Origin: Herpetosiphon giganteus
GTDB lineage: Bacteria > Chloroflexota > Chloroflexia > Chloroflexales > Herpetosiphonaceae
Length of the DNA stretch: 64,000 bases
Direction of reading: 5' to 3'
Assembly (NCBI RefSeq): GCF_016907925.1
Contig: NZ_JAFBCZ010000023.1
Location: 1 to 64,000 of the forward strand
Shown: positions 1 through 64,000 of the stretch, piece after piece
Position numbering within the stretch: the stretch's first letter is position 1
How the letters are laid out: the number at the start of each line of letters is the position of its first letter
The notes under the pieces: generated by a model
Told to the model about the DNA's origin: nothing
What the model saw: only the letters and a program-made list of their open reading frames with translations
Databases searched by the model: none
Translations under genes and position numbers: made by a program

Positions 1-205
1 GGGCAACGACCGTGACGCGGGGTGGCCGGCTCGGGACGGCCATGCCCTAACATCCATTAATACCCATTTCCCAACCTGTCCGCCCTTAAACCCGCGCACG
101 GGAGAGGGGTTAGGGGCCAGTAGTTAGGGCTTATCCATAGACCGACCCCTGACAACTAGCCCCTGACCCCTCAATTATGTTCTATGTTCTTTGTTCTATG
201 TTCTT
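1..205. repeat. Repeat-rich spacer at window edge
   Basis: No coding region is supported here. The first 50 bases form a GC-rich segment with GGCC inverted arms that is cut by the window edge. From about 100 onward the sequence is a run of degenerate 7-bp units (CCCCTGA-like, then TATGTTC-like) that ends against the stop codon of the downstream minus-strand gene. The same units recur in most spacers of this window. Confidence 0.6.
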
Positions 206-964
206 TTACGCCCCAACCACCCGCGTTGCCAGTGGATAGCCAGCGCCGAAAATTGCCCCCAGCAGTTGATCTTTGATGGCGGCGAATTCGGCGCTGCCCC
301 GTTGGCGGCTGCGTGGCAGGTGAATTGGTAAATTGAGCGCAATATGTTGGTTTTGAATCAGCAGCACGCGGTCGGCTAAGGCAATGGCTTCTTCAACATC
401 GTGGGTGACGAGAATGGCGGTGAAGCCCTGGGCCCGCCACAATTGCTCGACCAATTGCTGCATTTCGATCCGAGTGAGCGCATCGAGCGCGCCAAATGGC
501 TCATCGAGCAGCAACAAACTTGGCGTGTTGGCGATGGCGCGGGCGAGGGCCAAGCGTTGGCGTTCGCCGCCAGATAAGCCTAAGGGCCAGTCGTAGGCGC
601 GATCAGCGAGGCCAACTTGGTGCAAGGCTTGCAGGGCTTGATCTGGATTGAGGCCAAGCAAACCGAGCGCAACATTCTCCCAAACCCGTTTCCACGGCAG
701 CAAGCGGGCATCTTGAAACATCACCCGCGCCGCAGGATTCAAGCCGTCGAGCGGGCTATCATCAAGCGCAACTTGGCCAATTGTTGGCTCAGTGAGGCCA
801 GCAATCAAGCGTAGGAGCGTGGTTTTGCCACAGCCGCTTTTGCCGATGACGGCGATAAACTCGCCTGGCTTAATTTCAAGATTGATGTCGTGCAAAATTG
901 TGCGGTTGGCAATTGCCTTGCCCAAACCACGCAGCCCCAATTCAACGCCACGAATACTCATCAT
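206..964 (-). CDS. ssuB: Aliphatic sulfonate ABC transporter, ATP-binding subunit SsuB
   Basis: This cytoplasmic ATPase energises sulfonate uptake. Numbering from the chosen start, the Walker A (GKSGCGKTT) is at about 41-49, the ABC signature LSGGERQ at about 130-136, Walker B LLLLDEPFGALD just after 148, and the H-loop is in VTHDVEEA. Its 252 aa is normal for SsuB/TauB-type subunits. The frame is open 14 codons further upstream, but I chose the ATG pair at 964/961 because a GGAG lies just before it (TAGGAGTGTGT). The gene follows ssuC after 23 nt in the same operon. The family call comes from the ABC motifs plus the ssuE, ssuA and ssuD neighbours; from the ATPase alone, taurine or nitrate specificity would be possible. 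Confidence 0.9.
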   Translation of the reverse strand: MMSIRGVELGLRGLGKAIANRTILHDINLEIKPGEFIAVIGKSGCGKTTLLRLIAGLTEPTIGQVALDDSPLDGLNPAARVMFQDARLLPWKRVWENVALGLLGLNPDQALQALHQVGLADRAYDWPLGLSGGERQRLALARAIANTPSLLLLDEPFGALDALTRIEMQQLVEQLWRAQGFTAILVTHDVEEAIALADRVLLIQNQHIALNLPIHLPRSRQRGSAEFAAIKDQLLGAIFGAGYPLATRVVGA

Positions 965-987
965 ACACACTCCTACGAGATTATTGG

Positions 988-1806
988 TTATGCGCCAACT
1001 TGCCAACGAAGGCTGCGCCGTTCGATCAAACGAGCAATTGTATCGGCCAACTTGCCAAGCAGGGCATAGATCACAATGCCCATGACCAACACGTCGGTTT
1101 GCATAAATTCACGGGCATTCATAGTCAAGTGGCCAATGCCCGCGTTAGATGCCAAGCTTTCAGCCACGATCAAGGTGAGCCACATCACCCCCAAGGCATA
1201 GCGCAAGCCAACCAAAATTGAGGGCAAGGCCCCGGGAAAGATAATATGGCGAAACAAGCCCCATTTCGATAGCCCATAGACGATGCCCATCTCGCGCAGC
1301 TTCGGATCAATGCTGCGGACACCGTGATAGGTATTCAAATAGAGCGGGAAGAATACGCCAAAGGCTACCAAAAAGAGGCGTGCTGTTTCGCCAATGCCAA
1401 ACCATAAAATCACCAATGGCAGCAACGCCAAATGGGGAATATTGCGAATCATTTGGAAACTGCTATCAAACAGCCGTTCGCTGAGTGGAAATGTGCCATT
1501 CAGCAGCCCAAAAATAAACCCAAGGCTGCCGCCGATTGCCAAGCCAACCAAGGCGCGACGGGTGCTGATGGCAATATCGCCAAGCAAATTGTGGTGTAGC
1601 AGCAAATCCCAGCTTGTTTGCAGAATTGTGCTGGGCGCTGGCAAAACCCGTGCGCTGAGCCAGCCGAGGCTTGCACTAAGTTGCCACACGCCAATCAGCA
1701 CAATTGGAATCAGCCATGGCAGCCAGCGTTGAGCCAATTGGCGCAGTTGCAGCCGTTTTTTGGCTGAGCGCGGCGCGGTTGTCGGTTGTTCAATCGCCAA
1801 TGCCAT
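988..1806 (-). CDS. ssuC: Aliphatic sulfonate ABC transporter, permease SsuC
   Basis: A 272-aa inner-membrane permease of the BPD_transp_1 family. It shows a basic N-terminus, a first membrane helix (about residues 30-48), and several further helices. The EAA-type cytoplasmic loop, around MGIVYGLSKWGLFRHIIFPGALPS, docks the ATPase and is well preserved. It partners SsuB (downstream) and the lipoprotein SsuA (upstream). The gene is separated from ssuD by a 312-nt spacer of repeats, which is unusual inside an ssu operon. It may therefore be transcribed by read-through or from a promoter of its own that I could not identify. Confidence 0.9.
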   Translation of the reverse strand: MALAIEQPTTAPRSAKKRLQLRQLAQRWLPWLIPIVLIGVWQLSASLGWLSARVLPAPSTILQTSWDLLLHHNLLGDIAISTRRALVGLAIGGSLGFIFGLLNGTFPLSERLFDSSFQMIRNIPHLALLPLVILWFGIGETARLFLVAFGVFFPLYLNTYHGVRSIDPKLREMGIVYGLSKWGLFRHIIFPGALPSILVGLRYALGVMWLTLIVAESLASNAGIGHLTMNAREFMQTDVLVMGIVIYALLGKLADTIARLIERRSLRWQVGA

Positions 1807-2118
1807 TGCTAAGGCTCCTTTCGTAGGGGCGAGGGGTAAGGATGAAGGATGAAGGATGAGGGATGAAGGAAAAAGCCAAGAGCCAAAAGCCCATTTCGTG
1901 CTCTTCGTGTCCTTCGTGGATCAATCGCTCATAGCCTAGACCCTGAATCCTGACCCCCTTTATTGCTCTGCGCCTCTGCGTTAAAATATTCATTCATGAA
2001 GCTTAGGACTGGAGGCTCTAGGCTATTGGCTTTCGGATGGATGATCATGCCAATTCCAACCTATTCCCGATAGCCCATAGCCTGAAGCCTATAGCCTTTA
2101 TGCTCTATGCTCTATGTT
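1807..2118. repeat. Repeat spacer inside the ssu operon
   Basis: This 312-nt stretch between ssuD and ssuC has no credible gene. It is a chain of repeat words: GGATGAA/GGATGAG heptamers (about 1841-1875), CTTCGTG units (about 1895-1920), the CTCTGCGCCTCTGCG word (about 1965-1985), GGCTATnGGCTAT palindrome arms (about 2018-2099), and TATGTTC heptamers (about 2100-2128). The 2040-2080 part matches, in reverse orientation and with a few differences, the core of the two elements at 10282-10515. Confidence 0.8.
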
Positions 2119-3264
2119 CTATGTTCTTGCTTGTCCTTCGCGGCGCGAAAACTCGTGCAACTGCAATAGTTCGCCGAAGATCCCAGGTTGATTGGCTGGA
2201 GGCGTTAGTTTGTTGCCCAACGGCAAGCGTGGAAACAACAATTCAGCCACGCGATAGGCTTCTTCCAAGTGCGGATAGCCCGAGAGCACAAAGGTATCGA
2301 TGCCCAATTCGCTATATTCCAGCATGCGTTCAGCCACCGTATCTGCATCGCCAACTAAGGCCGTGCCAGCGCCACCACGCACTAAGCCAACCCCAGCCCA
2401 CAAATTCGGGCTAACTTCAAGCTGGTTGCGATTGCCATTGTGCAAGGCTTGCATGCGCTTTTGACCAACCGAATCCATCTTGGCGAAGGCAGCTTGAGCG
2501 GCAGCAATCGCCGCATCGTCAACATAGCGAATCAAATCGTTGGCTGCATCCCACGCTGCTTGGTTGGTTTCGCGCACGATCACATGCATGCGCATGCCAA
2601 AACGCAGCGTGCGCCCATGCTTGGCAGCCAAAGCCCGCACTTGGGCGATTTTCTCGGCAACTTGGGCTGGTGGCTCGCCCCACGTCAGATAAACATCAAC
2701 ATGTTTGGCGGCAACTTCGAGTGCTGCTGGCGATGAACCACCAAAATAGAGCGGTGGATGCGGTTGTTGAACTGGTGGTAATAGCAATTTGCCATCGGTG
2801 ACATGAATATGTTGGCCTTCGAGGGTCACATGTTCGCCAGCCAAGACCCGCCGCCAAACTTCCAAAAATTCGTCGGTCAATTCGTAGCGCTGATCATGGT
2901 TGAGCTGTAAGCCATCGCTGGCAACTTCGGCGCTATCGCCACCAGCAACCACGTTGATCAACAAGCGGCCATTGGAAATGCGGTCGAAGGTTGAAGCCAT
3001 GCGGACGGCTGGGCCAGGCAACATCAGGCCCGGGCGAATAGCCACCAGAAATTTCATCTGGCGGGTAACCGCTGCCAGTGCCGAGGCCAAAACCCAAGCA
3101 TCCTCGCAGTAATGGCCAGTTGGCAGCAATGCGCCGGTAAAGCCCAATTCATCGACTGCTTGGGCAATTTGGCGCAAATAAGGAAACGTCGTCGAGCGGC
3201 TAGCCACGGTCGAGGCGAGGTAACGCCCATCGCCGTGAGTTGGAATAAACCATAAGATTTCCAT
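2119..3264 (-). CDS. ssuD: FMNH2-dependent alkanesulfonate monooxygenase SsuD
   Basis: This enzyme oxidises alkanesulfonates with FMNH2 and O2, releasing sulfite and the aldehyde; the flavin would be supplied by SsuE, encoded upstream. The luciferase-like TIM-barrel sequence starts [16 protein letters not shown] and contains [22 protein letters not shown] and [12 protein letters not shown], all very SsuD-like. Its 381 aa equals the usual family length. The start at 3264 is set by AAGGAG 9 nt upstream; the frame extends 14 codons further but without support. Oddity: the last residues (EGQART, then TAG) are encoded by a repeat array that continues into the spacer, so the C-terminal tip looks reshaped by repeat sequence. 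Confidence 0.95.
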
Positions 3265-3290
3265 CGAGCCAAGCTCCTTTATCAATGAGC

Positions 3291-3333
3291 GCTGTCGTTG
3301 GGTCACACCACCCCAGCGAACACCAACGACAGC
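3291..3333. terminator. Intra-operon hairpin between ssuA and ssuD
   Basis: GCTGTCGTTGG at 3291-3301 pairs perfectly with CCAACGACAGC at 3323-3333 around a 21-nt loop. There is no U-run on the minus strand, so it is more likely a processing or stabilising hairpin that could set different levels for ssuA and ssuD than a full terminator. A second small palindrome lies at about 3340-3355. Confidence 0.5.
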
Positions 3334-3367
3334 AGGAAATCATCACTGATGATTATACAGATCGGCG

Positions 3368-4360
3368 CTATTGCGCGCTGGTTTGGGCTGGTTGCCACGT
3401 CCAGATTGCATCGCGAATGTTGACTTGCTTTGGAATTAAGCCTAATTCAAAGAAAGTATCGGCAATTTGTTGTTGCTCATTCACCAGCGTATCGTCGAGC
3501 GGGCTTAGCCCAAAGGCCTGTTTCTTGGCCACTTCTTCTAAGATTGCCGCATCCACGCCAATCACTGGAGCCAAAATTTTGGCAACCGCTTGTGGTTCTT
3601 GTTGCGACCAAAGCTCAACTTTTTGAATTTCTTCTAAGGTTGCGCTAACTAGATCGGGATGTTGCTCGGCAAAGGTTTTAGATGCCAAATAATAGCTATG
3701 GCTGGGCGCAAGGCTAGATCCATCGTGCAACACACGGGCATCGGTGGCCTTGAGCGCAATCGTCAAATAGGGTTCCCAAATAATCCAGGCATCGACGCTG
3801 CCACCCTCGAAGGCTGGGCGAGCATCGGGCGGAGTCAGAAAAGCTGGCTCAATCTCGCTATACTGCAAGCCTGCTTCACGCAAAACATCAATCGCAAAAT
3901 AATGGGCGCTTGAGCCTTTGGCAAAGGCAACTTTTTTGCCTTTTAGCTCGCTGACGCTTTGAATTGGCGAGTCTTTCGGTACGAGCAAGGCTTGGCCAGT
4001 TGGCGAAGCTGCGACCGAAGCGATATACACCAGCGGCGTGCCAGCGGCTTGGGCAAAAATTGGCGGCGTTTGGCCAGTTGAGCCAATGTCAATGCTGCCA
4101 GCATTCAGCGCTTCCAACAATGGCGGCCCAGCGGCAAACTCAATCCATTCAACCTTCACATCCTTGAGCCGATTCTCAAGCGCGCCGTTGCCCTTGAGAA
4201 TCGGCAACGAGCCACCCTTTTGATAGCCAATCCGCAGGCTGCGGGTGCTCGTTTGTCCATTCGAAGCAGCATCATTGCTGGTGGAACCACAGCTTGCCAA
4301 AAGCCCGACGATCAAAGCCAAGGCTAAGCGTTGCCAACCAATTGAAAAACGGCGTGCCAT
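3368..4360 (-). CDS. ssuA: Aliphatic sulfonate ABC transporter, substrate-binding lipoprotein SsuA
   Basis: This is the extracytoplasmic binding protein that captures sulfonates for SsuBC. It has a lipoprotein signal (basic MARRF, a hydrophobic run, lipobox LASC with the lipidated Cys at about residue 24). The NMT1/THI5-like binding fold follows: LRIGYQKGGSLPILKGNGALE, then EWIEFAAGPPLLEAL, GSTGQTPPIFA and WEPYLT. The second of two tandem ATGs (4360) is preferred because GGAG is then 6 nt away. The gene starts 10 nt after the ssuE stop. A 103-nt gap with a hairpin separates it from ssuD. Confidence 0.93.
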   Translation of the reverse strand: MARRFSIGWQRLALALIVGLLASCGSTSNDAASNGQTSTRSLRIGYQKGGSLPILKGNGALENRLKDVKVEWIEFAAGPPLLEALNAGSIDIGSTGQTPPIFAQAAGTPLVYIASVAASPTGQALLVPKDSPIQSVSELKGKKVAFAKGSSAHYFAIDVLREAGLQYSEIEPAFLTPPDARPAFEGGSVDAWIIWEPYLTIALKATDARVLHDGSSLAPSHSYYLASKTFAEQHPDLVSATLEEIQKVELWSQQEPQAVAKILAPVIGVDAAILEEVAKKQAFGLSPLDDTLVNEQQQIADTFFELGLIPKQVNIRDAIWTWQPAQTSAQ

Positions 4361-4370
4361 CATCTGCTCC

Positions 4371-4928
4371 TTAGGCCACTGCTGCCAATGGCAAAACTCC
4401 TAATTGCTGGGCAATCTCATCAAGCGCCAGCCCCAAACGCTCTTCTAAATGGCGATGAATCCGCGGCTGCGATTTGCTTGCAGTTAATTGAATTTGCTGC
4501 TCGGCGGCAAACAGGCTTGGAATAATATGCTTGGCTCCAAGTTGGCGAAAGCGGGAAGCCAAATCTGCATAAATTTGGCCTTCGGTACGCGCCGATGAGC
4601 CAGTAATTATTGGCAATACCAGCGTATTCCGTAAAACTCCTGCTGGAAGTAAATTAAGCCACGCACGTAATAATTCAGCATAGGTATCCTTATAAATAGG
4701 CGTTGCCACAATTAATGCGCCCGCTTGGCGAATAAGTTGGGTATAATGACGCACTGCTGGGCTGAATTGGGCTTGGCCAATCAATTCCTCTGGGGGAATA
4801 TCCCGCACACTCATCGATTTAACGACCAGTGCGTGGCGTTCTAACATAGCCTTGGAATGCTCCAAAAGCACTGCTGTTGTTGAGCGGGGCGCTGGACTAC
4901 CCGCTAAAGTGACGACATCAACCACCAC
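4371..4928 (-). CDS. ssuE: NAD(P)H-dependent FMN reductase SsuE
   Basis: A 185-aa flavodoxin-fold reductase that supplies FMNH2 to SsuD. The phosphate-binding GSPAPRSTTAVLLEH lies near the N-terminus, and the flavin-site segment ATPIYKDTYAELLRAWLNLL is in the middle, as in SsuE/MsuE. It begins with two consecutive GTG codons. The first (4928) is only 3 nt from GGAG and the second (4925) is 6 nt away, so the true start may be 4925. It is the first gene of the operon. Its promoter region carries GGTTCCA direct repeats that are the best candidate for sulfur-responsive control. Confidence 0.9.
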   Translation of the reverse strand: MVVDVVTLAGSPAPRSTTAVLLEHSKAMLERHALVVKSMSVRDIPPEELIGQAQFSPAVRHYTQLIRQAGALIVATPIYKDTYAELLRAWLNLLPAGVLRNTLVLPIITGSSARTEGQIYADLASRFRQLGAKHIIPSLFAAEQQIQLTASKSQPRIHRHLEERLGLALDEIAQQLGVLPLAAVA

Positions 4929-4973
4929 ACACTCCTTAGATGACTTTCTTGATAAAGATACTTAACAATTGCT

Positions 4974-5058
4974 AGTATAGGCAGCTATGGTTCCAAAGTA
5001 GGTTCCATGGCGGTAACAAACTGGTTCCAAATTAAGCGCATGTGGGATGGAGTATAAT
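4974..5058. promoter_or_regulatory. Divergent promoter region with three GGTTCCA direct repeats
   Basis: Between ssuE (minus) and the YbhN-like gene (plus), GGTTCCA occurs at 4989-4995, 5001-5007 and 5023-5029. A TATACT -10 box for the ssu operon is at 4974-4979 on the minus strand, and a TATAAT box for the plus-strand gene is at 5053-5058. Neither has a good -35. The repeats fall in or next to the ssu -35 position, as expected for an activator or repressor site. The regulator is unknown. Confidence 0.5.
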
Positions 5059-5105
5059 CAGACTTTGTGACCGAACTTAAACAATACCTGGCTGAAGGAG
5101 CTTGT

Positions 5106-6092
5106 GTGGATAAATCATTACGCTCAAAAGTTGTAATCTCGGTGGTGCTTGGCGTAATTGTTATGCTTGGCTTGGCACTATTTAGCGATATTGGCAAGGT
5201 TGGCGATAGCCTCAGCACCTTCAATTGGCTGATGTTGCCAGCAGTGCTCGGCTTTACAATCTTCAATTATGTGTTGCGTTGGCTCAAATGGGATTACTAT
5301 CTGCGCAAGCTGGGCCAAGGCACCAATGTGAGTTATGGCCAAAGCGCGTTGCTCTTTTGCGCTGGCATGGTGATGGCGGTAACGCCTGGTAAAGTTGGCG
5401 AGGTGCTCAAATCGGGCTTGCTCAAACGCTTGAATGGCACGCCGATCAGCCGCTCAGCGCCGATTGTGTTGGCCGAACGCTTGACCGATGGTTTGGCAAT
5501 GTTGCTCCTGATGGGCACTGGTTTGGCGCTCTATCCACCAGCCCGCCCAGCCTTTGTGGCCTTGGTTATTTTGAGCGTGCTTGGTTTGGCCTTGTTCCAA
5601 AATCGCCGGATTGCCTTGGGCTTTATTGGCTGGCTTGAACGCGGGCGTTTTGGCCGTTTTGCCAAGCCCTTACACAGCTTTTACGAAAGCAGCGCTGAGT
5701 TGTTGAGCGGACGCTTGTTGGTGGTCTCAACGATTATTTCGATTGTTTCGTGGGCTGGCGAATGTGTGGCCATGTATTATGTGCTGCGGGGCTTTGGCGC
5801 TGAAGCATCTGGATCACTTTTGTTACAATCGACCTTTATTTTTGCCGCCTCGACGTTGTTTGGTCTGGTATCATTCTTACCAGGTGGCTTGGGCGCTTCG
5901 GAAGTTTCGAGCACCTTGTTAATTACTACCTTGGTAAAATTAGGCGAAGGCGCTGCGACCGCCGCCACGATTGTGATTCGCTTTTGCACCTTGTGGTTTG
6001 GCGTGTTGATTGGCATGGTGGCAATGAGCATTTTCGCCCATCGTTATGGACTGATCGAGTCGGAGGCAAATAATCTTGCGAAAGAAGCTTAA
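5106..6092 (+). CDS. YbhN / lysylphosphatidylglycerol-synthase TM-domain family membrane protein (first copy)
   Basis: A 328-aa polytopic membrane protein of the UPF0104/LPG_synthase_TM family, whose members are flippase-like domains or free-standing integral membrane proteins. About seven to eight hydrophobic helices are visible. The family's best-kept segments are present: WKWDYYLRKLG-like, MAVTPGKVGEVLKSGLLKR, VLAERLTDGLAMLLL and FLPGGLGASEVSS. There is no C-terminal LPG-synthase catalytic domain. The GTG at 5106 is chosen because GAAGGAG ends 5 nt before it; an upstream GTG at 5067 lacks a ribosome-binding site. The next gene overlaps its end. A paralogue lies at 7872-8954. The exact substrate is unknown. 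Confidence 0.8.
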   Translation: MDKSLRSKVVISVVLGVIVMLGLALFSDIGKVGDSLSTFNWLMLPAVLGFTIFNYVLRWLKWDYYLRKLGQGTNVSYGQSALLFCAGMVMAVTPGKVGEVLKSGLLKRLNGTPISRSAPIVLAERLTDGLAMLLLMGTGLALYPPARPAFVALVILSVLGLALFQNRRIALGFIGWLERGRFGRFAKPLHSFYESSAELLSGRLLVVSTIISIVSWAGECVAMYYVLRGFGAEASGSLLLQSTFIFAASTLFGLVSFLPGGLGASEVSSTLLITTLVKLGEGAATAATIVIRFCTLWFGVLIGMVAMSIFAHRYGLIESEANNLAKEA

Positions 6093-7266
6093 GTATATTT
6101 TGGGGCTAGGTTTGGGTCTGGCTTTATTAATTGGCTGTGGCTCGGCTGCGGCGCTGAGTGAAGTAACGCTCAGCGAGCCAATTATCAACTTGAATAGCGG
6201 CCCGCGTACCACCACGATTAGCTATTTAATTGGCCAGCCAACCAATGTTTCGATTTGGCTCGAAACCGCTGCTGGCGAGCGTTACGCCCTGCGTGATACG
6301 GTCAAGCGTGAGCCATCAAAGGATGCCTATCAAGTGGTGTTCGATGGCAGCGTGCCAGTTGATGCCGATACCAATCGCTTGCTGCCGAATGGCAACTACA
6401 CGCTGGTGGTGGAGGCCGAAAACGCTGCGGCCCAACGGCTTAATCTGCAAATTGATCAAGCACCAAGCGCTAGCTTTGATGTGTATGATCTGCGGGTCAC
6501 GCCCAACCCATTTTCGCCCGATGATGATGCAGTTGAAGATTTCACAACCTTCTCGTATCGCTTGCCAATTACCGCCACCGTTTCGCTCGATGTGATCGAT
6601 CCAACCAACCAGACGCGCTATCCAATTGTCAACCGCGAGCTGCAAGGGCTTGGCGAGCATAGCGAAGCTTGGTCGGGGCGGCCAGTGGTTGGCGGAATTT
6701 TGGCCGCAGGCCAGTATCAATATGAATTGCGCGCCGATGATGGGCTTGGCAATCGCGTGACGAAGCGCGGCGATGTGACCCTCAGCAGCGCTGGGATTGG
6801 GGCGCTTGATGTGCTGAGCGTTGAAATTGGCCCTGAGCAAATCTTATTAAACGATACTATTACTGTGACCTTCAAGGTTAAAAATAACAGTGAAGTGGCG
6901 TTGCGCACCTTTGGCCCGGCTTCGGGCTACACCTATAGCACCAACCAAAGCTATTCGTCGATTGAAAACGAGCAATATGCCAACCTTGGTGGCGGCTTGT
7001 GGCGGGTGGCGATCGATTGGGATGGCAATGGTGGCTCTGGTTTTCGCTATCCATTCCGCTGGGCAATTTCGCCGCGCAGCCCTGACCAATGGGCCGACCC
7101 CAATAAATTTGATTACCTCTACCCAGGCGAAGAAGCGACGATTGTTGGGCGCGTGCAAATTAAACAGCGTGAAGATCGCATGACCTTTTATGCTGGCGTG
7201 GCCCATGAAGGGGTCGATTACCCGACCAACCGCCTGAAACCAACCCTAATTTTAGTTTCTTTCTAA
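6076..7266 (+). CDS. Lipoprotein with FlgD-like Ig domains
   Basis: A 396-aa secreted lipoprotein with a basic start, a hydrophobic stretch and lipobox LIGC (Cys at about residue 21). Residues about 30-130 and 140-235 look like two beta-sandwich modules. The second (VTPNPFSPDDDAVEDFTTFSYRL, then GILAAGQYQYELRADDGLGN) resembles the FlgD Ig-like repeats found in many surface proteins. A third beta-rich domain fills the C-terminal half (TVTFKVKNNS onward). The start is TTG at 6076, with CGGAGG at 6061-6066, which lies inside the end of the upstream YbhN-like gene; the genes overlap by 17 nt and should be translationally coupled. The function is not known; cell-envelope attachment is an inference. 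Confidence 0.7.
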   Translation: MRKKLKYILGLGLGLALLIGCGSAAALSEVTLSEPIINLNSGPRTTTISYLIGQPTNVSIWLETAAGERYALRDTVKREPSKDAYQVVFDGSVPVDADTNRLLPNGNYTLVVEAENAAAQRLNLQIDQAPSASFDVYDLRVTPNPFSPDDDAVEDFTTFSYRLPITATVSLDVIDPTNQTRYPIVNRELQGLGEHSEAWSGRPVVGGILAAGQYQYELRADDGLGNRVTKRGDVTLSSAGIGALDVLSVEIGPEQILLNDTITVTFKVKNNSEVALRTFGPASGYTYSTNQSYSSIENEQYANLGGGLWRVAIDWDGNGGSGFRYPFRWAISPRSPDQWADPNKFDYLYPGEEATIVGRVQIKQREDRMTFYAGVAHEGVDYPTNRLKPTLILVSF

Positions 7267-7277
7267 GCTTAAACCAA

Positions 7278-7310
7278 CAACCCACGGGAAATCCGTGGGT
7301 TGATTTATTT
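7278..7310. terminator. Bidirectional terminator
   Basis: CAACCCACGG (7278-7287) and CCGTGGGTTG (7293-7302) form a perfect 10-bp stem with a 5-nt loop, followed by ATTTATTTT. It lies between convergent genes (plus-strand lipoprotein and minus-strand microprotein). Confidence 0.85.
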
Positions 7311-7465
7311 TAGGCAGCACCAGTTTTGGTGAGCAGTTGATAGACTAATTGGTTGAGGCGGGTTTCGGCTTCGAGGTAAGTTGGCGCATAGCCAACTAGT
7401 TCGCCATCAAGATACATAGCAAAATCGCCAGTTTTTCGATCATATACAATCATTTTGCGATACAT
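7310..7465 (-). CDS. Small conserved-looking protein (51 aa)
   Basis: Begins MYRKMIVYDRKTGDFAMYLD and ends LVYQLLTKTGAA. It is a compact, charged and aromatic protein of about 51 aa with no signal peptide or membrane segment. The first part could be two beta strands (IVYDRKTGDFAMYLDGELVG), followed by one amphipathic helix (YLEAETRLNQLVYQLL). The frame is open 26 codons upstream, but those residues look non-coding. A GAAAGCGAG stretch about 10 nt upstream is only a weak ribosome-binding site. I recall similar short proteins being common in Chloroflexota, but this needs a search. It ends beside a shared terminator. Function unknown. Confidence 0.55.
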   Translation of the reverse strand: MYRKMIVYDRKTGDFAMYLDGELVGYAPTYLEAETRLNQLVYQLLTKTGAA

Positions 7466-7543
7466 GGATGTACTCGCTTTCTTTAGGTACGTTGTCGATA
7501 ACCCAGTAACGAATATTTTAGCACAAACGTTCGTAATAATCAA

Positions 7544-7732
7544 GGCCTATTTGTTAACGAAATAGGCTTTTAATGCGTTTGCTGGCCTGAGTATACGCTT
7601 TGCTTGTGACAACCAGTGTCACTTGATTAATCCACGTGCTAAAAATAAGCGATTAATCTATTGACAAATAGAACTAGCCACGGCTAGCCAAATTGGGGCT
7701 GAAATAGCGCAAAACTCAACCCATCGGGCTAT
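7544..7732. other. Non-coding spacer
   Basis: This lies between the microprotein and the second YbhN-like gene. It has no coding signal and, unlike most spacers here, no heptamer arrays. An A/T-rich part (about 7600-7680) precedes the promoter at 7733-7761. Confidence 0.5.
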
Positions 7733-7761
7733 TTGCAGTCTTGTCGCCGATCGGCTATGAT
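7733..7761 (+). promoter_or_regulatory. Promoter for the second YbhN-like gene
   Basis: TTGCAG (7733-7738), a 17-nt spacer and TATGAT (7756-7761) form a good sigma-70-type promoter. Transcription would start near 7768, leaving a leader of about 100 nt before the GTG at 7872. Confidence 0.7.
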
Positions 7762-7871
7762 CTTAAGTTGGGTGTGTGGTGTGATTTTTGTTCACACAGC
7801 GCGGCACACATCGTACTATTGACATTGAAGTACAGCTAGTAGCGTTGGCTACTGGCATGGTGGAGGACGCT

Positions 7872-8954
7872 GTGCGACGACCAAAATTATGGTTTGGAAT
7901 CGCGATTAGTGTATTCTTTTTGTGGTGGTCATTTAATGGCCTCGATTGGGCTGGCTTTTGGGATGCGCTGAGCACCGCCAATTATTGGTGGATTATCCCA
8001 GGCGTTCTGGTCTATTTTGGCGCTGTTTGGGCCAGAACCTGGCGCTGGCACTATATGCTACGCCACATCAAAGCGGTTTCAATTCGCCGCTTGTTCCCTG
8101 TCGTCGTAATTGGCTACATGGGCAACAATGTCTACCCCGCCCGTGCTGGAGAAGTGATTCGTTCGTATGTGCTCAAGCGCAAAGAAGGCATCGGCATGGG
8201 CGCATCGCTCACCACCGTGATTCTCGAACGCTTGTTTGATGGTTTGGTGATGCTCTTATTTGTATTCGTCACCTTGCCATTTATTGAATTGCCGCCGTTA
8301 TGGAATAATTTAGTAATTATTTCATCGATCTTATTTGGCGTTGCCTTGGTTATCTTTTTGATGATCGCTACCAACCAACGCCGCACCGAGCAGTTGTATA
8401 CGTGGGCATTGCGCAGCATTGTGCCGCAACGCTTCCATAGCAAAGCCCATGGTCTGTTTGATAAAATTATGCTTGGCTTGCATTCGTTACGTTCGCCCCG
8501 CGAGATGCTGATGATTTTCGTCACTTCTACCGCGATTTGGCTGACCGAAACGACCAAGTATTGGTTTGTGATGCAGGCCTTCGATTTCCATGTCTCGTTT
8601 GATGTGTTGATGTTGATGACTGCCGTTGCCAACTTGGCACTGATTATTCCGGCTGCGCCTGGTGGCGCTGGCACCTTCGATGCCGCTGGGATTAGCGTCT
8701 TGAAGTCGTTCAATGTGGCCGAAAGTATTGCTACCGGCTATACGTTGGTGCTGCACTTGGCGCTGTGGGTGCCAATTACCGTGCTCGGTTTTTGGTATAT
8801 GTGGCGCGAGCGGGTTGCTTGGAATGAGTTTGATCAAGCGGTGAACGAAAGCCAATCTGCCGAAAATCGCATTCAACAACGCGAGGCAGCCTTACGAGAA
8901 GAATTAGGCGAGTCGGCGAACGCGCCGCACGCTGAAGTTGAGGTACGACTTTGA
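7872..8954 (+). CDS. YbhN / LPG-synthase TM-domain family membrane protein (second copy)
   Basis: A 360-aa paralogue of the protein at 5106-6092. It keeps the same family segments: WARTWRWHYMLR, GYMGNNVYPARAGEVIRSYVLKR, VILERLFDGLVMLLF and AAPGGAGTFDAAG, with about seven membrane helices and a charged cytoplasmic tail (residues about 325-360). The GTG at 7872 is chosen because GGAGG ends 5 nt upstream, the same arrangement as the first copy; the frame is open to 7788 but without support. The stop codon overlaps the start of the downstream FAD enzyme (TTGA). Such proteins often accompany glycolipid or polyprenyl-lipid pathways; the substrate here is not determinable. Confidence 0.8.
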   Translation: MRRPKLWFGIAISVFFLWWSFNGLDWAGFWDALSTANYWWIIPGVLVYFGAVWARTWRWHYMLRHIKAVSIRRLFPVVVIGYMGNNVYPARAGEVIRSYVLKRKEGIGMGASLTTVILERLFDGLVMLLFVFVTLPFIELPPLWNNLVIISSILFGVALVIFLMIATNQRRTEQLYTWALRSIVPQRFHSKAHGLFDKIMLGLHSLRSPREMLMIFVTSTAIWLTETTKYWFVMQAFDFHVSFDVLMLMTAVANLALIIPAAPGGAGTFDAAGISVLKSFNVAESIATGYTLVLHLALWVPITVLGFWYMWRERVAWNEFDQAVNESQSAENRIQQREAALREELGESANAPHAEVEVRL

Positions 8955-10240
8955 AAACCATTGCAGTAATTGGGGCGGGCTTCGCTGGATTAAGCGCTGC
9001 CTATGATTTGGCCGCTGCTGGCCACAAGGTAACCGTGTATGAAGCTGCGCCCCAAGTTGGTGGCTTGGCAGCAGGCTTTCAGGCTGAAGGCTGGGATTGG
9101 TCGCTGGAAAAGTTCTATCATCATATTTTTGGCTCGGATAAGGCGCTGCTTGATTTTATTAAAGAAATTCGCGCCGATGATTTGCTCTTTTTCAATAGCC
9201 CGGTTTCTGGCCAATGGGATGCTCAGCGTGGCTCGATTGAGATTGGTGGCGTAGTGCCATTGCTCACCTATCCACATCTTTCGGTTTTTAATCGCTTGCG
9301 CAACGCCGCTGGCGGCGCTTGGCTCAAGTTCTTGGCGGTTATCAATCGTTGGCAACACCTCGAACAAACCACCGCCGAGCGCTATATTCAAAAGCTGATG
9401 GGCAAGCCAGCCTACGAAGCGATGTGGAAGCCAGTGCTCGAAGGCAAATTTGGCCCATATACGCCAGAAGTGAATGCAGCTTGGTTCTGGGCACGCATCG
9501 CCTCGCGAACCTTCAAACTTGGCTATTTTCGCGGCGGCTTTCAAGCCTTGGGCGAACGCATGGCCGAGGCTGTGCGTCAAAAAGGCGGCACGATTCGCTT
9601 GAATAGCCCAGTCAAAGAGCTGCGCAAAATCGAACAAGGCTGGCTGATAGTGAGCAATGATCAAGCGAGCTACGATCAAGTGCTCTCAACAACTTCGCCA
9701 AGTTTGCTCAAACGCATGACCCCAGATTTGCCAGCCACTTACACCGCCAAACTTGATCAACTGAAGTCGATTGGCGCGGTCGTGTTGACGGTGGCGCTCA
9801 AGCAATCGCTTACCAACGGCATGTATTGGATGAACATGGACAAAAAGCATTTTCCCTTTTTAGCCTTGGTCGAGCATACTCAAATGATTGATCGTCGCCA
9901 TTATGGCGGCCAACACTTGGTTTATCTTGGCGATTACCTTGAGCCTTCACACGAATATTTTCAATTGAGCAAAGAAGAACTGTTAGAACGCTTTATGCCA
10001 TCGTTGAGCAAAGTTAATCCACAGTTCAAGCCCGATTGGATTGAGGGCGTGTGGCTACATCGCGAAGCCTATGCCCAGCCAATTGTGCCCGTTAACCATA
10101 GCCAATCGATTCCAGCCCTGAAAACGCCGCTGGAAGATTTGTGGTGGGCGAGCATGAGCCAAGTCTATCCATGGGATCGCGGCACAAACTTCGCGGTCGA
10201 AATTGGCCGCCGCGCCGCCAAAGAGATGTTGGCGAAGTAG
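8951..10240 (+). CDS. FAD-dependent amine-oxidase-type oxidoreductase
   Basis: A 429-aa flavoprotein with a perfect N-terminal Rossmann motif (IAVIGAGFAGLSAAYDL, then VTVYEA about 15 residues later) and a second GG segment (EAAPQVGGLA). This is typical of the protoporphyrinogen oxidase / phytoene desaturase / UDP-galactopyranose-mutase-like superfamily. The C-terminal part has WEGVWLHREAYAQPIVP-like and LWWASMSQVYPWDRG segments that close the FAD site in this group. The start is TTG at 8951, overlapping the upstream stop by 4 nt, so it is co-translated with the YbhN-like protein. That pairing suggests lipid or cell-envelope saccharide metabolism, but the substrate is unknown. The stop codon lies inside a heptamer array. 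Confidence 0.8.
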   Translation: MKTIAVIGAGFAGLSAAYDLAAAGHKVTVYEAAPQVGGLAAGFQAEGWDWSLEKFYHHIFGSDKALLDFIKEIRADDLLFFNSPVSGQWDAQRGSIEIGGVVPLLTYPHLSVFNRLRNAAGGAWLKFLAVINRWQHLEQTTAERYIQKLMGKPAYEAMWKPVLEGKFGPYTPEVNAAWFWARIASRTFKLGYFRGGFQALGERMAEAVRQKGGTIRLNSPVKELRKIEQGWLIVSNDQASYDQVLSTTSPSLLKRMTPDLPATYTAKLDQLKSIGAVVLTVALKQSLTNGMYWMNMDKKHFPFLALVEHTQMIDRRHYGGQHLVYLGDYLEPSHEYFQLSKEELLERFMPSLSKVNPQFKPDWIEGVWLHREAYAQPIVPVNHSQSIPALKTPLEDLWWASMSQVYPWDRGTNFAVEIGRRAAKEMLAK

Positions 10241-10595
10241 AGCATAGAGCATAGAACATAGAGTAGGGGTCAGGGATCAGGGGCTAGAGGCTCTAGGCTA
10301 TGGGCTATCGGGAATTAGTTGGTATTGGCATGATCATCCAGCCTAAAGCCTCTAGCCCATAGCCAATTTCCCTTCGTGCGCTTCGTGGATAAAGATTTTA
10401 ACGCAGAGGCGCAGAGAATACATGGCTAGAGGCTCTAGGCTATGGGCTATCGGGAATTAGTTGGTATTGGCATGATCATCCAGCCTAAAGCCTCTAGCCC
10501 ATAGCCAATTTCCCTTTGTGCCCTTCGTGCGCTTCGTGGATCAAAAAAGCCTGCGCCGCGTCGCCAAAAACGGTAACGCAGCGCGGGCGTGCTAT
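10241..10595. repeat. Repeat spacer between convergent genes, with a duplicated 92-bp palindromic element
   Basis: No gene. AGCATAG/AACATAG and GGGTCAG heptamers (about 10228-10281) lead into a 92-bp element at 10282-10373. The element is repeated, as far as I can read identically, at 10424-10515. Each copy has outer arms GGCTAGAGGCT and AGCCTCTAGCC-type sequence and is an imperfect palindrome. Between and after the copies are CTTCGTG units and an AACGCAGAGGCGCAGAG word. Confidence 0.85.
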
Positions 10596-12089
10596 TTAAT
10601 ACAACTCGCCGAACTTGGTTTGCAAATACTTGACGTACGGTGCTGCATCCATCGGGCGGCCAGTTGCCCGCTTGATCAGCTCGTTGGGCAAGAATTTGCT
10701 GCCATGTTGCAGGATGTTTTCACGCATCCAGCCAAGCAAGGTGCCAAATTCGCCACGGCGCATTTCATCCCAAATTTCCGGATGCTTGGCAACCGCCGTA
10801 TCGAACAATTGCACCGAAAGCACATTGCCGATGGTATAGGTTGGGAAGTAGCCAAACATCATGCCCGACCAGTGAATATCTTGCAATACGCCTTCTGCAT
10901 CGTTGGCTGGGGTAATGCCAAGGTAGGTTTGCATTTTGGCGTTCCAGGCTTCAGGCAAATCGGCGACCTGGAGTTTGCCTTCGAGCAGCGCTATTTCCAA
11001 TTCCATGCGCAACAAAATGTGTAAGTTGTATGTCAATTCATCAGCTTCGACCCGAATTAACGATGGCTTGACGGTATTGACTGCGCGATAGAATTTTTCC
11101 AGATCAACATTGGCCAATGGCTCAGGGAAGGTGGCTTGCAAATCGCCATAGAAAAATTCCCAGAATGGTCGCGAACGGCCAACAATGTTTTCCCACATGC
11201 GCGATTGCGATTCGTGCACGCCCAACGATGTGCCACGGCCTAGTGGCGTGCGATTCAATTCGGGTTTGATATTTTGCTCGTACAATGCGTGGCCAGTCTC
11301 GTGGAGCGTGCCAAATAGCGCTGGTGAGATCCAATTGGGATTAAAGCGGGTGGTAATCCGCACGTCATTGCGGCCAAAGTTGGTGCAGAACGGGTGAGTG
11401 CTGCGATCTTGGCGGCCCCGATTCCAATCGTAGCCATAGCGCACGGTAACTTTTTTGCCAAATTCCTCTTGCAAGGCTTCGGGATAGTTGCCATGCAACG
11501 GCGCATCGCGGCCATCATCGCCCATTGCGGCAATCTTGAGGGCCAAGGGCACAGTTCCAGCTTTCAATTCATCGAAGAGCGCAATTGCTTGGTTGGTGGT
11601 CAAACCACGTTCGTAGCTATTGAGCAAAGCATCGTAGGGATGTTCGTCGTAGCCCAGCAAATCAGCTTGTTCGCGCACCATATCGACAATTGTTTCGAGA
11701 TGGGGTTGAAACATGGCAAAATCTGATTTGGCGCGTGCATCTTCCCAGACATTGCCAGCCAAGGCCCGCACCCGTGATTGTTTGGCGATAAATTTGGCAG
11801 GCAATTTAGTTGACCGCTCGTAGTTGTAGCGCGTATGGCTGATCAAACGAGCTTCATCAGAATCTGGTGGCAAATCGGCGACATTAATCGCATCGAGCAA
11901 TTTAAGCGTTTTTTCGCTGGTAAACAGCTCATGCGAAACTCGGCTGATCGTTGCCAATTGTTCGGCGCGAGTGCTGGCACCGCCGCGCGGCATTTGGGTG
12001 CGTTGATCCCACGATAGCAATCCTGCGGCGTGGTTGAGATCGCGAATGGTTGCCAAATGTTCGCGTAGTTGCTCAAGAGCTTGACTCAT
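10596..12089 (-). CDS. Thermostable carboxypeptidase 1 (peptidase family M32)
   Basis: A 497-aa cytoplasmic zinc carboxypeptidase, the usual length of the Taq carboxypeptidase family. The HEXXH zinc motif is H263-E-T-G-H267 (TLHETGHALYE). The third ligand region is GVHESQSRMWEN (E293). The family segments HPFCT and DVRITTRFN are also present. The family removes C-terminal residues broadly, except after proline. It is a single gene with its own upstream region, and its 3' end faces the repeat spacer at 10241-10595. Confidence 0.93.
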   Translation of the reverse strand: MSQALEQLREHLATIRDLNHAAGLLSWDQRTQMPRGGASTRAEQLATISRVSHELFTSEKTLKLLDAINVADLPPDSDEARLISHTRYNYERSTKLPAKFIAKQSRVRALAGNVWEDARAKSDFAMFQPHLETIVDMVREQADLLGYDEHPYDALLNSYERGLTTNQAIALFDELKAGTVPLALKIAAMGDDGRDAPLHGNYPEALQEEFGKKVTVRYGYDWNRGRQDRSTHPFCTNFGRNDVRITTRFNPNWISPALFGTLHETGHALYEQNIKPELNRTPLGRGTSLGVHESQSRMWENIVGRSRPFWEFFYGDLQATFPEPLANVDLEKFYRAVNTVKPSLIRVEADELTYNLHILLRMELEIALLEGKLQVADLPEAWNAKMQTYLGITPANDAEGVLQDIHWSGMMFGYFPTYTIGNVLSVQLFDTAVAKHPEIWDEMRRGEFGTLLGWMRENILQHGSKFLPNELIKRATGRPMDAAPYVKYLQTKFGELY

Positions 12090-12547
12090 GAATCGATAAT
12101 CCTTCTACTTGGAGCAGCATAATCACGTGTGATCGGGCTGCTCGTCATTCCTGCTCTATTTTAGCATATGTTGATATGATCATACAGGGTTATTTTTAAG
12201 AATTGCATGATCAATAGACAATTGAAGAGTACGAAGGATCGGAACCACGAAGCGGAAATTGGCGATAGGCTATCGGCATGAGGCTAGCGGAATATTGGTG
12301 AGCATGGCCACAATCTTGGGTTCTATAGCCAAAAGCCCATAGCCATCTATGCGGAAATTGGCGATAGGCTATCGGCATGAGGCTAGCGGAATATTGGTGA
12401 GCATGGCCACAATCTTGGGTTCTATAGCCAAAAGCCCATAGCCAATAGCCATCTATTTTCTCTGCGCAGCTGCGTTAAATCCCGACCCCTAACCTCCAGT
12501 CCCTGACCCCTATATTCTATGTTCTATGTTCTATGCTCTCTGTTCTG
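12090..12547. repeat. Repeat spacer with a 93-bp tandem duplication
   Basis: The first 150 nt or so are the upstream region of the M32 gene. The rest is repeats. A 93-bp unit at 12252-12344 recurs at 12351-12443 (period 99, separated by ATCTAT). Its outer arms, GGCGATAGGCTATCGG and AGCCCATAGCC, mark it as a member of the GGCTAT palindrome family. An AACGCAGCTGCGCAGAG-like word (about 12460-12480), CCCTGAC heptamers and TATGTTC heptamers follow up to the stop codon of the next gene. Confidence 0.85.
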
Positions 12548-14449
12548 CTACTCGCGAATGCCCCACAATTGCAACTGCCCGCGATCGATGCTGACGATCA
12601 GGCGTTGGTCGGGCGCGATTAGGGCATTCTCTGAGCTGAACAACGCTTGACCATCAGCAACCCGATAGATGATAATGCTCGGCTCAATGTGCAGATCATT
12701 CGTTAAGCTGGATTGGACGAGCAATAATTGGCCGTCGGGGCTAAATTGAATCGCTGGATCGAGTTGGGCATAATTAAGCGCTTGGCTACTGCTATGGCAT
12801 TGGATGCTTTGGCTCACTTGAACATCAGCAAGATTCACCAGCAGAATGCAATGCTCTGCGGGCGTTTGGGCACTCATGGCAACCGCCAGTGACTGACCAT
12901 CAGGGCTAATTGCTAAGCCCAAGGCTGGTTGATTGAGATTGAGGCTGTGCAACGTCGTGCCCGTTGTGAGTTCCAGCACACTCAGTTGGCCTTGGTCGGT
13001 TAAGAGCAGCAAGCGATTTTGATTAGGCACAAGTGCCAGATCGACCAAATAGCCAGAATCAAGCGGGCGGCTATAGAGCGGTTGGCCAGCCTGCGAAACG
13101 TGCAATTCAAGGCCACTAATGCTGACTGCTTCAACCACAAGCTGCTGATCTGCATCGGTAGCCATCAGGGTGTAGCCAACATCATCGATGCCATGTAATT
13201 GTTGCTGCCAGCGTTGGCTCAGATCGCTTAAATTCCATTGGCTGATGCCAAGGTTAATCTGGCTACTATCGCTGCTGAAAGTAGGCTGGGTTTGGGTTCG
13301 ATACGATACTGGTTGGGGGATTTCGTAGGCGATACTGGTTTGCTCAAGGTTGAGTATTCGTAAACCCTGTGCAACTGCCAAAAGCTGGCTATTGGGGCTA
13401 AATATCGGGAACGTATAGATTGGGAAACTAAGGGTTTGGCTTTGACCATCGCTCAGGTTGACCAGGGTTAATGCTTGAGCATCGAACAGCAAGGCTTGGC
13501 TACTATCGGTGCTAAAACGCAGGTTATAGCTGCTTTTGCCACTATAAATCGGCTGTTGGTCGGCGAGCCGAATCAACGTTACATCGCTATCGCTTGGCAC
13601 GCCTTCGGCAATTGCAAAGCGTGCCTCAAGCAGGCCATCGGGGCTGATAATCCGTGGATTGGGCTGATCGTAATTGGTTGGTTGGGTGTTCCAAGTATGA
13701 ATGGTATCGCTGGTTGGCTGCCGATCGATAAACGCGCCAGTTGTGGCGTTGTAGCGCTCGATTGACCACGAGCCAGCTAGAGCTGGATCGCTGCTGATTT
13801 CAATTAATGCTTCAATTGTGGCATTGTCGGCAGTGAACCGAACTGCGCTAATATTGGTTGCAGTACCTACAAAATAGCGTTGTTGTAAACTTGGCAATTC
13901 GTATACCCCAAAGCCTTGTGAGGTTACCACCGCCATAAATTGATTGTTTGGCGCAAAATCGCCATTGTGCAGCCGCCCCAAACCGATGGTTTGCAATAGC
14001 TCAACTTGGCTCAATGAGCTTTCGTTAATTAATTGGCTGCTGCGGGCTGGCAAGCTGGCTGGAACCGCCAATAAGCCATGGCTATTGGGATTAATCTGTT
14101 GCAGTGATTCAGTAGGCGCTTGGAGCAAGGCGGGCAATTGATGATTGGTTTGAACGTGAGCCAGATCTGGCTCGCTTGGTTGGGTTGGCGCGCTGGTGGC
14201 GGTTGCAACGCTGGCTTGAGTTGGCTCAGGCGTAGCTTGTTTGGTTGGCGCAAGCGTTGGGCTAGCAACTTCGGCAAGGGTGGCCGAGGCTTGCGGTAGT
14301 AAGTTTTGCACGCTGCTGCTGGTTTCGCTGGTGCTGGTAGCAACTGGCGGTAGGCTAGGGCTTGGTTGGCTTGCAGGCGCACTTTGGCAAGCACTAAACA
14401 CGATCATTAAAAGACCGAATCCGAGCCGCTGGACTGGATGCTTCAACAT
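12548..14449 (-). CDS. WD40-like beta-propeller lipoprotein
   Basis: A 633-aa predicted lipoprotein with lipobox FSAC (Cys 21). A Ser/Thr/Pro/Ala-rich linker (about 22-130) precedes a chain of propeller-like repeats carrying FSPNSQLLAVA, ISPDGQSLAVAM and FSPDGQLLLVQS signatures, as in TolB/WD40 proteins. No enzymatic motif is visible. It is probably a surface or periplasm-side binding scaffold; the ligand is unknown. It lies 92 nt downstream of the amidase on the same strand. Its AGGAGG ribosome-binding site is buried in a 13-14-bp hairpin, suggesting translational control. The stop codon abuts a heptamer array. Confidence 0.75.
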   Translation of the reverse strand: MLKHPVQRLGFGLLMIVFSACQSAPASQPSPSLPPVATSTSETSSSVQNLLPQASATLAEVASPTLAPTKQATPEPTQASVATATSAPTQPSEPDLAHVQTNHQLPALLQAPTESLQQINPNSHGLLAVPASLPARSSQLINESSLSQVELLQTIGLGRLHNGDFAPNNQFMAVVTSQGFGVYELPSLQQRYFVGTATNISAVRFTADNATIEALIEISSDPALAGSWSIERYNATTGAFIDRQPTSDTIHTWNTQPTNYDQPNPRIISPDGLLEARFAIAEGVPSDSDVTLIRLADQQPIYSGKSSYNLRFSTDSSQALLFDAQALTLVNLSDGQSQTLSFPIYTFPIFSPNSQLLAVAQGLRILNLEQTSIAYEIPQPVSYRTQTQPTFSSDSSQINLGISQWNLSDLSQRWQQQLHGIDDVGYTLMATDADQQLVVEAVSISGLELHVSQAGQPLYSRPLDSGYLVDLALVPNQNRLLLLTDQGQLSVLELTTGTTLHSLNLNQPALGLAISPDGQSLAVAMSAQTPAEHCILLVNLADVQVSQSIQCHSSSQALNYAQLDPAIQFSPDGQLLLVQSSLTNDLHIEPSIIIYRVADGQALFSSENALIAPDQRLIVSIDRGQLQLWGIRE

Positions 14450-14451
14450 AA

Positions 14452-14490
14452 CTCCTCCTTAGATAGATAGGTCTATCATCTAAGAAGGAG
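14452..14490 (-). promoter_or_regulatory. Hairpin sequestering the ribosome-binding site of the WD-type lipoprotein
   Basis: On the transcript, CTCCTTCTTAGAT (plus-strand 14478-14490) pairs with ATCTAAGGAGGAG (14452-14464), giving a 13-bp stem that covers the whole Shine-Dalgarno. The ATG is at 14447-14449. No U-run follows, so it is not a standard terminator. Melting, a protein, or an upstream translating ribosome would be needed to expose the site. Confidence 0.6.
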
Positions 14491-14541
14491 CTATTAGGAT
14501 ACATCATACGGTGCTGATAGTTGGCTTATAGTTGGCTGAAA

Positions 14542-15819
14542 CTAATCGGCTTGTTCGCTTAAGAGCCGAACTTCATCTGGCTTGTTGGCCAGCGCAAACA
14601 GCGTATCGCCAGCATACACCACATACACATACTCGTTATTGCGATAGCTCCAACGGCGTTGGCTCGACAATGGCGCGCCCAATTTGGCTTCGATGGCTTT
14701 TTTGATAAAGGGCAATTTGGCATCGAAGGCGCTATTGATGCGGGTGTACATTGCACGGCTAATAATTTCGCGCAGTGCAGTATCTGCTGCCGAAGCATTT
14801 TGGGCCGCCACGATTGCACTGAGTTGCTTTACCACCGACCAATTGGTTGCGCCGCTGGTTGCAATTGGCGTATACAGCGTGTCGAGCGAGAAAATTTGGG
14901 CAGCGTAGGCCGCTCCATCGCTGGCTTGCAAGCGATTGCTATTGCTCAAAGGCACGCCAACCGCTTTGCGCGGAATCTGGCTAATAAATTGATAAAAGGC
15001 TTGATCAGGCCGATAATCTACGCCCAACGCGCCATAGGTATATTGCATCAACGCATTGTAAACATCTTGATCGGTTAGTTCGTTGGCGCGGAGCACAATA
15101 TCCCATTGATTGTAAGGGCTGATAATCACGTCGCGGCCATAAACCTCGCCTGTATAGCGAATGCCTTTGACGCTAAAATCCATGCCAACTCGAATTGGCG
15201 AGCCAAGCTTATGTTTGACGGCATATTGGTGAAAGACCCAATCTGGGCGATATTCGCCCTTGGCCAAGGTATACACTTCGTTGCGCAATTGCGCGGCGAG
15301 GGTGTTGGGCCGTGGGCCAGTGCTTGGGCTACTTTCATCCAATAATTTCAAGGTATATTCAACGCTATACCCGCGTGGATCGTCTTTGTAGCCAGGTGCA
15401 ACCGTGCTATGGGCGAAAAAATAATCACGGCTAATCGGAATCGCATAGGTATCACGAAAATAGCGAATTAACTCAACTAAGGATTTGGTTTGAGCCGTGG
15501 TGATTGGCGTGCCATCGTTTGGCCCCTCGACTTCGACCCCAATTGCATGCACGTTGAGTTCGCCGCCGCTATAGCCGCGTGCCCAACTGCGCACGCCCGC
15601 ATGCCAAGCAATATAAGCCTTTTCGTTGACATAATGATAGGTTTTGCCATCGCGGGCAATCAAATAGTTATAACTTGAGCGAACTTCTGGGCGCAAATTC
15701 CATTCCAGCGAGCCATAGCCAGCAGTTTCGTGCAAAACGACAAATTCGGGCTTGAAACTCGTGGTGTTGCGCGCGGTTTTGTTGGGGGTTTTGTTGAGAT
15801 ACGAGGTATCAAATTGCAT
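14542..15819 (-). CDS. N-acetylmuramoyl-L-alanine amidase (amidase_2) with C-terminal repeats
   Basis: A 425-aa predicted peptidoglycan amidase. The amidase_2 domain occupies about residues 20-160. It has the zinc histidines in VVLHETAGYG and FFAHSTVAPGYKDDP, plus YNYLIARDGKTYHYV, AWHAG and GVEVEGPN as in the T7 lysozyme/AmpD superfamily. The C-terminal half has repeated segments of the type YRPDWVFHQYAVKHKLGSP / YRPDQAFYQFISQIPRKAVG, which look like a duplicated substrate- or wall-binding module. No clear signal peptide is visible, so export is uncertain. The start at 15819 is set by AAGGAG 5 nt upstream; nine codons upstream are open but unsupported. Confidence 0.85.
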   Translation of the reverse strand: MQFDTSYLNKTPNKTARNTTSFKPEFVVLHETAGYGSLEWNLRPEVRSSYNYLIARDGKTYHYVNEKAYIAWHAGVRSWARGYSGGELNVHAIGVEVEGPNDGTPITTAQTKSLVELIRYFRDTYAIPISRDYFFAHSTVAPGYKDDPRGYSVEYTLKLLDESSPSTGPRPNTLAAQLRNEVYTLAKGEYRPDWVFHQYAVKHKLGSPIRVGMDFSVKGIRYTGEVYGRDVIISPYNQWDIVLRANELTDQDVYNALMQYTYGALGVDYRPDQAFYQFISQIPRKAVGVPLSNSNRLQASDGAAYAAQIFSLDTLYTPIATSGATNWSVVKQLSAIVAAQNASAADTALREIISRAMYTRINSAFDAKLPFIKKAIEAKLGAPLSSQRRWSYRNNEYVYVVYAGDTLFALANKPDEVRLLSEQAD

Positions 15820-16371
15820 ACAAGCTCCTTGCATGATGCTAAACATGGCATCATTACTACCGCCTCTAATAGTCTCGTTGTTAATGTACTACATAAAAGG
15901 GGTCAGGGGCGAGGGATCAGGGGCCAGATTTAACGCAGAGGCGCAGAGCACGAAAGGATGAGGTTAAGAACATAGAGCATAGAGCAAAGAACATAGAGGA
16001 TTAGGCTATAGGCGATAGGCTTTTGGCTATGATCTTTCGATCAATTCGTGGCGGAAAAATTAACGCAGAGGCGCAGATAACGAGGCTATGGGCTATGGGC
16101 TAGCAGAACAATAATCATATCAATCTAATCTGTGCCAATCTGTGGCGAAAAAAATTGTGCTTCGTGTCCTTCGTGCGCTTCGTCGATCGCATTCTTAACG
16201 CAGAGGCGCAGAGAGGAGAAAGTATGAAGTATGAAGGATGAGGCATGAAAAGATTGGGCTATAGGGTCGTGGTTAGCGGAACATTGATTGAAATTTCCAA
16301 CACATGTTCCGCTAGCCAAACGCCAATAGCCTATCGCCCTATTCCCCTTCGTGCTCTTCGTGGTTAAAATA
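15820..16371. repeat. Large repeat spacer
   Basis: About 550 nt without a gene. In order it holds a small palindrome at the amidase upstream region (ATGATGC/GCATCAT, about 15830-15855) and GGGGTCA-type heptamers (about 15898-15930). AACGCAGAGGCGCAGAG words occur at about 15931, 16062 and 16198. AACATAG/AGCATAG heptamers (about 15965-16000), GGCTATA arms, a CTGTGCCAATCTGTGG word (about 16130), CTTCGTG units and a full GGCTAT-family palindrome (about 16256-16345) complete it. Confidence 0.8.
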
Positions 16372-17937
16372 TTACACAAATTTTAAGGCCAACATCGTAA
16401 TATCATCGTGTTGCTCGGTGTGGTCGGCAAAGCGTTGCACATCGTTGAGCACCGCATCAAGCAAGGCTTGGGCATGAATATCTGCTGGCAACGAACGCAC
16501 CAAATCTTCCAAGCGCTCAAAGCCATACATTTCAGCCTCGCCGTTCATGGCCTCGACAATCCCATCGGTGAAGAACAACAGCATATCGCCTTGGTGGCAC
16601 TGAATTGGGCTATCTTCGTATTGAATGAGTGGTGTAATGCCCAACGGCAGCGATTGGCCTCGCCCAGTCAAATATTCGGGAAATTCTGGCTGGTTGCGCT
16701 GGCTATGAATCAAAAATGGATACACTTGGCCTGCATTGGCCCAAACCAACGTGCGATCAAGCGCATCGATGCGGGCATAGCTGACCGCTGCAAACATACT
16801 ACGCGGAATATTTTGCACCAAACTGGTGTTGGTTTGATCAAGAATGGTTGCTGGAGTGGCTTGGGTTCCAGCTAAGGCGCGCAGGGTGCTGTAGGTCGCC
16901 ACCATCACCAACGCGGCAGGCACACTCTTGCCCGAAACATCGCCAATCATCAAATCGAGCGTGCTATTGCCTTGGGCGATAACCCCATAGAAATCGCCGG
17001 AGGTTTCGCGTTGCGGCAGACAAATTGCGGCAACTTCGAGGCCTGCGACGCTTGGCAAGCGCTTGGGCAATAAGGCTTGTTGCACGTTGCGGGCAATTTC
17101 TAACTCACGCTGCAAGCGTTCGTGTTCACTTTGCTCGGTATAAAGTTCGGCAATTCGTTGCGACATCACGTTAAAGGTGTGGGTCAGATCGGTTAATTCA
17201 TCGGCAACCCGCTGCTCGTTGGGCAAGGTATGGCCAAGATGCCCATCGGCAAGTTGCAACGCGCCTTGTTTGAGGCGTTGAAGGGGCCGATTAACCACGA
17301 CGACCGTTGCCAGCCAAGCACAGGCAATCGCCACCACGCTGCCGCCAATAATCAATGGCAACAATTGGTTGATCAACGATTGCTGAGTTAGATCACGCGC
17401 CTCGACCGAAAGCGAAGCCTCGACAATTGCAATCACATAGGGCTGGCCTTGGGCATCGTTGACGACAATCGGCGCAACCAAGCCATAGTACGAGCCAAAT
17501 TCATCGGCGTAGCGCACGGCGTGGCGTTGGCCATCTTCAAAAGCTGCCCAATGCTCAGGCGTATCGTAAAAGAAGGGATAATTGATCCCAGTATTATCAA
17601 CATCAACCCAATAGTACAAGCGATGTTGTTTAATATCGCGGCGCAAAATGCCAATAAAGCCCACATTGGCCGCCGTTTGGGCTTGGGCCAATTGCTTTTG
17701 CAGGGTTGTATATTCTTCGGTGTATAAATCGGCTGGCGTATTAATTTGGTTCAACAACGCCGGATCAAGTTCGCGGGCAATTAATTCAACAACTCGTGCC
17801 AAACGCGTATCCATTTCGCGCTGCCAACGCTGGTTGGTTTCGCGGTAAAAGCTCAGCCCAGCAAAGACCAACGTCGCAATAATAATTAATTGGAGCGGCA
17901 ATAAAACCTTGATAATCAGCGGAATACGCAATTTCAT
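16372..17937 (-). CDS. Membrane HAMP-SpoIIE serine phosphatase
   Basis: A 521-aa PP2C-type (SpoIIE/RsbU) phosphatase. An N-terminal membrane helix (about 10-33) is followed by an extracytoplasmic sensor region to about residue 165, a second helix, a HAMP linker, a coiled stretch with LQRELEIARNVQQALLPKRLP, and the phosphatase domain. The metal-binding acidic motifs are visible: TSGDFYGVI, MIGDVSGKSVPAALVM, FFTDGIVEA and DDITMLALK. Such proteins usually dephosphorylate anti-sigma antagonists in partner-switching; no such partner is encoded nearby. The ATG at 17937 overlaps the upstream NHL gene stop (ATGA), and GGAG is 8 nt before it. The coupling suggests that the NHL lipoprotein feeds its sensor domain. 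Confidence 0.9.
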   Translation of the reverse strand: MKLRIPLIIKVLLPLQLIIIATLVFAGLSFYRETNQRWQREMDTRLARVVELIARELDPALLNQINTPADLYTEEYTTLQKQLAQAQTAANVGFIGILRRDIKQHRLYYWVDVDNTGINYPFFYDTPEHWAAFEDGQRHAVRYADEFGSYYGLVAPIVVNDAQGQPYVIAIVEASLSVEARDLTQQSLINQLLPLIIGGSVVAIACAWLATVVVVNRPLQRLKQGALQLADGHLGHTLPNEQRVADELTDLTHTFNVMSQRIAELYTEQSEHERLQRELEIARNVQQALLPKRLPSVAGLEVAAICLPQRETSGDFYGVIAQGNSTLDLMIGDVSGKSVPAALVMVATYSTLRALAGTQATPATILDQTNTSLVQNIPRSMFAAVSYARIDALDRTLVWANAGQVYPFLIHSQRNQPEFPEYLTGRGQSLPLGITPLIQYEDSPIQCHQGDMLLFFTDGIVEAMNGEAEMYGFERLEDLVRSLPADIHAQALLDAVLNDVQRFADHTEQHDDITMLALKFV

Positions 17938-18884
17938 TGCTCGCTCTCCAATAGGCGTTGTGGATTGCTGCCATCGGCGTTGAAGCGCCAAATTGTGTTG
18001 TTATAGGCATCGGCGGCATAGACGTGATTGTTGTGAAACGCCAAGCCAAAAACTTGCCAACGCTCAATTGCGGGGGCAAAGGCAGCGATTGGCTGGCCAT
18101 CGTGGGTCAAACGTTGGATGCGTTGGTTGCCCATATCGCCAACATAAATATCGCCAGTTGCTTGATCAAGCGCAATATTTAGCGGGTAGGCAAACTCGCC
18201 AAGGTTGCTGCCATAGCGCCCAATCACCCGCAAAAATTGCAACGAGATTGTATCGCCAGCTTCGTGCAGCGAGAATTCTTGAATTCGGCCATTGAATGAA
18301 TCGACCACATACACGTGTTTGCGTTCGCGATCAACAACTAAATCGCTGAGGCCGCTAAATTCTTCGTTGCCATTGCCAAACTCGCCAAAAAACTCGGCCA
18401 GTTGGCGGCCATCACGCTGATAGACCACGACGCGATTCGCCTTGTAGTTGGCGACCCAAATTCGGTCGGCGCTATCAACCGTCACGCCATATGGCTCGTT
18501 GGTTGGCTCATCCAGCGCCGGATCATAATCGTTGCCGCCAAACTCGCGGCCAAAGCTGCCATCAGGCTCGAAACTGCGCACGCCGTCGTGCACTAGTGTT
18601 GCTTCATCATTATAGATAAAATTGCCAATATAGAGCGTGCCCTGGCTGTCGCGCCCAAGATCCCAGCCGGAGTGAATGTTGCTTGGGCCAACCCCAAAAA
18701 CCCCAATACTGGCCGCGATTTGGCCATTGGATTCAAGCTGGGCAATGCGATAATTGCCACGATCAGTCACATATAATTGTTGATCGTCGACAACCGCAAC
18801 CCCATTTGGTCGCAGCAAGTGTTGGGGTTGCTGACTACAGCCAGCCAACAACCCCACAAGCAAGAATGAAAGACAACGGCGCAT
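17934..18884 (-). CDS. NHL-repeat lipoprotein
   Basis: A 316-aa lipoprotein with lipobox LAGC (Cys 16). About six NHL repeats follow, as in LLRPNGVAVVDDQQLYVTDRGNYRIAQLE, PYGVTVDSADRIWVANYKANRVVVY and YPLNIALDQATGDIYVGDMGNQRIQRL. They form a predicted six-blade propeller outside the membrane. The start at 18884 is set by GGAG 5 nt upstream. It overlaps the SpoIIE gene by 4 nt and starts 19 nt after a small membrane protein gene. The ligand is unknown; the arrangement fits a ligand-binding partner for the SpoIIE sensor. Confidence 0.8.
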   Translation of the reverse strand: MRRCLSFLLVGLLAGCSQQPQHLLRPNGVAVVDDQQLYVTDRGNYRIAQLESNGQIAASIGVFGVGPSNIHSGWDLGRDSQGTLYIGNFIYNDEATLVHDGVRSFEPDGSFGREFGGNDYDPALDEPTNEPYGVTVDSADRIWVANYKANRVVVYQRDGRQLAEFFGEFGNGNEEFSGLSDLVVDRERKHVYVVDSFNGRIQEFSLHEAGDTISLQFLRVIGRYGSNLGEFAYPLNIALDQATGDIYVGDMGNQRIQRLTHDGQPIAAFAPAIERWQVFGLAFHNNHVYAADAYNNTIWRFNADGSNPQRLLESEQ

Positions 18885-18903
18885 GCGTGCTCCAGCAAGG
18901 GTT

Positions 18904-19263
18904 TTATAGCCCAAAACGGCCTAGTTTGAGTAACGCGCCGAGAATGCCGGTTAATCCAGTTAGGCCATAGAGGGCAATAATGGCAATTGTTTGTGGCTCA
19001 AGGCGCAAGCTACTGCTGCGGCTTTGGGTTGGCTTGATCTCAATCCGCTGACCACGCCAGTATTGAACCTGTGAGCTATTGCTAAAGCGCGTTGAGCCTT
19101 GGCGATTCTGCCAGATTTGCCAAGCAACCCAGAGCAAAAAGCCACAGCCCACAAAAACCAAGCCCACGCGTGCCAGATTGGGCATCGTCCAAACCTGATT
19201 GCGAATCACAAACAGGCCCACAACTGCCAAGATTGCCGGAATCCAAGAACGATCAAATCTCAT
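18904..19263 (-). CDS. Small membrane protein of unknown function
   Basis: A 119-aa protein with three hydrophobic stretches: about residues 7-23 (PAILAVVGLFVI), 31-49 (ARVGLVFVGCGFLLWVAW) and 92-112 (TIAIIALYGLTGLTGILGALL). A polar loop, rich in Gln/Ser/Arg, sits between the second and third. I do not recognise the family. Its ATG overlaps the malQ stop (ATGA), and 19 nt separate it from the NHL lipoprotein, so it is co-translated in the malQ-NHL-SpoIIE operon. Confidence 0.6.
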   Translation of the reverse strand: MRFDRSWIPAILAVVGLFVIRNQVWTMPNLARVGLVFVGCGFLLWVAWQIWQNRQGSTRFSNSSQVQYWRGQRIEIKPTQSRSSSLRLEPQTIAIIALYGLTGLTGILGALLKLGRFGL

Positions 19264-20819
19264 AGTTCGCTGGTTTCTTGTAAGTCAAAGTAGGGTGGAG
19301 CGTTGGGATCAAGCTCTTTGCTGAGCGCAGGTTGTGCCAAGCGCCCATAAACTTCAGCTAATCCATACAGCGAATGGGCTAAATCGTAGGATAATTGGTC
19401 GGGCTTGATCCGCCATGCCCAATTGCCGCCAGTTAAGCCTGGCCGATTCATGCGCGCTTCGGTGCCAAGATCAAGCGCATCTTGCATCGGAATAATTACC
19501 GTGTCAGCAACTGAAGCATACAGGGTACGAATCATCGTCCAAACAAGGGCTTCTTCGCCACAATGCAAATAGGTGCGGGCGCGATGCTGTTCTTCTGGGC
19601 CTGCACTATTGTACCAGCCACGCGAGGTGTCGTTATCGTGCGAGCCAGTGTAGGCAACCGTATTTTGCACGTAGGTATGCGGCAAGAAGTTTGATTGGAA
19701 CGCGCCTGAGGTGAAGGCAAATTGTAAAATCCGCATGCCAGGCAAGGCAAATTGGTCGCGTAATTGATAGACATCAGGCGTGATCATGCCCAAATCTTCG
19801 GCAATTAACGGCAAGCTGCCAAATGCTTGGGCAATTGCTTGGAAGAAATCAGCGCCTGGGCCACGTCGCCATTCGCCATTGACCGCCGTTTCTTCAGTGC
19901 CTGGCACGGCCCAATAGCCTGCAAAGCCACGGAAGTGATCGATGCGCACAATATCGACAGTGCGCAAGCTAGCGCTAATCCGTTGTTGCCACCATTGATA
20001 ACCATCTTGGGCCATCACATCCCAACGATAGAGCGGGTTGCCCCAGCGTTGGCCAGTGGCCGAGAAATAATCTGGTGGAACGCCAGCAATATCAACCGGA
20101 TTGCCATCGGGGTGCAACAAGAACAGGCTGCGATTGCCCCAAACATCGGCGCTATCGTGGGCCACAAAAATTGGAATATCGCCAACAATCTTGATCTCGC
20201 GTTCGTTGGCATAGCGTTTCAGATCATCCCATTGGTTGAAAAAGGCCCATTGCAAAAACTTATGAAACTGCACATCGTCGGCGAGTTTTTGGCTCCATTC
20301 GGCCACAGCCTCAGGCTCATGCAAGGCAATTGCGCTTTCCCAGGTTGTCCACGAAGCGCCATCGTGAGCGGCTTTACAGGCCATGAATAAGGCATAATCG
20401 TCGAGCCACGCTTGTTCAGCAGCACAAAAATCATTGAATCCGCGATCGTCGGCTTGGGCCTTGAAATTTTCAAAAGCCGTGCGCAATAGCTGCAATTTGG
20501 CCGGAATCACCGCGCCAAAATCGACGCTTTCGCTGGGCAAATGAGTTAATTGCGCCAAATCCCATTCAGCCAGCAAATTGATGCGGGCCAAATAATCGGG
20601 GCTAATCAACATATGGTTGCCAGCAAAGGCCGAAAAACATTGATACGGCGAATCGCCATAGCCAGTTGGGCCAAGCGGCAAAATTTGCCAGAGCCGTGCG
20701 CCAGCGGCTTGCAGCCAATCAACAAATTGATAGGCTTCGCTGCCAAGGTCGCCAATTCCATAGCGACCATGCAACGACGTGGGGTGCAGAAGAATCCCCG
20801 CAGCTCGTTCGAATGTCAT
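19260..20819 (-). CDS. malQ: 4-alpha-glucanotransferase (amylomaltase, GH77)
   Basis: This cytoplasmic enzyme transfers alpha-1,4-glucan segments between maltodextrins and takes part in glycogen or maltodextrin turnover. Its 519 aa is typical of GH77. Signatures include GILLHPTSLHGRYGIGDLG at the N-terminus, LPLGPTGYGDSPYQ, IVRIDHFRGFAGYWAVP (nucleophile Asp in RIDHF), PLIAEDLGMITPDV (acid/base Glu) and YTGSHDNDTSRGW (third acidic residue). It is the first gene of an operon with a small membrane protein, an NHL lipoprotein and a SpoIIE phosphatase, an unusual company for malQ. Confidence 0.95.
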   Translation of the reverse strand: MTFERAAGILLHPTSLHGRYGIGDLGSEAYQFVDWLQAAGARLWQILPLGPTGYGDSPYQCFSAFAGNHMLISPDYLARINLLAEWDLAQLTHLPSESVDFGAVIPAKLQLLRTAFENFKAQADDRGFNDFCAAEQAWLDDYALFMACKAAHDGASWTTWESAIALHEPEAVAEWSQKLADDVQFHKFLQWAFFNQWDDLKRYANEREIKIVGDIPIFVAHDSADVWGNRSLFLLHPDGNPVDIAGVPPDYFSATGQRWGNPLYRWDVMAQDGYQWWQQRISASLRTVDIVRIDHFRGFAGYWAVPGTEETAVNGEWRRGPGADFFQAIAQAFGSLPLIAEDLGMITPDVYQLRDQFALPGMRILQFAFTSGAFQSNFLPHTYVQNTVAYTGSHDNDTSRGWYNSAGPEEQHRARTYLHCGEEALVWTMIRTLYASVADTVIIPMQDALDLGTEARMNRPGLTGGNWAWRIKPDQLSYDLAHSLYGLAEVYGRLAQPALSKELDPNAPPYFDLQETSEL

Positions 20820-21185
20820 CGAACTACCTCCAACTATCAGTGAGTATCAAGCAAGTTCTAAAGTATGTCCTTGGTATGATAGCATAGAGCAGGATTAGGG
20901 AAGGATGAATTATGAATTATGAAGAAGACCATAAAAAAGGCAGAAGTCAGAAGGCAAAAGGCAAAAAGGCTATGGGCTATAGGCGAGCGGAACATCTTTC
21001 CTCGCGTTAACCATGGCCTGATCCCCTCACCCCAACCCCGCTCCCACGCAGCGGGCGAGGGGGAACCACCAGACCGGTGCTCCCCTCGCCCGCTGCGTGG
21101 GAGCGGGGCTGGGGGTGAGGGCATGCTCCTCATAGCCCAAAGCCCATAGCCCAAAGCCTATAGCCAATAACTCAACGCCCCAACT
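20820..21185. repeat. Repeat spacer with GC-rich inverted-repeat element
   Basis: No gene. AGTCAGA/AGGCAAA heptamers (about 20938-20975) and GGCTAT arms lead into a GC-rich element at about 21005-21124. Its 38-39-nt arms (21025-21062 and 21082-21120) are nearly perfect inverted repeats beginning CCTCACCCC and ending GGGGTGAGG. A related copy is at about 30486-30628. AGCCCATAGCC units then run up to the stop codon of the methyltransferase gene. Confidence 0.85.
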
Positions 21186-21974
21186 CTACAACAAACCGAA
21201 CTCGCGGGCCAACTCTTGGTCGAATTGGGCCTCGCCAAAGGCTGGCACATACAAGGTTGCATAGGCCGAAACCTGTTGCTCTGCTAAATCGTTAAGCTGC
21301 ACATGGCGAATTGTTGGCTCTTCGATTGGCAAAATTGCTGCTTGGTAGATTGTTACTTGGTGCTGTTCAGGATAGAAGTTTTGTAAATGAGCCACCAAGC
21401 GAGCTAACCCAGCGCGTGGATCAAGCCCAGCATGCACAACCTTGAAGTAGCCAATCACCCCAATTTGCCATAAAACCAACGGTGTTGTTGGATCAAAACG
21501 CCGTGGCCGCAGCAAAAAATCGCTGGCCTCGTAGCTTTGATAGCCATGCAAGCCAGGATCGAGCGCCAAATCGGCAAATAGACAGGCCTCGGCAGAAATG
21601 CCAGGTAGCAGATTAACCTGCACTCTTTCACGCTGGCCGCGCTGCACTAAATCGCTGGTTGGAGTTACAAACACGCTTGGATGGCCATAAAACGCAACAC
21701 ACACCCGCTTGCCTTGCTCGACCGCTGCCCAAATATGCGCAACCATGGCGTGATACACCTGTTCGCGTGGCAAATCTGCTTGGTAAAAATGGGCCAACGA
21801 TTCAGCATGCGGATTCAACTTGTGAATCCATTCATCGGCCAGCGGGTGCATGACCAAATAAAAAGTCTGATCGGCTTTGCTAATCCAGGCGTGAGCTTCA
21901 TTGGTTAGATGCGCAATCATCGTGATGCCAGTGCCGACCAGTGTCAACGAGCCTTGTTTACGTTGGTTTGGCAT
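21186..21974 (-). CDS. Borosin-type peptide backbone N-methyltransferase (tetrapyrrole-methylase fold), trans-acting candidate
   Basis: This 262-aa SAM-dependent methylase has the corrin/porphyrin methylase fold. It starts with GSLTLVGTGI (8-17) and has FYGHPSVFV (95-103) and LLPGISAEACLFADL. The EASDFLLRPRRFDP, LWQIGVIGYF and QVTIYQA segments recall fungal OphMA and bacterial SonM-type borosin enzymes rather than cobalamin enzymes. In the LAHFYQADLPREQVYHAM stretch, Tyr64, Arg70 and Tyr74 appear to match the OphMA catalytic Tyr/Arg/Tyr set. Here the enzyme is free-standing, as in split borosins. Its ATG follows the preceding stop after 1 nt (TAAGATG), so translation is coupled to the 197-aa candidate substrate. 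No cobalamin or heme genes lie nearby. The family likeness is from memory; the role is an inference. Confidence 0.78.
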   Translation of the reverse strand: MPNQRKQGSLTLVGTGITMIAHLTNEAHAWISKADQTFYLVMHPLADEWIHKLNPHAESLAHFYQADLPREQVYHAMVAHIWAAVEQGKRVCVAFYGHPSVFVTPTSDLVQRGQRERVQVNLLPGISAEACLFADLALDPGLHGYQSYEASDFLLRPRRFDPTTPLVLWQIGVIGYFKVVHAGLDPRAGLARLVAHLQNFYPEQHQVTIYQAAILPIEEPTIRHVQLNDLAEQQVSAYATLYVPAFGEAQFDQELAREFGLL

Positions 21975-21975
21975 C

Positions 21976-22569
21976 TTATTGTGGCTGCTCGTCAAAGCCA
22001 ATTTCAAATAATGGTGGCTGATCGTCTTTTTGGCGATGATAGACAAAATTGGTTAATTGGGTATGCACTGGTCGTGTTCGACCAACCAAAATATAATTAT
22101 TGGCCGGAATTGTTAATTGAATTGGAATATTGGAGCAATTGTAGCTTGGATTTTCGATTTGCTCTTTGCTGCGAATATAGAAAACTTGCGGCATGTCAGC
22201 GGAATCATTTGGGTCGACATAACACACATGTAAATCAAAATAGGGATTTCCGCTAGAATCTTCGATCATATAACTATGATTGAGCAGCCAGCACGTAACC
22301 GTATAATCTTTGGATTTATCGAGCGCTTCGATAAAGACATTCATATACGATGAAACAGTAACATCGATATTGGTATAGGTTTGGGTTTCTGGTGCGAATT
22401 GGCCAAGACTGCGCAAAGTCATCACGGTCGTAATTTCTTGCACCGGATCTTGTTTGGGTAAGCTTGGGCCAAGGCCTGCTTGCTGTAAAAATGCTTGAGG
22501 ATCGTGCTTGAATGAGGCAAGGCGGCTGGGATCATCGACGAGGGTTTGGACGAAATCGACCATATCCAT
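21976..22569 (-). CDS. Candidate split-borosin precursor: leader-like helical domain plus beta-rich domain (197 aa)
   Basis: The N-terminus is MDMVDFVQTLVDDPSRLASF followed by KHDPQAFLQQAGLGP (residues 1-35). This helical pattern (LxxDPxxLxxFxxDPxxFLxxxGL) resembles the borosin-binding domain of SonA-type substrates and, more loosely, NHLP/LigA-fold leaders. Residues about 40-75 are a linker rich in Thr/Val. Residues about 75-197 look like a beta-rich domain with three Cys and many aromatic residues. Known split borosin precursors are much shorter (about 70 aa), so this would be an unusual substrate. There is no signal peptide or membrane segment. The start at 22569 has AGGAGG 9 nt upstream. 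It lies 13 nt after the BTAD regulator stop and 1 nt before the methyltransferase. Alternatively it could be an ordinary partner protein with a docking helix. Confidence 0.6.
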   Translation of the reverse strand: MDMVDFVQTLVDDPSRLASFKHDPQAFLQQAGLGPSLPKQDPVQEITTVMTLRSLGQFAPETQTYTNIDVTVSSYMNVFIEALDKSKDYTVTCWLLNHSYMIEDSSGNPYFDLHVCYVDPNDSADMPQVFYIRSKEQIENPSYNCSNIPIQLTIPANNYILVGRTRPVHTQLTNFVYHRQKDDQPPLFEIGFDEQPQ

Positions 22570-22582
22570 GAATCTGTTCCTC

Positions 22583-25500
22583 CTAATAAACCGCAAGTTT
22601 TTGGCTTTGCTCAATTTGGCTTAAACAAAGCGCAACGTAGGCTTCAATTCCTGCCAGTTCGGCTGTGCCATAGTTATTATTGCTGACAAGCTGGCCTTGC
22701 ACGTGTAAACGATTAAGCAAGTTTTTGGTTTCGGCGCTACAGGCTGGATGCTGCAATACGCGCTGCCAAAGTTCGAGCCAATGGCTTGGCTGGCCGGTGC
22801 AAACCTCCTGCCAAAGCTGAAGCACGGTCGCATAGCATTCTAGTAACAACGGAATCTCTTGACGTTGCTGGGCGATTGCAATGGCGCGGGCCAACCATGG
22901 TTGCACATGCTGAAACTGGCGTTGAGCCAATTCTAGTTGGGCGATATGCAAGGCCGCCCGTCCAATCATCGCCTCTACGCCCAACTCTTGGAAGATGGCA
23001 AAGGCTTTGTGCAAATAGCCAGCACTTTGTTGATATTGCTCGCGGCGCAGCGCCAACATGCCCATTTGATCGCGAATTAATGCCTCTCCAAGCGGGGTTT
23101 TGAGCTGATAGGCCAAATCGAGGCTGGCTTCAAAATAGTGTTCAGCCTGATCATACTTGGCTTGAGCCAATGCCACAACCCCTAAAAAGCGCTGGCTATG
23201 ACATAAACCCCAGCCATGTTTTTGGGCTTGATACTGCGTACTACAGGTCAAAAAGGCATCTTCGGCAGCGCGCCAATTGCCTTGGGCCAAACGCACAGCA
23301 CCAATCGACAACCAAGTATCGCTCATTTTAATCTGGTCGTTGATTGCTTCTGCCTGCGCTAAACAGCGCTGCAATAAATCCAAGGCGCGGGTATATTCGC
23401 CGCGCCGCTGGGTAATTACCCCAAGTTGCTTGTAAATAAATAATAATTCGTTAGCATTATGTAGCTGCATTCGTTCAAGTAGTTCGATACATTGTTGTAA
23501 TAATTGCTCTGCATGAGTTAATTCGCCCAAAATATATTGAAATTCAGCATAGCACGCCACAATTCGCACAATAATTAATCCGCTTGCTTGGTTATGTATT
23601 GTTTGATCAAGCATATTTTCTATTAATGCAGCAGCTGGCTCGAAAAGCTGTTTGCCTTCAATTTCGCGGTTGCGAATCGCAAAAAAATCATGCAACGCAA
23701 TACAATACGCGCCAAGAATTTGAATTTGCTGGGTTTGAACTGCCCACAGCCAGCCAGCGCGCAGATTATCCAACTCTTGCTCCAACACAAACAAGGCTTG
23801 TTGGCTGGCAGTTCCATGAATCAACGGCTCTTGTTGCTGGCTCAATTGGCCAAAATAGCTGGCGTGATGCTGATAGAGGCTGTGTTGGTCGGGCGTAGTT
23901 TGTTGGAGCTTGGATTGGGCAAATTGATGGAGTAACGGGTGCAAGGCATAGCGGGTTTGCTGTTGCTGCACTTCAAGCATTAACAGCGATTTGGCGTGTA
24001 AATTTGCCAAAACTGGCAGATCGACTGCGGCAATCGCTGCTGCTGCTTGGGCATCGAAGCTGCTGGGAAACACCGCCAAGCTCGCTAAACAAGCCTGTTC
24101 ATGCTGATCAAGCAATTGCCACGAATAATCGAAGGCTGCTTGAATGCTGCGGTGGCGGGTTGGAATATCTACTACATCGCTGTGAAATAACTGCATATCT
24201 TGGCGTAGTGCCTGCACAATTTCGTCGCCGCTGCGAATCGTCATCCACGGGGCGATTAATTCGATTGCCAGCGGCAAGCCATGAACCATTTGGCAAATTT
24301 GGCCAATTGCTTGGCGCTCGGCGGGCGCATAATCAGCTAAATTTGCCGATTTGCCTTGACGTTGCAAGCAATTCATAAATAGATCAAGCGCTGCAAAATG
24401 CTGGAATTGTTCAGCGAGCAAGGGCGAATATTCTGCATCAAGCTCGATTTCGGGATAAGCCAAACCTGCTACTTCCAACACATATTCGTTTTGCAGCCGC
24501 ATGCGTTCGCGCGAACCGATGATTAAGCGCAATTGGGGAATTTGCTGAAGCAGGCTGCTCAAGGCTAGGCGTGCACTGGTGGCCAGCAATTCGCCATTAT
24601 CGATGATGATCAATAACTCTTGGGTTTGAATTTGGCGAATGATATGCTCGACAAAATCGCTATTGCGGGGCGGCGCGAGGCTGAGCGTTTGGATTAACGT
24701 CAAGAGGACTGGCTCGGCCTCTAAAAGCTGGGGCTGTTGGTCGGGGCTAAACAACGAACAATAAAAAACGCCATTGCTGGCTGCCCCAAGATAATCATTG
24801 ACCACCTTCCAGCCAAAGGTCAGGGCTAGCTGAGTTTTGCCACTGCCACCAGCGCCCATAATCGTCAGGAGTTGATGTTGTTCGGCGGCAAGCCAATAGG
24901 TTAGGCGTTCTAACTCGCTTTGGCGACCATACAACAGCGGAGTTGCCCGAATCAGGCGTTGTGGGCGTTGGGCAGGTGTGGCCAAAATTTGGCGTTGCAA
25001 GGCTGCGCTGGCTGGTTCGGGTTGTAATCCATATTCACGCTCGAGCACTTGTTCGAGCAAGCGATATTGGCGCAAGGCCGTGTGGCGCTGGCCAGTGCGC
25101 ATCAACAACACCATCAACTGACGTTGCGCAACCTCATCGCACGCATCGAGCGTGACCAAGCGTTGGAGCCAACGAATCGCCTCATTGTAGTTGCTGACCA
25201 GGCTATAGCGTTCGATCAGGCGGCGTAGCGCGCCGAATGTTTGTTGTCGCCAATATTCGGCCTGTTGAAGCTGCCATGTGCCAAAGCCTTCTGCATCGCG
25301 CAAATAAAAACCGTTTAAGAAATCGCCCTGATAGTGCTCAATTGCGCTGGCCAAGTCTTCGGTTGAGCTAGCTGGATTTGCATAAATCTTGGCGCAATAG
25401 TGCAGGTCAAGCCAATAGTTTGCTTGCGGCTGCAAGCTAATTGTATGCCGCGTGACCTCAATAAATGGATTAAGCGCTTTGCGTAATTGATTGAGCGTTA

Positions 25501-25738
25501 GGCGCAGGTTGCCCGCCGTGCGCTCCGCCGATAAATCATCCCACAACAATTGGGCCAACACCTCGCGTTCGTGGGGATAGGGATTGACCACAAGGTAAGT
25601 TAGGAGGGCTTCGACTTTGCGGGTTGGTAGATCGCTAATCCGTTGATTATCGATAAAAATCCGCAAACCACCAAAAACGTGAATCCGTAAACTTGGCACC
25701 GATTGAGCCGAATCATCAGGCTGAGGCGTGACATTCAC
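22583..25738 (-). CDS. BTAD / NB-ARC / TPR transcriptional regulator (SARP-like, STAND)
   Basis: A 1051-aa regulator. Residues about 18-110 form an OmpR-like winged helix (LRIHVFGGLRIFIDN, RKVEALLTYLV), and about 115-255 the bacterial transcriptional activator domain (AIEHYQGDFLNGFY, REYGLQPEPAS). The P-loop GAGGSGKT at 295-302 opens an NB-ARC ATPase. It continues with LLIIIDNGELL (Walker B), RLIIGSRERMRL, GLPLAIELIAPW and HRSIQAAFDYSWQLL. From about 640 on there are TPR repeats, as in YTRALDLLQRCLAQAEAINDQ and YDQAEHYFEASLDLAYQL. These proteins usually activate adjacent secondary-metabolite genes. It precedes the candidate precursor by 13 nt in the same transcription unit and diverges from a sigma factor. 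Confidence 0.85.
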   Translation of the reverse strand: MNVTPQPDDSAQSVPSLRIHVFGGLRIFIDNQRISDLPTRKVEALLTYLVVNPYPHEREVLAQLLWDDLSAERTAGNLRLTLNQLRKALNPFIEVTRHTISLQPQANYWLDLHYCAKIYANPASSTEDLASAIEHYQGDFLNGFYLRDAEGFGTWQLQQAEYWRQQTFGALRRLIERYSLVSNYNEAIRWLQRLVTLDACDEVAQRQLMVLLMRTGQRHTALRQYRLLEQVLEREYGLQPEPASAALQRQILATPAQRPQRLIRATPLLYGRQSELERLTYWLAAEQHQLLTIMGAGGSGKTQLALTFGWKVVNDYLGAASNGVFYCSLFSPDQQPQLLEAEPVLLTLIQTLSLAPPRNSDFVEHIIRQIQTQELLIIIDNGELLATSARLALSSLLQQIPQLRLIIGSRERMRLQNEYVLEVAGLAYPEIELDAEYSPLLAEQFQHFAALDLFMNCLQRQGKSANLADYAPAERQAIGQICQMVHGLPLAIELIAPWMTIRSGDEIVQALRQDMQLFHSDVVDIPTRHRSIQAAFDYSWQLLDQHEQACLASLAVFPSSFDAQAAAAIAAVDLPVLANLHAKSLLMLEVQQQQTRYALHPLLHQFAQSKLQQTTPDQHSLYQHHASYFGQLSQQQEPLIHGTASQQALFVLEQELDNLRAGWLWAVQTQQIQILGAYCIALHDFFAIRNREIEGKQLFEPAAALIENMLDQTIHNQASGLIIVRIVACYAEFQYILGELTHAEQLLQQCIELLERMQLHNANELLFIYKQLGVITQRRGEYTRALDLLQRCLAQAEAINDQIKMSDTWLSIGAVRLAQGNWRAAEDAFLTCSTQYQAQKHGWGLCHSQRFLGVVALAQAKYDQAEHYFEASLDLAYQLKTPLGEALIRDQMGMLALRREQYQQSAGYLHKAFAIFQELGVEAMIGRAALHIAQLELAQRQFQHVQPWLARAIAIAQQRQEIPLLLECYATVLQLWQEVCTGQPSHWLELWQRVLQHPACSAETKNLLNRLHVQGQLVSNNNYGTAELAGIEAYVALCLSQIEQSQKLAVY

Positions 25739-25841
25739 GGAGCTACATCTCCCATAAAACGATTTTGAAACGCTGCGCTGCTATGCTTTGAATTGTAGCA
25801 GACCTGCTAACGGATATTCAATAGCTAGTGAAGGATGCGCT

Positions 25842-26453
25842 ATGAACAGCGAAGTTCGCAATCAAAATCAACCCAGCGAAGCAGTGGCCATACAACTCGT
25901 CGAACAAATTTGTCGCGGCGAACAGGCTGCAATTTGGGAGTTGTATAGTTTGTATCAAGCTGAACTTTCGCATCAATGCTTAGTTTGGATGCATGGCAAT
26001 GCTCACGATGCAGATGAAGCCTTGAGCCGTTTGGTGCTCAAAGCTTGGGAATCGTTGCCACGCCATGCGCATAAAATTACCAATGCCAAGGCTTGGTTGA
26101 TGCGTATGGCCTACAACTTGTGTATTGATCTGCATCGCCAGCAGCAACGCGAACTCAAGCGCTTGCAACCGCTCGATAGCCTGCTGGCCAATGATGAAAA
26201 TATGCCGCAAAGTGCCACGCCCTCGCCAGAAACTGCCTTGCTCAAGCGCGAAGTCTACGAAACGATTAATCAAGCTTTGCAAGCATTGTCGCCGCGCCTC
26301 AACAGCACTTTTTCCTTGTGGTTCTACAACGATATGTCGTGCGATGCGATTGCCCAGCACCAAGGAATTTCGCTGGCCAATGTGTATAAACGTTTGCAAC
26401 AAGCCCGCGATATGCTTCAACCTCAATTACGCCCAACCACGGTCGAAGGATGA
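25842..26453 (+). CDS. Sigma-70 family (ECF-like) RNA polymerase sigma factor
   Basis: A 203-aa protein with region 2 at about residues 28-95 (WELYSLYQAELSHQCLVWMHG, then DADEALSRLVLKAWESLP and AKAWLMRMAYNLCIDLHRQQQR). A linker follows, then region 4 at about 140-195 (LQALSPRLNSTFSLWFYNDMSCDAIAQHQGISLANVYKRLQQAR). The start at 25842 is preferred because GAAGGATG precedes it; 18 upstream codons are open but lie in the promoter region. It diverges from the BTAD regulator with only about 100 nt between them, so it may control the methyltransferase locus. Its last codons (gtc gaa gga TGA) run into a GGATGAA array. Confidence 0.85.
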   Translation: MNSEVRNQNQPSEAVAIQLVEQICRGEQAAIWELYSLYQAELSHQCLVWMHGNAHDADEALSRLVLKAWESLPRHAHKITNAKAWLMRMAYNLCIDLHRQQQRELKRLQPLDSLLANDENMPQSATPSPETALLKREVYETINQALQALSPRLNSTFSLWFYNDMSCDAIAQHQGISLANVYKRLQQARDMLQPQLRPTTVEG

Positions 26454-26636
26454 AGGATGAGGGATGAAGGATGAAATGCCAAATCAAAAGGCAGAAATCA
26501 GAAGGATGAGGGATGAGGGATGAAGGATGAATTATGAGGGATGAAATTTAACCACGAAGAACGCGAAGGTTTGTTGGGATCAAGCTTCGTGCTCTTCGTG
26601 GTTTCGTTCTTCGTGCTCTTCGTGGTTTCGTTAGCC
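26454..26636. repeat. Heptamer array and inverted CTTCGTG arms between convergent genes
   Basis: GGATGAA/GGATGAG heptamers run from the sigma-factor stop to about 26545, interrupted by AGGCAGAAATCAGA units. From about 26552 there are opposing arms: ACCACGAAGAACGCGAAGG, then CTTCGTGCTCTTCGTGGT. They can fold into a long hairpin between the converging genes. Confidence 0.75.
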
Positions 26637-28712
26637 TTACTCGCTGGCCTCAACCTCGACAACAATGCCGTTTAATGCAGCGTTGCCACTGATAGGATCG
26701 ATCGCTTGGTCATCGGTTAAGTCGTTGATGCTGCTGCCAGGGTGGGCTTGAGCGATCTGCAACTTCGTATCGGGGTAGCAATGGCCCCAACCATGCGGCA
26801 AGCTGACCACGCCAGGCATCATGGCTTGATTAATTTCTAAGCCTGCTTCGATGCTGCCAACGCGCGAGCTGATTTTAACGCTTTGGCCATGCTGCAAATG
26901 GCGTTGTTCTGCATCGTCTGGGTGCATTTGCAAGGTACAACGATCATCGCCCTTGACCAAGCGTTGGCTATTGTGCATCCATGAATTGTTGCTGCGCAGT
27001 TGCCGCCGACTGATCAAACGCAGTTGCTTGCTTGGCGCTTGCTGCAACAACTCAGCCAGCCGTTCCAAATCATTGGCAAGCACTGGCGGAATCAGTTGAA
27101 TTTGTTTATCGTCGGTAAATAAGCGCTCTGGAAGCCGTGGTTGCAATGGCCCAAGATCGATGCCATGCGGGTGCTGGGCCAACTCGCTAAGCTGAATCGC
27201 ATATGGCCCTGAGCGCAATCCACGCTCAAGCATCGCTTTTGGTGGGAAAATGCGCCCCTCTTTTTCGCTCATGCGTTGGGTTAATTCGCCAAAAATTTGC
27301 CAATCGTGGCGAGCATTCTGGTCGATCTCAAACAACGCAGGGCTATATTTGGCGGTGTTGCGAATCGCCAAATTATGAAACAGCACATCATAATGATCGT
27401 GCTCCAAGGGCGAGCTGGGCGGCAAAATCAAATGTGCATGACGCGTCGTTTCGTTCAAATAAAAATCTATCGAGAGCATAAATTCGAGCCCAGCCAAGGC
27501 TCGATCAAGCTGTTGACCATTGGGAGTCGAAAGCACCGGATTGCCCGCCGAGGTGATTAAGCCGCGAATTTGGCCTTCGCCTGGGGTCAAAATTTCTTCG
27601 GCCATTGCTGCTGAAGGCAATTCGCCAGCAAATTCTGGCAAGTTGCGCACGCGAGTATGCCAGCGGCCAACATTGCCTTTGCTGCCAAGCGGCAAGGTAT
27701 CGAAGGCAGGCGTGGTAAACATCGAGCCGCCCTCACGATCCAGATTACCAGTGATGATGTTGAGCAGTTGAATCAGCCATTGGCTCAGGGTGCCAAACTG
27801 CTGGATCGAAACTCCAATCCGGCCATAACAGACAGCGCTGCTGGCGTGCGCAAAATCATGGGCTAGTTGCAGAATGGTGCTGGCGGCGACTCCTGAAATC
27901 GCAGCCACCGCATCCGGGCTAAAGCGCTCGAACAAGCTTTCCAGTTCGTCAAGGCCATGGGTAAAACCAGCTAAGCGCGCAGGATTAGCCCAACCTTCTT
28001 TGAGAATCGTGTGAATCAGCGCCGCCAACACTAAGCCATCGCTGCCTGGCTGAATAAAATAATGTTGATCGGCCAGTTGCGCAGTTTCAGTTTGGCGCGG
28101 GTCGAAAACCACAATTTGGCCGCCGCGCTGCTGAATAGCCTTCAAACGGCGTTTGATGTCGGGAGCGCTCATAATGCTACCATTCGAAACCGCCGGATTC
28201 GCCCCAAACATGAGCAAAAACTGAGTTCGATCAAGATCGGGAATTGGTAGCATCAGTTGATGACCATACATGTGATAAACCACCAATTGATGAGGCAATT
28301 GATCGACTGAGCTGGCCGAGAAGCGATTTTTGGTGCGTAGGCTGCGCACAAAGGCCCCAGCACCCAAGGCAGTGCCAAGATTGTGCACCGAAGGATTGCC
28401 TTGATAAATCGCGATGCTATCGGGGCCATAGCGTTCCTGAAGCTGCTTTAATTGGCTAGCAGCATAGTCAAACGCTTCGTCCCACCCAATTGCATGCCAG
28501 CCATCGGCGCGGCGTTGCAACGGCTGACGCAACCGATCAGGGTCGTGGTGAATATCGCCTAGTGCGCTGCCTTTGGGGCAGATATGACCGCGACTGAGCA
28601 GATCAGCCTGATCGCCGCGAATCTGCTTAACTGCGCCATCGGCCACCGTAATCGCCAAGCCACACATCGCCTCGCAGAGTGGGCAGGTTCGATAATGGAT
28701 CTGTTCAGTCAT
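26637..28712 (-). CDS. Molybdopterin-dependent oxidoreductase (formate dehydrogenase/nitrate reductase superfamily), catalytic subunit
   Basis: A 691-aa member of the DMSO-reductase superfamily. The N-terminal 4Fe-4S site is C10-x2-C13-x3-C17-x27-C45 (TCPLCEAMCGL ... HICPKG). Pterin-binding segments follow: IAIYQGNPSVHN, LLMFGANPAVSNGS, VVFDPRQTETAQLADQHYFIQPGSDG, GNPVLSTPNG and SIDFYLNETTRHAHLILPPSSPLEHDHYDV. The C-terminal molydop-binding domain is about 575-690 (LRLISRRQLRSNNSWMHN, SLPHGWGH). The substrate is unknown; the molybdenum ligand cannot be named with certainty. No electron-transfer or chaperone partner is adjacent, which is odd. The start at 28712 has AGGAGG 7 nt upstream. Confidence 0.88.
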   Translation of the reverse strand: MTEQIHYRTCPLCEAMCGLAITVADGAVKQIRGDQADLLSRGHICPKGSALGDIHHDPDRLRQPLQRRADGWHAIGWDEAFDYAASQLKQLQERYGPDSIAIYQGNPSVHNLGTALGAGAFVRSLRTKNRFSASSVDQLPHQLVVYHMYGHQLMLPIPDLDRTQFLLMFGANPAVSNGSIMSAPDIKRRLKAIQQRGGQIVVFDPRQTETAQLADQHYFIQPGSDGLVLAALIHTILKEGWANPARLAGFTHGLDELESLFERFSPDAVAAISGVAASTILQLAHDFAHASSAVCYGRIGVSIQQFGTLSQWLIQLLNIITGNLDREGGSMFTTPAFDTLPLGSKGNVGRWHTRVRNLPEFAGELPSAAMAEEILTPGEGQIRGLITSAGNPVLSTPNGQQLDRALAGLEFMLSIDFYLNETTRHAHLILPPSSPLEHDHYDVLFHNLAIRNTAKYSPALFEIDQNARHDWQIFGELTQRMSEKEGRIFPPKAMLERGLRSGPYAIQLSELAQHPHGIDLGPLQPRLPERLFTDDKQIQLIPPVLANDLERLAELLQQAPSKQLRLISRRQLRSNNSWMHNSQRLVKGDDRCTLQMHPDDAEQRHLQHGQSVKISSRVGSIEAGLEINQAMMPGVVSLPHGWGHCYPDTKLQIAQAHPGSSINDLTDDQAIDPISGNAALNGIVVEVEASE

Positions 28713-28740
28713 CGCTACGCCTCCTTGCGTCACACAATTA

Positions 28741-28936
28741 ATCCCATTATCGCATAGCAAAATCAGTCGTGCGAGGGATGAGCCATGGCCAAACTTATGC
28801 TACAGTATCAGCAAAGAGCAACCACAGCGAATCCTTGGTGAAAGGCGGAACCCAAATGATCAAGTTATGGTAAAAGAACAACGTTATCGTTTTTGCAGTT
28901 AATTACGCTGTGGGCAGGAAAATTTTAAGGAGTTGT
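28741..28936 (+). other. Upstream region of hflX, no identified element
   Basis: A non-repetitive leader of about 200 nt. It contains AAAGGCGGAACCCAA-like sequence and A/T-rich stretches, with AAGGAG just before the start codon. I looked for a riboswitch and could not match a known class. No clear -10/-35 pair was found. Confidence 0.35.
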
Positions 28937-30271
28937 ATGAGTAATACCGTTCGGGAAAAAATGCATGTTACCGCCAAACCCAAGGAACGCGCCCTGTTAG
29001 TCGGGGGCGATGTTTATAATAACCGCGAAGCTTGGCACATCGACGATTCACTCGATGAATTGGCGTTGTTGGCCGATACTGCTGGCCTTGAAGTGGTTGG
29101 CACGGTTTCGCAAAAGCTTGATCATCCCAATCCCAAAACCTATATCGGGCCAGGCAAAGTGCGCGAAGTTGCTGATTTGCGTTCGGAAACGCCCTATGAT
29201 GTGGTGATTTTCGACGAGGAGCTTTCGCCTTCGCAAGCCCGTAACCTCGAAGAAGCAATCAAGGTGAAGGTCATCGATCGCACAACGTTGATTTTGGATA
29301 TTTTTGCTCAACATGCGCGCACTCGCGAAGGCAGTTTGCAGGTTGAGCTTGCTCAATACGATTATTTGCTGCCCCGTTTGCGCCGCGCTTGGACTCACCT
29401 TGAGCGCCAATCTGGCGGTGGTGGTGGCGGTTCGGGGGTGGGGGTTGGTTTGCGCGGGCCTGGTGAAACTCAGCTCGAAAGCGACCAACGGATTATCGGC
29501 AAACGAATTGCGCTGTTAAAAGAGCAATTGGCCGATGTCCATCGCCACCGCGAGCTCTATCGCCAAAATCGCCAAGAATCGGGCTTGCCGATTATTTCAG
29601 TCGTTGGCTATACCAACGCTGGCAAATCGACCTTGCTCAATCGCTTGGCCCAAGCAGATGTGCTGGCCGCCGATATGTTGTTTGCCACGCTCGACCCAAC
29701 TACGCGCAAGGTTGCCTTGCCCGGTGGCCGCGCAGTGTTGATGACCGATACCGTCGGTTTTATTCAACGCTTGCCAACCGCCTTGGTCGCGGCGTTTCGC
29801 GCCACCTTGGAAGAAATTGCCGAAGCCGATGTATTGCTGCATGTTTTGGATCTGACCCATGCGAATGTCGAAGAACAATTCAAAACCGTCATGGATACGC
29901 TCAGCGAGCTAAAAGTCCAAGACAAGCCGATTCTGACGGTGTTCAACAAAATCGATAAGATCGATGTACCGAGCGACACCGAAATTGTGCGCATGATCAC
30001 CGAGTTGGGCTTGCCAATCGACCGCTGGGTGGCAATTTCGGCGCAACAAAACATCGGAATTGATCGCTTGCAAGCGGCAATTGAGCAAATGTTGATGGAG
30101 CGCATGGTCAAATTCGAGGTCATGATTCCCTACAAAGCCAACGAGCTTGTGGCGCTTTGGCACGAGCGCGGCATGATCGAAAGTGAAGAATTTGGCGAGG
30201 AAGGCACGACGCTTAAGGGCGCTGTGCCACGCCAATTTGCTCATCGCTACGAGCAATATCGCCTGAAATAA
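28937..30271 (+). CDS. hflX: Ribosome-associated GTPase HflX
   Basis: A 444-aa GTPase that binds the 50S subunit and splits stalled ribosomes. The N-terminal HflX domain contains KTYIGPGKVREV and VIFDEELSPSQARNLEEAI. The glycine-rich linker SGGGGGGSGVGVGLRGPGETQLE follows, then the G domain with P-loop GYTNAGKST, switch II DTVGFIQRLPTALVAAFRATLEE and NKID. The start at 28937 is chosen for AAGGAG 4 nt upstream. A strong terminator (30287-30326) follows directly, so it is monocistronic. Confidence 0.95.
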   Translation: MSNTVREKMHVTAKPKERALLVGGDVYNNREAWHIDDSLDELALLADTAGLEVVGTVSQKLDHPNPKTYIGPGKVREVADLRSETPYDVVIFDEELSPSQARNLEEAIKVKVIDRTTLILDIFAQHARTREGSLQVELAQYDYLLPRLRRAWTHLERQSGGGGGGSGVGVGLRGPGETQLESDQRIIGKRIALLKEQLADVHRHRELYRQNRQESGLPIISVVGYTNAGKSTLLNRLAQADVLAADMLFATLDPTTRKVALPGGRAVLMTDTVGFIQRLPTALVAAFRATLEEIAEADVLLHVLDLTHANVEEQFKTVMDTLSELKVQDKPILTVFNKIDKIDVPSDTEIVRMITELGLPIDRWVAISAQQNIGIDRLQAAIEQMLMERMVKFEVMIPYKANELVALWHERGMIESEEFGEEGTTLKGAVPRQFAHRYEQYRLK

Positions 30272-30286
30272 CTTGATTTTGCCCAG

Positions 30287-30326
30287 AGCTGCGTTTGATT
30301 GCTGGTCGATCGAACGCAGCTTTTTT
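30287..30326 (+). terminator. Terminator after hflX
   Basis: AGCTGCGTT (30287-30295) pairs with AACGCAGCT (30313-30321), with a 17-nt loop and a T6 run. Confidence 0.85.
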
Positions 30327-30711
30327 GATCCACGAAGGAACACGAAGGGCACGAAGGGCTGTAACCGCGAAGGCCACGAAGAACGCGAAGTAGATGTGGC
30401 TAATGGCTCTAGACTATTGGCTATCGGAACAATTGTTGTCATTGCAAGAAATCTCCGATAGCCAATAGCTGTAATGGTACATCAAGTTAACCACCGCCTG
30501 ATCCCCTCACCCCTCTCCCGTCCGACGGGCGAGGGGCTTTACTGCTGTGGTTCTTATGCAATTCGTCGGTAAAAACCGATACTCCCCTCGCCCGCGTTCA
30601 GTGGGAGAGGGGCTGGGGGTGAGGGAATGAACCATGGTTGCCAACCTCATGAACCATTACAACTAGCCCAAAGCCCTCATTGCTCAGCGCTAGTTTTTTG
30701 ACATCCTACCT
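30327..30711. repeat. Repeat spacer
   Basis: No gene. CACGAAG units (about 30330-30390), a GGCTAT-family palindrome (about 30396-30470) and the second copy of the GC-rich inverted element (about 30486-30628, arms CCCCTCACCCC and GGGGTGAGGG) are followed by AGCCCAAAGCC units. Confidence 0.75.
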
Positions 30712-30763
30712 AATCCTCGCTAGCCTATAGCTCATAGCCTTTGTGTAATCGCTAGCGAGGATT
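30712..30763 (+). promoter_or_regulatory. Inverted repeat sequestering a ribosome-binding site
   Basis: AATCCTCGCTAGC (30712-30724) and GCTAGCGAGGATT (30751-30763) form a perfect 13-bp stem with a 26-nt loop made of repeat words. The right arm contains the only Shine-Dalgarno-like GAGG, 5 nt before the ATG at 30769. It could be a translational switch or an operator. Confidence 0.6.
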
Positions 30764-30768
30764 GGGCA

Positions 30769-32223
30769 ATGCGAACAGTTAAAGTGCTCGTTGGGTTATT
30801 GGTTATGGCTGGGTTGGGCGTGGTTTGGTATGTGCTGCGGCCTCAACCTAGCCCGATTTGGCAAACATTCACGCCAACGATTATTTCAATTGAGCAGGCA
30901 GAGCTAGCCAATCCTGGGCGCGGGCTGTATCAATGGCGTGGCCAAACCATGATCTGCCCAGCAGCATTGATTTCCAATCGCGAGCGCTACGATCGCTGGA
31001 CATGGGCGGCGCTTGAGCCAAACGAAAATCAATACAATTGGCAGCCGATCCACCAATTGTTGGATAACGCTGAAGCGCAAGGCCAGCGGGTTTGGCTTGG
31101 TTTGGGCGCAAGTGCTGGCCCCAACAGCAGCGGCCCGTTTATGCCCGAATATTTGCAACAGGCTGAATTTGGCGCAAGTTTTGAGGGCGATTGGTATCCA
31201 AATTATAATCATCACTATGTGCAAGCGCGGCTCGAAGCCTTGCTCGATGGATTTGTGGCCGAATTTGCTGGCGATCAGCGGATTTTGGGCGTGCAGATGC
31301 GCAGTTATGGCCGTTATGGCGAGGGCTATTTGCCGTGGAATGCTGATAAAAGCCATGGAATGTGGGCCAGTGACAGTACGGCCCGTTGGTTGGTTGATGC
31401 TTGGCACACGCGGCTCAGCCAGCATTTTCTTATTTCGATTCCGCTCAGCAATAATCCAGTTTTTTACTATGCGATGACCAAACAGCCCTATTGGAGCATC
31501 ACCCGCGATGCCTTGGGCATGCCTGAGCAAATGCAAAATATCGATCAATTAATTCAAAGTGACATCACCGTTGATGGCATGGCAATTGGCCCGTTGGTAG
31601 CTGAGCGCTGGAAAGTAGCGCCGATTTTTAGCGAGATGATTGGCGAATATGGTGAGCACGATTATAGCGGCCAGTTTGCGGCGGCCCAAACTCAGGTCAT
31701 TTCCTATCACATTTCGTATGTGAGCAATGGCAATTTTGCCCAGCCCTATCGTGAAGGCCCGTGGGATTTTTGGCGTGATCCAGTTAATTGCCCTGAACAA
31801 GCAAGCAATTGGACGCAGGCTGATATTCACAATTTTGGGCTGGCTGGCACATTAGCTGGCTATCGCTATGCGCCAAGCAGCATCAAACTCGCCGTTAATG
31901 ATCAGCAACTGCACATCGAAAGCACATGGCAAAACGCTGGCGTTGCTCCAATCTACGAGCACTGGCCGTTGGTATGGCAAGTGCGCGATCAGGCTCAGAC
32001 GCTGGTGTGGCAAGCAGAAGCGAGCCTTGATTTGCGGCAGGTGCTGCCGAATCAAGCCTTTGTGCATAGCCAGCAATTTGCCCAATTTTCGTTGCCAGCA
32101 GGCGAATACGAAGTGAGCATCGTTGCGCCTGCAATCAATCGTTACGTGCACCCACTCCAGTTGGCGATCGACGGCAAGCAGGATGATGGCCGCTATCGGC
32201 TTGGAATTCTGAGCATTCGTTAA
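30769..32223 (+). CDS. DUF4832-like predicted glycosidase-fold protein, membrane anchored
   Basis: A 484-aa protein with an N-terminal signal or anchor helix (residues about 4-23) and then a segment typical of DUF4832/GH-like TIM barrels: ELANPGRGLYQWRG, YDRWTWAALEPNENQYNW, VWLGLGASAGPNSSGP, GVQMRSYGRYGEGYLPW, PIFSEMIGEYGEH. The C-terminal part (about 365-480) looks like a beta sandwich (IKLAVNDQQLHIESTWQNAGVAPIYEHWPLVWQV), as in the DUF4832 C-terminal domain. Acidic residues suited to glycoside hydrolysis exist (Glu in EPNENQYNW and GEYGEH), but activity is unproven. It sits outside the membrane by prediction. Translation may be controlled by the hairpin just upstream. Confidence 0.65.
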   Translation: MRTVKVLVGLLVMAGLGVVWYVLRPQPSPIWQTFTPTIISIEQAELANPGRGLYQWRGQTMICPAALISNRERYDRWTWAALEPNENQYNWQPIHQLLDNAEAQGQRVWLGLGASAGPNSSGPFMPEYLQQAEFGASFEGDWYPNYNHHYVQARLEALLDGFVAEFAGDQRILGVQMRSYGRYGEGYLPWNADKSHGMWASDSTARWLVDAWHTRLSQHFLISIPLSNNPVFYYAMTKQPYWSITRDALGMPEQMQNIDQLIQSDITVDGMAIGPLVAERWKVAPIFSEMIGEYGEHDYSGQFAAAQTQVISYHISYVSNGNFAQPYREGPWDFWRDPVNCPEQASNWTQADIHNFGLAGTLAGYRYAPSSIKLAVNDQQLHIESTWQNAGVAPIYEHWPLVWQVRDQAQTLVWQAEASLDLRQVLPNQAFVHSQQFAQFSLPAGEYEVSIVAPAINRYVHPLQLAIDGKQDDGRYRLGILSIR

Positions 32224-32324
32224 TATCTCATTTTGGGCCGAATCAGAAAAACGTGGCACAATACAAGCAAGGCTTTTTTGGCGACAAACGTGGCTTAATT
32301 GGCTTAAACTCTCGCTTGCGACGG

Positions 32325-32353
32325 TTGCGATGGCCTGATTCCTAGGCTATAAT
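32325..32353 (+). promoter_or_regulatory. Promoter for miaB
   Basis: TTGCGA (32325-32330), a 17-nt spacer and TATAAT (32348-32353). The start site would be near 32360, giving a short leader before the ATG at 32395. Confidence 0.75.
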
Positions 32354-32394
32354 GCTGCGACTTTTGCTATTAACGACGTAAAGGCTATAGGGTT

Positions 32395-33714
32395 ATGGAA
32401 CGAAATCGCTATTTTGTATGGACAGTTGGCTGTCAAATGAACGTCTCTGATTCAGAGCGTCTCGAATCGGCGCTGCAAGGGGTAGGCTATACTCCTGCTG
32501 AGCAAGCCGAAGATGCCGATTTTATTGTATTAAATTCGTGCTCAGTGCGTGCCAATGCTGAAGAAAAGATTATCGGCAAAATTACCGATATTCAACGCAT
32601 CAAGCGCGAGCGGCCTGATACCAAAATTGTGCTGTGGGGCTGTATGGTCGGCCCAAATAATCAATCGATCTTCAAGAAAAAATTACCAATGGTTGATCAC
32701 TTTGTCTCGCCATCGGCGGTTGACGAAGTGTTGGCCTTAGCGCCAAACCCAATCTACCAGCTTGACGAGCCTGCCTTGCCCGTAGCCGATTGGGAAGTGC
32801 CGCCAGTTAATGTGCATGTGCCAATCAATTATGGCTGCAATATGTCGTGTGCCTATTGTGTGATTCCGTTGCGCCGTGGCAAAGAGCGCTCGCGCCCAAT
32901 GGCCGAAATTGCCGATGAAGTGCGCCGAATTTGTGCTCGTGGAGCCAAGGAAATTACCTTGCTGGGCCAAATTGTCGATTCATATGGCCACGATTTGCCC
33001 GGGCGGCCCGACCTTGCCGATTTGCTCGAATATATTCACGATACCCCGGGTTTGGTACGCTTGCGCTTTTTGACCTCGCACCCAGCCTTTATGAGCGAAA
33101 AATTATTACACGCAATTGCCCGCTTGCCCAAAGTGATGCCCGACATCAACTTGCCAATTCAAGCCGGCGATGATCAATTGCTCAAGGTGATGAAGCGCGG
33201 CTATACCGTGGCCAAATATACCAAATTGATCGAACGGATTCGCGAGATTATCCCGAATGTCTCGTTGAGCACCGATATTATTGTTGGCCATCCTGGCGAA
33301 ACGCGTGAGATGTTCGAGCGCACGCTGGAAATGGTCGAAAATTTGCGCTTTGATAAAGTGCATATTGCGGCCTATTCCTCGCGGCCTGGCACCAAAGCTG
33401 GCGAGATGGAGCTTGACCCAACCTTGGCAGTCGAACATGGCGAAAAGCAATATCGGCGGATTGCGCTTGAGCGTTTGCAAGAACGGATTATTACCGAGCG
33501 CAACGAAGAGCTTTTGGGCCATGATGTTGAAGTGTTGGTCGAAGAATTTACCAAAGGCAAATGGCGCGGTCGCGATCGCAACAACAAATTGATCTTTTTC
33601 GAGGCCGAAGGCAATTGGTATGGCAAAGTTGTCAACATTCATGTAACTGAAACCCGACCATGGTGGTTGGGCGGCGATCTGGTTGGCGAAGCGCTGGCAG
33701 TGGGTGCAGTATGA
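32395..33714 (+). CDS. miaB: tRNA-2-methylthio-N6-dimethylallyladenosine synthase MiaB
   Basis: A 439-aa radical-SAM methylthiotransferase acting on i6A37 of tRNAs that read UNN codons. The N-terminal cluster cysteines are C13 (VGCQMN), C49 (NSCSVR) and C83 (WGCMVG). The radical-SAM triad is C148-x3-C152-x2-C155 (CNMSCAYC). The C-terminal TRAM domain covers about 370-435. Length and architecture are normal. One variation is GQIVDSYG where GQNVNSYG is more common, so a related methylthiotransferase specificity is possible but less likely. The stop overlaps the next start (ATGA). Confidence 0.93.
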   Translation: MERNRYFVWTVGCQMNVSDSERLESALQGVGYTPAEQAEDADFIVLNSCSVRANAEEKIIGKITDIQRIKRERPDTKIVLWGCMVGPNNQSIFKKKLPMVDHFVSPSAVDEVLALAPNPIYQLDEPALPVADWEVPPVNVHVPINYGCNMSCAYCVIPLRRGKERSRPMAEIADEVRRICARGAKEITLLGQIVDSYGHDLPGRPDLADLLEYIHDTPGLVRLRFLTSHPAFMSEKLLHAIARLPKVMPDINLPIQAGDDQLLKVMKRGYTVAKYTKLIERIREIIPNVSLSTDIIVGHPGETREMFERTLEMVENLRFDKVHIAAYSSRPGTKAGEMELDPTLAVEHGEKQYRRIALERLQERIITERNEELLGHDVEVLVEEFTKGKWRGRDRNNKLIFFEAEGNWYGKVVNIHVTETRPWWLGGDLVGEALAVGAV

Positions 33715-34649
33715 GCTACGGCAACGACGACCAACAGCGCGAACGCAACGACGCAGTATTAAAAGCCTTGGGCGGCGTAGCGCAACCACCAATTGCCCCA
33801 CCGCAAACCTTGCAGCAACAGCCCATGCAGCAAGCTGGGTGGTATCCTGCCAATCCAGCCGATCAGGCCTATCAAGTGCCGCAGGTGCTCGTAACCGAAG
33901 AAGGCCAAAGCAGCACGCCAATGGCCTATTGGGTACTGCCCGATTTGATTATTGGCTTTTTGATTGCGGTTATTTTGCAAGTGGTAATTATGGTTGGCTA
34001 TATGCTGGCCAAGGGCTTGAGCAGCATTGACGAAATTCAAGGCTTGCTGACCGACCCAACCTTTATGTTGCTGAACGCACCCACTTTGGGCTTAGGCTTT
34101 ACCATGGCAAGCATCTTGCGGGTCAAGCTGCTGCGCAAATTGCCCTTGGCATGGTTTGGGCTAAACAGCCAAAAACTAGGCCTTGCCTTGGGGCTTGGGT
34201 TTGTGGCTGGGATCAGCTTTCTCGTGACCAACTTTATCTCTGGCTTGATTGGCACGGCTTTGGGCAGCAATCCTGATCAGCAAGATCAATTGATTGGCCC
34301 ATTTCGCGATGCAAGCAACTTGCAAATTGGCCTCTTTGGCCTGTTTGTGGTGATTATCGGGCCATTTTTAGAGGAAGTCTTTTTTCGTGGCTACGCGTTT
34401 CGGGCCTTGCGCCAAAAGCTTGGTGTAACCTGGGGCGTGGTGTTGAGCGCAGTGATGTTTGCCCTGCCGCACGTTTTTGGCGTGACGACCGGCTATATTG
34501 CCTTGTTGATTCCAATTTTCTTGGGCGGGGTCATCTTAGCCATTGTCTACCACTACACCAATAACTTGTGGAGTGCTGTTTTAGCCCACTCGATGAATAA
34601 CTTTGTTGGCTTTCTTGGCCTGCTTGCGGCCTTGAAACTCGATATTTAA
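33711..34649 (+). CDS. CPBP family intramembrane metalloprotease (Abi/CAAX-type)
   Basis: A 312-aa protein with a polar, Gln/Pro-rich N-terminal tail (about 1-75) and then six to eight membrane helices. The CPBP motifs are present: EEVFFRGYAFRAL (EExxxR), FALPHVFG (second motif His) and LAHSMNNFVGF (third motif, H...N). The family includes CAAX-type endopeptidases and bacteriocin self-immunity proteins; no target is evident here. Its ATG overlaps the miaB stop by 4 nt, so expression follows miaB. The upstream open frame (from 33660) is miaB overlap without its own ribosome-binding site. Confidence 0.85.
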   Translation: MSYGNDDQQRERNDAVLKALGGVAQPPIAPPQTLQQQPMQQAGWYPANPADQAYQVPQVLVTEEGQSSTPMAYWVLPDLIIGFLIAVILQVVIMVGYMLAKGLSSIDEIQGLLTDPTFMLLNAPTLGLGFTMASILRVKLLRKLPLAWFGLNSQKLGLALGLGFVAGISFLVTNFISGLIGTALGSNPDQQDQLIGPFRDASNLQIGLFGLFVVIIGPFLEEVFFRGYAFRALRQKLGVTWGVVLSAVMFALPHVFGVTTGYIALLIPIFLGGVILAIVYHYTNNLWSAVLAHSMNNFVGFLGLLAALKLDI

Positions 34650-34679
34650 GCAAATAGCTGTTTTCGGATTAGTTTAAAG

Positions 34680-34703
34680 CGGATGCGGCGCGAGCTGCAT
34701 CCG
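34680..34703 (+). terminator. Possible weak hairpin terminator
   Basis: CGGATGC (34680-34686) and GCATCCG (34697-34703) form a 7-bp stem. The following bases (TTCTGTGTG) make only a weak U-tract, so partial read-through into the TPR gene is likely. Confidence 0.35.
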
Positions 34704-34733
34704 TTCTGTGTGATTAAAATCTGGAGGAAACCA

Positions 34734-35561
34734 GTGTCCAAGCAAGATGATAAGATGCGTATTCGCAATCGTTTAATTGATCAGGCCATTACTGAAGCTG
34801 CTAATAATCAGTGGGAAGCGGCAATTGAACTCAATCGCAAAGCAATCGAACTGGCCGAAGATCCAGAAACCTATAATCGTTTAGGCAAAGCCTTGCAAGA
34901 AGTCAATCGGTATAGCGAAGCACTCGAAACCTATCAAAAAACTCTGAAGCTGGCTCCTAGCAATATCATTGCGCGCCGCAACATCGATAAGCTAACGCCA
35001 TTGTTGAGCAGCGAAGGCAAAACCAACCAACGCAGCCGCGAGTTGGTCGATTTGCGCTTGTTTGTGAGCGAAACAGGCAAAACTGGGATTACAACCCTGA
35101 CCAATCTTGCCAACCCTGGTTTGGTGAGCCAATTGGGTAGCGGCGAAAGCGTCGAGTTGCGCCACGAAGGCCGCTTGCTGAATGTGTATACCAGCGATGG
35201 CATTTTAATTGGGCGGATCGAGCCAAAACTGGCCCAACGCTTGGCCGAGTTGATCGATGGTGGCAATAAATACGCCGCAGCAATTGCCCACATCGAAAAT
35301 GGCCAAGTGCGGATTGTGATTCGCGAAACCTTCCAACACCCTTCGCAACGCACCAAAATCTCGTTCCCTGGCAAGCTTAGTGGCGATATGGGTTCGTTCC
35401 GGCCATATGTTCGCGATTACTCGTTGCGCTACGATTTTGATGGCGATGACGACGATGAAGTTGATGAAATGGGCGAGGAAGAAGAAGAAGATCTCGACGA
35501 AATGAGCCTCGATGACGTTGATAACGACGACGGCGACGACGACGACGAATTAGGCAGCTAG
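34734..35561 (+). CDS. TPR protein with strongly acidic C-terminal tail
   Basis: A 275-aa cytoplasmic protein. Residues about 8-90 hold TPR-type helices (ITEAANNQWEAAIELNRKAIELAED, TYNRLGKALQEVNRYSEALETYQKTLKLAP). Residues about 105-215 form a beta-rich middle domain (VELRHEGRLLNVYTSDGILIGRIEPKLAQRLAELIDGGNKYAAAI) that could bind a protein or nucleic acid. The last 45 residues are almost wholly Asp/Glu. I do not recognise a named family; such tails are common in chaperone-like or nucleic-acid-mimicking proteins. The GTG at 34734 is chosen for GGAGG 6 nt upstream. A strong terminator follows. Confidence 0.65.
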   Translation: MSKQDDKMRIRNRLIDQAITEAANNQWEAAIELNRKAIELAEDPETYNRLGKALQEVNRYSEALETYQKTLKLAPSNIIARRNIDKLTPLLSSEGKTNQRSRELVDLRLFVSETGKTGITTLTNLANPGLVSQLGSGESVELRHEGRLLNVYTSDGILIGRIEPKLAQRLAELIDGGNKYAAAIAHIENGQVRIVIRETFQHPSQRTKISFPGKLSGDMGSFRPYVRDYSLRYDFDGDDDDEVDEMGEEEEEDLDEMSLDDVDNDDGDDDDELGS

Positions 35562-35575
35562 TTCGGCTCACTCCC

Positions 35576-35607
35576 GCCCCTCATCTGCAATTGATGAGGG
35601 GCTTTTT
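35576..35607 (+). terminator. Terminator after the TPR gene
   Basis: GCCCCTCATC (35576-35585) and GATGAGGGGC (35593-35602) form a perfect 10-bp stem with a 7-nt loop and a T5 run. Confidence 0.9.
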
Positions 35608-35627
35608 GATTAACCGAGGTTGCAACG

Positions 35628-36374
35628 ATGGACGAGGTTCACCCGCTTCCAACCCTTGTGCTTTCGCCCCGCTATACGCCAGATTCACAGGCCTTGTGGC
35701 GAGCGGCAATTCAACGTGGCTGGCATGTTCAGCGGCTTACTCATTGGACAGCGCCGCCACCAGTGCCGATTAATGCTCCCGTTGTGCTCTACCTAGAGGG
35801 TGGATTGGCCCACTCGATTGCTGAAGCGTTGGGTCTGAAGCTCCCAGAACCGCCAGATAACTGGCTGCCGCAGTTGCCAATCGAATATCGCCAGCGCCAG
35901 ATTCAATTAACGACCATGGAAGCTGCTCAGGCTCTGCTGCCAGCCTTTGTAAAACCGCCAAATGATAAACGCTTTCCTGCAAAAGTTTATTCGTCGCCCG
36001 CCGAACTGCCAGCTGAAGCAGCTGATCTCCCAGTGTTGGTGGCGGAAGTCGTGGTTTGGGAGAAGGAATTTCGCTGCTTTGTGCTTGATCGTCAATTACG
36101 TACTGCTTCGCTCTATGCTCGCTATGCTGCGCCCCAAGATGAAGCTGATTTTGCGAGCACTGCCGAGGAACATGCTGAGCTTGAGCAATTTTTGCAGCAC
36201 CTCTTGGATGATCCGCAGGTTGAACTTCCGCGTGCTGTGGTCATCGACGTTGGCGTAATTGCAGGACGCGGCTGGGCAGTGGTTGAACTTAACGCAGCTT
36301 GGGGGGCGGGCATCTATGGCTGCGATCCTGCGCAGGTGCTTGAAGTTGTGCGCTATGCAACTGAACGCTTGTGA
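35628..36374 (+). CDS. ATP-grasp domain protein (DUF4343-like)
   Basis: A 248-aa protein whose C-terminal part resembles DUF4343/ATP-grasp proteins. FVKPPNDKRFPAKVY (the lysine that binds ATP), VLVAEVVVWEKEFRCFVLDRQLRT and VVIDVGVIAGRGWAVVELNAAWGAGIYGCDP (the metal-binding Glu/Asn) are all in the expected order. ATP-grasp enzymes usually ligate a carboxylate to an amine or thiol through an acyl-phosphate; the substrate is unknown. The start has GAGG about 9 nt upstream and lies just after a terminator, so it should have its own promoter, which I could not identify. Confidence 0.75.
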   Translation: MDEVHPLPTLVLSPRYTPDSQALWRAAIQRGWHVQRLTHWTAPPPVPINAPVVLYLEGGLAHSIAEALGLKLPEPPDNWLPQLPIEYRQRQIQLTTMEAAQALLPAFVKPPNDKRFPAKVYSSPAELPAEAADLPVLVAEVVVWEKEFRCFVLDRQLRTASLYARYAAPQDEADFASTAEEHAELEQFLQHLLDDPQVELPRAVVIDVGVIAGRGWAVVELNAAWGAGIYGCDPAQVLEVVRYATERL

Positions 36375-36512
36375 ACAGCGTTGATGTTGTGCGTCCGCAA
36401 GATCGATGCTGCCATCGCCCGAATTGACGAGGGCCGTTCACCCTGATTAACCTATGGTTTGGCGCTGGCTTGGCTATAGTTAGGCTATATCTTTTGATTT
36501 AAGGAATAGCCG

Positions 36513-37517
36513 ATGAATACACAACCAAAACGTTCGCTGTTACGGCGGATTGGGCGCTGGATGCGCTGGATTGGCCTCTTGCTTGTTGGGTTGCTGATTG
36601 GGGGCTGGTTTTTTCAACGCTGGGCCAGCCAGCGTGATCGCCAACGCTTTTTGCCTGCCGAGCAGCAAATTATGGTCAATGGCCATGCGATGCGCCTCGT
36701 TTGTGTGGGGAGTGGCAGCCCAACCATCGTGCTCGAAGCAGGTTTAGGTGATAACGCCGATGTTTGGGGCTTGGTTCAACCTGCATTGGCCGAAAGCTAT
36801 CGGGTTTGTGCCTACGATCGGGTTGGCATGGGTTGGAGCGAGGCTGTCGCAGGCAAGGCCGATAGTGGCTCGATTGCCCAAACTTTGCACGAACTGCTCA
36901 ATCAAGCCAAAATTTCAGGGCCGTATGTGTTGGTTGGTCATTCCGCTGGCGGTTTGTATATCCGCGACTATGCCCAACGCTACCCTGCCGATGTGGTTGG
37001 TTTGGTGCTGGTCGATTCATCGCACGAACAACAGCAACAACGCCAGCCCAAGCTTGCCAATGATCCCTTTGAATTAATGCGTCAGTCGATGCTGGTCTGT
37101 GATGCGGTTGCTCCTTTTGGAATTATTCGCGGCATTGGGCTATTTGACCAATCGCAAGCGACCTATGCCAAGCTGCCAGCAGCAAATCAAGCTTCGATTA
37201 GCGCCAGTTCCTATCAAAATGCCACCTGTGAATCGCTTGCCGCAGCGTTGCAAGCAGTGCAGCAAGATCTAAATCAGGCCCAAGCGCCGCAATCGCTCAA
37301 CGACCTGCCATTGGTTGTGCTCACCCGTGGTATGGCCGAGCCAGCAATGACTGAGGAATTTGAACAAGTTTGGGATGAATTGCAACACGAATTGACCCAG
37401 CTTTCGAGCAATAGCCAGCAGCAGATTGCTGAACACAGTGGCCATTATATTCATCTTGATCAGCCAGAGCTTGTGATTGATGCGGTGAAATGGGTGGTGA
37501 GCCAACAAGCCAAATAG
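36513..37517 (+). CDS. Membrane-anchored alpha/beta hydrolase
   Basis: A 334-aa protein with an N-terminal anchor (basic RRIGRWMRW, then IGLLLVGLLIGGWFF, residues about 20-35). An alpha/beta-hydrolase domain follows: EAGLGDNADVWGL (oxyanion region), the nucleophile elbow GHSAGG with Ser144, LVDSSHEQQQQ and the catalytic-His segment EHSGHYIHLDQP near residue 313. The likely acid is Asp or Glu in the LTRGMAEP-to-WDELQ stretch, but it is not clear which. Substrate unknown; the family includes lipases, esterases and haloperoxidase-like enzymes. RBS AAGGAA is 7 nt before the ATG. Confidence 0.85.
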   Translation: MNTQPKRSLLRRIGRWMRWIGLLLVGLLIGGWFFQRWASQRDRQRFLPAEQQIMVNGHAMRLVCVGSGSPTIVLEAGLGDNADVWGLVQPALAESYRVCAYDRVGMGWSEAVAGKADSGSIAQTLHELLNQAKISGPYVLVGHSAGGLYIRDYAQRYPADVVGLVLVDSSHEQQQQRQPKLANDPFELMRQSMLVCDAVAPFGIIRGIGLFDQSQATYAKLPAANQASISASSYQNATCESLAAALQAVQQDLNQAQAPQSLNDLPLVVLTRGMAEPAMTEEFEQVWDELQHELTQLSSNSQQQIAEHSGHYIHLDQPELVIDAVKWVVSQQAK

Positions 37518-37575
37518 CGAGCGGCCTAGTGAGTGTGTTATGATGCAGCGCAGAATGGCCACCACAGGAGGCGCT

Positions 37576-38403
37576 ATGCAAACGATTGGCGTTTTATACA
37601 ATCCCCTTGTGCCTGCAACAGCCCAAGCAGGGGAACGAATCGCGGCTTGGTTAGGCGAACGGGGGGTAAGTGTGTGGCTAGGCACATCGCAAAGTGCCCG
37701 CGATGAGCCAGAGTTGGTCGCACCCTGCGAATTGTTGTTGGCGCTTGGCGGCGATGGCACGGTGCTGCGCGCTGCACGGGTTGGTATCACCCACAATATG
37801 CCAATTTTGGGCGTGGCGATGGGCCACCTGAGCTTTATGGCCGAAGTAACCGAAGAATCGGTTTTTGAAGGGCTTGAGGTGCTGCTCAACGGCGGCGGTT
37901 GGTACGATCATCGTACCTTGGTGCGGGCGCGGGTGTTGCGCCAAGGCCAAGAAATCTACAACGATTTGGCCTTGAACGAGGTGTTGCTTTCGCGGCGTGA
38001 TGTAGCGCGCGTCGTCCATGTTTCAGTTGCGATCGACGACATGCCGCTGACCAGCTATCGTGCTGATGGAGTCTTGGTTTCAACCGCAACTGGTTCGACT
38101 GCCTATGCCTTAGCCGCAGGCGGGCCGGTGCTCGACCCGCGCTCCGATGCGTTGTTGTTGGTGACAGTGGCTGGCCACTTAACCAGCTTGCCAGCGCTGG
38201 TGCTGCCGCCAGCAACCAAAATTACTTGGACGTTGGCCCGTCATCATCCGACGATTATTAGCCTTGATGGCCAGTGGTCGTTTCCGATCGAGCCTGATGA
38301 TCAGATTGAGGTGACGCGGGCAGAAGAAATTTGTCGCTTTGCCCATGTTTATCCGCAAGCCCATTTTTATCAGACACTTACTCAACGCTTGCGTCGGCAG
38401 TAG
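37576..38403 (+). CDS. nadK: NAD kinase
   Basis: A 275-aa ATP-NAD kinase making NADP+. The hallmark GGDGT is at residues 58-62 (LLALGGDGTVLRAAR), with LGVAMGHLSFMAEV, LNEVLLSRRDVARVV (NE/D motif), YRADGVLVSTATGSTAYALAAGGP and SLDGQWS following in normal order. The start at 37576 is fixed by AGGAGG 4 nt upstream. The gene converges with the one at 38378-39139, and the two overlap by 26 nt at their 3' ends. Confidence 0.95.
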   Translation: MQTIGVLYNPLVPATAQAGERIAAWLGERGVSVWLGTSQSARDEPELVAPCELLLALGGDGTVLRAARVGITHNMPILGVAMGHLSFMAEVTEESVFEGLEVLLNGGGWYDHRTLVRARVLRQGQEIYNDLALNEVLLSRRDVARVVHVSVAIDDMPLTSYRADGVLVSTATGSTAYALAAGGPVLDPRSDALLLVTVAGHLTSLPALVLPPATKITWTLARHHPTIISLDGQWSFPIEPDDQIEVTRAEEICRFAHVYPQAHFYQTLTQRLRRQ

Positions 38404-39139
38404 CCTGTTCGCTGGCGAGCCATGTTTGATAGCGCTGCAAGAGCAAGCCGCTAGTCTGCCGATAATCAGCCCATTGTTTATCGAGCGGCGCAAAGGCTTG
38501 CTCCAGCGCTTGCCATAAATTATCTGGCAATGCCGAGGTTGGTTGGAGGCGCAAACTGCCTGCAACCGCCTCGACCACTTTCATGCAGCGCCGCGCAGGA
38601 TGCTGCATCAACACCTCGGATAAGCGCCAACCACGCAAGGCACTCAACAAGGTCAAGGCTGTATAGATGCCACTCGAACGCCCCATTGCATCCAGCAACG
38701 AGCTAGCTGCTGGCTCGCTGTGTTGGCTTTGCCAAGTGTAGCGCCAGGCCAAACCATCGAGCGTATGCCCAATCGCCACACTCACCAACATCAAATCGCC
38801 GCTGCTGAAGGCTGGTAAGCGCGGCAAATTGCCCACGAAATCGCCTAAGGCTTGGCCAAGCACCGATGTGCCTGCCGAACGGTTTTCGGCTACTGCCCGT
38901 AATCCCCGCCAATAGCGCTGCGCTTGCTCAATATTCAAATCAAGGTAGGTTAATGTGTGATGTTCAATCATCAAAAGCCATGTGAACCAACGCCCAATTA
39001 CTGCGGCCTCGCTTAGGCTGCGAAATGGCGCTAAATGGTGTAAAAGCTGGGTCGCACGGGTCACATGCTCCAAATCGGCGTGGGTATAACTGCCCATCCA
39101 GGTGAGCAACATTGGATCAGGCAAGGCATGTTCGTCCAT
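38378..39139 (-). CDS. Unrecognised all-helical protein
   Basis: A 253-aa protein with no signal peptide, membrane helix or familiar motif that I can name. It is predicted to be mostly helical, with segments such as THADLEHVTRATQLLHHLAPFRS, AAVIGRWFTWLLMIEHHTLTYLDLN and GDLMLVSVAIGHTLDGLAWRYTW. The Trp-rich helix followed by acidic helices is faintly like the terpene-synthase fold, but no DDxxD or NSE metal motif is present, so I do not propose that function. Its 3' end overlaps nadK by 26 nt. The ATG at 39139 has GAGAATTTGA upstream, a weak ribosome-binding site. Confidence 0.6.
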   Translation of the reverse strand: MDEHALPDPMLLTWMGSYTHADLEHVTRATQLLHHLAPFRSLSEAAVIGRWFTWLLMIEHHTLTYLDLNIEQAQRYWRGLRAVAENRSAGTSVLGQALGDFVGNLPRLPAFSSGDLMLVSVAIGHTLDGLAWRYTWQSQHSEPAASSLLDAMGRSSGIYTALTLLSALRGWRLSEVLMQHPARRCMKVVEAVAGSLRLQPTSALPDNLWQALEQAFAPLDKQWADYRQTSGLLLQRYQTWLASEQATADASVE

Positions 39140-39500
39140 TCAAATTCTCCATTAATTGGCATTTAGTTATGCTGATTCCCTTAGCCTCTCGCAAGGGTTG
39201 GCTTTTTTCATAGGATGTTCCACCCTTCCGTCCCGCCAGCGGGAAACGCAGGGGGCTTTAATCCCCCTGCACCCCCTCAAGGACAATCCGCGACCGAACC
39301 ACATTCGTTGATGAACCTGCGGATTGGTGGTATGCGACGGAAACCGACCGTTGGACGGGAGTTGGAGTGAGCGAACACTCTATGTTGGGCTGAATGCAAG
39401 CATTGGGCTTGTTCCAATCAGCAGCGAAAGTTAGCGTTCCATTAATCTCCTCGGCGCTAGACCTGCTATATACTACTCATAGCTTAGTTAAGGAGCCGTT
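39140..39500. other. Long spacer without heptamer arrays
   Basis: About 360 nt without a gene. It has a GC-rich segment (39220-39300) with a perfect 8-bp inverted repeat, GCAGGGGG (39248-39255) and CCCCCTGC (39263-39270). It then has a segment (39300-39450) that looks like decayed coding or mobile-element sequence but shows no open frame. The last 50 nt hold the upstream region of the next gene (TATACT near 39470, AAGGAG before the ATG). Confidence 0.4.
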
Positions 39501-41546
39501 ATGGCAAATCGTTTAATTCATGAAACTAGCCCCTACTTGTTGCAACACGCCGAAAACCCCGTCGATTGGTATGCGTGGGGCGAAGAAGCCTTGCAACGCG
39601 CCAAACAAGATGATAAGCCAATTTTATTAAGCGTGGGTTATAGTGCCTGCCATTGGTGCCATGTGATGGCCCATGAATCGTTTGAAGACCCAGCGACCGC
39701 CGCGGTGATGAATGAATTGTTTGTCAATATCAAGGTTGATCGCGAGGAGCGGCCTGATATTGATTCGTTATATATGGCCGCTGTGCAAGCCATGACCCGC
39801 CACGGCGGCTGGCCGATGACGGTCTTTTTAACGCCCGATGGCGCACCGTTTTATGGCGGAACCTACTTCCCGCCAGAGCCGCGTCACAATATGCCATCGT
39901 TTCAACAAGTCTTGCATAGCGTGGCCGAAGCCTATCGCGACCGCCGCGAAGAGGTGTTTCATAGTGCCGAACAGATGCGCGAGCATTTGCAAGATATTTT
40001 GAGCTTTGATCTCGAAAAAGTTAAGCTCAGCAAAAGCCAGTTGAATGTTGCTGCTCAACGCCAAATGAGCCAATTCGATAGTCGTTTTGGTGGCTATGGC
40101 GGCGCGCCCAAATTTCCCCAAGCCTTGATTTTTGGCATGGTCTTGCGCACTTGGCTGCGCAGCGAGGATGAAGATGCACTTAATCAAGTGACCCAAACCT
40201 TGCAAGCAATGGCCAATGGCGGCATGTACGATCAACTTGGCGGCGGTTTTGCCCGCTATTCGGTCGATGCCCAGTGGTTGGTACCGCACTTCGAGAAGAT
40301 GCTCTACGACAATGCGTTGCTCACTCAGCTGTATCTCGAAACCTATCAAGCCACCCACGAGCCGTTTTATCGCCGCATTGCTGAGGAAAACATTGGCTAT
40401 ATTTTGCGCGACATGACCAGCCCCGATGGTGGTTTTTACGCAGCAGAAGATGCTGATAGCGAAGGCGAAGAAGGCAAGTTCTACGTTTGGAGCTTGGCCG
40501 AGATTCAGCAATTGCTTAGCCCTGAAGATGCAGCGCTAGCCCAATTGTATTGGAATATTCAGCCAGAAGGCAATTTCGAAGGCCACGCGATTTTGTATGT
40601 GCCGCAAGAGCCAAGCGTGGTTGCCAAAGAGCTGAGCATTAGCGAGGAAGATTTGGCCCAGCGCATCGCTGCGATTCGCGCCACGCTCTTGGCCCAGCGC
40701 AATACCCGTATTCGCCCAGGCCGCGATGAGAAAATGTTGGCTTCGTGGAATGGCATGATGTTGCGCAGTTTGGCCTTCGCCGCCAATGTGCTCGACAACG
40801 AGGAATATCGCGCGGCAGCAATTCGCAATGCAGAATTTATCACCAGCAAGCTCTATCAAAACGGCCAGTTGTATCGCTCCTACAAAGATGGTCAAGCTAA
40901 ATTCAAAGGCTACCTCGAAGATTATGCGTGTGTCGCCGATGGCATGATTGCCTTGTATGAGGCAACGTTTGATTTGCGCTGGTTGCAGGTGGCGATTGAA
41001 TTGGCCGAAAGCATGACCGAGCGCTTCTGGGATGAAGAGCAACGCAGTTTCTTCGACACAGCCAGCGATCACGAACAATTGATCACGCGGCCTCGCGACC
41101 TCTACGACAACGCCACGCCAGCCGGTAATTCGGTGGCTGTCGATGTGTTGCTGCGGTTGGCAACCCTGCTTGATCGCTATGAATATCGCCAATACGCTGG
41201 AACTGTGTTGTCCAATTTGAGCGGCGCGTTGATTCAGTTACCTGGTGCATTTGGGCGCTTGCTGGCTGCCGCCGATTTTGCTTTGGCCGAGCCACGCGAA
41301 GTTGCATTAATTGGCGATCCATCTGATCCTCAATTCAAGGCTTTGTTGCAAGCAACCTACCGCAACTACCAGCCCAACAAAGTTGTGGCGGCCTGCAAGC
41401 CTGATGATCAAGCGGCCCAAAGCCTGATTCCGCTGTTGGCCGAGCGACCCTTGCTCAACCAACAGGCCACGGCCTATGTTTGTGTGCGGCGGGCTTGTAA
41501 ATTGCCAACCAACGATCCGAATGAGTTAATCAAGCAATTAGGCTAA
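39501..41546 (+). CDS. YyaL / DUF255 thioredoxin-domain protein (SSP411-like)
   Basis: A 681-aa cytoplasmic protein. The N-terminal thioredoxin-fold DUF255 domain carries the CHWC pair at residues 50-53 ([21 protein letters not shown]). The C-terminal part is an (alpha/alpha)6 barrel of the AGE/cellobiose-epimerase type ([59 protein letters not shown]). Length is normal. A role is not established for this family; thiol-redox or sugar-handling functions are guessed from the folds. Start from AAGGAG 6 nt upstream. A strong terminator follows. Confidence 0.92.
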
Positions 41547-41553
41547 ATCGTGA

Positions 41554-41592
41554 GCGCAGTTTGGGCTAAAACCTCGAACTGCGCTGTTTTTT
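41554..41592 (+). terminator. Terminator after the YyaL-like gene
   Basis: GCGCAGTT (41554-41561) and AACTGCGC (41577-41584) form an 8-bp stem followed by TGTTTTTT. The next start codon is close downstream (41601), so some read-through may feed it. Confidence 0.8.
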
Positions 41593-41600
41593 GAGGATGT

Positions 41601-42245
41601 ATGCGAGACTATATTTTTCGGCTGATCGAACAATTTGGCCTGATTTGGCGCAAGATTGTGCGTTTGCGCGAGGCTGGCTCGGTCGAAGAAGCCCAAGCAA
41701 CCATTAATACCGCCTATCGCGATTTATTCGATACCAATAGCCATTTCATCGATTTGCTACCCGATGAAGATTTGCTCAAGCTCATTCAATATGAAGATAC
41801 GATCGATATTGATCGTTGTGCGGTGCTGGCTGCCTTGCATGTTGCCGAAGGCCAATGCTTCCAAGAACAAGGTATGATCGATGAAGCCTATCGGCGTTTT
41901 GATCGGGCCTTGCTGCTCTATGGAGCCTTGGTGCGTTCGGGCCAGAAGATTCCGCCCGAAGTGCGCGAAGCAGCCAGCGCTGGGCTTGCCGAATTGAGCA
42001 ATTACGAGCTAGAGCCTGCAACTCTTGATGATGCTTGGCGCGTCTATGCAGCAGTTGGTGATTATCCCAACGCCGATGATCATCTCTGGCAGTGGCTTGA
42101 GGCCACCGAATTTGCCGAAGCCGCATGTAGCGATGCTCAGGCGTGGTATCATCAATTGCTCACTAACAATGATGCAAGCCTTGAGCAATTGGGCTTGCCG
42201 CGTCAGGAAATCGAGCAAAGCCTTGCGCAACTCGACGCACGCTAG
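41601..42245 (+). CDS. Helical TPR-like protein (possibly DUF6483)
   Basis: A 214-aa, acidic, fully helical protein starting MRDYIFRLIEQFGLIWRKIV. The spacing of helices (VEEAQATINTAYRDLFD, DRCAVLAALHVAEGQCFQEQ, IDEAYRRFDRALLLYGALV) is TPR-like. I recall small DUF6483 proteins having the same N-terminal RDYILRLIEQ pattern, so that assignment is tentative. No enzymatic motif. The Gfo/Idh gene starts 28 nt downstream on the same strand. Confidence 0.6.
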   Translation: MRDYIFRLIEQFGLIWRKIVRLREAGSVEEAQATINTAYRDLFDTNSHFIDLLPDEDLLKLIQYEDTIDIDRCAVLAALHVAEGQCFQEQGMIDEAYRRFDRALLLYGALVRSGQKIPPEVREAASAGLAELSNYELEPATLDDAWRVYAAVGDYPNADDHLWQWLEATEFAEAACSDAQAWYHQLLTNNDASLEQLGLPRQEIEQSLAQLDAR

Positions 42246-42273
42246 CCTTGCATTGCGCTCCAAGGGAGGTTTA

Positions 42274-43314
42274 ATGAAGATTGCAATTATTGGCACCGGT
42301 TGGGGTGCTCGTGTTCAGGTGCCAGCCTTTCGTTCGGCTGGGCTGAAAATCGTGGGTATCGCCGCCCAGAATTATGAAAAAACTCAGCGCGAAGCTGCCA
42401 ATTTAGAGGTTGAAGCTGTTGAAAACTGGCGCGATCTGCTGAGCAGCGATGCCGATTTGATTTCGATTGTGACTCCGCCTGGTACCCACTGCGAAATGAG
42501 CGTGGCCGCCTTGCAGGCTGGCAAGCATGTGTTGTGCGAAAAACCAACCGCGCTCAACCAACTTGAAGCGCAAACTATGCTCGAAGCGGCCCAAGCTCAT
42601 CCTGAGCAATTGAGTTTGATCGATCATGAATTGCGTTTTTTGCCAATTTTTCAAATGGCGCGGGCTTTGATTAACGATAATGCGATTGGTCAGATTCGCC
42701 ATGTCAATAGCAGCGTGATCTTCTCATCGCGCGCCGACCCACAACGACCTTGGAATTGGTGGAGCGATAAAGAGCAAGCTGGTGGCGCGTGGGGCGCAAT
42801 TGGCTCACATCAAATTGATATGCTGCGCTGGCTGTGTGGCGATTTTAGCTCGATTCGGGCAAGCTTGCACACCTTTGTTGGCGAACGTCCGCTTGATGAT
42901 CAGCTCTTGCCAGTTACCAGCGATGATTTTGCAACCGCCCAAGTGCGCTTGGTCAACGGCGGCTTTGCTTCAGTGATGATTAGCGGCGTGGCAGCGCTGA
43001 ATGAAAACGATCGCATGATTATTCACGGCGAACATGGGGCAATCAAAATTGAAGGTGCACGCTTGTGGCACGCCGAGCGCGATGGCGAATGGCAGGAGCG
43101 CACGCCCGCCCACACCGTGGCAATTCCCAGCGAGATCAGCGGTAACTTTCCGGTGGGAACGGTCTATCTTGGCCATGCCTTGAAGGCCTACAGCCGTGGC
43201 CAGCACGATGCCTTGGCCCAAGCAGCAACGTTTGCTGATGGCTTACTGACCCAAACCTTGCTCGATGCAGCCCATCGCTCCGACGAAAACGATGGCGGCT
43301 GGATTTCGATTTAG
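42274..43314 (+). CDS. Gfo/Idh/MocA family NAD(P)-dependent oxidoreductase
   Basis: A 346-aa oxidoreductase with the N-terminal Rossmann motif IAIIGTGWGARV (residues 3-14) and the family's second signature HVLCEKPTALN (EKP motif, catalytic Lys). A C-terminal alpha/beta domain has GGAWGAIGSHQIDMLRWLCGD, whose Asp/His residues are the usual general-acid site. The specific sugar or polyol is unknown. The start at 42274 follows GGGAGG; a much longer upstream open frame (from 42025) is just the antisense-like overlap of the preceding gene. Shares a bidirectional terminator with galT. Confidence 0.9.
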   Translation: MKIAIIGTGWGARVQVPAFRSAGLKIVGIAAQNYEKTQREAANLEVEAVENWRDLLSSDADLISIVTPPGTHCEMSVAALQAGKHVLCEKPTALNQLEAQTMLEAAQAHPEQLSLIDHELRFLPIFQMARALINDNAIGQIRHVNSSVIFSSRADPQRPWNWWSDKEQAGGAWGAIGSHQIDMLRWLCGDFSSIRASLHTFVGERPLDDQLLPVTSDDFATAQVRLVNGGFASVMISGVAALNENDRMIIHGEHGAIKIEGARLWHAERDGEWQERTPAHTVAIPSEISGNFPVGTVYLGHALKAYSRGQHDALAQAATFADGLLTQTLLDAAHRSDENDGGWISI

Positions 43315-43323
43315 CAATTAAAG

Positions 43324-43360
43324 AAAAAGCCGCGCTCTGCACAAGAGCGCGGCTTTTTTA
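43324..43360. terminator. Bidirectional terminator
   Basis: AGCCGCGCTCT (43328-43338) and AGAGCGCGGCT (43344-43354) form an 11-bp stem, flanked by A-rich and T6 tracts on opposite sides, between convergent genes. Confidence 0.9.
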
Positions 43361-43369
43361 GTTAATCGC

Positions 43370-45497
<2,128 letters not shown>

Positions 45498-45585
45498 CGC
45501 CCAATATCCTTGTCTAGTTGCGATTATTGATACCGTATAGGATACACGAGGCACAGGGCGCGCATGTGCAAAATTTGTAACGGGA

Positions 45586-46620
45586 TTATGCGTTTTGCAA
45601 CACGTCGGCAATAATGCTGGCCGCTTCGGCACATTGGTCGCGATTAACATCAACGTGGGTCACGGCGCGCAAACGGCCTTTGAATGGCACGATCAACACC
45701 CCAGCTTGACGTAAGCGTTCGGTCAATTGTTCAGGTGTAAAGCTGCTATCGCGTAAGCCAAACACAATAATGTTGGTTTGCACCGAAGCCAAATCTAGCT
45801 CGATTTGGGGCAATTGGCTTAGCGCTTCGGCCAACATTTTGGCATTCACATGGTCATCAATCAAGCGTTCGCGGCCCTCGTTGAGCGCAATCAAACCTGC
45901 TGCGGCAACCACGCCAACTTGGCGCATTCCGCCGCCCAGCATTTTTCGCCAGCGATGTACCTTTTTGATAAACTCCGCTGAGCCAGCCACCAGCGAGCCA
46001 ATTGGCGCACCCAAGCCCTTGGATAAGCAGAATTGCACGCTATCGACGTGCTGGGTAATGGCGCTTGCTGGCACGCCCAGCGCTACCGCCGCATTGAACA
46101 CCCGTGCACCATCCATATGCACTGGCAAGCCTTGGCTGCTGGCCCATTGGCACACGTTGGCCAAATACTCTAGTGAAAGCACCGTGCCACCACAGCGATT
46201 GTGGCTATTTTCCAAACACACCACGCCTGCTTGGGCTGCATGGGCATCGTAGGCAGGTCGCACTGCCAGATTCAGCGCCGCCAAATCTAGCTCCCCTTGG
46301 GCGTTGGTTGGAATGGGATGAAACACCAAGCCACCCAAGGCCGAAGCGCCGCCCGCCTCATAATGATAAATATGCGATTCGTCGCCAAGCAACAGTTCTT
46401 GCCCGCGCCCGGCATGGGCCAAAAGCGCCGCCAAATTGCCCATCGTGCCGCTTGGCACAAAGATCGCCGCCTCTTTGCCCACCACCTCGGCGGCATAGCG
46501 CTGCAATTGATTGACCGTTGGATCATCGCCAAACACATCGTCGCCAACTTCGGCATGATGCATGGCCTCACGCATGGCCAAACTGGGCTTGGTTACGGTA
46601 TCGCTGCGCAAATCGATCAT
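45586..46620 (-). CDS. ltaE: Low-specificity L-threonine aldolase
   Basis: A 344-aa PLP enzyme (fold type I, aminotransferase class V-like) that splits threonine into glycine and acetaldehyde. RSDTVTKPSLAMREAM at the N-terminus is diagnostic. PLP-site elements are VFVPSGTMGN, DESHIYHYEAGG, MDGARVFNA and the Schiff-base lysine at about 201 (SVQFCLSKGLGAPIGS). Start at 46620 from AAGGAG 6 nt upstream; a TTG two codons earlier is less likely. First gene of the ltaE - M24-like - galT operon. Confidence 0.93.
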   Translation of the reverse strand: MIDLRSDTVTKPSLAMREAMHHAEVGDDVFGDDPTVNQLQRYAAEVVGKEAAIFVPSGTMGNLAALLAHAGRGQELLLGDESHIYHYEAGGASALGGLVFHPIPTNAQGELDLAALNLAVRPAYDAHAAQAGVVCLENSHNRCGGTVLSLEYLANVCQWASSQGLPVHMDGARVFNAAVALGVPASAITQHVDSVQFCLSKGLGAPIGSLVAGSAEFIKKVHRWRKMLGGGMRQVGVVAAAGLIALNEGRERLIDDHVNAKMLAEALSQLPQIELDLASVQTNIIVFGLRDSSFTPEQLTERLRQAGVLIVPFKGRLRAVTHVDVNRDQCAEAASIIADVLQNA

Positions 46621-46818
46621 CGTCAACTCCTTAGAATGCTCACGCGGGTTGCGGCAAAATCACCAAATAATTATATCAAAAGCTTGCGGGAACAAATTGC
46701 ACGCCGCTGGCGTTGAGTATACAGAAACCAAATAAGCAATGCTTAGCCCAATCCGGAATGGTGCTGAACCCTGCTTAGAGCGTTTACTTAATTCACTTGC
46801 TACTATGAGGAATGGATA

Positions 46819-47553
46819 ATGAACACGCGAAATTCAATCATTGGTTGGTCATTGGCACTGTTGTTGATTGTTGGGTTTGGAATTGCCTCATTGGTGATTT
46901 TGCCCCGTGGCAGTGCTGCTCAAACCGATACCGAGAGCCGCAAACGGATTTCGGTTACTGGGCGCGGCGAAGTTAAAGTTACTCCCGACATTGCCTATGT
47001 GACGATTGGTGTGAACACCACCGCAGCAGATGCCAAAAGTGCTTTGAGCGATAACAACGCCAAAATGAATGCCTTGCTCGAACAATTGAAGGCCGCAGGC
47101 ATTGCCGAAGCCGATATTCAAACCACCAACTTGAACATCTCACCAAGCTACGATTACTCAGGCAACACGCCGGTGTTGAAGGGCTACGATGTGATCAACA
47201 GTGTGCGGGTCAAAGTTTCGGTTAGCGATGCTGGCGGCTTGTTGGATAAAGTAGTGGAAGTTGGTGCAAACAATATCTCAGGCTTGAGCTTCGATGTTGC
47301 TGACCCAGCTAAATCATTGGAAGCAGCTCGCCAAGCAGCAATCAAAGATGCTCAATTGCGCGCCGAACAATACGCTGCTGTGAGCAACGCCCAAGTTGGC
47401 GAAGTGTTGGTCATTAGCGAAACCGTTACCCCAGTAACCTATCCTGTTGCCTTTGAGCAATCACGCGATATGGCCGCTGGCAGTGGCGCGCCAATCCAAG
47501 CTGGCCAACAAAGCCAAGTTATCGAAGTTCAGGTTATCTTCGAACTCAAATAA
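46819..47553 (+). CDS. SIMPL domain (DUF541) secreted protein
   Basis: A 244-aa predicted periplasm-side protein with an N-terminal membrane helix or signal (about 8-30, WSLALLLIVGFGIASLVIL). The SIMPL/DUF541 domain follows: RISVTGRGEVKVTPDIAYVTIGV, NMNALLEQLKAAGIAEADIQTTNLNISPSY, ISGLSFDVADPAKSLEAARQAAIKDAQLRAEQYA. The family is poorly understood and has been linked to oxidative or envelope stress. Monocistronic, with a strong terminator after it. Confidence 0.88.
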   Translation: MNTRNSIIGWSLALLLIVGFGIASLVILPRGSAAQTDTESRKRISVTGRGEVKVTPDIAYVTIGVNTTAADAKSALSDNNAKMNALLEQLKAAGIAEADIQTTNLNISPSYDYSGNTPVLKGYDVINSVRVKVSVSDAGGLLDKVVEVGANNISGLSFDVADPAKSLEAARQAAIKDAQLRAEQYAAVSNAQVGEVLVISETVTPVTYPVAFEQSRDMAAGSGAPIQAGQQSQVIEVQVIFELK

Positions 47554-47580
47554 CGTAGTTTCAATGCTAGTTTGAAGGCT

Positions 47581-47618
47581 GGGCTTGCTCAAGGATTATG
47601 CTTGAGGAAGCCCTTTTT
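47581..47618 (+). terminator. Terminator after the SIMPL gene
   Basis: GGGCTTGCTCAAG (47581-47593) and CTTGAGGAAGCCC (47601-47613) form a 13-bp stem with one mismatch and a 7-nt loop, then T5. Confidence 0.9.
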
Positions 47619-47846
47619 GTTGTCTGAGGTGTCGGGTGTCAGGGGCTGGGGATCGGTTCTGTCCTTCGTGCGCTTCGAGGATCACATGTTTAACCCAGAG
47701 GCGCAGAGCGACCGAAGGATGAAGGATGAAGGATGAGGCTCTTGGCTTTGGGCTATTAGCTGGCGAGAAATCAATCTGATCAATCTGTGCCAATCTTTGG
47801 CTAAAAAATCTAACTTCGCGATCTTCGCGGTTACATCCTTTGTGGA
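47619..47846. repeat. Repeat spacer
   Basis: No gene. It has TCAGGGGCTGGGG units, CTTCGTG units (about 47662-47680), a CCCAGAGGCGCAGAG word (about 47693), GGATGAA heptamers (about 47714-47735), GGCTTTGGGCTATTAG arms, a CAATCTGTGCCAATC word and CTTCGCG units. Confidence 0.7.
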
Positions 47847-48203
47847 TTAAACTTGGCGAATCTCGATGAGTGGCGGATGCTCCAACGTGGCGTGGACTGT
47901 GCAATGCTGGGCCGCTCGCAACACCGCTGCCTGGCGTACTTCGGTTAATGCTGCTGGCAAACTGACCTCAATTGCATAGCGATCGATCCGGCGTGGCTCG
48001 CTGCCAAAACTCCAACGAATAATCAAGCTCGTGCCAGTCAAATCAAGCTCGGCGGTTTCTGCGTAGCGCTCCATCACGGCGGCAGTGCAGCCAACCAACG
48101 CCGCAGCCTGCAATTGCACCGGATTCAAATCGGCGGGATAGCCAAACGCCTGACCATCGAAGATTAAATCAAGTTGATTGGGTTGTGTAACAAAAATGCG
48201 CAT
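47847..48203 (-). CDS. OsmC/Ohr family protein
   Basis: A 118-aa OsmC-like peroxide-detoxification-type protein, on the short side. The family motif NPVQLQAAALVGCTAAVMERYAETAELDL (catalytic Cys in VGCTAA) and the second-cysteine segment AAQHCTVHATLEHPPLIEI are both present. It probably reduces organic hydroperoxides with two cysteines, though such stand-alone OsmC proteins vary in activity. It diverges from the lipoprotein gene at 48249 with 45 bp between. Its 3' end abuts a repeat spacer. Confidence 0.85.
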   Translation of the reverse strand: MRIFVTQPNQLDLIFDGQAFGYPADLNPVQLQAAALVGCTAAVMERYAETAELDLTGTSLIIRWSFGSEPRRIDRYAIEVSLPAALTEVRQAAVLRAAQHCTVHATLEHPPLIEIRQV

Positions 48204-48248
48204 ATTGTACCTTTGATCAAAATGGATTCAGATGTGTATGAGGGATGT

Positions 48249-49232
48249 ATGTCACGTATTCGTAGCTTAGCATTATTTGGGTTAATTGCTAGCTTGGCTG
48301 GTTGTGCGAACACGACCACCGAGCCAACCACCGCTCCAACCAATCAACCAACCAGCCAGCCGACCGCCACCCTTGCTGCCGTCGCGACACCGACAATCGG
48401 TGAGGTTGGGCCACGTTTGGTATTTGTGACCAATCAGCCGAACCAAATGACCATTATGTTGGCAGCGCTTGATGGGAGCGAAGCGAAACCACTCAATCCT
48501 GATTTTCCACGGGCAATGGACCCCGCGTTCTCGCCTGCTGGCAACGAATTGGCGTTTGCAGTGCAAGATAGCGATGGGTTCAACATTTATATTAGTTCCG
48601 TTGATGGCAGCAATTTAGTGCAAGTCACCAGCGAAGCGGGCGACGATCAAAGCCCAAGTTGGTCGCCTGACGGCCAGCAGTTGGTCTTTCAATCCAATCG
48701 TTCGGGCAACGATGAGATTTATCGCGTCAATCGCGATGGCAGTAATTTGTTGCAACTCACCAACGATCCAGCCCACGATGGCATGCCAAGTTGGTCGCCT
48801 GATGGCAGCGTGATTGCATTTAGTTCATCACGTGGATTTAGCGATGAAGAATCATCAGGCCGCGAATTATATGTGATTCAGCCTGATGGCCAAGCCTTGC
48901 AACAATTGACCAAAGCCCGGGGCCGCGCCCAAAATCCAAGTTGGTCGCCTGATAGCCAGCAACTGGTGTATGTGTTTTTTGAGAGCGCGATTGTGGGCGG
49001 CGATATTGCTGGCAACACAATTTATACTATCAAGCGGGATGGCAGTGAAGCCAAGTTACTCCAAGCCAATGCCTTCGATCCGCAGTGGCTTGATCAGCGG
49101 ATTGCCTTTACGACCTACGATGAGCAAACTTTTCATACTGCGCTGCGTATCCTAGACTTGAATACGCTACAAGTCAGCGTGCCGATTACAATGCCAGAAA
49201 TTGATCTGATGCAGCCAGTTTTCAATCGCTAA
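48249..49232 (+). CDS. TolB-like beta-propeller lipoprotein
   Basis: A 327-aa lipoprotein with lipobox LAGC (Cys 19), a Thr/Pro-rich linker (about 20-55) and five PD40/TolB-type repeats (FSPAGNELAFAVQDSDGFNIYI, PSWSPDGQQLVFQSNRSGNDEIYRVNRDGSNLLQLT, and further copies ending near 250). Probably a surface scaffold; ligand unknown. The start at 48249 is the in-frame ATG directly before the signal, with GAGGGATGT upstream; the frame is open further but overlaps the OsmC promoter. Confidence 0.85.
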   Translation: MSRIRSLALFGLIASLAGCANTTTEPTTAPTNQPTSQPTATLAAVATPTIGEVGPRLVFVTNQPNQMTIMLAALDGSEAKPLNPDFPRAMDPAFSPAGNELAFAVQDSDGFNIYISSVDGSNLVQVTSEAGDDQSPSWSPDGQQLVFQSNRSGNDEIYRVNRDGSNLLQLTNDPAHDGMPSWSPDGSVIAFSSSRGFSDEESSGRELYVIQPDGQALQQLTKARGRAQNPSWSPDSQQLVYVFFESAIVGGDIAGNTIYTIKRDGSEAKLLQANAFDPQWLDQRIAFTTYDEQTFHTALRILDLNTLQVSVPITMPEIDLMQPVFNR

Positions 49233-49260
49233 ACCTACTTTTGGGCGAAGGGAGTAGAAG

Positions 49261-49509
49261 ATGCACTTAACTCATTGTCCAAGCTGTCAATCCGACAAAC
49301 TTATTCCGAATGCAAGATTACATGAGATGAACAGCCCTTATAAGCAACTGATGGTGACGGTTTACAGCAAACCTGATGCCTTATTGCTGAAAAAACCAGT
49401 TGATACATGGGCAAAATGCGCTGTATGTGGCAATTGTGGCTATCTAATGCTCTATGCAGAAGATCCGCAAATACTGTGGGATGCCTATCAAGCACAGAAA
49501 AATAGTTAG
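49261..49509 (+). CDS. Small zinc-ribbon protein
   Basis: An 82-aa protein with two Cys pairs: C6-x2-C9 (HCPSCQSD) and C53/C56/C59 (KCAVCGNCGYLMLY), the arrangement of a zinc ribbon. The stretch between is strand-rich. Function unknown; such proteins often bind nucleic acid or ribosomes. It follows the TolB-like lipoprotein by 28 nt with GGGAG upstream, so likely the same transcript. Confidence 0.7.
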   Translation: MHLTHCPSCQSDKLIPNARLHEMNSPYKQLMVTVYSKPDALLLKKPVDTWAKCAVCGNCGYLMLYAEDPQILWDAYQAQKNS

Positions 49510-49519
49510 TTAATTTTAT

Positions 49520-49571
49520 CCACGAAGGACACGAAGAAACAATTACTTTGTGCTCTTCGTGTCCTTCGTGG
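49520..49571. terminator. 18-bp inverted CTTCGTG arms between convergent genes
   Basis: CCACGAAGGACACGAAGA (49520-49537) and TCTTCGTGTCCTTCGTGG (49554-49571) are perfect 18-bp inverted repeats with a 16-nt loop. The stem is long enough to act as a bidirectional terminator, though no T-run follows. It is a paired form of the same word found unpaired in many spacers. Confidence 0.6.
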
Positions 49572-49579
49572 CTCAACGG

Positions 49580-50620
49580 TTAGAGAATTAACATGGCATC
49601 GCCAAACGAGAAGAAGCGATATTCGCGTTCAACCGCCTCTGCATAGGCGTGCATAATCTGTTCGCGGCTGGCTAAGGCGCTTACCAAGAGCAATAAGGTT
49701 GATTTGGGCAGGTGGAAATTGGTAATTAAACTATTCACCACCCGATACTCATATGGCGGGTAGATGTAGATATTGCTCCAGCCCGAAGCTGGCTGAATTT
49801 CGCCAGCATCCAAATGTATCCCTTGGGCTTGCGCTACGGTTTCGACCACCCGCGTGCTGGTTGTGCCGACCGTGATAATTCGCCCGCCTGCGGCGCGAGT
49901 TGCGTTGATTGCTTGGGCGGTTTCTGCCGAAAGCTCATACCATTCGCTGTGAATTTGATGATCGAGCGCATTTTCGGTTTGCACAGGCCGAAACGTATCT
50001 AAGCCAACGTGCAGCGTAACGCTCGCCCAACCAACGCCTTGGGCTTTAACCTGCTCGATCAGCGCTGGTGTCCAGTGTAAGCCAGCGGTTGGGGCTGCTG
50101 CCGAGCCTGCTTGAGCGCTATACACCGTTTGATAACGCTCTGGATCGCTCAGCGGGGCCGTGATGTAGGGCGGGGTTGGCATTGAGCCAAGTTCTGGCAA
50201 ACGCTGATTAATTGGCTGATCAAAGCAGACAATCCGGCTGCCACTTTCGAGCAACGCTTCGACCACTGCTTCGGCCTGTGCGCCGCTATGGCCAGTCATG
50301 ATCAAGCGTGTGCCAATTGCAACTTTGCCTTTGATCAGCGCTTCCCAGCGTTGAGGATCGCGTTGTTTGAGCAGCAGCAACTCGGTTTTGCCACCGCTAG
50401 CTTTTTGGCCATACAAACGGGCTGGCAAGACGCGGCTATCGTTGGCAACCAACAGATCTCCAGGTCGCAAATAGCGCCCAATCTCATAAAAATGGCGGTG
50501 CTCAAGCTGGCCGGTGGCGCGATCGAGCACCAACAAGCGCGAGTGATCGCGTGGCTCAACCGGGGTTTGGGCGATCCGTTCTGGCGGTAAATGATAATCA
50601 AAATTGGCAATTGGTAGCAT
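49580..50620 (-). CDS. queA: S-adenosylmethionine:tRNA ribosyltransferase-isomerase (QueA)
   Basis: A 346-aa enzyme that transfers ribosyl from SAM onto preQ1-tRNA in queuosine synthesis. Signatures: FDYHLPPERIAQTPVEPRDHSRLLVL, FLRPGDLLVANDSRVLPARLYG (as YLRPGDLL), GSAAAPTAGLHWTPALIEQV, TLHVGLDTFRPV, HSEWYELS and ITNFHLPKSTLLLLVSAL. Full length. Its 5' side is odd: the transcript leader directly before the ATG is GGCTAT-type repeat, with no visible Shine-Dalgarno. No tgt, queF or other queuosine gene is nearby. Confidence 0.95.
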   Translation of the reverse strand: MLPIANFDYHLPPERIAQTPVEPRDHSRLLVLDRATGQLEHRHFYEIGRYLRPGDLLVANDSRVLPARLYGQKASGGKTELLLLKQRDPQRWEALIKGKVAIGTRLIMTGHSGAQAEAVVEALLESGSRIVCFDQPINQRLPELGSMPTPPYITAPLSDPERYQTVYSAQAGSAAAPTAGLHWTPALIEQVKAQGVGWASVTLHVGLDTFRPVQTENALDHQIHSEWYELSAETAQAINATRAAGGRIITVGTTSTRVVETVAQAQGIHLDAGEIQPASGWSNIYIYPPYEYRVVNSLITNFHLPKSTLLLLVSALASREQIMHAYAEAVEREYRFFSFGDAMLIL

Positions 50621-51180
50621 GATCGTAGGCTATAGGCTATGGGCAATAGGCTATAGATAAAGGGTTATCGTTCAGAATCCATAGCTTACCATAGAAATAA
50701 GGATGAAGGATGAAGTTAAGAACATAGAGCAAAGAACATAGAACATAAGAAGAAAGGATGAGGGATGAAGGAAAGTCAAAAAGCAAAAGTCAAAAGTCAG
50801 AACAGAGGGCAAAGAGCATAGAACATACGAAATGATGAAGGATGAGGGATGAAGTATGAAAGCAAAGTTCAGAAGTCAGAAGGCTAATCCTCAACATCTG
50901 CATCAAACAATGATCATTCGTGGAATTCGTGGAATCTGTGGCTAAAAATATTCTTCGTGTTCTTTGTGCTCTTCGTGGATCAATCGTTTAACGTAGCGGC
51001 GCAGAGCATGTTTGGCTATAGGCTATAGGCTATCGGAACGTTTAGTGGTATAACCCTAGTTCCAAAAGCTAAAAGCCAATAGCCACAAGCCAATAACCTC
51101 ATTCTCTTCGTGCTCTTTGTGCTCTTCGTGGATCAATCGCTCCTATGTTCTATGCTCTAGGCTCTATGCTCTTTGTTAAA
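50621..51180. repeat. Long repeat spacer between queA and prfA
   Basis: About 560 nt, no gene. In order: GGCTATA arms (50628-50660), GGATGAA heptamers (50700-50715), AACATAG/AGCAAAG heptamers (50718-50750), AGTCAAA/AGTCAGA heptamers (50770-50800), another AGCATAG run, GGATGAA again (50834-50855) and AGTCAGAAGG. A CTTCGTG run (50955-50980), an AACGTAGCGGCGCAGAG word, a GGCTAT-family palindrome (51013-51095), a second CTTCGTG run and a TATGCTC run follow, ending at the prfA promoter. Confidence 0.85.
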
Positions 51181-51187
51181 AGCAGTA

Positions 51188-51196
51188 TGCTATAAT
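51188..51196 (+). promoter_or_regulatory. Extended -10 promoter for prfA
   Basis: TGCTATAAT (51188-51196) is an extended -10 element directly downstream of the repeat array. No good -35 is seen, which fits extended -10 promoters. It would give a leader of about 35 nt before the ATG at 51238. Confidence 0.6.
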
Positions 51197-51237
51197 GACG
51201 CAGATACACCACCAAGATAAGGAATATCCATACAACT

Positions 51238-52335
51238 ATGGAACCAGAAATTTTAGCTCGTCTCGCTCGTGTCGAGGCGCGATATATCGAACTCAATGAT
51301 GAAATGACGCAGCCAGATGTGCTCAGCGACCATGTGCGCCTAACCACCTTGGCTCGCGAACAAACCGAACTTGGCGAATTGGTTGGCCGCTATCGTGAGT
51401 TTCTGCAGGCAGAAAAAGCGCTCGAAGAATCCAAAGCCATGCTGCGCGAGGAAAACGATCCTGAGTTGCGCGAAATGGCCCAAATGGACATCGAAGAACT
51501 ATCAGCCCGCATGGAAGCAATCGGGGCCGAAGTTCGCATTTTATTGTTGCCTCGCGACCCTAACGACGAAAAGAACGTGATCATCGAAATTCGCCAAGGC
51601 GAAGGTGGTGATGAAGCAGCCTTGTTTAGTGCCGATGTGTACCGCATGTACCAACGCTACGCTGAAACTCGGGGCTGGAAAACCGAACTTATGTCGTTGA
51701 GTGAAAACGGCATTGGCGGCTTCAAAGAAGTTATTTTTGAAGTACAAGGTCAAGGCGCGTGGAGCCGCCTCAAATACGAGGGTGGTGTGCATCGCGTTCA
51801 GCGCGTGCCTGCAACCGAAGCTCGGGGCCGTATTCACACCAGCACCATCACCGTGGCCGTTTTGCCAGAGGTTGAAGAAACTGCGGTTGAAATCAAGCAA
51901 GAAGATTATCGCATCGACGTGTATCGCTCAGGCGGTCACGGCGGCCAAGGCGTGAACACCACCGACTCGGCAGTGCGGATCGTCTACAAAGCCGGCACGC
52001 CAGATGAAATTGTGGTTGTTTGTCAAGATACTCGTTCGCAGATTAAGAATCGCGAAAGTGCCTTGAACGTGTTGCGCGCCCGCTTATATGCCCGTGAACA
52101 AGAAAAACGCCAAAAAGAGCTTGGCGAATCACGCTTGGCCCAAGTTGGCAGCGGCGAACGGGCCGAAAAAATGCGCACCTACAACTACCCACAAGACCGA
52201 ATTACCGATCATCGAATTGGCCAAAACATCTCTAACCTGCCTGTTGTGCTTGATGGCGCGCTAGATCGGTTGATCGACGCACTGGTTACTTACGACAACG
52301 CCGAACGGCTTAAGGCATTGGGTATGGGAGCCTAG
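51238..52335 (+). CDS. prfA: Peptide chain release factor 1
   Basis: A 365-aa release factor that reads UAA/UAG. The PxT anticodon-mimic motif is P191-A-T193 (RVQRVPATEARGRIHTSTI), the RF1 form. The catalytic GGQ is at 235-237 (SGGHGGQGVNTTDSAVR). Length and domains are normal. The adenosine deaminase gene starts 11 nt downstream, so they form an operon. A prmC (RF methyltransferase) gene is not adjacent, though it often is in other bacteria. Confidence 0.97.
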   Translation: MEPEILARLARVEARYIELNDEMTQPDVLSDHVRLTTLAREQTELGELVGRYREFLQAEKALEESKAMLREENDPELREMAQMDIEELSARMEAIGAEVRILLLPRDPNDEKNVIIEIRQGEGGDEAALFSADVYRMYQRYAETRGWKTELMSLSENGIGGFKEVIFEVQGQGAWSRLKYEGGVHRVQRVPATEARGRIHTSTITVAVLPEVEETAVEIKQEDYRIDVYRSGGHGGQGVNTTDSAVRIVYKAGTPDEIVVVCQDTRSQIKNRESALNVLRARLYAREQEKRQKELGESRLAQVGSGERAEKMRTYNYPQDRITDHRIGQNISNLPVVLDGALDRLIDALVTYDNAERLKALGMGA

Positions 52336-52346
52336 GAGTTTGTTGC

Positions 52347-53387
52347 ATGCACTCGCCGCTTGCTGAATTTATTCGACGCATGCCCAAATGTGAGCTTCAC
52401 GTTCACCTCGAAGGCTCAATTACCCCCAAAACGTTGTTGGAGCTAGCGACGAAAAATGCTATTAGCCTGCCTGCTAACGATTTGGCGGGCGTTGAGCGCA
52501 TGTTTCAATATGAACATTTCTTGGGCTTTTTAGATGTCTATCGCACCTGTGCCCGTTGTTTGATCCATGGCGAGGATTTTGAACGGGTTGCCTATGAGTT
52601 GGCCATCGATTTGGCCCAGCAACAGGTACGTTATGCAGAAGTCATGCTCTCGCCTGCTCAGCACATGCAGCGCAACATGGATTTCGATGAGATTCTTGGT
52701 GGTGTTGCTGCTGGTTTTGCCCGTGCTGAGCGCGAGACAGGCATTATTTGTCGGCCTGCCTTCGATTTTGGCCGCCAGTTTAGCCTTGATCAAGCGTTGC
52801 GAGCGGTCGAGTTGGCCCAAGCTGGCATGAAGTATGGCGTGGTGGCCTTTTCGATTGGCGGCGATGAGGCCAATTATCCACCTGAGCCATTTGTCGAAGT
52901 TTTTGCCTTGGCCAAAGCGGTGGGCCTACATGTGATGGCTCACGCTGGCGAGGTTGCCGGAGCCAATAGCGTGCGCGGGGCGGTTGAAATGCTCGGCGTG
53001 GATCGGATTGGCCATGGCTTTCGGGTGCTTGAAGATAGCGAATTGACCGAATTTTTGGCCCGCCGTGGTGATATAACCTTCGATGTCTGTCCGACCAGTA
53101 ATATTCGCACTGGTGTGGTTGCCTCGTTTGAGCAACACCCCCTGCGCCAGATGCTCGATGCTGGTTTGCCAATCACCCTCAACTCCGATGATCCGGTGTT
53201 GTTCAATACCAGTGTGACAGGCGAGTATTTGCTAGCCGCCGAACGCTTCGATTTTGCGCTTGCTGATATTTGCAAAGTTGCGCTCCAAAGCGCCAAAGCC
53301 TCGTTTTTGCCCGCCGAACAGCGCCAACAATTGCTGATTGAGTTTGAGCAGCAGCAAGCAACCTTGCGCCGCGAATTAGGGCTATAG
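52347..53387 (+). CDS. add: Adenosine deaminase
   Basis: A 346-aa zinc hydrolase deaminating adenosine to inosine. The HxH zinc pair is H18/H20 (MPKCELHVHLEGS). The middle has MAHAGEVAGANSVRGAVEMLGVDRIGHGFRVLED (His/Glu catalytic residues). The SDDP motif is in PITLNSDDPVLFNT. Adenine deaminase-like substrate shifts are possible in this family. It follows prfA by 11 nt with GGAG about 10 nt upstream. The stop codon TAG is embedded in a repeat array. Confidence 0.9.
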   Translation: MHSPLAEFIRRMPKCELHVHLEGSITPKTLLELATKNAISLPANDLAGVERMFQYEHFLGFLDVYRTCARCLIHGEDFERVAYELAIDLAQQQVRYAEVMLSPAQHMQRNMDFDEILGGVAAGFARAERETGIICRPAFDFGRQFSLDQALRAVELAQAGMKYGVVAFSIGGDEANYPPEPFVEVFALAKAVGLHVMAHAGEVAGANSVRGAVEMLGVDRIGHGFRVLEDSELTEFLARRGDITFDVCPTSNIRTGVVASFEQHPLRQMLDAGLPITLNSDDPVLFNTSVTGEYLLAAERFDFALADICKVALQSAKASFLPAEQRQQLLIEFEQQQATLRRELGL

Positions 53388-53618
53388 CAGAACATAGAAC
53401 AGAGAGCATAGAACATAGGGATTAGGCTATAGGCTGATGTCTTTTGGCTATAGAAACATAATCAAAACAATTCGTGGAATTCGTGGCGAAAAATAATCTT
53501 CATGCGCTCTCTGTTCTCTGCTCTATATTCTTCGTGCTCTTCGTGCTCTTCGTGGATCAAAATGAATGGGGCTGGGACGGACGAACCGATCCCCAGCCCC
53601 TGAACCCCGACCCCTCGT
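53388..53618. repeat. Repeat spacer between convergent genes
   Basis: No gene. It has AGAACATAG heptamers (53388-53418), a GGCTATAGGCTGA arm, a CAATTCGTGGAATTCGTGG word (about 53468-53487), CTCTGTTCTCTGCTCTATATTC heptamers, a CTTCGTGCTCTTCGTGCTC run (53530-53555) and GGCTGGGG/CCCCAGCCCC inverted words (about 53570-53605). Confidence 0.75.
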
Positions 53619-56384
53619 TTAGAAACTCGCCAAACGTTCGCGCAAGGTTGTGGCGGCTAGCTCTTGGGCGGCCAAGGCTTCGCGCTCTTTTTGCACAACT
53701 TCGGGCTTAGCTTTGGCCACGAAGTTCTCGTTAGAAAGCTTGCTGCGGCGGCGCTCGACATCAGCCTCAACCCGTTCAAGCTCCTTGTTGAGCCGTTCGC
53801 GTTCGGCGGCCAAATCGACCATGCCCGCCAAAGGCAAGACCACTTCTGCTGGCGAAATAACCAAACTGGTGGCTTTTTCTGGGCGCTCGCTCAAGCTTTC
53901 GCTGATGATTAATTTATCGGGAGCGATCCGCGCTAGACGGCTGATGATCGCAGCTTGTTCGTTGAGCATGGCGCTTGCAGAGCCGCCAGCGATTAAGGCT
54001 TCGATCCATTTGACTGCTTCCACGCTGGTTTCGGTACGCACGTTGCGCACGCCACGAATGATGTTTTGAACCAATTCCCAATCACGTTCTGCTTGCTCGT
54101 TGAGCATTGCTGAATCGATCAACGGATACTCGGCGATAATCAAGGCGGCTGGAGTTGGCGTGGTTTGCTCGCTGTTATGCAGTTTTTGCCAAGCAGCCTC
54201 GCTGACAAACGGCATAAATGGGTGCAGCAAGCGCAAGGTTCCTTCTAAAAGGGTGTAAAGCGTTTGGCGGGTGCGCAATTGCTGCTGCTCGTCGCCAGTA
54301 TCAATTTGAATTTTGGCAGTTTCAATGTACCAATCAGCAAATTCATCCCAGAAGAAGGTTTGGATTTGGCGGCCAGCTTCGCCCAAATTGAAACTATTCA
54401 TCAATCGCTCAACATCGCCCGCCAAGCGATTGAACCGCGAGAGAATCCAGCGGTCAGCCACGGTGTAGGCTTCAGCATTCAAGCTCTCGGCGCTAATTTT
54501 GCTCTCGGCAGTGCGTGGCAAATCGCCTAATTTTGAAATCACAAAGCGGGTTGCATTCCAAATTTTGTTAGCAAACGAACGCGCTGAATCCAAACGAGTT
54601 GGTTGCAAGGCAAAATCTTGGCCTGGCGTTGATGAGGTGGCGAAGGTAAAGCGCAACGCATCGGTGCCATATTGATCAATCAAATCAAGCGGATCGACCT
54701 GATTGCCCAACGACTTCGACATTTTGCGGCCATGTTCATCGCGCACCAACCCGTGCAAGTAGACCCATTCGAATGGCTCTTTGCCGGTGAGATACAGGCC
54801 CAACATCATCATGCGCGCGACCCAGAAAAACAGAATATCGTAGCCAGTTTCGAGCAACGTGTTTGGGTAAAATTGCTTGAAATCGGGATTTTCAACGTCG
54901 GGCCAGCCCAAAATACTGAATGGCCACAAACCCGATGAGAACCACGTATCCAGCACATCTTCGTCTTGGCGCAGGTCAACAACTTGACCATAATGTGCGG
55001 TCGCGGCAGCCATGGCATCGGCAGCGTTCAACTCAACAAACATCTGGTTATCGGGGCCGTACCACACCGGAATTCGATGGCCCCACCAGAGTTGGCGGCT
55101 AATACACCAATCCTGAATGTTTTCCATCCAATGGAAATAGATTTTGTTGAAGCGTTCGGGCACGATTTTGGTGCGACCTTCGCGCACGGCAGCCATGGCA
55201 GGCTCGGCCAAGGGTTGCGTTTTAACAAACCATTGGGTGCTGATCAACGGCTCGACAATCGTATCGCAGCGCTCGCAGCGGCCAATCTTCATCAAGTGGG
55301 GCTTGGTTTCGACCAAATTGCCAGTTTCGGTCAAATCGGCGACCAAGCGCTTGCGCGCCTCAAAGCGGTCGAGGCCTGCATAGCTGCCACCTTCAGCATT
55401 GATCGTTGCATCAAGATTCAGCATATTGAGAATTGGCAAGCTATGGCGTTGGCCAACGATATAGTCATTTGGATCGTGGCCTGGGGTAATTTTGAGCGCC
55501 CCAGTGCCAAACTCGCGCTCAACATAGGTGTCAGCGATAATGGGAATTTGGCGACCCAAGGCTGGCAGCACCACAAATTTGCCCACCAAATCGGCGTAGC
55601 GCTCATCGTCGGGATGCACGGCTACCGCCACGTCGGCGAGCAAGGTTTCTGGGCGAGTTGTGGCAATCGTAATCGATTGATCGCCTTCGCTGATGCGCCA
55701 TTCGGTATCGTTCAGATCACTGGCAACTTTATAGCGAATATGCCACAAATTGCCTTGCTCTTGCTCATCGCGATAGACCACTTCCAAATCGGAGATTGCC
55801 GAGAGACAGCGCGGACACCAGTTGACCAAGCGCGTGCCGCGATAGATCAAGCCATCGTCGTACAAGCGCTTGAAGGCCACGACGACTGCTTGCGACAAGC
55901 CTTCATCGAGCGTAAAGCGTTCGCGCTGCCAATCGACCGACGAACCAAGGCGGCGAATTTGGCTGGTGATTGTTGAGTGCGAACGACCCTTCCATTCCCA
56001 GACTGCATCGAGAAAATCCTCGCGACCAAGGTCGTGACGGGTTTTGCCAACCTTCGCCAGTTGCTTTTCAACCACGTTTTGGGTGGCGATGCCAGCGTGG
56101 TCGGTGCCAGGAACCCACAAAGTTGGTTGGCCGAGCATCCGATGCCAGCGGGTCAAAATATCCTCGATGGTGTTGGTCAAGCCGTGGCCAGTGTGCAGCA
56201 CGCCAGTCACGTTGGGCGGCGGAATCGCAATCACAAACGGATCTTTGCCATTGGCCTCGGTTGGCTTGAAATAGCCCGCCGATTCCCACCATTTGTACAG
56301 ATGCTCCTCGACCTTAGCGGCTTCGTAGGCTTGGCCGAGATCGGCTCCAGCTAAAGCCCGTTCTAAATGCTCATTTAACGTCAT
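53619..56384 (-). CDS. valS: Valyl-tRNA synthetase
   Basis: A 921-aa class I synthetase charging tRNA-Val. The HIGH-type motif is HTGH at 64-67 (PPPNVTGVLHTGHGL), and the KMSKS-type motif is KMSKSLGNQVDPL. The CP1 editing domain includes TTRPETLLADVAVAVHPDD and YVEREFGTGALKITPGHD. The anticodon-binding domain and a C-terminal coiled-coil arm (about 855-921, RERLNKELERVEADVERRR) are intact. It is the second gene of a unit preceded by a T-box whose predicted specifier is a valine codon. It starts 22 nt after the DUF3105 gene. Confidence 0.97.
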   Translation of the reverse strand: MTLNEHLERALAGADLGQAYEAAKVEEHLYKWWESAGYFKPTEANGKDPFVIAIPPPNVTGVLHTGHGLTNTIEDILTRWHRMLGQPTLWVPGTDHAGIATQNVVEKQLAKVGKTRHDLGREDFLDAVWEWKGRSHSTITSQIRRLGSSVDWQRERFTLDEGLSQAVVVAFKRLYDDGLIYRGTRLVNWCPRCLSAISDLEVVYRDEQEQGNLWHIRYKVASDLNDTEWRISEGDQSITIATTRPETLLADVAVAVHPDDERYADLVGKFVVLPALGRQIPIIADTYVEREFGTGALKITPGHDPNDYIVGQRHSLPILNMLNLDATINAEGGSYAGLDRFEARKRLVADLTETGNLVETKPHLMKIGRCERCDTIVEPLISTQWFVKTQPLAEPAMAAVREGRTKIVPERFNKIYFHWMENIQDWCISRQLWWGHRIPVWYGPDNQMFVELNAADAMAAATAHYGQVVDLRQDEDVLDTWFSSGLWPFSILGWPDVENPDFKQFYPNTLLETGYDILFFWVARMMMLGLYLTGKEPFEWVYLHGLVRDEHGRKMSKSLGNQVDPLDLIDQYGTDALRFTFATSSTPGQDFALQPTRLDSARSFANKIWNATRFVISKLGDLPRTAESKISAESLNAEAYTVADRWILSRFNRLAGDVERLMNSFNLGEAGRQIQTFFWDEFADWYIETAKIQIDTGDEQQQLRTRQTLYTLLEGTLRLLHPFMPFVSEAAWQKLHNSEQTTPTPAALIIAEYPLIDSAMLNEQAERDWELVQNIIRGVRNVRTETSVEAVKWIEALIAGGSASAMLNEQAAIISRLARIAPDKLIISESLSERPEKATSLVISPAEVVLPLAGMVDLAAERERLNKELERVEADVERRRSKLSNENFVAKAKPEVVQKEREALAAQELAATTLRERLASF

Positions 56385-56406
56385 GGTTCAAACCTCAAAC
56401 TAGAAA

Positions 56407-58182
56407 TTAATTAGGACAGCGTAAGTTTACGCATTCTGGGCCACGAGCAATATGCTCGCTGAAAAATGTATTAACTGCATCGAGATTTGCATTATCGCGC
56501 AGCATCAAACGATATTCCCAGGCGGTCATTGCTACCGTAGCATCCAAATCAAAGCGTTTTTGCAAAATTGTATGATGATCGCGGCGATAAAGATTGTCAA
56601 AAGTCGCTTCTAATTGCGCAAGCTCCATTGGTGTAATTAATTGCGGATTATAAAAAATCAACACCGCGCCATGTTCTAAGTTATGCACCATTGCCTCATC
56701 ACTCACAAAATCATCGTAACGCCCCCATTGAGCTGGCGCTGGCGCATGATAGCCAGAAGTTGGCGGCAATGATGGATATTCAGTTGTGCCAAAAATATGC
56801 TGTGGTGGATCAACCGCTGGAATATATTCGCCAAGCCACATTTGATCTAATTCCACCTTTTTTGGTTTGATTGGTGGCTTTTGATTAAAGGTTGCTAAGC
56901 TAAATGCTGGTGTAACTTCTACCCGATCGATTGCAGTCTTGCCCCAAATAATTGGATAAATAATAGTTTCGCCACGCTGGTTCATGTTTAAACTAGCGTT
57001 ATTTGTAATGCGATCGATATAGCCTGAACCAGCGCCAATAACAGTATCTTGAGCATCGTAAATCAACAGCGAAATACTGGTTGCAGTAATTACATCACTA
57101 TTGATTGCAATTGGATTAACTGGATAGGCTTGATATTCTTTGCCAAAACTTTCTTGTAAGCGCCCAAAGTGAATCAGATCAATCGTATTTGATAGCTTGA
57201 CTTTAATTTGTGGGGCTGGTTGCGTAATTTCGATTGGATAGCCCTTGCCTAGGCTAATTTCGACGCTTTTGGCGCGAAATTTCATTCCGGTAAATACGCC
57301 ATCGGTCACGACGATTTTTTGCTTAGGTAGCAACAATTCAATCGTATTGGTATTTTTCAGCACTTTATTTGATTGACTGGTTAAAGTCATCGTGTAGGGA
57401 ACGTTGTATAACGCTTGATCGCTGGGATTCTCAATTTCAAAATAGACCATTGCCTGATCGGTCATTGGCGTTTGGCCAACGCCTGAACGCACAATATTTA
57501 GCGCAACTTCAACTTGCTGCGGCTCTGCATTGGCAGCAGATTTGTCGCTTGCCTGCAATAAAGGCCAAAGTTGCAGGCCCAGCAAAATCAACAGCCCAAT
57601 GCCACATAAACTTGCCCCAAGCAGCATCAGCGTTTTGGGCAACGAACGCGACTGCTTGGCCGTTGTTGGCGGACTCAAGCGCAAGGTTGGCAGATCCGCG
57701 TTATAAGTGTTTGGCACAAGCTCGGTCGTTGGCTGCACTGAAAACAGCGGCGTTGTTTTAATATCGCTTGCTGCCAGCTGCGGCGTAGGTTGAGCATCGG
57801 CCAGCGGGATTGTCTTTTTGCTATTGGCCTGCATGGCTTGCCCAGCACTGGGTGCTAGCTGCGACGTAGGCTGTGCATCGGCCAGCGGGATGGTCTTTTT
57901 GGCGATCGACAAGATGCGGCGCTCAGGGCTTGGCATTGGCTCGGCGCTTGGTTGTTTTGCCAAGGGCGTGATTGCTGGCGCTGCTGCATCAATTGCGGCA
58001 ATGCGGCGCAAACATTCGGCCTGTTGGGCCGGATCAGTCACGATGGTGGCTAGAATGCGCCAAGCCTCACGTTCTTGAGGATTTTGGCGAATAACCCCAG
58101 CCAGCAGCTGTTTGGCGCGCTGATGATCATTTTGGTCTAAGGCTTGGGCAACTGCATGTTGCCAATTGGTTGCTTCCATCAC
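56407..58182 (-). CDS. TPR-like / DUF3105 single-pass membrane protein, first gene of the valS unit
   Basis: A 591-aa protein. The N-terminus has a TPR-like helix pair (about 5-65, ALDQNDHQRAKQLLAGVIRQNPQEREAWRILATIV). A low-complexity linker has a repeated KKTIPLADAQPT segment (two copies, about 95-145). One membrane helix lies at about 185-212 (LMLLGASLCGIGLLILLGLQLW), followed by a beta-rich extracytoplasmic part and a C-terminal DUF3105 domain (about 455-591, WGRYDDFVSDEAMVHNLEHGAVLIFYN, MTAWEYRLML). DUF3105 has no assigned activity that I know. It lies between the T-box leader and valS with 22 nt to valS, so it is transcribed with the synthetase under the same control. Confidence 0.75.
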   Translation of the reverse strand: MMEATNWQHAVAQALDQNDHQRAKQLLAGVIRQNPQEREAWRILATIVTDPAQQAECLRRIAAIDAAAPAITPLAKQPSAEPMPSPERRILSIAKKTIPLADAQPTSQLAPSAGQAMQANSKKTIPLADAQPTPQLAASDIKTTPLFSVQPTTELVPNTYNADLPTLRLSPPTTAKQSRSLPKTLMLLGASLCGIGLLILLGLQLWPLLQASDKSAANAEPQQVEVALNIVRSGVGQTPMTDQAMVYFEIENPSDQALYNVPYTMTLTSQSNKVLKNTNTIELLLPKQKIVVTDGVFTGMKFRAKSVEISLGKGYPIEITQPAPQIKVKLSNTIDLIHFGRLQESFGKEYQAYPVNPIAINSDVITATSISLLIYDAQDTVIGAGSGYIDRITNNASLNMNQRGETIIYPIIWGKTAIDRVEVTPAFSLATFNQKPPIKPKKVELDQMWLGEYIPAVDPPQHIFGTTEYPSLPPTSGYHAPAPAQWGRYDDFVSDEAMVHNLEHGAVLIFYNPQLITPMELAQLEATFDNLYRRDHHTILQKRFDLDATVAMTAWEYRLMLRDNANLDAVNTFFSEHIARGPECVNLRCPN

Positions 58183-58213
58183 ATTCCCTCATTGAATGGT
58201 TGCCGCTAAAAAC

Positions 58214-58446
58214 AAAAACCCCACGCCCAACAAGGACGAGAGGAAACTCGTGGTACCACCTTGATTATGTTGCCGCAGCAACATCACTCATGAGCGCGAT
58301 AACGGGCGCACCCGAACCAACTTACTGAAATTCAGTTGATCGACTTCCAAGCCACGTTCAATTATTGCTCAACCGAGGGTGCTTTCAGCCGCCGACACCC
58401 AATCTCTGGCGGGAACCAATAATTTACTCATCTTGTTCAACGTCAT
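58214..58446 (-). promoter_or_regulatory. T-box riboswitch (tRNA-Val responsive) upstream of DUF3105-valS
   Basis: On the minus strand this leader has all T-box landmarks. An AGTA is at the 5' specifier-loop side, then a stem (AATTATTG pairing with CAATAATT). A distal Stem I has CCAGAGATTGGGTG and GGCTGAAAGCACCC. A GAAC-GTG-G specifier loop makes GUG (Val) the likely specifier. The T-box sequence AAGGTGGTACCACG is at 58249-58262, with TGGT to pair with the ACCA end of uncharged tRNA. The terminator is CCTCTCGTCC-TTGTT-GGGCGTGGGG (58219-58243), then U5. Uncharged tRNA-Val would favour antitermination and valS expression. The exact register of the specifier is an inference. Confidence 0.85.
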
Positions 58447-58460
58447 TTGCGATTGCTCAA

Positions 58461-58489
58461 ATAATAGCCATGCTTGCGCCTTGTGTCAA
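58461..58489 (-). promoter_or_regulatory. Promoter of the T-box/valS unit
   Basis: Minus strand: TTGACA (58484-58489), exactly 17 nt, TATTAT (58461-58466). This is a near-perfect sigma-70 promoter; transcription should start near 58454, just before the T-box leader. Confidence 0.85.
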
Positions 58490-58577
58490 GCGCGGGCTTT
58501 GCGACAATTTTGCGACACCTTCGTGATACTCCGGTAACACTTGAGACCTATGCTAAAGCCAATCACAAGGAGGCTTT

Positions 58578-58955
58578 ATGCAACACTTAACTATTGCCAC
58601 AATCAGCATCGCCAGTCGTCGCGCACTGCTGCATAGCTTAATTTCAGCCAACCCAGCCTATGAATTAGTTGCCGATATTACCCATGCTGAGGCGTTGCAC
58701 TTGTTGCCAAACCTTCAGCCCGATGTCGTGATTATTGATGCAGCCATGTTGAATATTAATCCCTTGGCAGCGCTCAAAAGTTTAAATCAATGGCTAAGCT
58801 GCCCTGCTAGCTTGGTTTTGAGCAACGGCTCACGCAACGAACACCAACTTTGGCTCGATCTAGGGGCGCATGCAGTTGCCCGCCTCGAACAGCCAGAAAC
58901 GATTGCCCAAGCCTTGGCCGAACTAGCTCGCCAAGCTCAGCTCCAAGCTGCCTAG
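58578..58955 (+). CDS. Orphan pseudo-receiver (response-regulator-like) protein
   Basis: A 125-aa protein with CheY-like secondary structure: LTIATISIASRRALLHSLIS, then AYELVADITHAEALHLLPNLQPDVVIIDAAML with the phospho-acceptor-like Asp, and LVLSNGS. The acidic pair expected in the first loop is absent (SIASRR instead), and the conserved Lys near the end is also not evident (VARLEQPE). Normal phosphorylation is therefore doubtful. No output domain and no kinase nearby. The ATG has AAGGAGG 5 nt upstream. Confidence 0.7.
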   Translation: MQHLTIATISIASRRALLHSLISANPAYELVADITHAEALHLLPNLQPDVVIIDAAMLNINPLAALKSLNQWLSCPASLVLSNGSRNEHQLWLDLGAHAVARLEQPETIAQALAELARQAQLQAA

Positions 58956-59125
58956 TAACGAGGGATCGGTTGTTGGGGACTGGGGAGTAAAAAGGCTATA
59001 GGCTATTGGAATTAGTACCATCCTACCAAATGTTTCGCTAGCCACCAGCCCAGAGCCTTACTTCCTTCCTCTGCGCTAAACTCCGATCCCCAATGTCTAT
59101 GTTCTATGTTCTTTGCTCTATGTTC
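58956..59125. repeat. Repeat spacer
   Basis: No gene. A GGATCGG/GGGGACTGGGG stretch, a GGCTATAGGCTATTGG-to-GCTAGCCACCAGCCC palindrome (about 58991-59058), a CTCTGCGCTAAA-like word and TATGTTC heptamers (59097-59127) end at the next gene's ribosome-binding site. Confidence 0.7.
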
Positions 59126-59141
59126 TTTTTAAGGAATTTTC

Positions 59142-59852
59142 ATGCTTGCACCAACTTCGGCTACTGCACCTGTAGCCTTAATGCGCGATGTGTCGCATAT
59201 TGTTCAACTCGGCACAACTAACTTGACGATTTTGAACAATATTTCGTTGGAAATTGCGCGTGGTTCGTGGGTCGCATTAACTGGCCCTTCAGGCTCTGGT
59301 AAATCGACCTTGCTGGGCATTTTGGCGGGCCTTGATACGCCGAGCCATGGCCATGTGCGCTTGAATGATGTCGATATTACTAAGATGGGCGAGCCACAAT
59401 TGGCCCGTTTGCGTAATCAAACGATTGGGGTTGTGTTTCAAGCATTTAATTTGATTCCAACCATGACCGCCCAAGAAAATGTTGAAGCTCCATTATTTGT
59501 GCATCGCAATCGCAGCGATATTAGCCAACGCGCCAAGGCGATGCTCGAATTGGTGGGCCTTGGCGATCGGCGTGATCATCGGCCTGCCCAGCTTTCTGGC
59601 GGCCAGCAACAACGGGTTGCAATTGCCCGCGCTTTGGTCACAACGCCACAGTTGCTGATTGCCGATGAGCCAACTGGCAACTTGGATAGTGCTACCAGCA
59701 AGCAAATTCTGGACTTATTTGCCGATCTACGCCGCCAACTAAATATTACGATTGTGATGGTGACCCACGATCGCGATGTGGCAGCGCGGGCTGATCGCCA
59801 ACTGTACCTCGTCGATGGCCAGATTCGCCACGATAGCGCGAGGGCTGAGTAG
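59142..59852 (+). CDS. ABC transporter ATP-binding protein (LolD/MacB type)
   Basis: A 236-aa ATPase: Walker A GPSGSGKST, the Q-loop with FQAFNLIPTMTAQENV, the signature LSGGQQQRVAIARAL, Walker B LLIADEPTGNLDSAT and H-loop VTHDRD. The LIPTMTAQENVEAP and NLDSAT segments are typical of the LolD/MacB/FtsE group that partners FtsX-like permeases, here encoded directly downstream with no gap. Likely involved in export or lipoprotein/peptide extrusion, not uptake. Start from AAGGAA 6 nt upstream. Confidence 0.92.
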   Translation: MLAPTSATAPVALMRDVSHIVQLGTTNLTILNNISLEIARGSWVALTGPSGSGKSTLLGILAGLDTPSHGHVRLNDVDITKMGEPQLARLRNQTIGVVFQAFNLIPTMTAQENVEAPLFVHRNRSDISQRAKAMLELVGLGDRRDHRPAQLSGGQQQRVAIARALVTTPQLLIADEPTGNLDSATSKQILDLFADLRRQLNITIVMVTHDRDVAARADRQLYLVDGQIRHDSARAE

Positions 59853-62288
59853 ATGGGGCTGCGATTTGCGTTTAATTATGCTTGGCGCTCGTTGCGTTTA
59901 GGCGGTCAGCGCACCGTGCTGGCAATTATCTGTATCGCTTTTGGCGTGATGTCGCTTGGTGCGATGCAAAGTTTATCCACGGCAATTAATCGAAGCTTTG
60001 TTGAAAATCGAGTCAGCGCTGGCGGCGATGCCTCGCTCAATTGGCCCGACGGCCCGATTGGCCCTGAGCAACAAGCCCAACTTGAGCAGCTCAAGCAAAC
60101 TGGCGTGATTGGCGATTATGTGGTCTATTCGGCGATTCTGCCGAGTATGCTTAAGCCTGCTGGCGGCGATCATGTGATTTTTAGTGGCATAGGTTATGGA
60201 ATCGATCCCGCAACCTATCCATTATTGGGTGAGTTGCATGTAAGCGAGCCAGCCAACGCCACCATGACTGACCTCTTCAAGCAGCCCGATGCGGTTGTGC
60301 TGAGTGAGGTTTTGGCCAAGCAGCACGATTTGGAGCTTGGTCAAGAGTTGGTGATGCTGCTTGAACAAGGGACAATTCCCAAACGGCTCAAATTGGTTGG
60401 CTTCGTTGATCGAGTGCCGAATATGAACGCCGATAGTTTATTTTTCAGCCTTGAAACTGCGAATACCTTGGATGGCGAAGCTACTTTGAATTCGGTGCGG
60501 GTGGTTTGGGGCCAGCGTGGCGCGCAAGTTGCCGCCTTGGAGCAAGCAGGTTGGTTAGTTTCAGTGGTTAGCAGTGAGCCATCAGAGACAGCTGACTTTT
60601 TCAACATGACCTTGCGCGGTGCTGGCGTGTTAGGCTTGATTGTCAGCGGGATTGGGGTGGCAAACACGATGCAAGTTGTGTTGGCTCGTCGCCGCAACGA
60701 AATTGCCATCCTTAAAACCTTGGGCTACCGAGGCCCACAATTGCTGCTCTTGTTTGGCTTGGAAACGACCTTGCTTGGCTTAATTGGCAGTATTTTTGGA
60801 GCGCTTGCCGCCGTGTTGATTGGCGATCAATTAACTAGTTTGTTTGAACGCACCAGTGCCTTTATGTTGCCAACGGTGGTTGATTGGCGCATTTTGGCGG
60901 CGGCAGTGGGCTTGGGCATCGCGACAACCTTGATTTTTGGCATGGTGGCGATTGTTAAGGCTAATGCTGTGCGGCCTGGTTCGTTGTTGCGCACTGGCCC
61001 AATTGAGGTGAACCCAACCACTCGCCGCGCTATGGGTGCTTTGTATGCTGGTTTGGGCGCAATGTTTGCCTTGGTTGCCAGCATCAGCATGGGTTCATTT
61101 GGGGCTGGAATGATCGTGTTTGTTGGCGCGCTGGTTGGTTTGGCCTTGCTTAATTGGCTGTTTCAGGGCATTTTGTGGTTGGTTGCCAAAATACCATTGC
61201 CTGGTTATTGGCTGCGTTTGGCCAGCCGCAATATGCAGCGCAACGGCCAACGAGCAACGTTTGCAATTATCGCCTTAGCAATTGGCGTATTTACGATTGG
61301 CTTTTCGGCAACTGCCTTGCTAACGGTCAAAAAACAGCTTGATCTGCGGGCTGACCCCAACACTGATCTTACGCGGGCCTTGTGGATGATTACTGCCCCA
61401 AGCGACGAGCCGCAGGTGGCGGCAATGTTACCGCAACTGCAACAACCAGCGCTTGAGCCAATTCGCATGCTCGAAGTTACCATTGCCTTGCCTGATAGCG
61501 AAGATGGGCCGATTCAGGCTGCTGCTCGCAGTCGTGATCAACTTGCTGATCTGCAATTGACTGAGGGCGAATGGCAAGCTGGCGTTGATGAGATGATGTT
61601 TGAAACGTGGTTTTTCAGCGATATTCCACTTGGCAGCGAATTTGCAGTCATTGGCTCAAATCAGAAGCTGCGTTTGGTTGGCCGCTATGATGCCACCGGT
61701 AGTCAAGCATCAAGCCCAATTGTGATCAGTCCAGCAGCGCTGCAACAACTTCCCGTCAAGCGCGGTAGTTCAATCTATATCCTGAATTTGCCGATTAATC
61801 AATTGAGCGCGGTAACTAGCACGGTTAATCAAGCGTTGCCCCAGGCCTTTGTCTATAACGAAGTCGACTTGTATAACGCGACGCAAATGCTCTATAAATC
61901 GCTGGGCATGTTTGCGATAGCAGTGGCTAGCTTGGCCTTTGTAGCGGGCGTGGTGCTGATTGCGAATGCGGTTGGTTTGGCCTTATTTGAGCGCCGCCGC
62001 GAAATGGGCATTTTCAAGGCGGTTGGCTATAGCACCAGCAATTTACTGCGCAGCATCAGCATGGAATATAGTTTGATTGGCTTAATTGCTGGCAGCTTTG
62101 GGATGCTGGCGGTGTGGATTGCAATTGTTGTGCTCAACACGCTCCAGCCAAAAGCCAAAATGGGGCTTGATTTCATGCCTGGCTTGTTGATTTTTGGTTG
62201 TTCGATTGGCCTTGCCTTGTTGACCGCATTGGCGGTTGCTTGGCGACCTGCTCATCGACGACCGTTGCATGTGCTACGTGAGGAGTAA
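59853..62288 (+). CDS. FtsX-like ABC permease, two-FtsX-domain type
   Basis: An 811-aa permease with an N-terminal helix (about 15-38), a periplasmic MacB-PCD-type domain (about 40-235), a first FtsX domain (about 250-375: GLIVSGIGVANTMQVVLARRRNEIAILKTLGYRGPQLLLLF), central helices, a second extracytoplasmic domain and a second FtsX domain at the C-terminus (NAVGLALFERRREMGIFKAVGYSTSNLLRS). This duplicated layout fits a complete permease working with the upstream ATPase, which it follows without any gap. The substrate is unknown; there is no adjacent membrane-fusion gene as in MacAB. Confidence 0.9.
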   Translation: MGLRFAFNYAWRSLRLGGQRTVLAIICIAFGVMSLGAMQSLSTAINRSFVENRVSAGGDASLNWPDGPIGPEQQAQLEQLKQTGVIGDYVVYSAILPSMLKPAGGDHVIFSGIGYGIDPATYPLLGELHVSEPANATMTDLFKQPDAVVLSEVLAKQHDLELGQELVMLLEQGTIPKRLKLVGFVDRVPNMNADSLFFSLETANTLDGEATLNSVRVVWGQRGAQVAALEQAGWLVSVVSSEPSETADFFNMTLRGAGVLGLIVSGIGVANTMQVVLARRRNEIAILKTLGYRGPQLLLLFGLETTLLGLIGSIFGALAAVLIGDQLTSLFERTSAFMLPTVVDWRILAAAVGLGIATTLIFGMVAIVKANAVRPGSLLRTGPIEVNPTTRRAMGALYAGLGAMFALVASISMGSFGAGMIVFVGALVGLALLNWLFQGILWLVAKIPLPGYWLRLASRNMQRNGQRATFAIIALAIGVFTIGFSATALLTVKKQLDLRADPNTDLTRALWMITAPSDEPQVAAMLPQLQQPALEPIRMLEVTIALPDSEDGPIQAAARSRDQLADLQLTEGEWQAGVDEMMFETWFFSDIPLGSEFAVIGSNQKLRLVGRYDATGSQASSPIVISPAALQQLPVKRGSSIYILNLPINQLSAVTSTVNQALPQAFVYNEVDLYNATQMLYKSLGMFAIAVASLAFVAGVVLIANAVGLALFERRREMGIFKAVGYSTSNLLRSISMEYSLIGLIAGSFGMLAVWIAIVVLNTLQPKAKMGLDFMPGLLIFGCSIGLALLTALAVAWRPAHRRPLHVLREE

Positions 62289-62315
62289 GCTGGCTTTTAT
62301 GCTACACTGGAAATT

Positions 62316-64000
62316 GTGCAGCATACACGTGATTATCCGCAACTGAATGACGATTTGATCGAACGCCCACGCCTTCAAGCCCAATTGGAGGCGTGTTGGA
62401 CATGCCGTTTAACTGTGGTTGTGGCGGCGGCTGGCTATGGCAAAACCACAATTCTGGCCCAGTGGATGCAGCAAACGCTTGGCGGCGATTGTTTGTGGTA
62501 TGGCTTGAATATCCCAACCGAGGCCGAGCAACTTCAGCGCCTGCTGATTAATCTGACCACAGGCCGTTTTCCGCTGATTAAGCCCATCAATAGCTTGGCC
62601 GATTTGTTTGATTGCTGGGCAACTTTGGCTCCGCGGCGCATTGCTTTGGTGCTTGATGATTGCCAACAGTTGCAGGCCAGCGCTTGGCAGTTGTTGCAAG
62701 AAGTGCTGCGTTTTGCCCCAACCAACGTGCATCTGGTGATAAGTAGCCGCCAATTGCCGCAGCTTGATTGGGCTAGTTTGGCGGCGCGCGGTCAATATCG
62801 CCAACTCAATGCTGCTGAATTACGATTTAGCGCGGCGGAAGTTGCCCAACTGTTGCCAAGCCAAAATTCTAGCCAACGTGATGCTGCATGGCAAGCAACC
62901 AATGGCTGGCCCGCTGGTTTGCGTTTATGGCGGGCGTTGCCACATAGCTATCAAGGCACGATTGGCGCTTTTTTGGCGCAAGATGTGCTGGCTCAATTGC
63001 CCGCTCCTGTGCGCCGAACCGCCCAATTTGCTGCCCTGTTGCCATTTTTCAATCAAGCAGTGCTAACAGCGATGGCCGTGCCTGATCCAGCGAGTATCTG
63101 GCAATATAACCTGTTTGTTGTGCCCGACCACGCTGATTGGTGGCGCTTTGAGCCGTTTTGGTTGGAGGTTGTACGCCAAGAGCCGTTGGCCGAAGCCGAG
63201 CAATTGTTGACTCAAGCGGCAACGTGGTTTGATCAACAGGGGCATTATGAAGCGGCTCTTGATCTCTGGTGTCGTTTGGGCCAATGGTCAAAGGTCGCCG
63301 CGCGGCTTAAACAGGCTGGTTTGACGTTGTTGGCCCAGCAGCAGCCAGTTTTGCAATGGTTGCAACAATTGCCAGCCAACGAGCGCCAAAGTGGCGAATT
63401 ATTGCATGTGCATGGCTTGGCCTTGCGTGAACACGATCCGGTGTTGGCGGCTCAAACGTTGGCCTTGGCCGCCCAAGCCTATCGGGCTGAGCAACGCTAC
63501 GCCGAGGCTTTTCAGGTGGTTGGCGAACAATGTTTAATCTATTTTTGGCAGGGCGACGAGCAAGCCTTGTTTGCTGCTGCCCGCGAAAGTTTTAGCCTCA
63601 AAAGTTTTGTTTGGTATCGCCAACGCCGTGATTTATTGAAATTTCCCTTATTGCTGTTTCAGATCAAGCGTGGGCGCTATCTCAAGGCCTTGGCAACGGC
63701 CCAAAGTTTGGCCCACAGCGAATTGCCCTTCTTTTGGCGGTGGGTGGCTGCGTGTGTTGTCGGCGGCTTGTATACGATTTTGACCTTGCCGAATGAAGGC
63801 ATTCAATGGATCGAAGCGTGGTTGCAACATCCGCAAGTGCAAGCCGAGCCAGCCATGCGTATGAGCTTGTTGGATCTCTTGGCAACCTGTTTGATGAGCC
63901 GTTCGACCCCTGAAGATCGGTTGCTTGCCCAAGATTTGGCTGAGCAGGCCAGTAGGCTGAGCGAGCGCTATGGCGTGCGTTTGACTCGTTTGCAAACCCG
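62316..64000 (+). CDS. MalT/LuxR-like STAND regulator, 5' part (runs off window)
   Basis: Partial. From the GTG at 62316 the frame is open to the window end (over 560 codons). The N-terminus begins VQHTRDYPQLNDDLIERPRL, then VVVAAAGYGKTTILAQWMQ, a P-loop of the MalT/STAND type. IALVLDDCQQLQ (Walker B-like) and HLVISSRQLPQLDWASLAARGQYRQLNAAELRFSAAEV are MalT-like. A helical TPR-like region follows. A C-terminal HTH is expected beyond the window but not seen. The start is uncertain (no good ribosome-binding site). It follows the FtsX gene by 27 nt. Confidence 0.75.
   Translation, partial: MQHTRDYPQLNDDLIERPRLQAQLEACWTCRLTVVVAAAGYGKTTILAQWMQQTLGGDCLWYGLNIPTEAEQLQRLLINLTTGRFPLIKPINSLADLFDCWATLAPRRIALVLDDCQQLQASAWQLLQEVLRFAPTNVHLVISSRQLPQLDWASLAARGQYRQLNAAELRFSAAEVAQLLPSQNSSQRDAAWQATNGWPAGLRLWRALPHSYQGTIGAFLAQDVLAQLPAPVRRTAQFAALLPFFNQAVLTAMAVPDPASIWQYNLFVVPDHADWWRFEPFWLEVVRQEPLAEAEQLLTQAATWFDQQGHYEAALDLWCRLGQWSKVAARLKQAGLTLLAQQQPVLQWLQQLPANERQSGELLHVHGLALREHDPVLAAQTLALAAQAYRAEQRYAEAFQVVGEQCLIYFWQGDEQALFAAARESFSLKSFVWYRQRRDLLKFPLLLFQIKRGRYLKALATAQSLAHSELPFFWRWVAACVVGGLYTILTLPNEGIQWIEAWLQHPQVQAEPAMRMSLLDLLATCLMSRSTPEDRLLAQDLAEQASRLSERYGVRLTRLQT

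Follow-up and report, generated by a model that had tools for sequence, protein, structure and literature searches.

Here, we describe a locus in the soil bacterium Herpetosiphon giganteus at which an enzyme of the borosin alpha-N-methyltransferase family (MT) is encoded directly beside a 197-aa protein that carries a docking region resembling that of a borosin precursor. We are confident, short of certainty, that the locus encodes a long-precursor split borosin system, in which the genes would form an operon, the enzyme would capture the leader and methylate the backbone behind it, and a beta-rich domain would stay attached. This reading rests on the E-values and active-site residues of the enzyme, a leader match that is unique in the genome, the linkage of precursor and MT, seen in six Herpetosiphon species and a distant relative (G423), and a conserved patch behind the leader. 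The MT very probably adds backbone methyl groups to its neighbor, judging from sequence, from which we also infer the role of the C-terminal domain and a control by the adjacent regulators.

Gene layout and identity of the enzyme

The locus lies in a window of 64,000 nucleotides (contig NZ_JAFBCZ010000023.1, positions 1 to 64,000) and comprises the following features.

21186-21974, minus strand: borosin-type alpha-N-methyltransferase (MT), ATG start, 262 aa, SonM-like, without fused clasp or core
21976-22569, minus strand: putative borosin precursor or substrate protein, 197 aa
22465-22569, minus strand: precursor residues 1-35, leader resembling the borosin-binding domain (BBD), three helices (leader profile, hhalign, IniB_NTERM)
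22411-22443, minus strand: precursor residues 43-53, VQEITTVMTLR, candidate core (conservation relative to G423, spacing)
22360-22410, minus strand: precursor residues 54-70, variable linker (dN/dS; 6/17 positions invariant within Herpetosiphon)
21979-22359, minus strand: precursor residues 71-197, conserved C-terminal domain, beta-rich in the best model (dN/dS of ~0.1, AF2 model)
22579-22584, minus strand: AGGAGG ribosome-binding site of the precursor, kept in six genomes
22583-25738, minus strand: BTAD/NACHT(NB-ARC)/TPR STAND-type regulator, 1051 aa (Pfam BTAD 1.3e-17, TPR, weak NACHT/NB-ARC)
25842-26453, plus strand: ECF-type sigma factor, diverging (TIGR02937, 5e-21)

A single nucleotide (21975) separates the precursor stop from the MT start codon, and the precursor ATG lies 13 nt past the stop of the BTAD protein. 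On inspection of the sequence, the AGGAGG of the precursor was found to overlap the BTAD stop codon TAG (22583-22585). This overlap and the 1-nt gap point to a single operon, so that the STAND/BTAD protein, the precursor, and the MT would be expressed together. The initial annotation had given the coordinates, both spacings, and the diverging sigma factor exactly to the base; its motifs GSLTLVGTGI, FYGHPSVFV, and PGISAE are present in the MT, and the host, Herpetosiphon, belongs to the Chloroflexota, as it had stated. No peptidase, macrocyclase, or exporter was recognized in the cassette; the flanking genes were given a cursory look by sequence. The best NCBIfam match of the BTAD/STAND protein, far under the cut-off, was HaaT (1.9e-20), a TPR protein that belongs to cyclophane RiPP clusters, and a further weak match was the TPR protein of the FxSxx-COOH system, which is likewise a RiPP system.

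Two repeat regions border the locus. Just downstream of the MT, positions 21021-21124 hold a hairpin-forming repeat with 33-nt arms, 97% complementary, of which the genome holds dozens of scattered copies (89 matches, with many copies matched on both strands) and which looks like a REP- or MITE-like element. After the sigma factor, 26445-26632 contain short direct repeats of the GAAGGATGAGGGATGA type, followed by two tandem copies of CTTCGTGCTCTTCGTGGTTTCGTT.

Compared with all PDB sequences by phmmer, the MT matched SonM best (6e-47), then OphMA/dbOphMA (1.5e-40 to 3e-41) and MroMA (1e-37), whereas the next match after the borosin enzymes, a precorrin-2 methylase, had an E-value of 0.47. Identity to SonM was 37% over 252 aligned positions. 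The active-site residues Y58, R67, Y71, Y93, F99, and W166 of SonM, whose roles have been described (PMC8429565), correspond to Y64, R70, Y74, Y96, F102, and W169 of the MT, so that all six residues checked are present; Y64, R70, Y74, F102, and W169 are invariant across an alignment of eight relatives. The initial annotation had read the protein as a borosin-fold enzyme from its Tyr64/Arg70/Tyr74 pattern and had proposed to set borosin enzymes against tetrapyrrole methylases. That comparison bears it out: the MT falls with SonM and OphMA and away from methylases of the cobalamin, diphthine, and RsmI types, and its catalytic residues align with the borosin set.

The Pfam TP_methylase domain was detected in the MT, and this, together with weak NCBIfam matches, is what could speak for a cobalamin or siroheme methylase, an RsmI, or a diphthine methylase that merely has a chance neighbor. 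However, the NCBIfam cobalamin and siroheme models scored far under their cut-offs (at best 52 bits versus 525 for YabN, and 26 versus 163 for CobI). Such an assignment was ruled out by these scores, the E-values, and the borosin-specific residues, which makes the chance-neighbor explanation extremely improbable. The genome encodes only two other TP-methylases. A tree that included other Chloroflexota TP-methylases separated the borosin rows by one change, on a weak branch (62/57) and with long outgroups, so that the family assignment rests on E-values and residues. On these grounds, the assignment of the 262-aa MT to the borosin alpha-N-methyltransferase family holds, and methylating activity is predicted.

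The putative precursor and its predicted docking region

We built a leader profile from six leaders at borosin loci outside Chloroflexales, namely, SonA, Sinorhizobium, Bradyrhizobium, Streptomyces, the Chloroflexota genome G162, and one fused protein from IMG/VR. Searched against all six frames of the whole 6.16-Mb genome with E-values up to 10, this profile matched the precursor gene only (8.7e-5). The NCBIfam model IniB_NTERM (NF038175), which matches the first 34 precursor residues (1.7e-8), likewise had the precursor gene as its sole match in the whole genome (3e-8). This domain is not borosin-specific, nor is LigA (PF07746), to which the G423 leader shows a weak match; IniB_NTERM was also matched by SonA (9.8e-7) and a Sinorhizobium precursor (4.5e-5). 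Profile-profile comparison of precursor residues 1-35 with the leader profile (hhalign) gave a probability of 95.5, and the best of 4000 shuffled leaders reached 0.19 versus 9e-6 for the real leader. Thus, the 197-aa neighbor is independently recognizable, by its predicted docking region, as a borosin precursor. The match spans helices 1-3 of the five BBD helices; for helices 4-5 of SonA, neither the alignment nor the model shows a clear counterpart in Herpetosiphon. When a seven-sequence precursor profile was compared with the PDB, SonA chains were the sole matches, in register, with an E-value of only ~0.7.

The leader-like N-terminal helix noted earlier thereby gains statistical support, and the proposal that the neighbor is the substrate is strengthened by a BBD signature found nowhere else in the genome; we regard the protein as the putative substrate. 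Alternatively, the MT could modify another protein, and the 197-aa protein could use its BBD-like helices to bind the MT as a regulator or chaperone. BBD/LigA/IniB-like helices are known in other contexts (PMC8429565), and the conservation of the precursor is that of an ordinary protein. We consider this improbable, since the 197-aa protein is the sole BBD-like protein detected in the genome and adjoins the MT in both families. In the preferred reading, a substrate captured by its leader, the MT, probably a homodimer like SonM, would bind the precursor through the N-terminal helices.

Candidate core and C-terminal domain

Behind the leader lies a short patch of Thr and hydrophobic residues, VQEITTVMTLR (residues 43-53), in which 6/11 positions are identical to G423, compared with 0/7 and 2/23 in the flanks. 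The G423 counterpart, EEVSTVFTLSI, begins ~19 residues past the leader anchor leucine and ends at a spacing of +29, that of L63, the first methylated residue of SonA. Because the patch is conserved between poorly conserved flanks and its spacing in G423 is close to that in SonA, we take VQEITTVMTLR as the most likely core segment. By analogy with SonM (PMC8429565), the MT would methylate backbone amides in the N-to-C direction within the hydrophobic, Thr-rich segment after the leader, for which residues 43-53 are our best guess. Compared with SonA and G423, Herpetosiphon has ~8-10 fewer residues between leader and candidate core. The AF2 model places residues 50-54 in a strand, so their conservation is possibly structural.

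The remainder of the protein is under marked constraint. The precursors of the six Herpetosiphon species are 82-94% identical, and residues 71-197, of which 103/127 are invariant within the genus, show a dN/dS of ~0.1, as in the leader, indicating purifying selection; alignment columns 35-70 reach ~0.33-0.45 between clades. A first AF2 run of the precursor with six near-identical rows gave a pLDDT of 39 and was discarded. With the G423 row included, one of five models reached a pLDDT of 73, the other four being much worse, and we therefore do not rely on the fold. In this best model, residues 71-197 are all-beta with a mean pLDDT of ~80. The C-terminal domain matched no Pfam, PDB, or PHROG family; Foldseek with the model found nothing at an E-value of 0.001 in PDB or BFVD, and a second look with VIA-align found nothing at Z 5. 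The OB-fold/SSB and AbyU-barrel rows in that output, with Z up to the maximum of 3.2, were taken as noise. Given the lack of significant sequence or fold matches and the poor other models, we call the C-terminal ~125 residues just a conserved beta-rich domain, as the best model suggests. The initial annotation had overlooked this large domain, which is what sets the substrate apart.

Both the conservation of residues 71-197, as strong as that of the leader, and the C-terminal position of the SonA core (PMC8429565) would suit a methylated core elsewhere in the same substrate, for example in the C-terminal tail (PPLFEIGFDEQPQ) or in beta-domain strands, the domain then acting as a spacer. In G423, little of the tail is conserved (161-197: 4/22 aligned positions), and the conserved patch sits directly behind the leader; we thus see a more distal core as a minority possibility, perhaps one chance in a few. 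If the core lies behind the leader, as we prefer, the beta domain downstream of it would remain part of the protein, as a folded follower or cargo. One point against the long-precursor reading is that a folded domain at the C terminus is atypical and might get in the way of core binding; OphMA-type proteins can have residues beyond the core. It is tempting to speculate, albeit tentatively, that backbone N-methylation might here be a permanent mark on a folded protein, placed between docking domain and beta domain and governed by a dedicated STAND regulator, and that no peptide product is released.

Distribution and relation to known borosin systems

Enzyme and precursor are present in 6/6 Herpetosiphon genomes. 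The part of the neighborhood common to all six consists of the cassette (STAND/BTAD regulator, precursor, and MT) and the diverging ECF sigma factor; only the two nearest relatives also showed malQ and the genes beyond it. Among 158 Chloroflexia genomes, a further enzyme of this kind was found only in G423, a member of another, distant Chloroflexales family, with the same gene order: the end of a TPR protein, a 203-aa precursor (BLASTP 1e-12, 30% identity to the Herpetosiphon precursor), and an MT of 57% identity. The TPR protein end weakly resembles the C terminus of the BTAD protein (6e-5), and the contig ends there. A single scan of genome contigs with a narrow profile matched Herpetosiphon only, and plasmids and viral contigs yielded no precursor homologs.

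The closest characterized counterpart is SonM-SonA, the type IV split borosin of Shewanella oneidensis (PMC8429565; PDB 7LTC), which has a likewise separate MT (262/263 aa), an identical catalytic set, and, as here, a separate, adjacent precursor with an N-terminal BBD-like leader. SonA, in contrast, has 71 aa and ends in its core, whereas the Chloroflexales precursors have 197-203 aa, with a beta-rich domain behind leader and core region, and thus depart from the type IV architecture of a ~75-aa precursor ending in the core. The Herpetosiphon operon also differs in the BTAD/STAND regulator that precedes the precursor. The fused borosins OphMA, MroMA, and KchMA share the MT family and catalytic residues but are enzyme-precursor fusions, while the Herpetosiphon genes are separate and adjacent, as in split borosins. 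Precursors beside related enzymes, SonA included, have 71-143 aa. The relatives in Sinorhizobium (L036), Streptomyces (L034), Bradyrhizobium (L035), and G162 (L031), with MTs of 37-44% identity to the Herpetosiphon MT and an adjacent BBD-like precursor of ~76-143 aa, lack the beta domain, and no BTAD gene was observed ahead of their precursors. G162, a Chloroflexota genome, carries a split borosin of the ordinary kind, with a precursor of 143 aa and an MT of 260 aa.

Several of these loci had further features. The G162 pair lies ~1.8 kb from an apparent iron-siderophore ABC transporter (ATPase, two permeases, and binding protein, by sequence). On the plasmid of Bradyrhizobium sp. 155 (L035), two borosin-type MTs, a TauD-like dioxygenase, a short BBD precursor, and a prolyl oligopeptidase-family gene occur together, and the peptidase could be a maturation protease. 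A Burkholderia arboris plasmid (L037:3965-6289) encodes a 450-aa MT to which a leader-like region is fused at the C terminus and, after it, a separate 308-aa protein in which TEVT motifs recur; these may be an enzyme plus leader and a separate repetitive core protein. An IMG/VR contig classed as viral (L041:2428-3792) encodes, in one ORF, a BBD-like leader at the N terminus and a borosin MT at the C terminus.

Split borosins are an established group, listed as types IV-X (PMC11395268, PMC11285071). The characterized type IV systems act on short peptides, and no final natural product had been linked to type IV at the time of its description (PMC8429565). The combination of a long precursor bearing a conserved domain with a STAND/BTAD operon would, provisionally, be new among split borosins; the papers defining most borosin types, of which types V-X are reportedly due to Cho et al. 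and Imani et al., lay outside our comparison and might already list such a long precursor. No Chloroflexota borosin was met in the open literature searched. Our findings extend split borosins with a predicted borosin-binding leader to Chloroflexota, and the conserved pair of enzyme and domain-bearing putative substrate makes the modification of full proteins by borosin enzymes directly testable.
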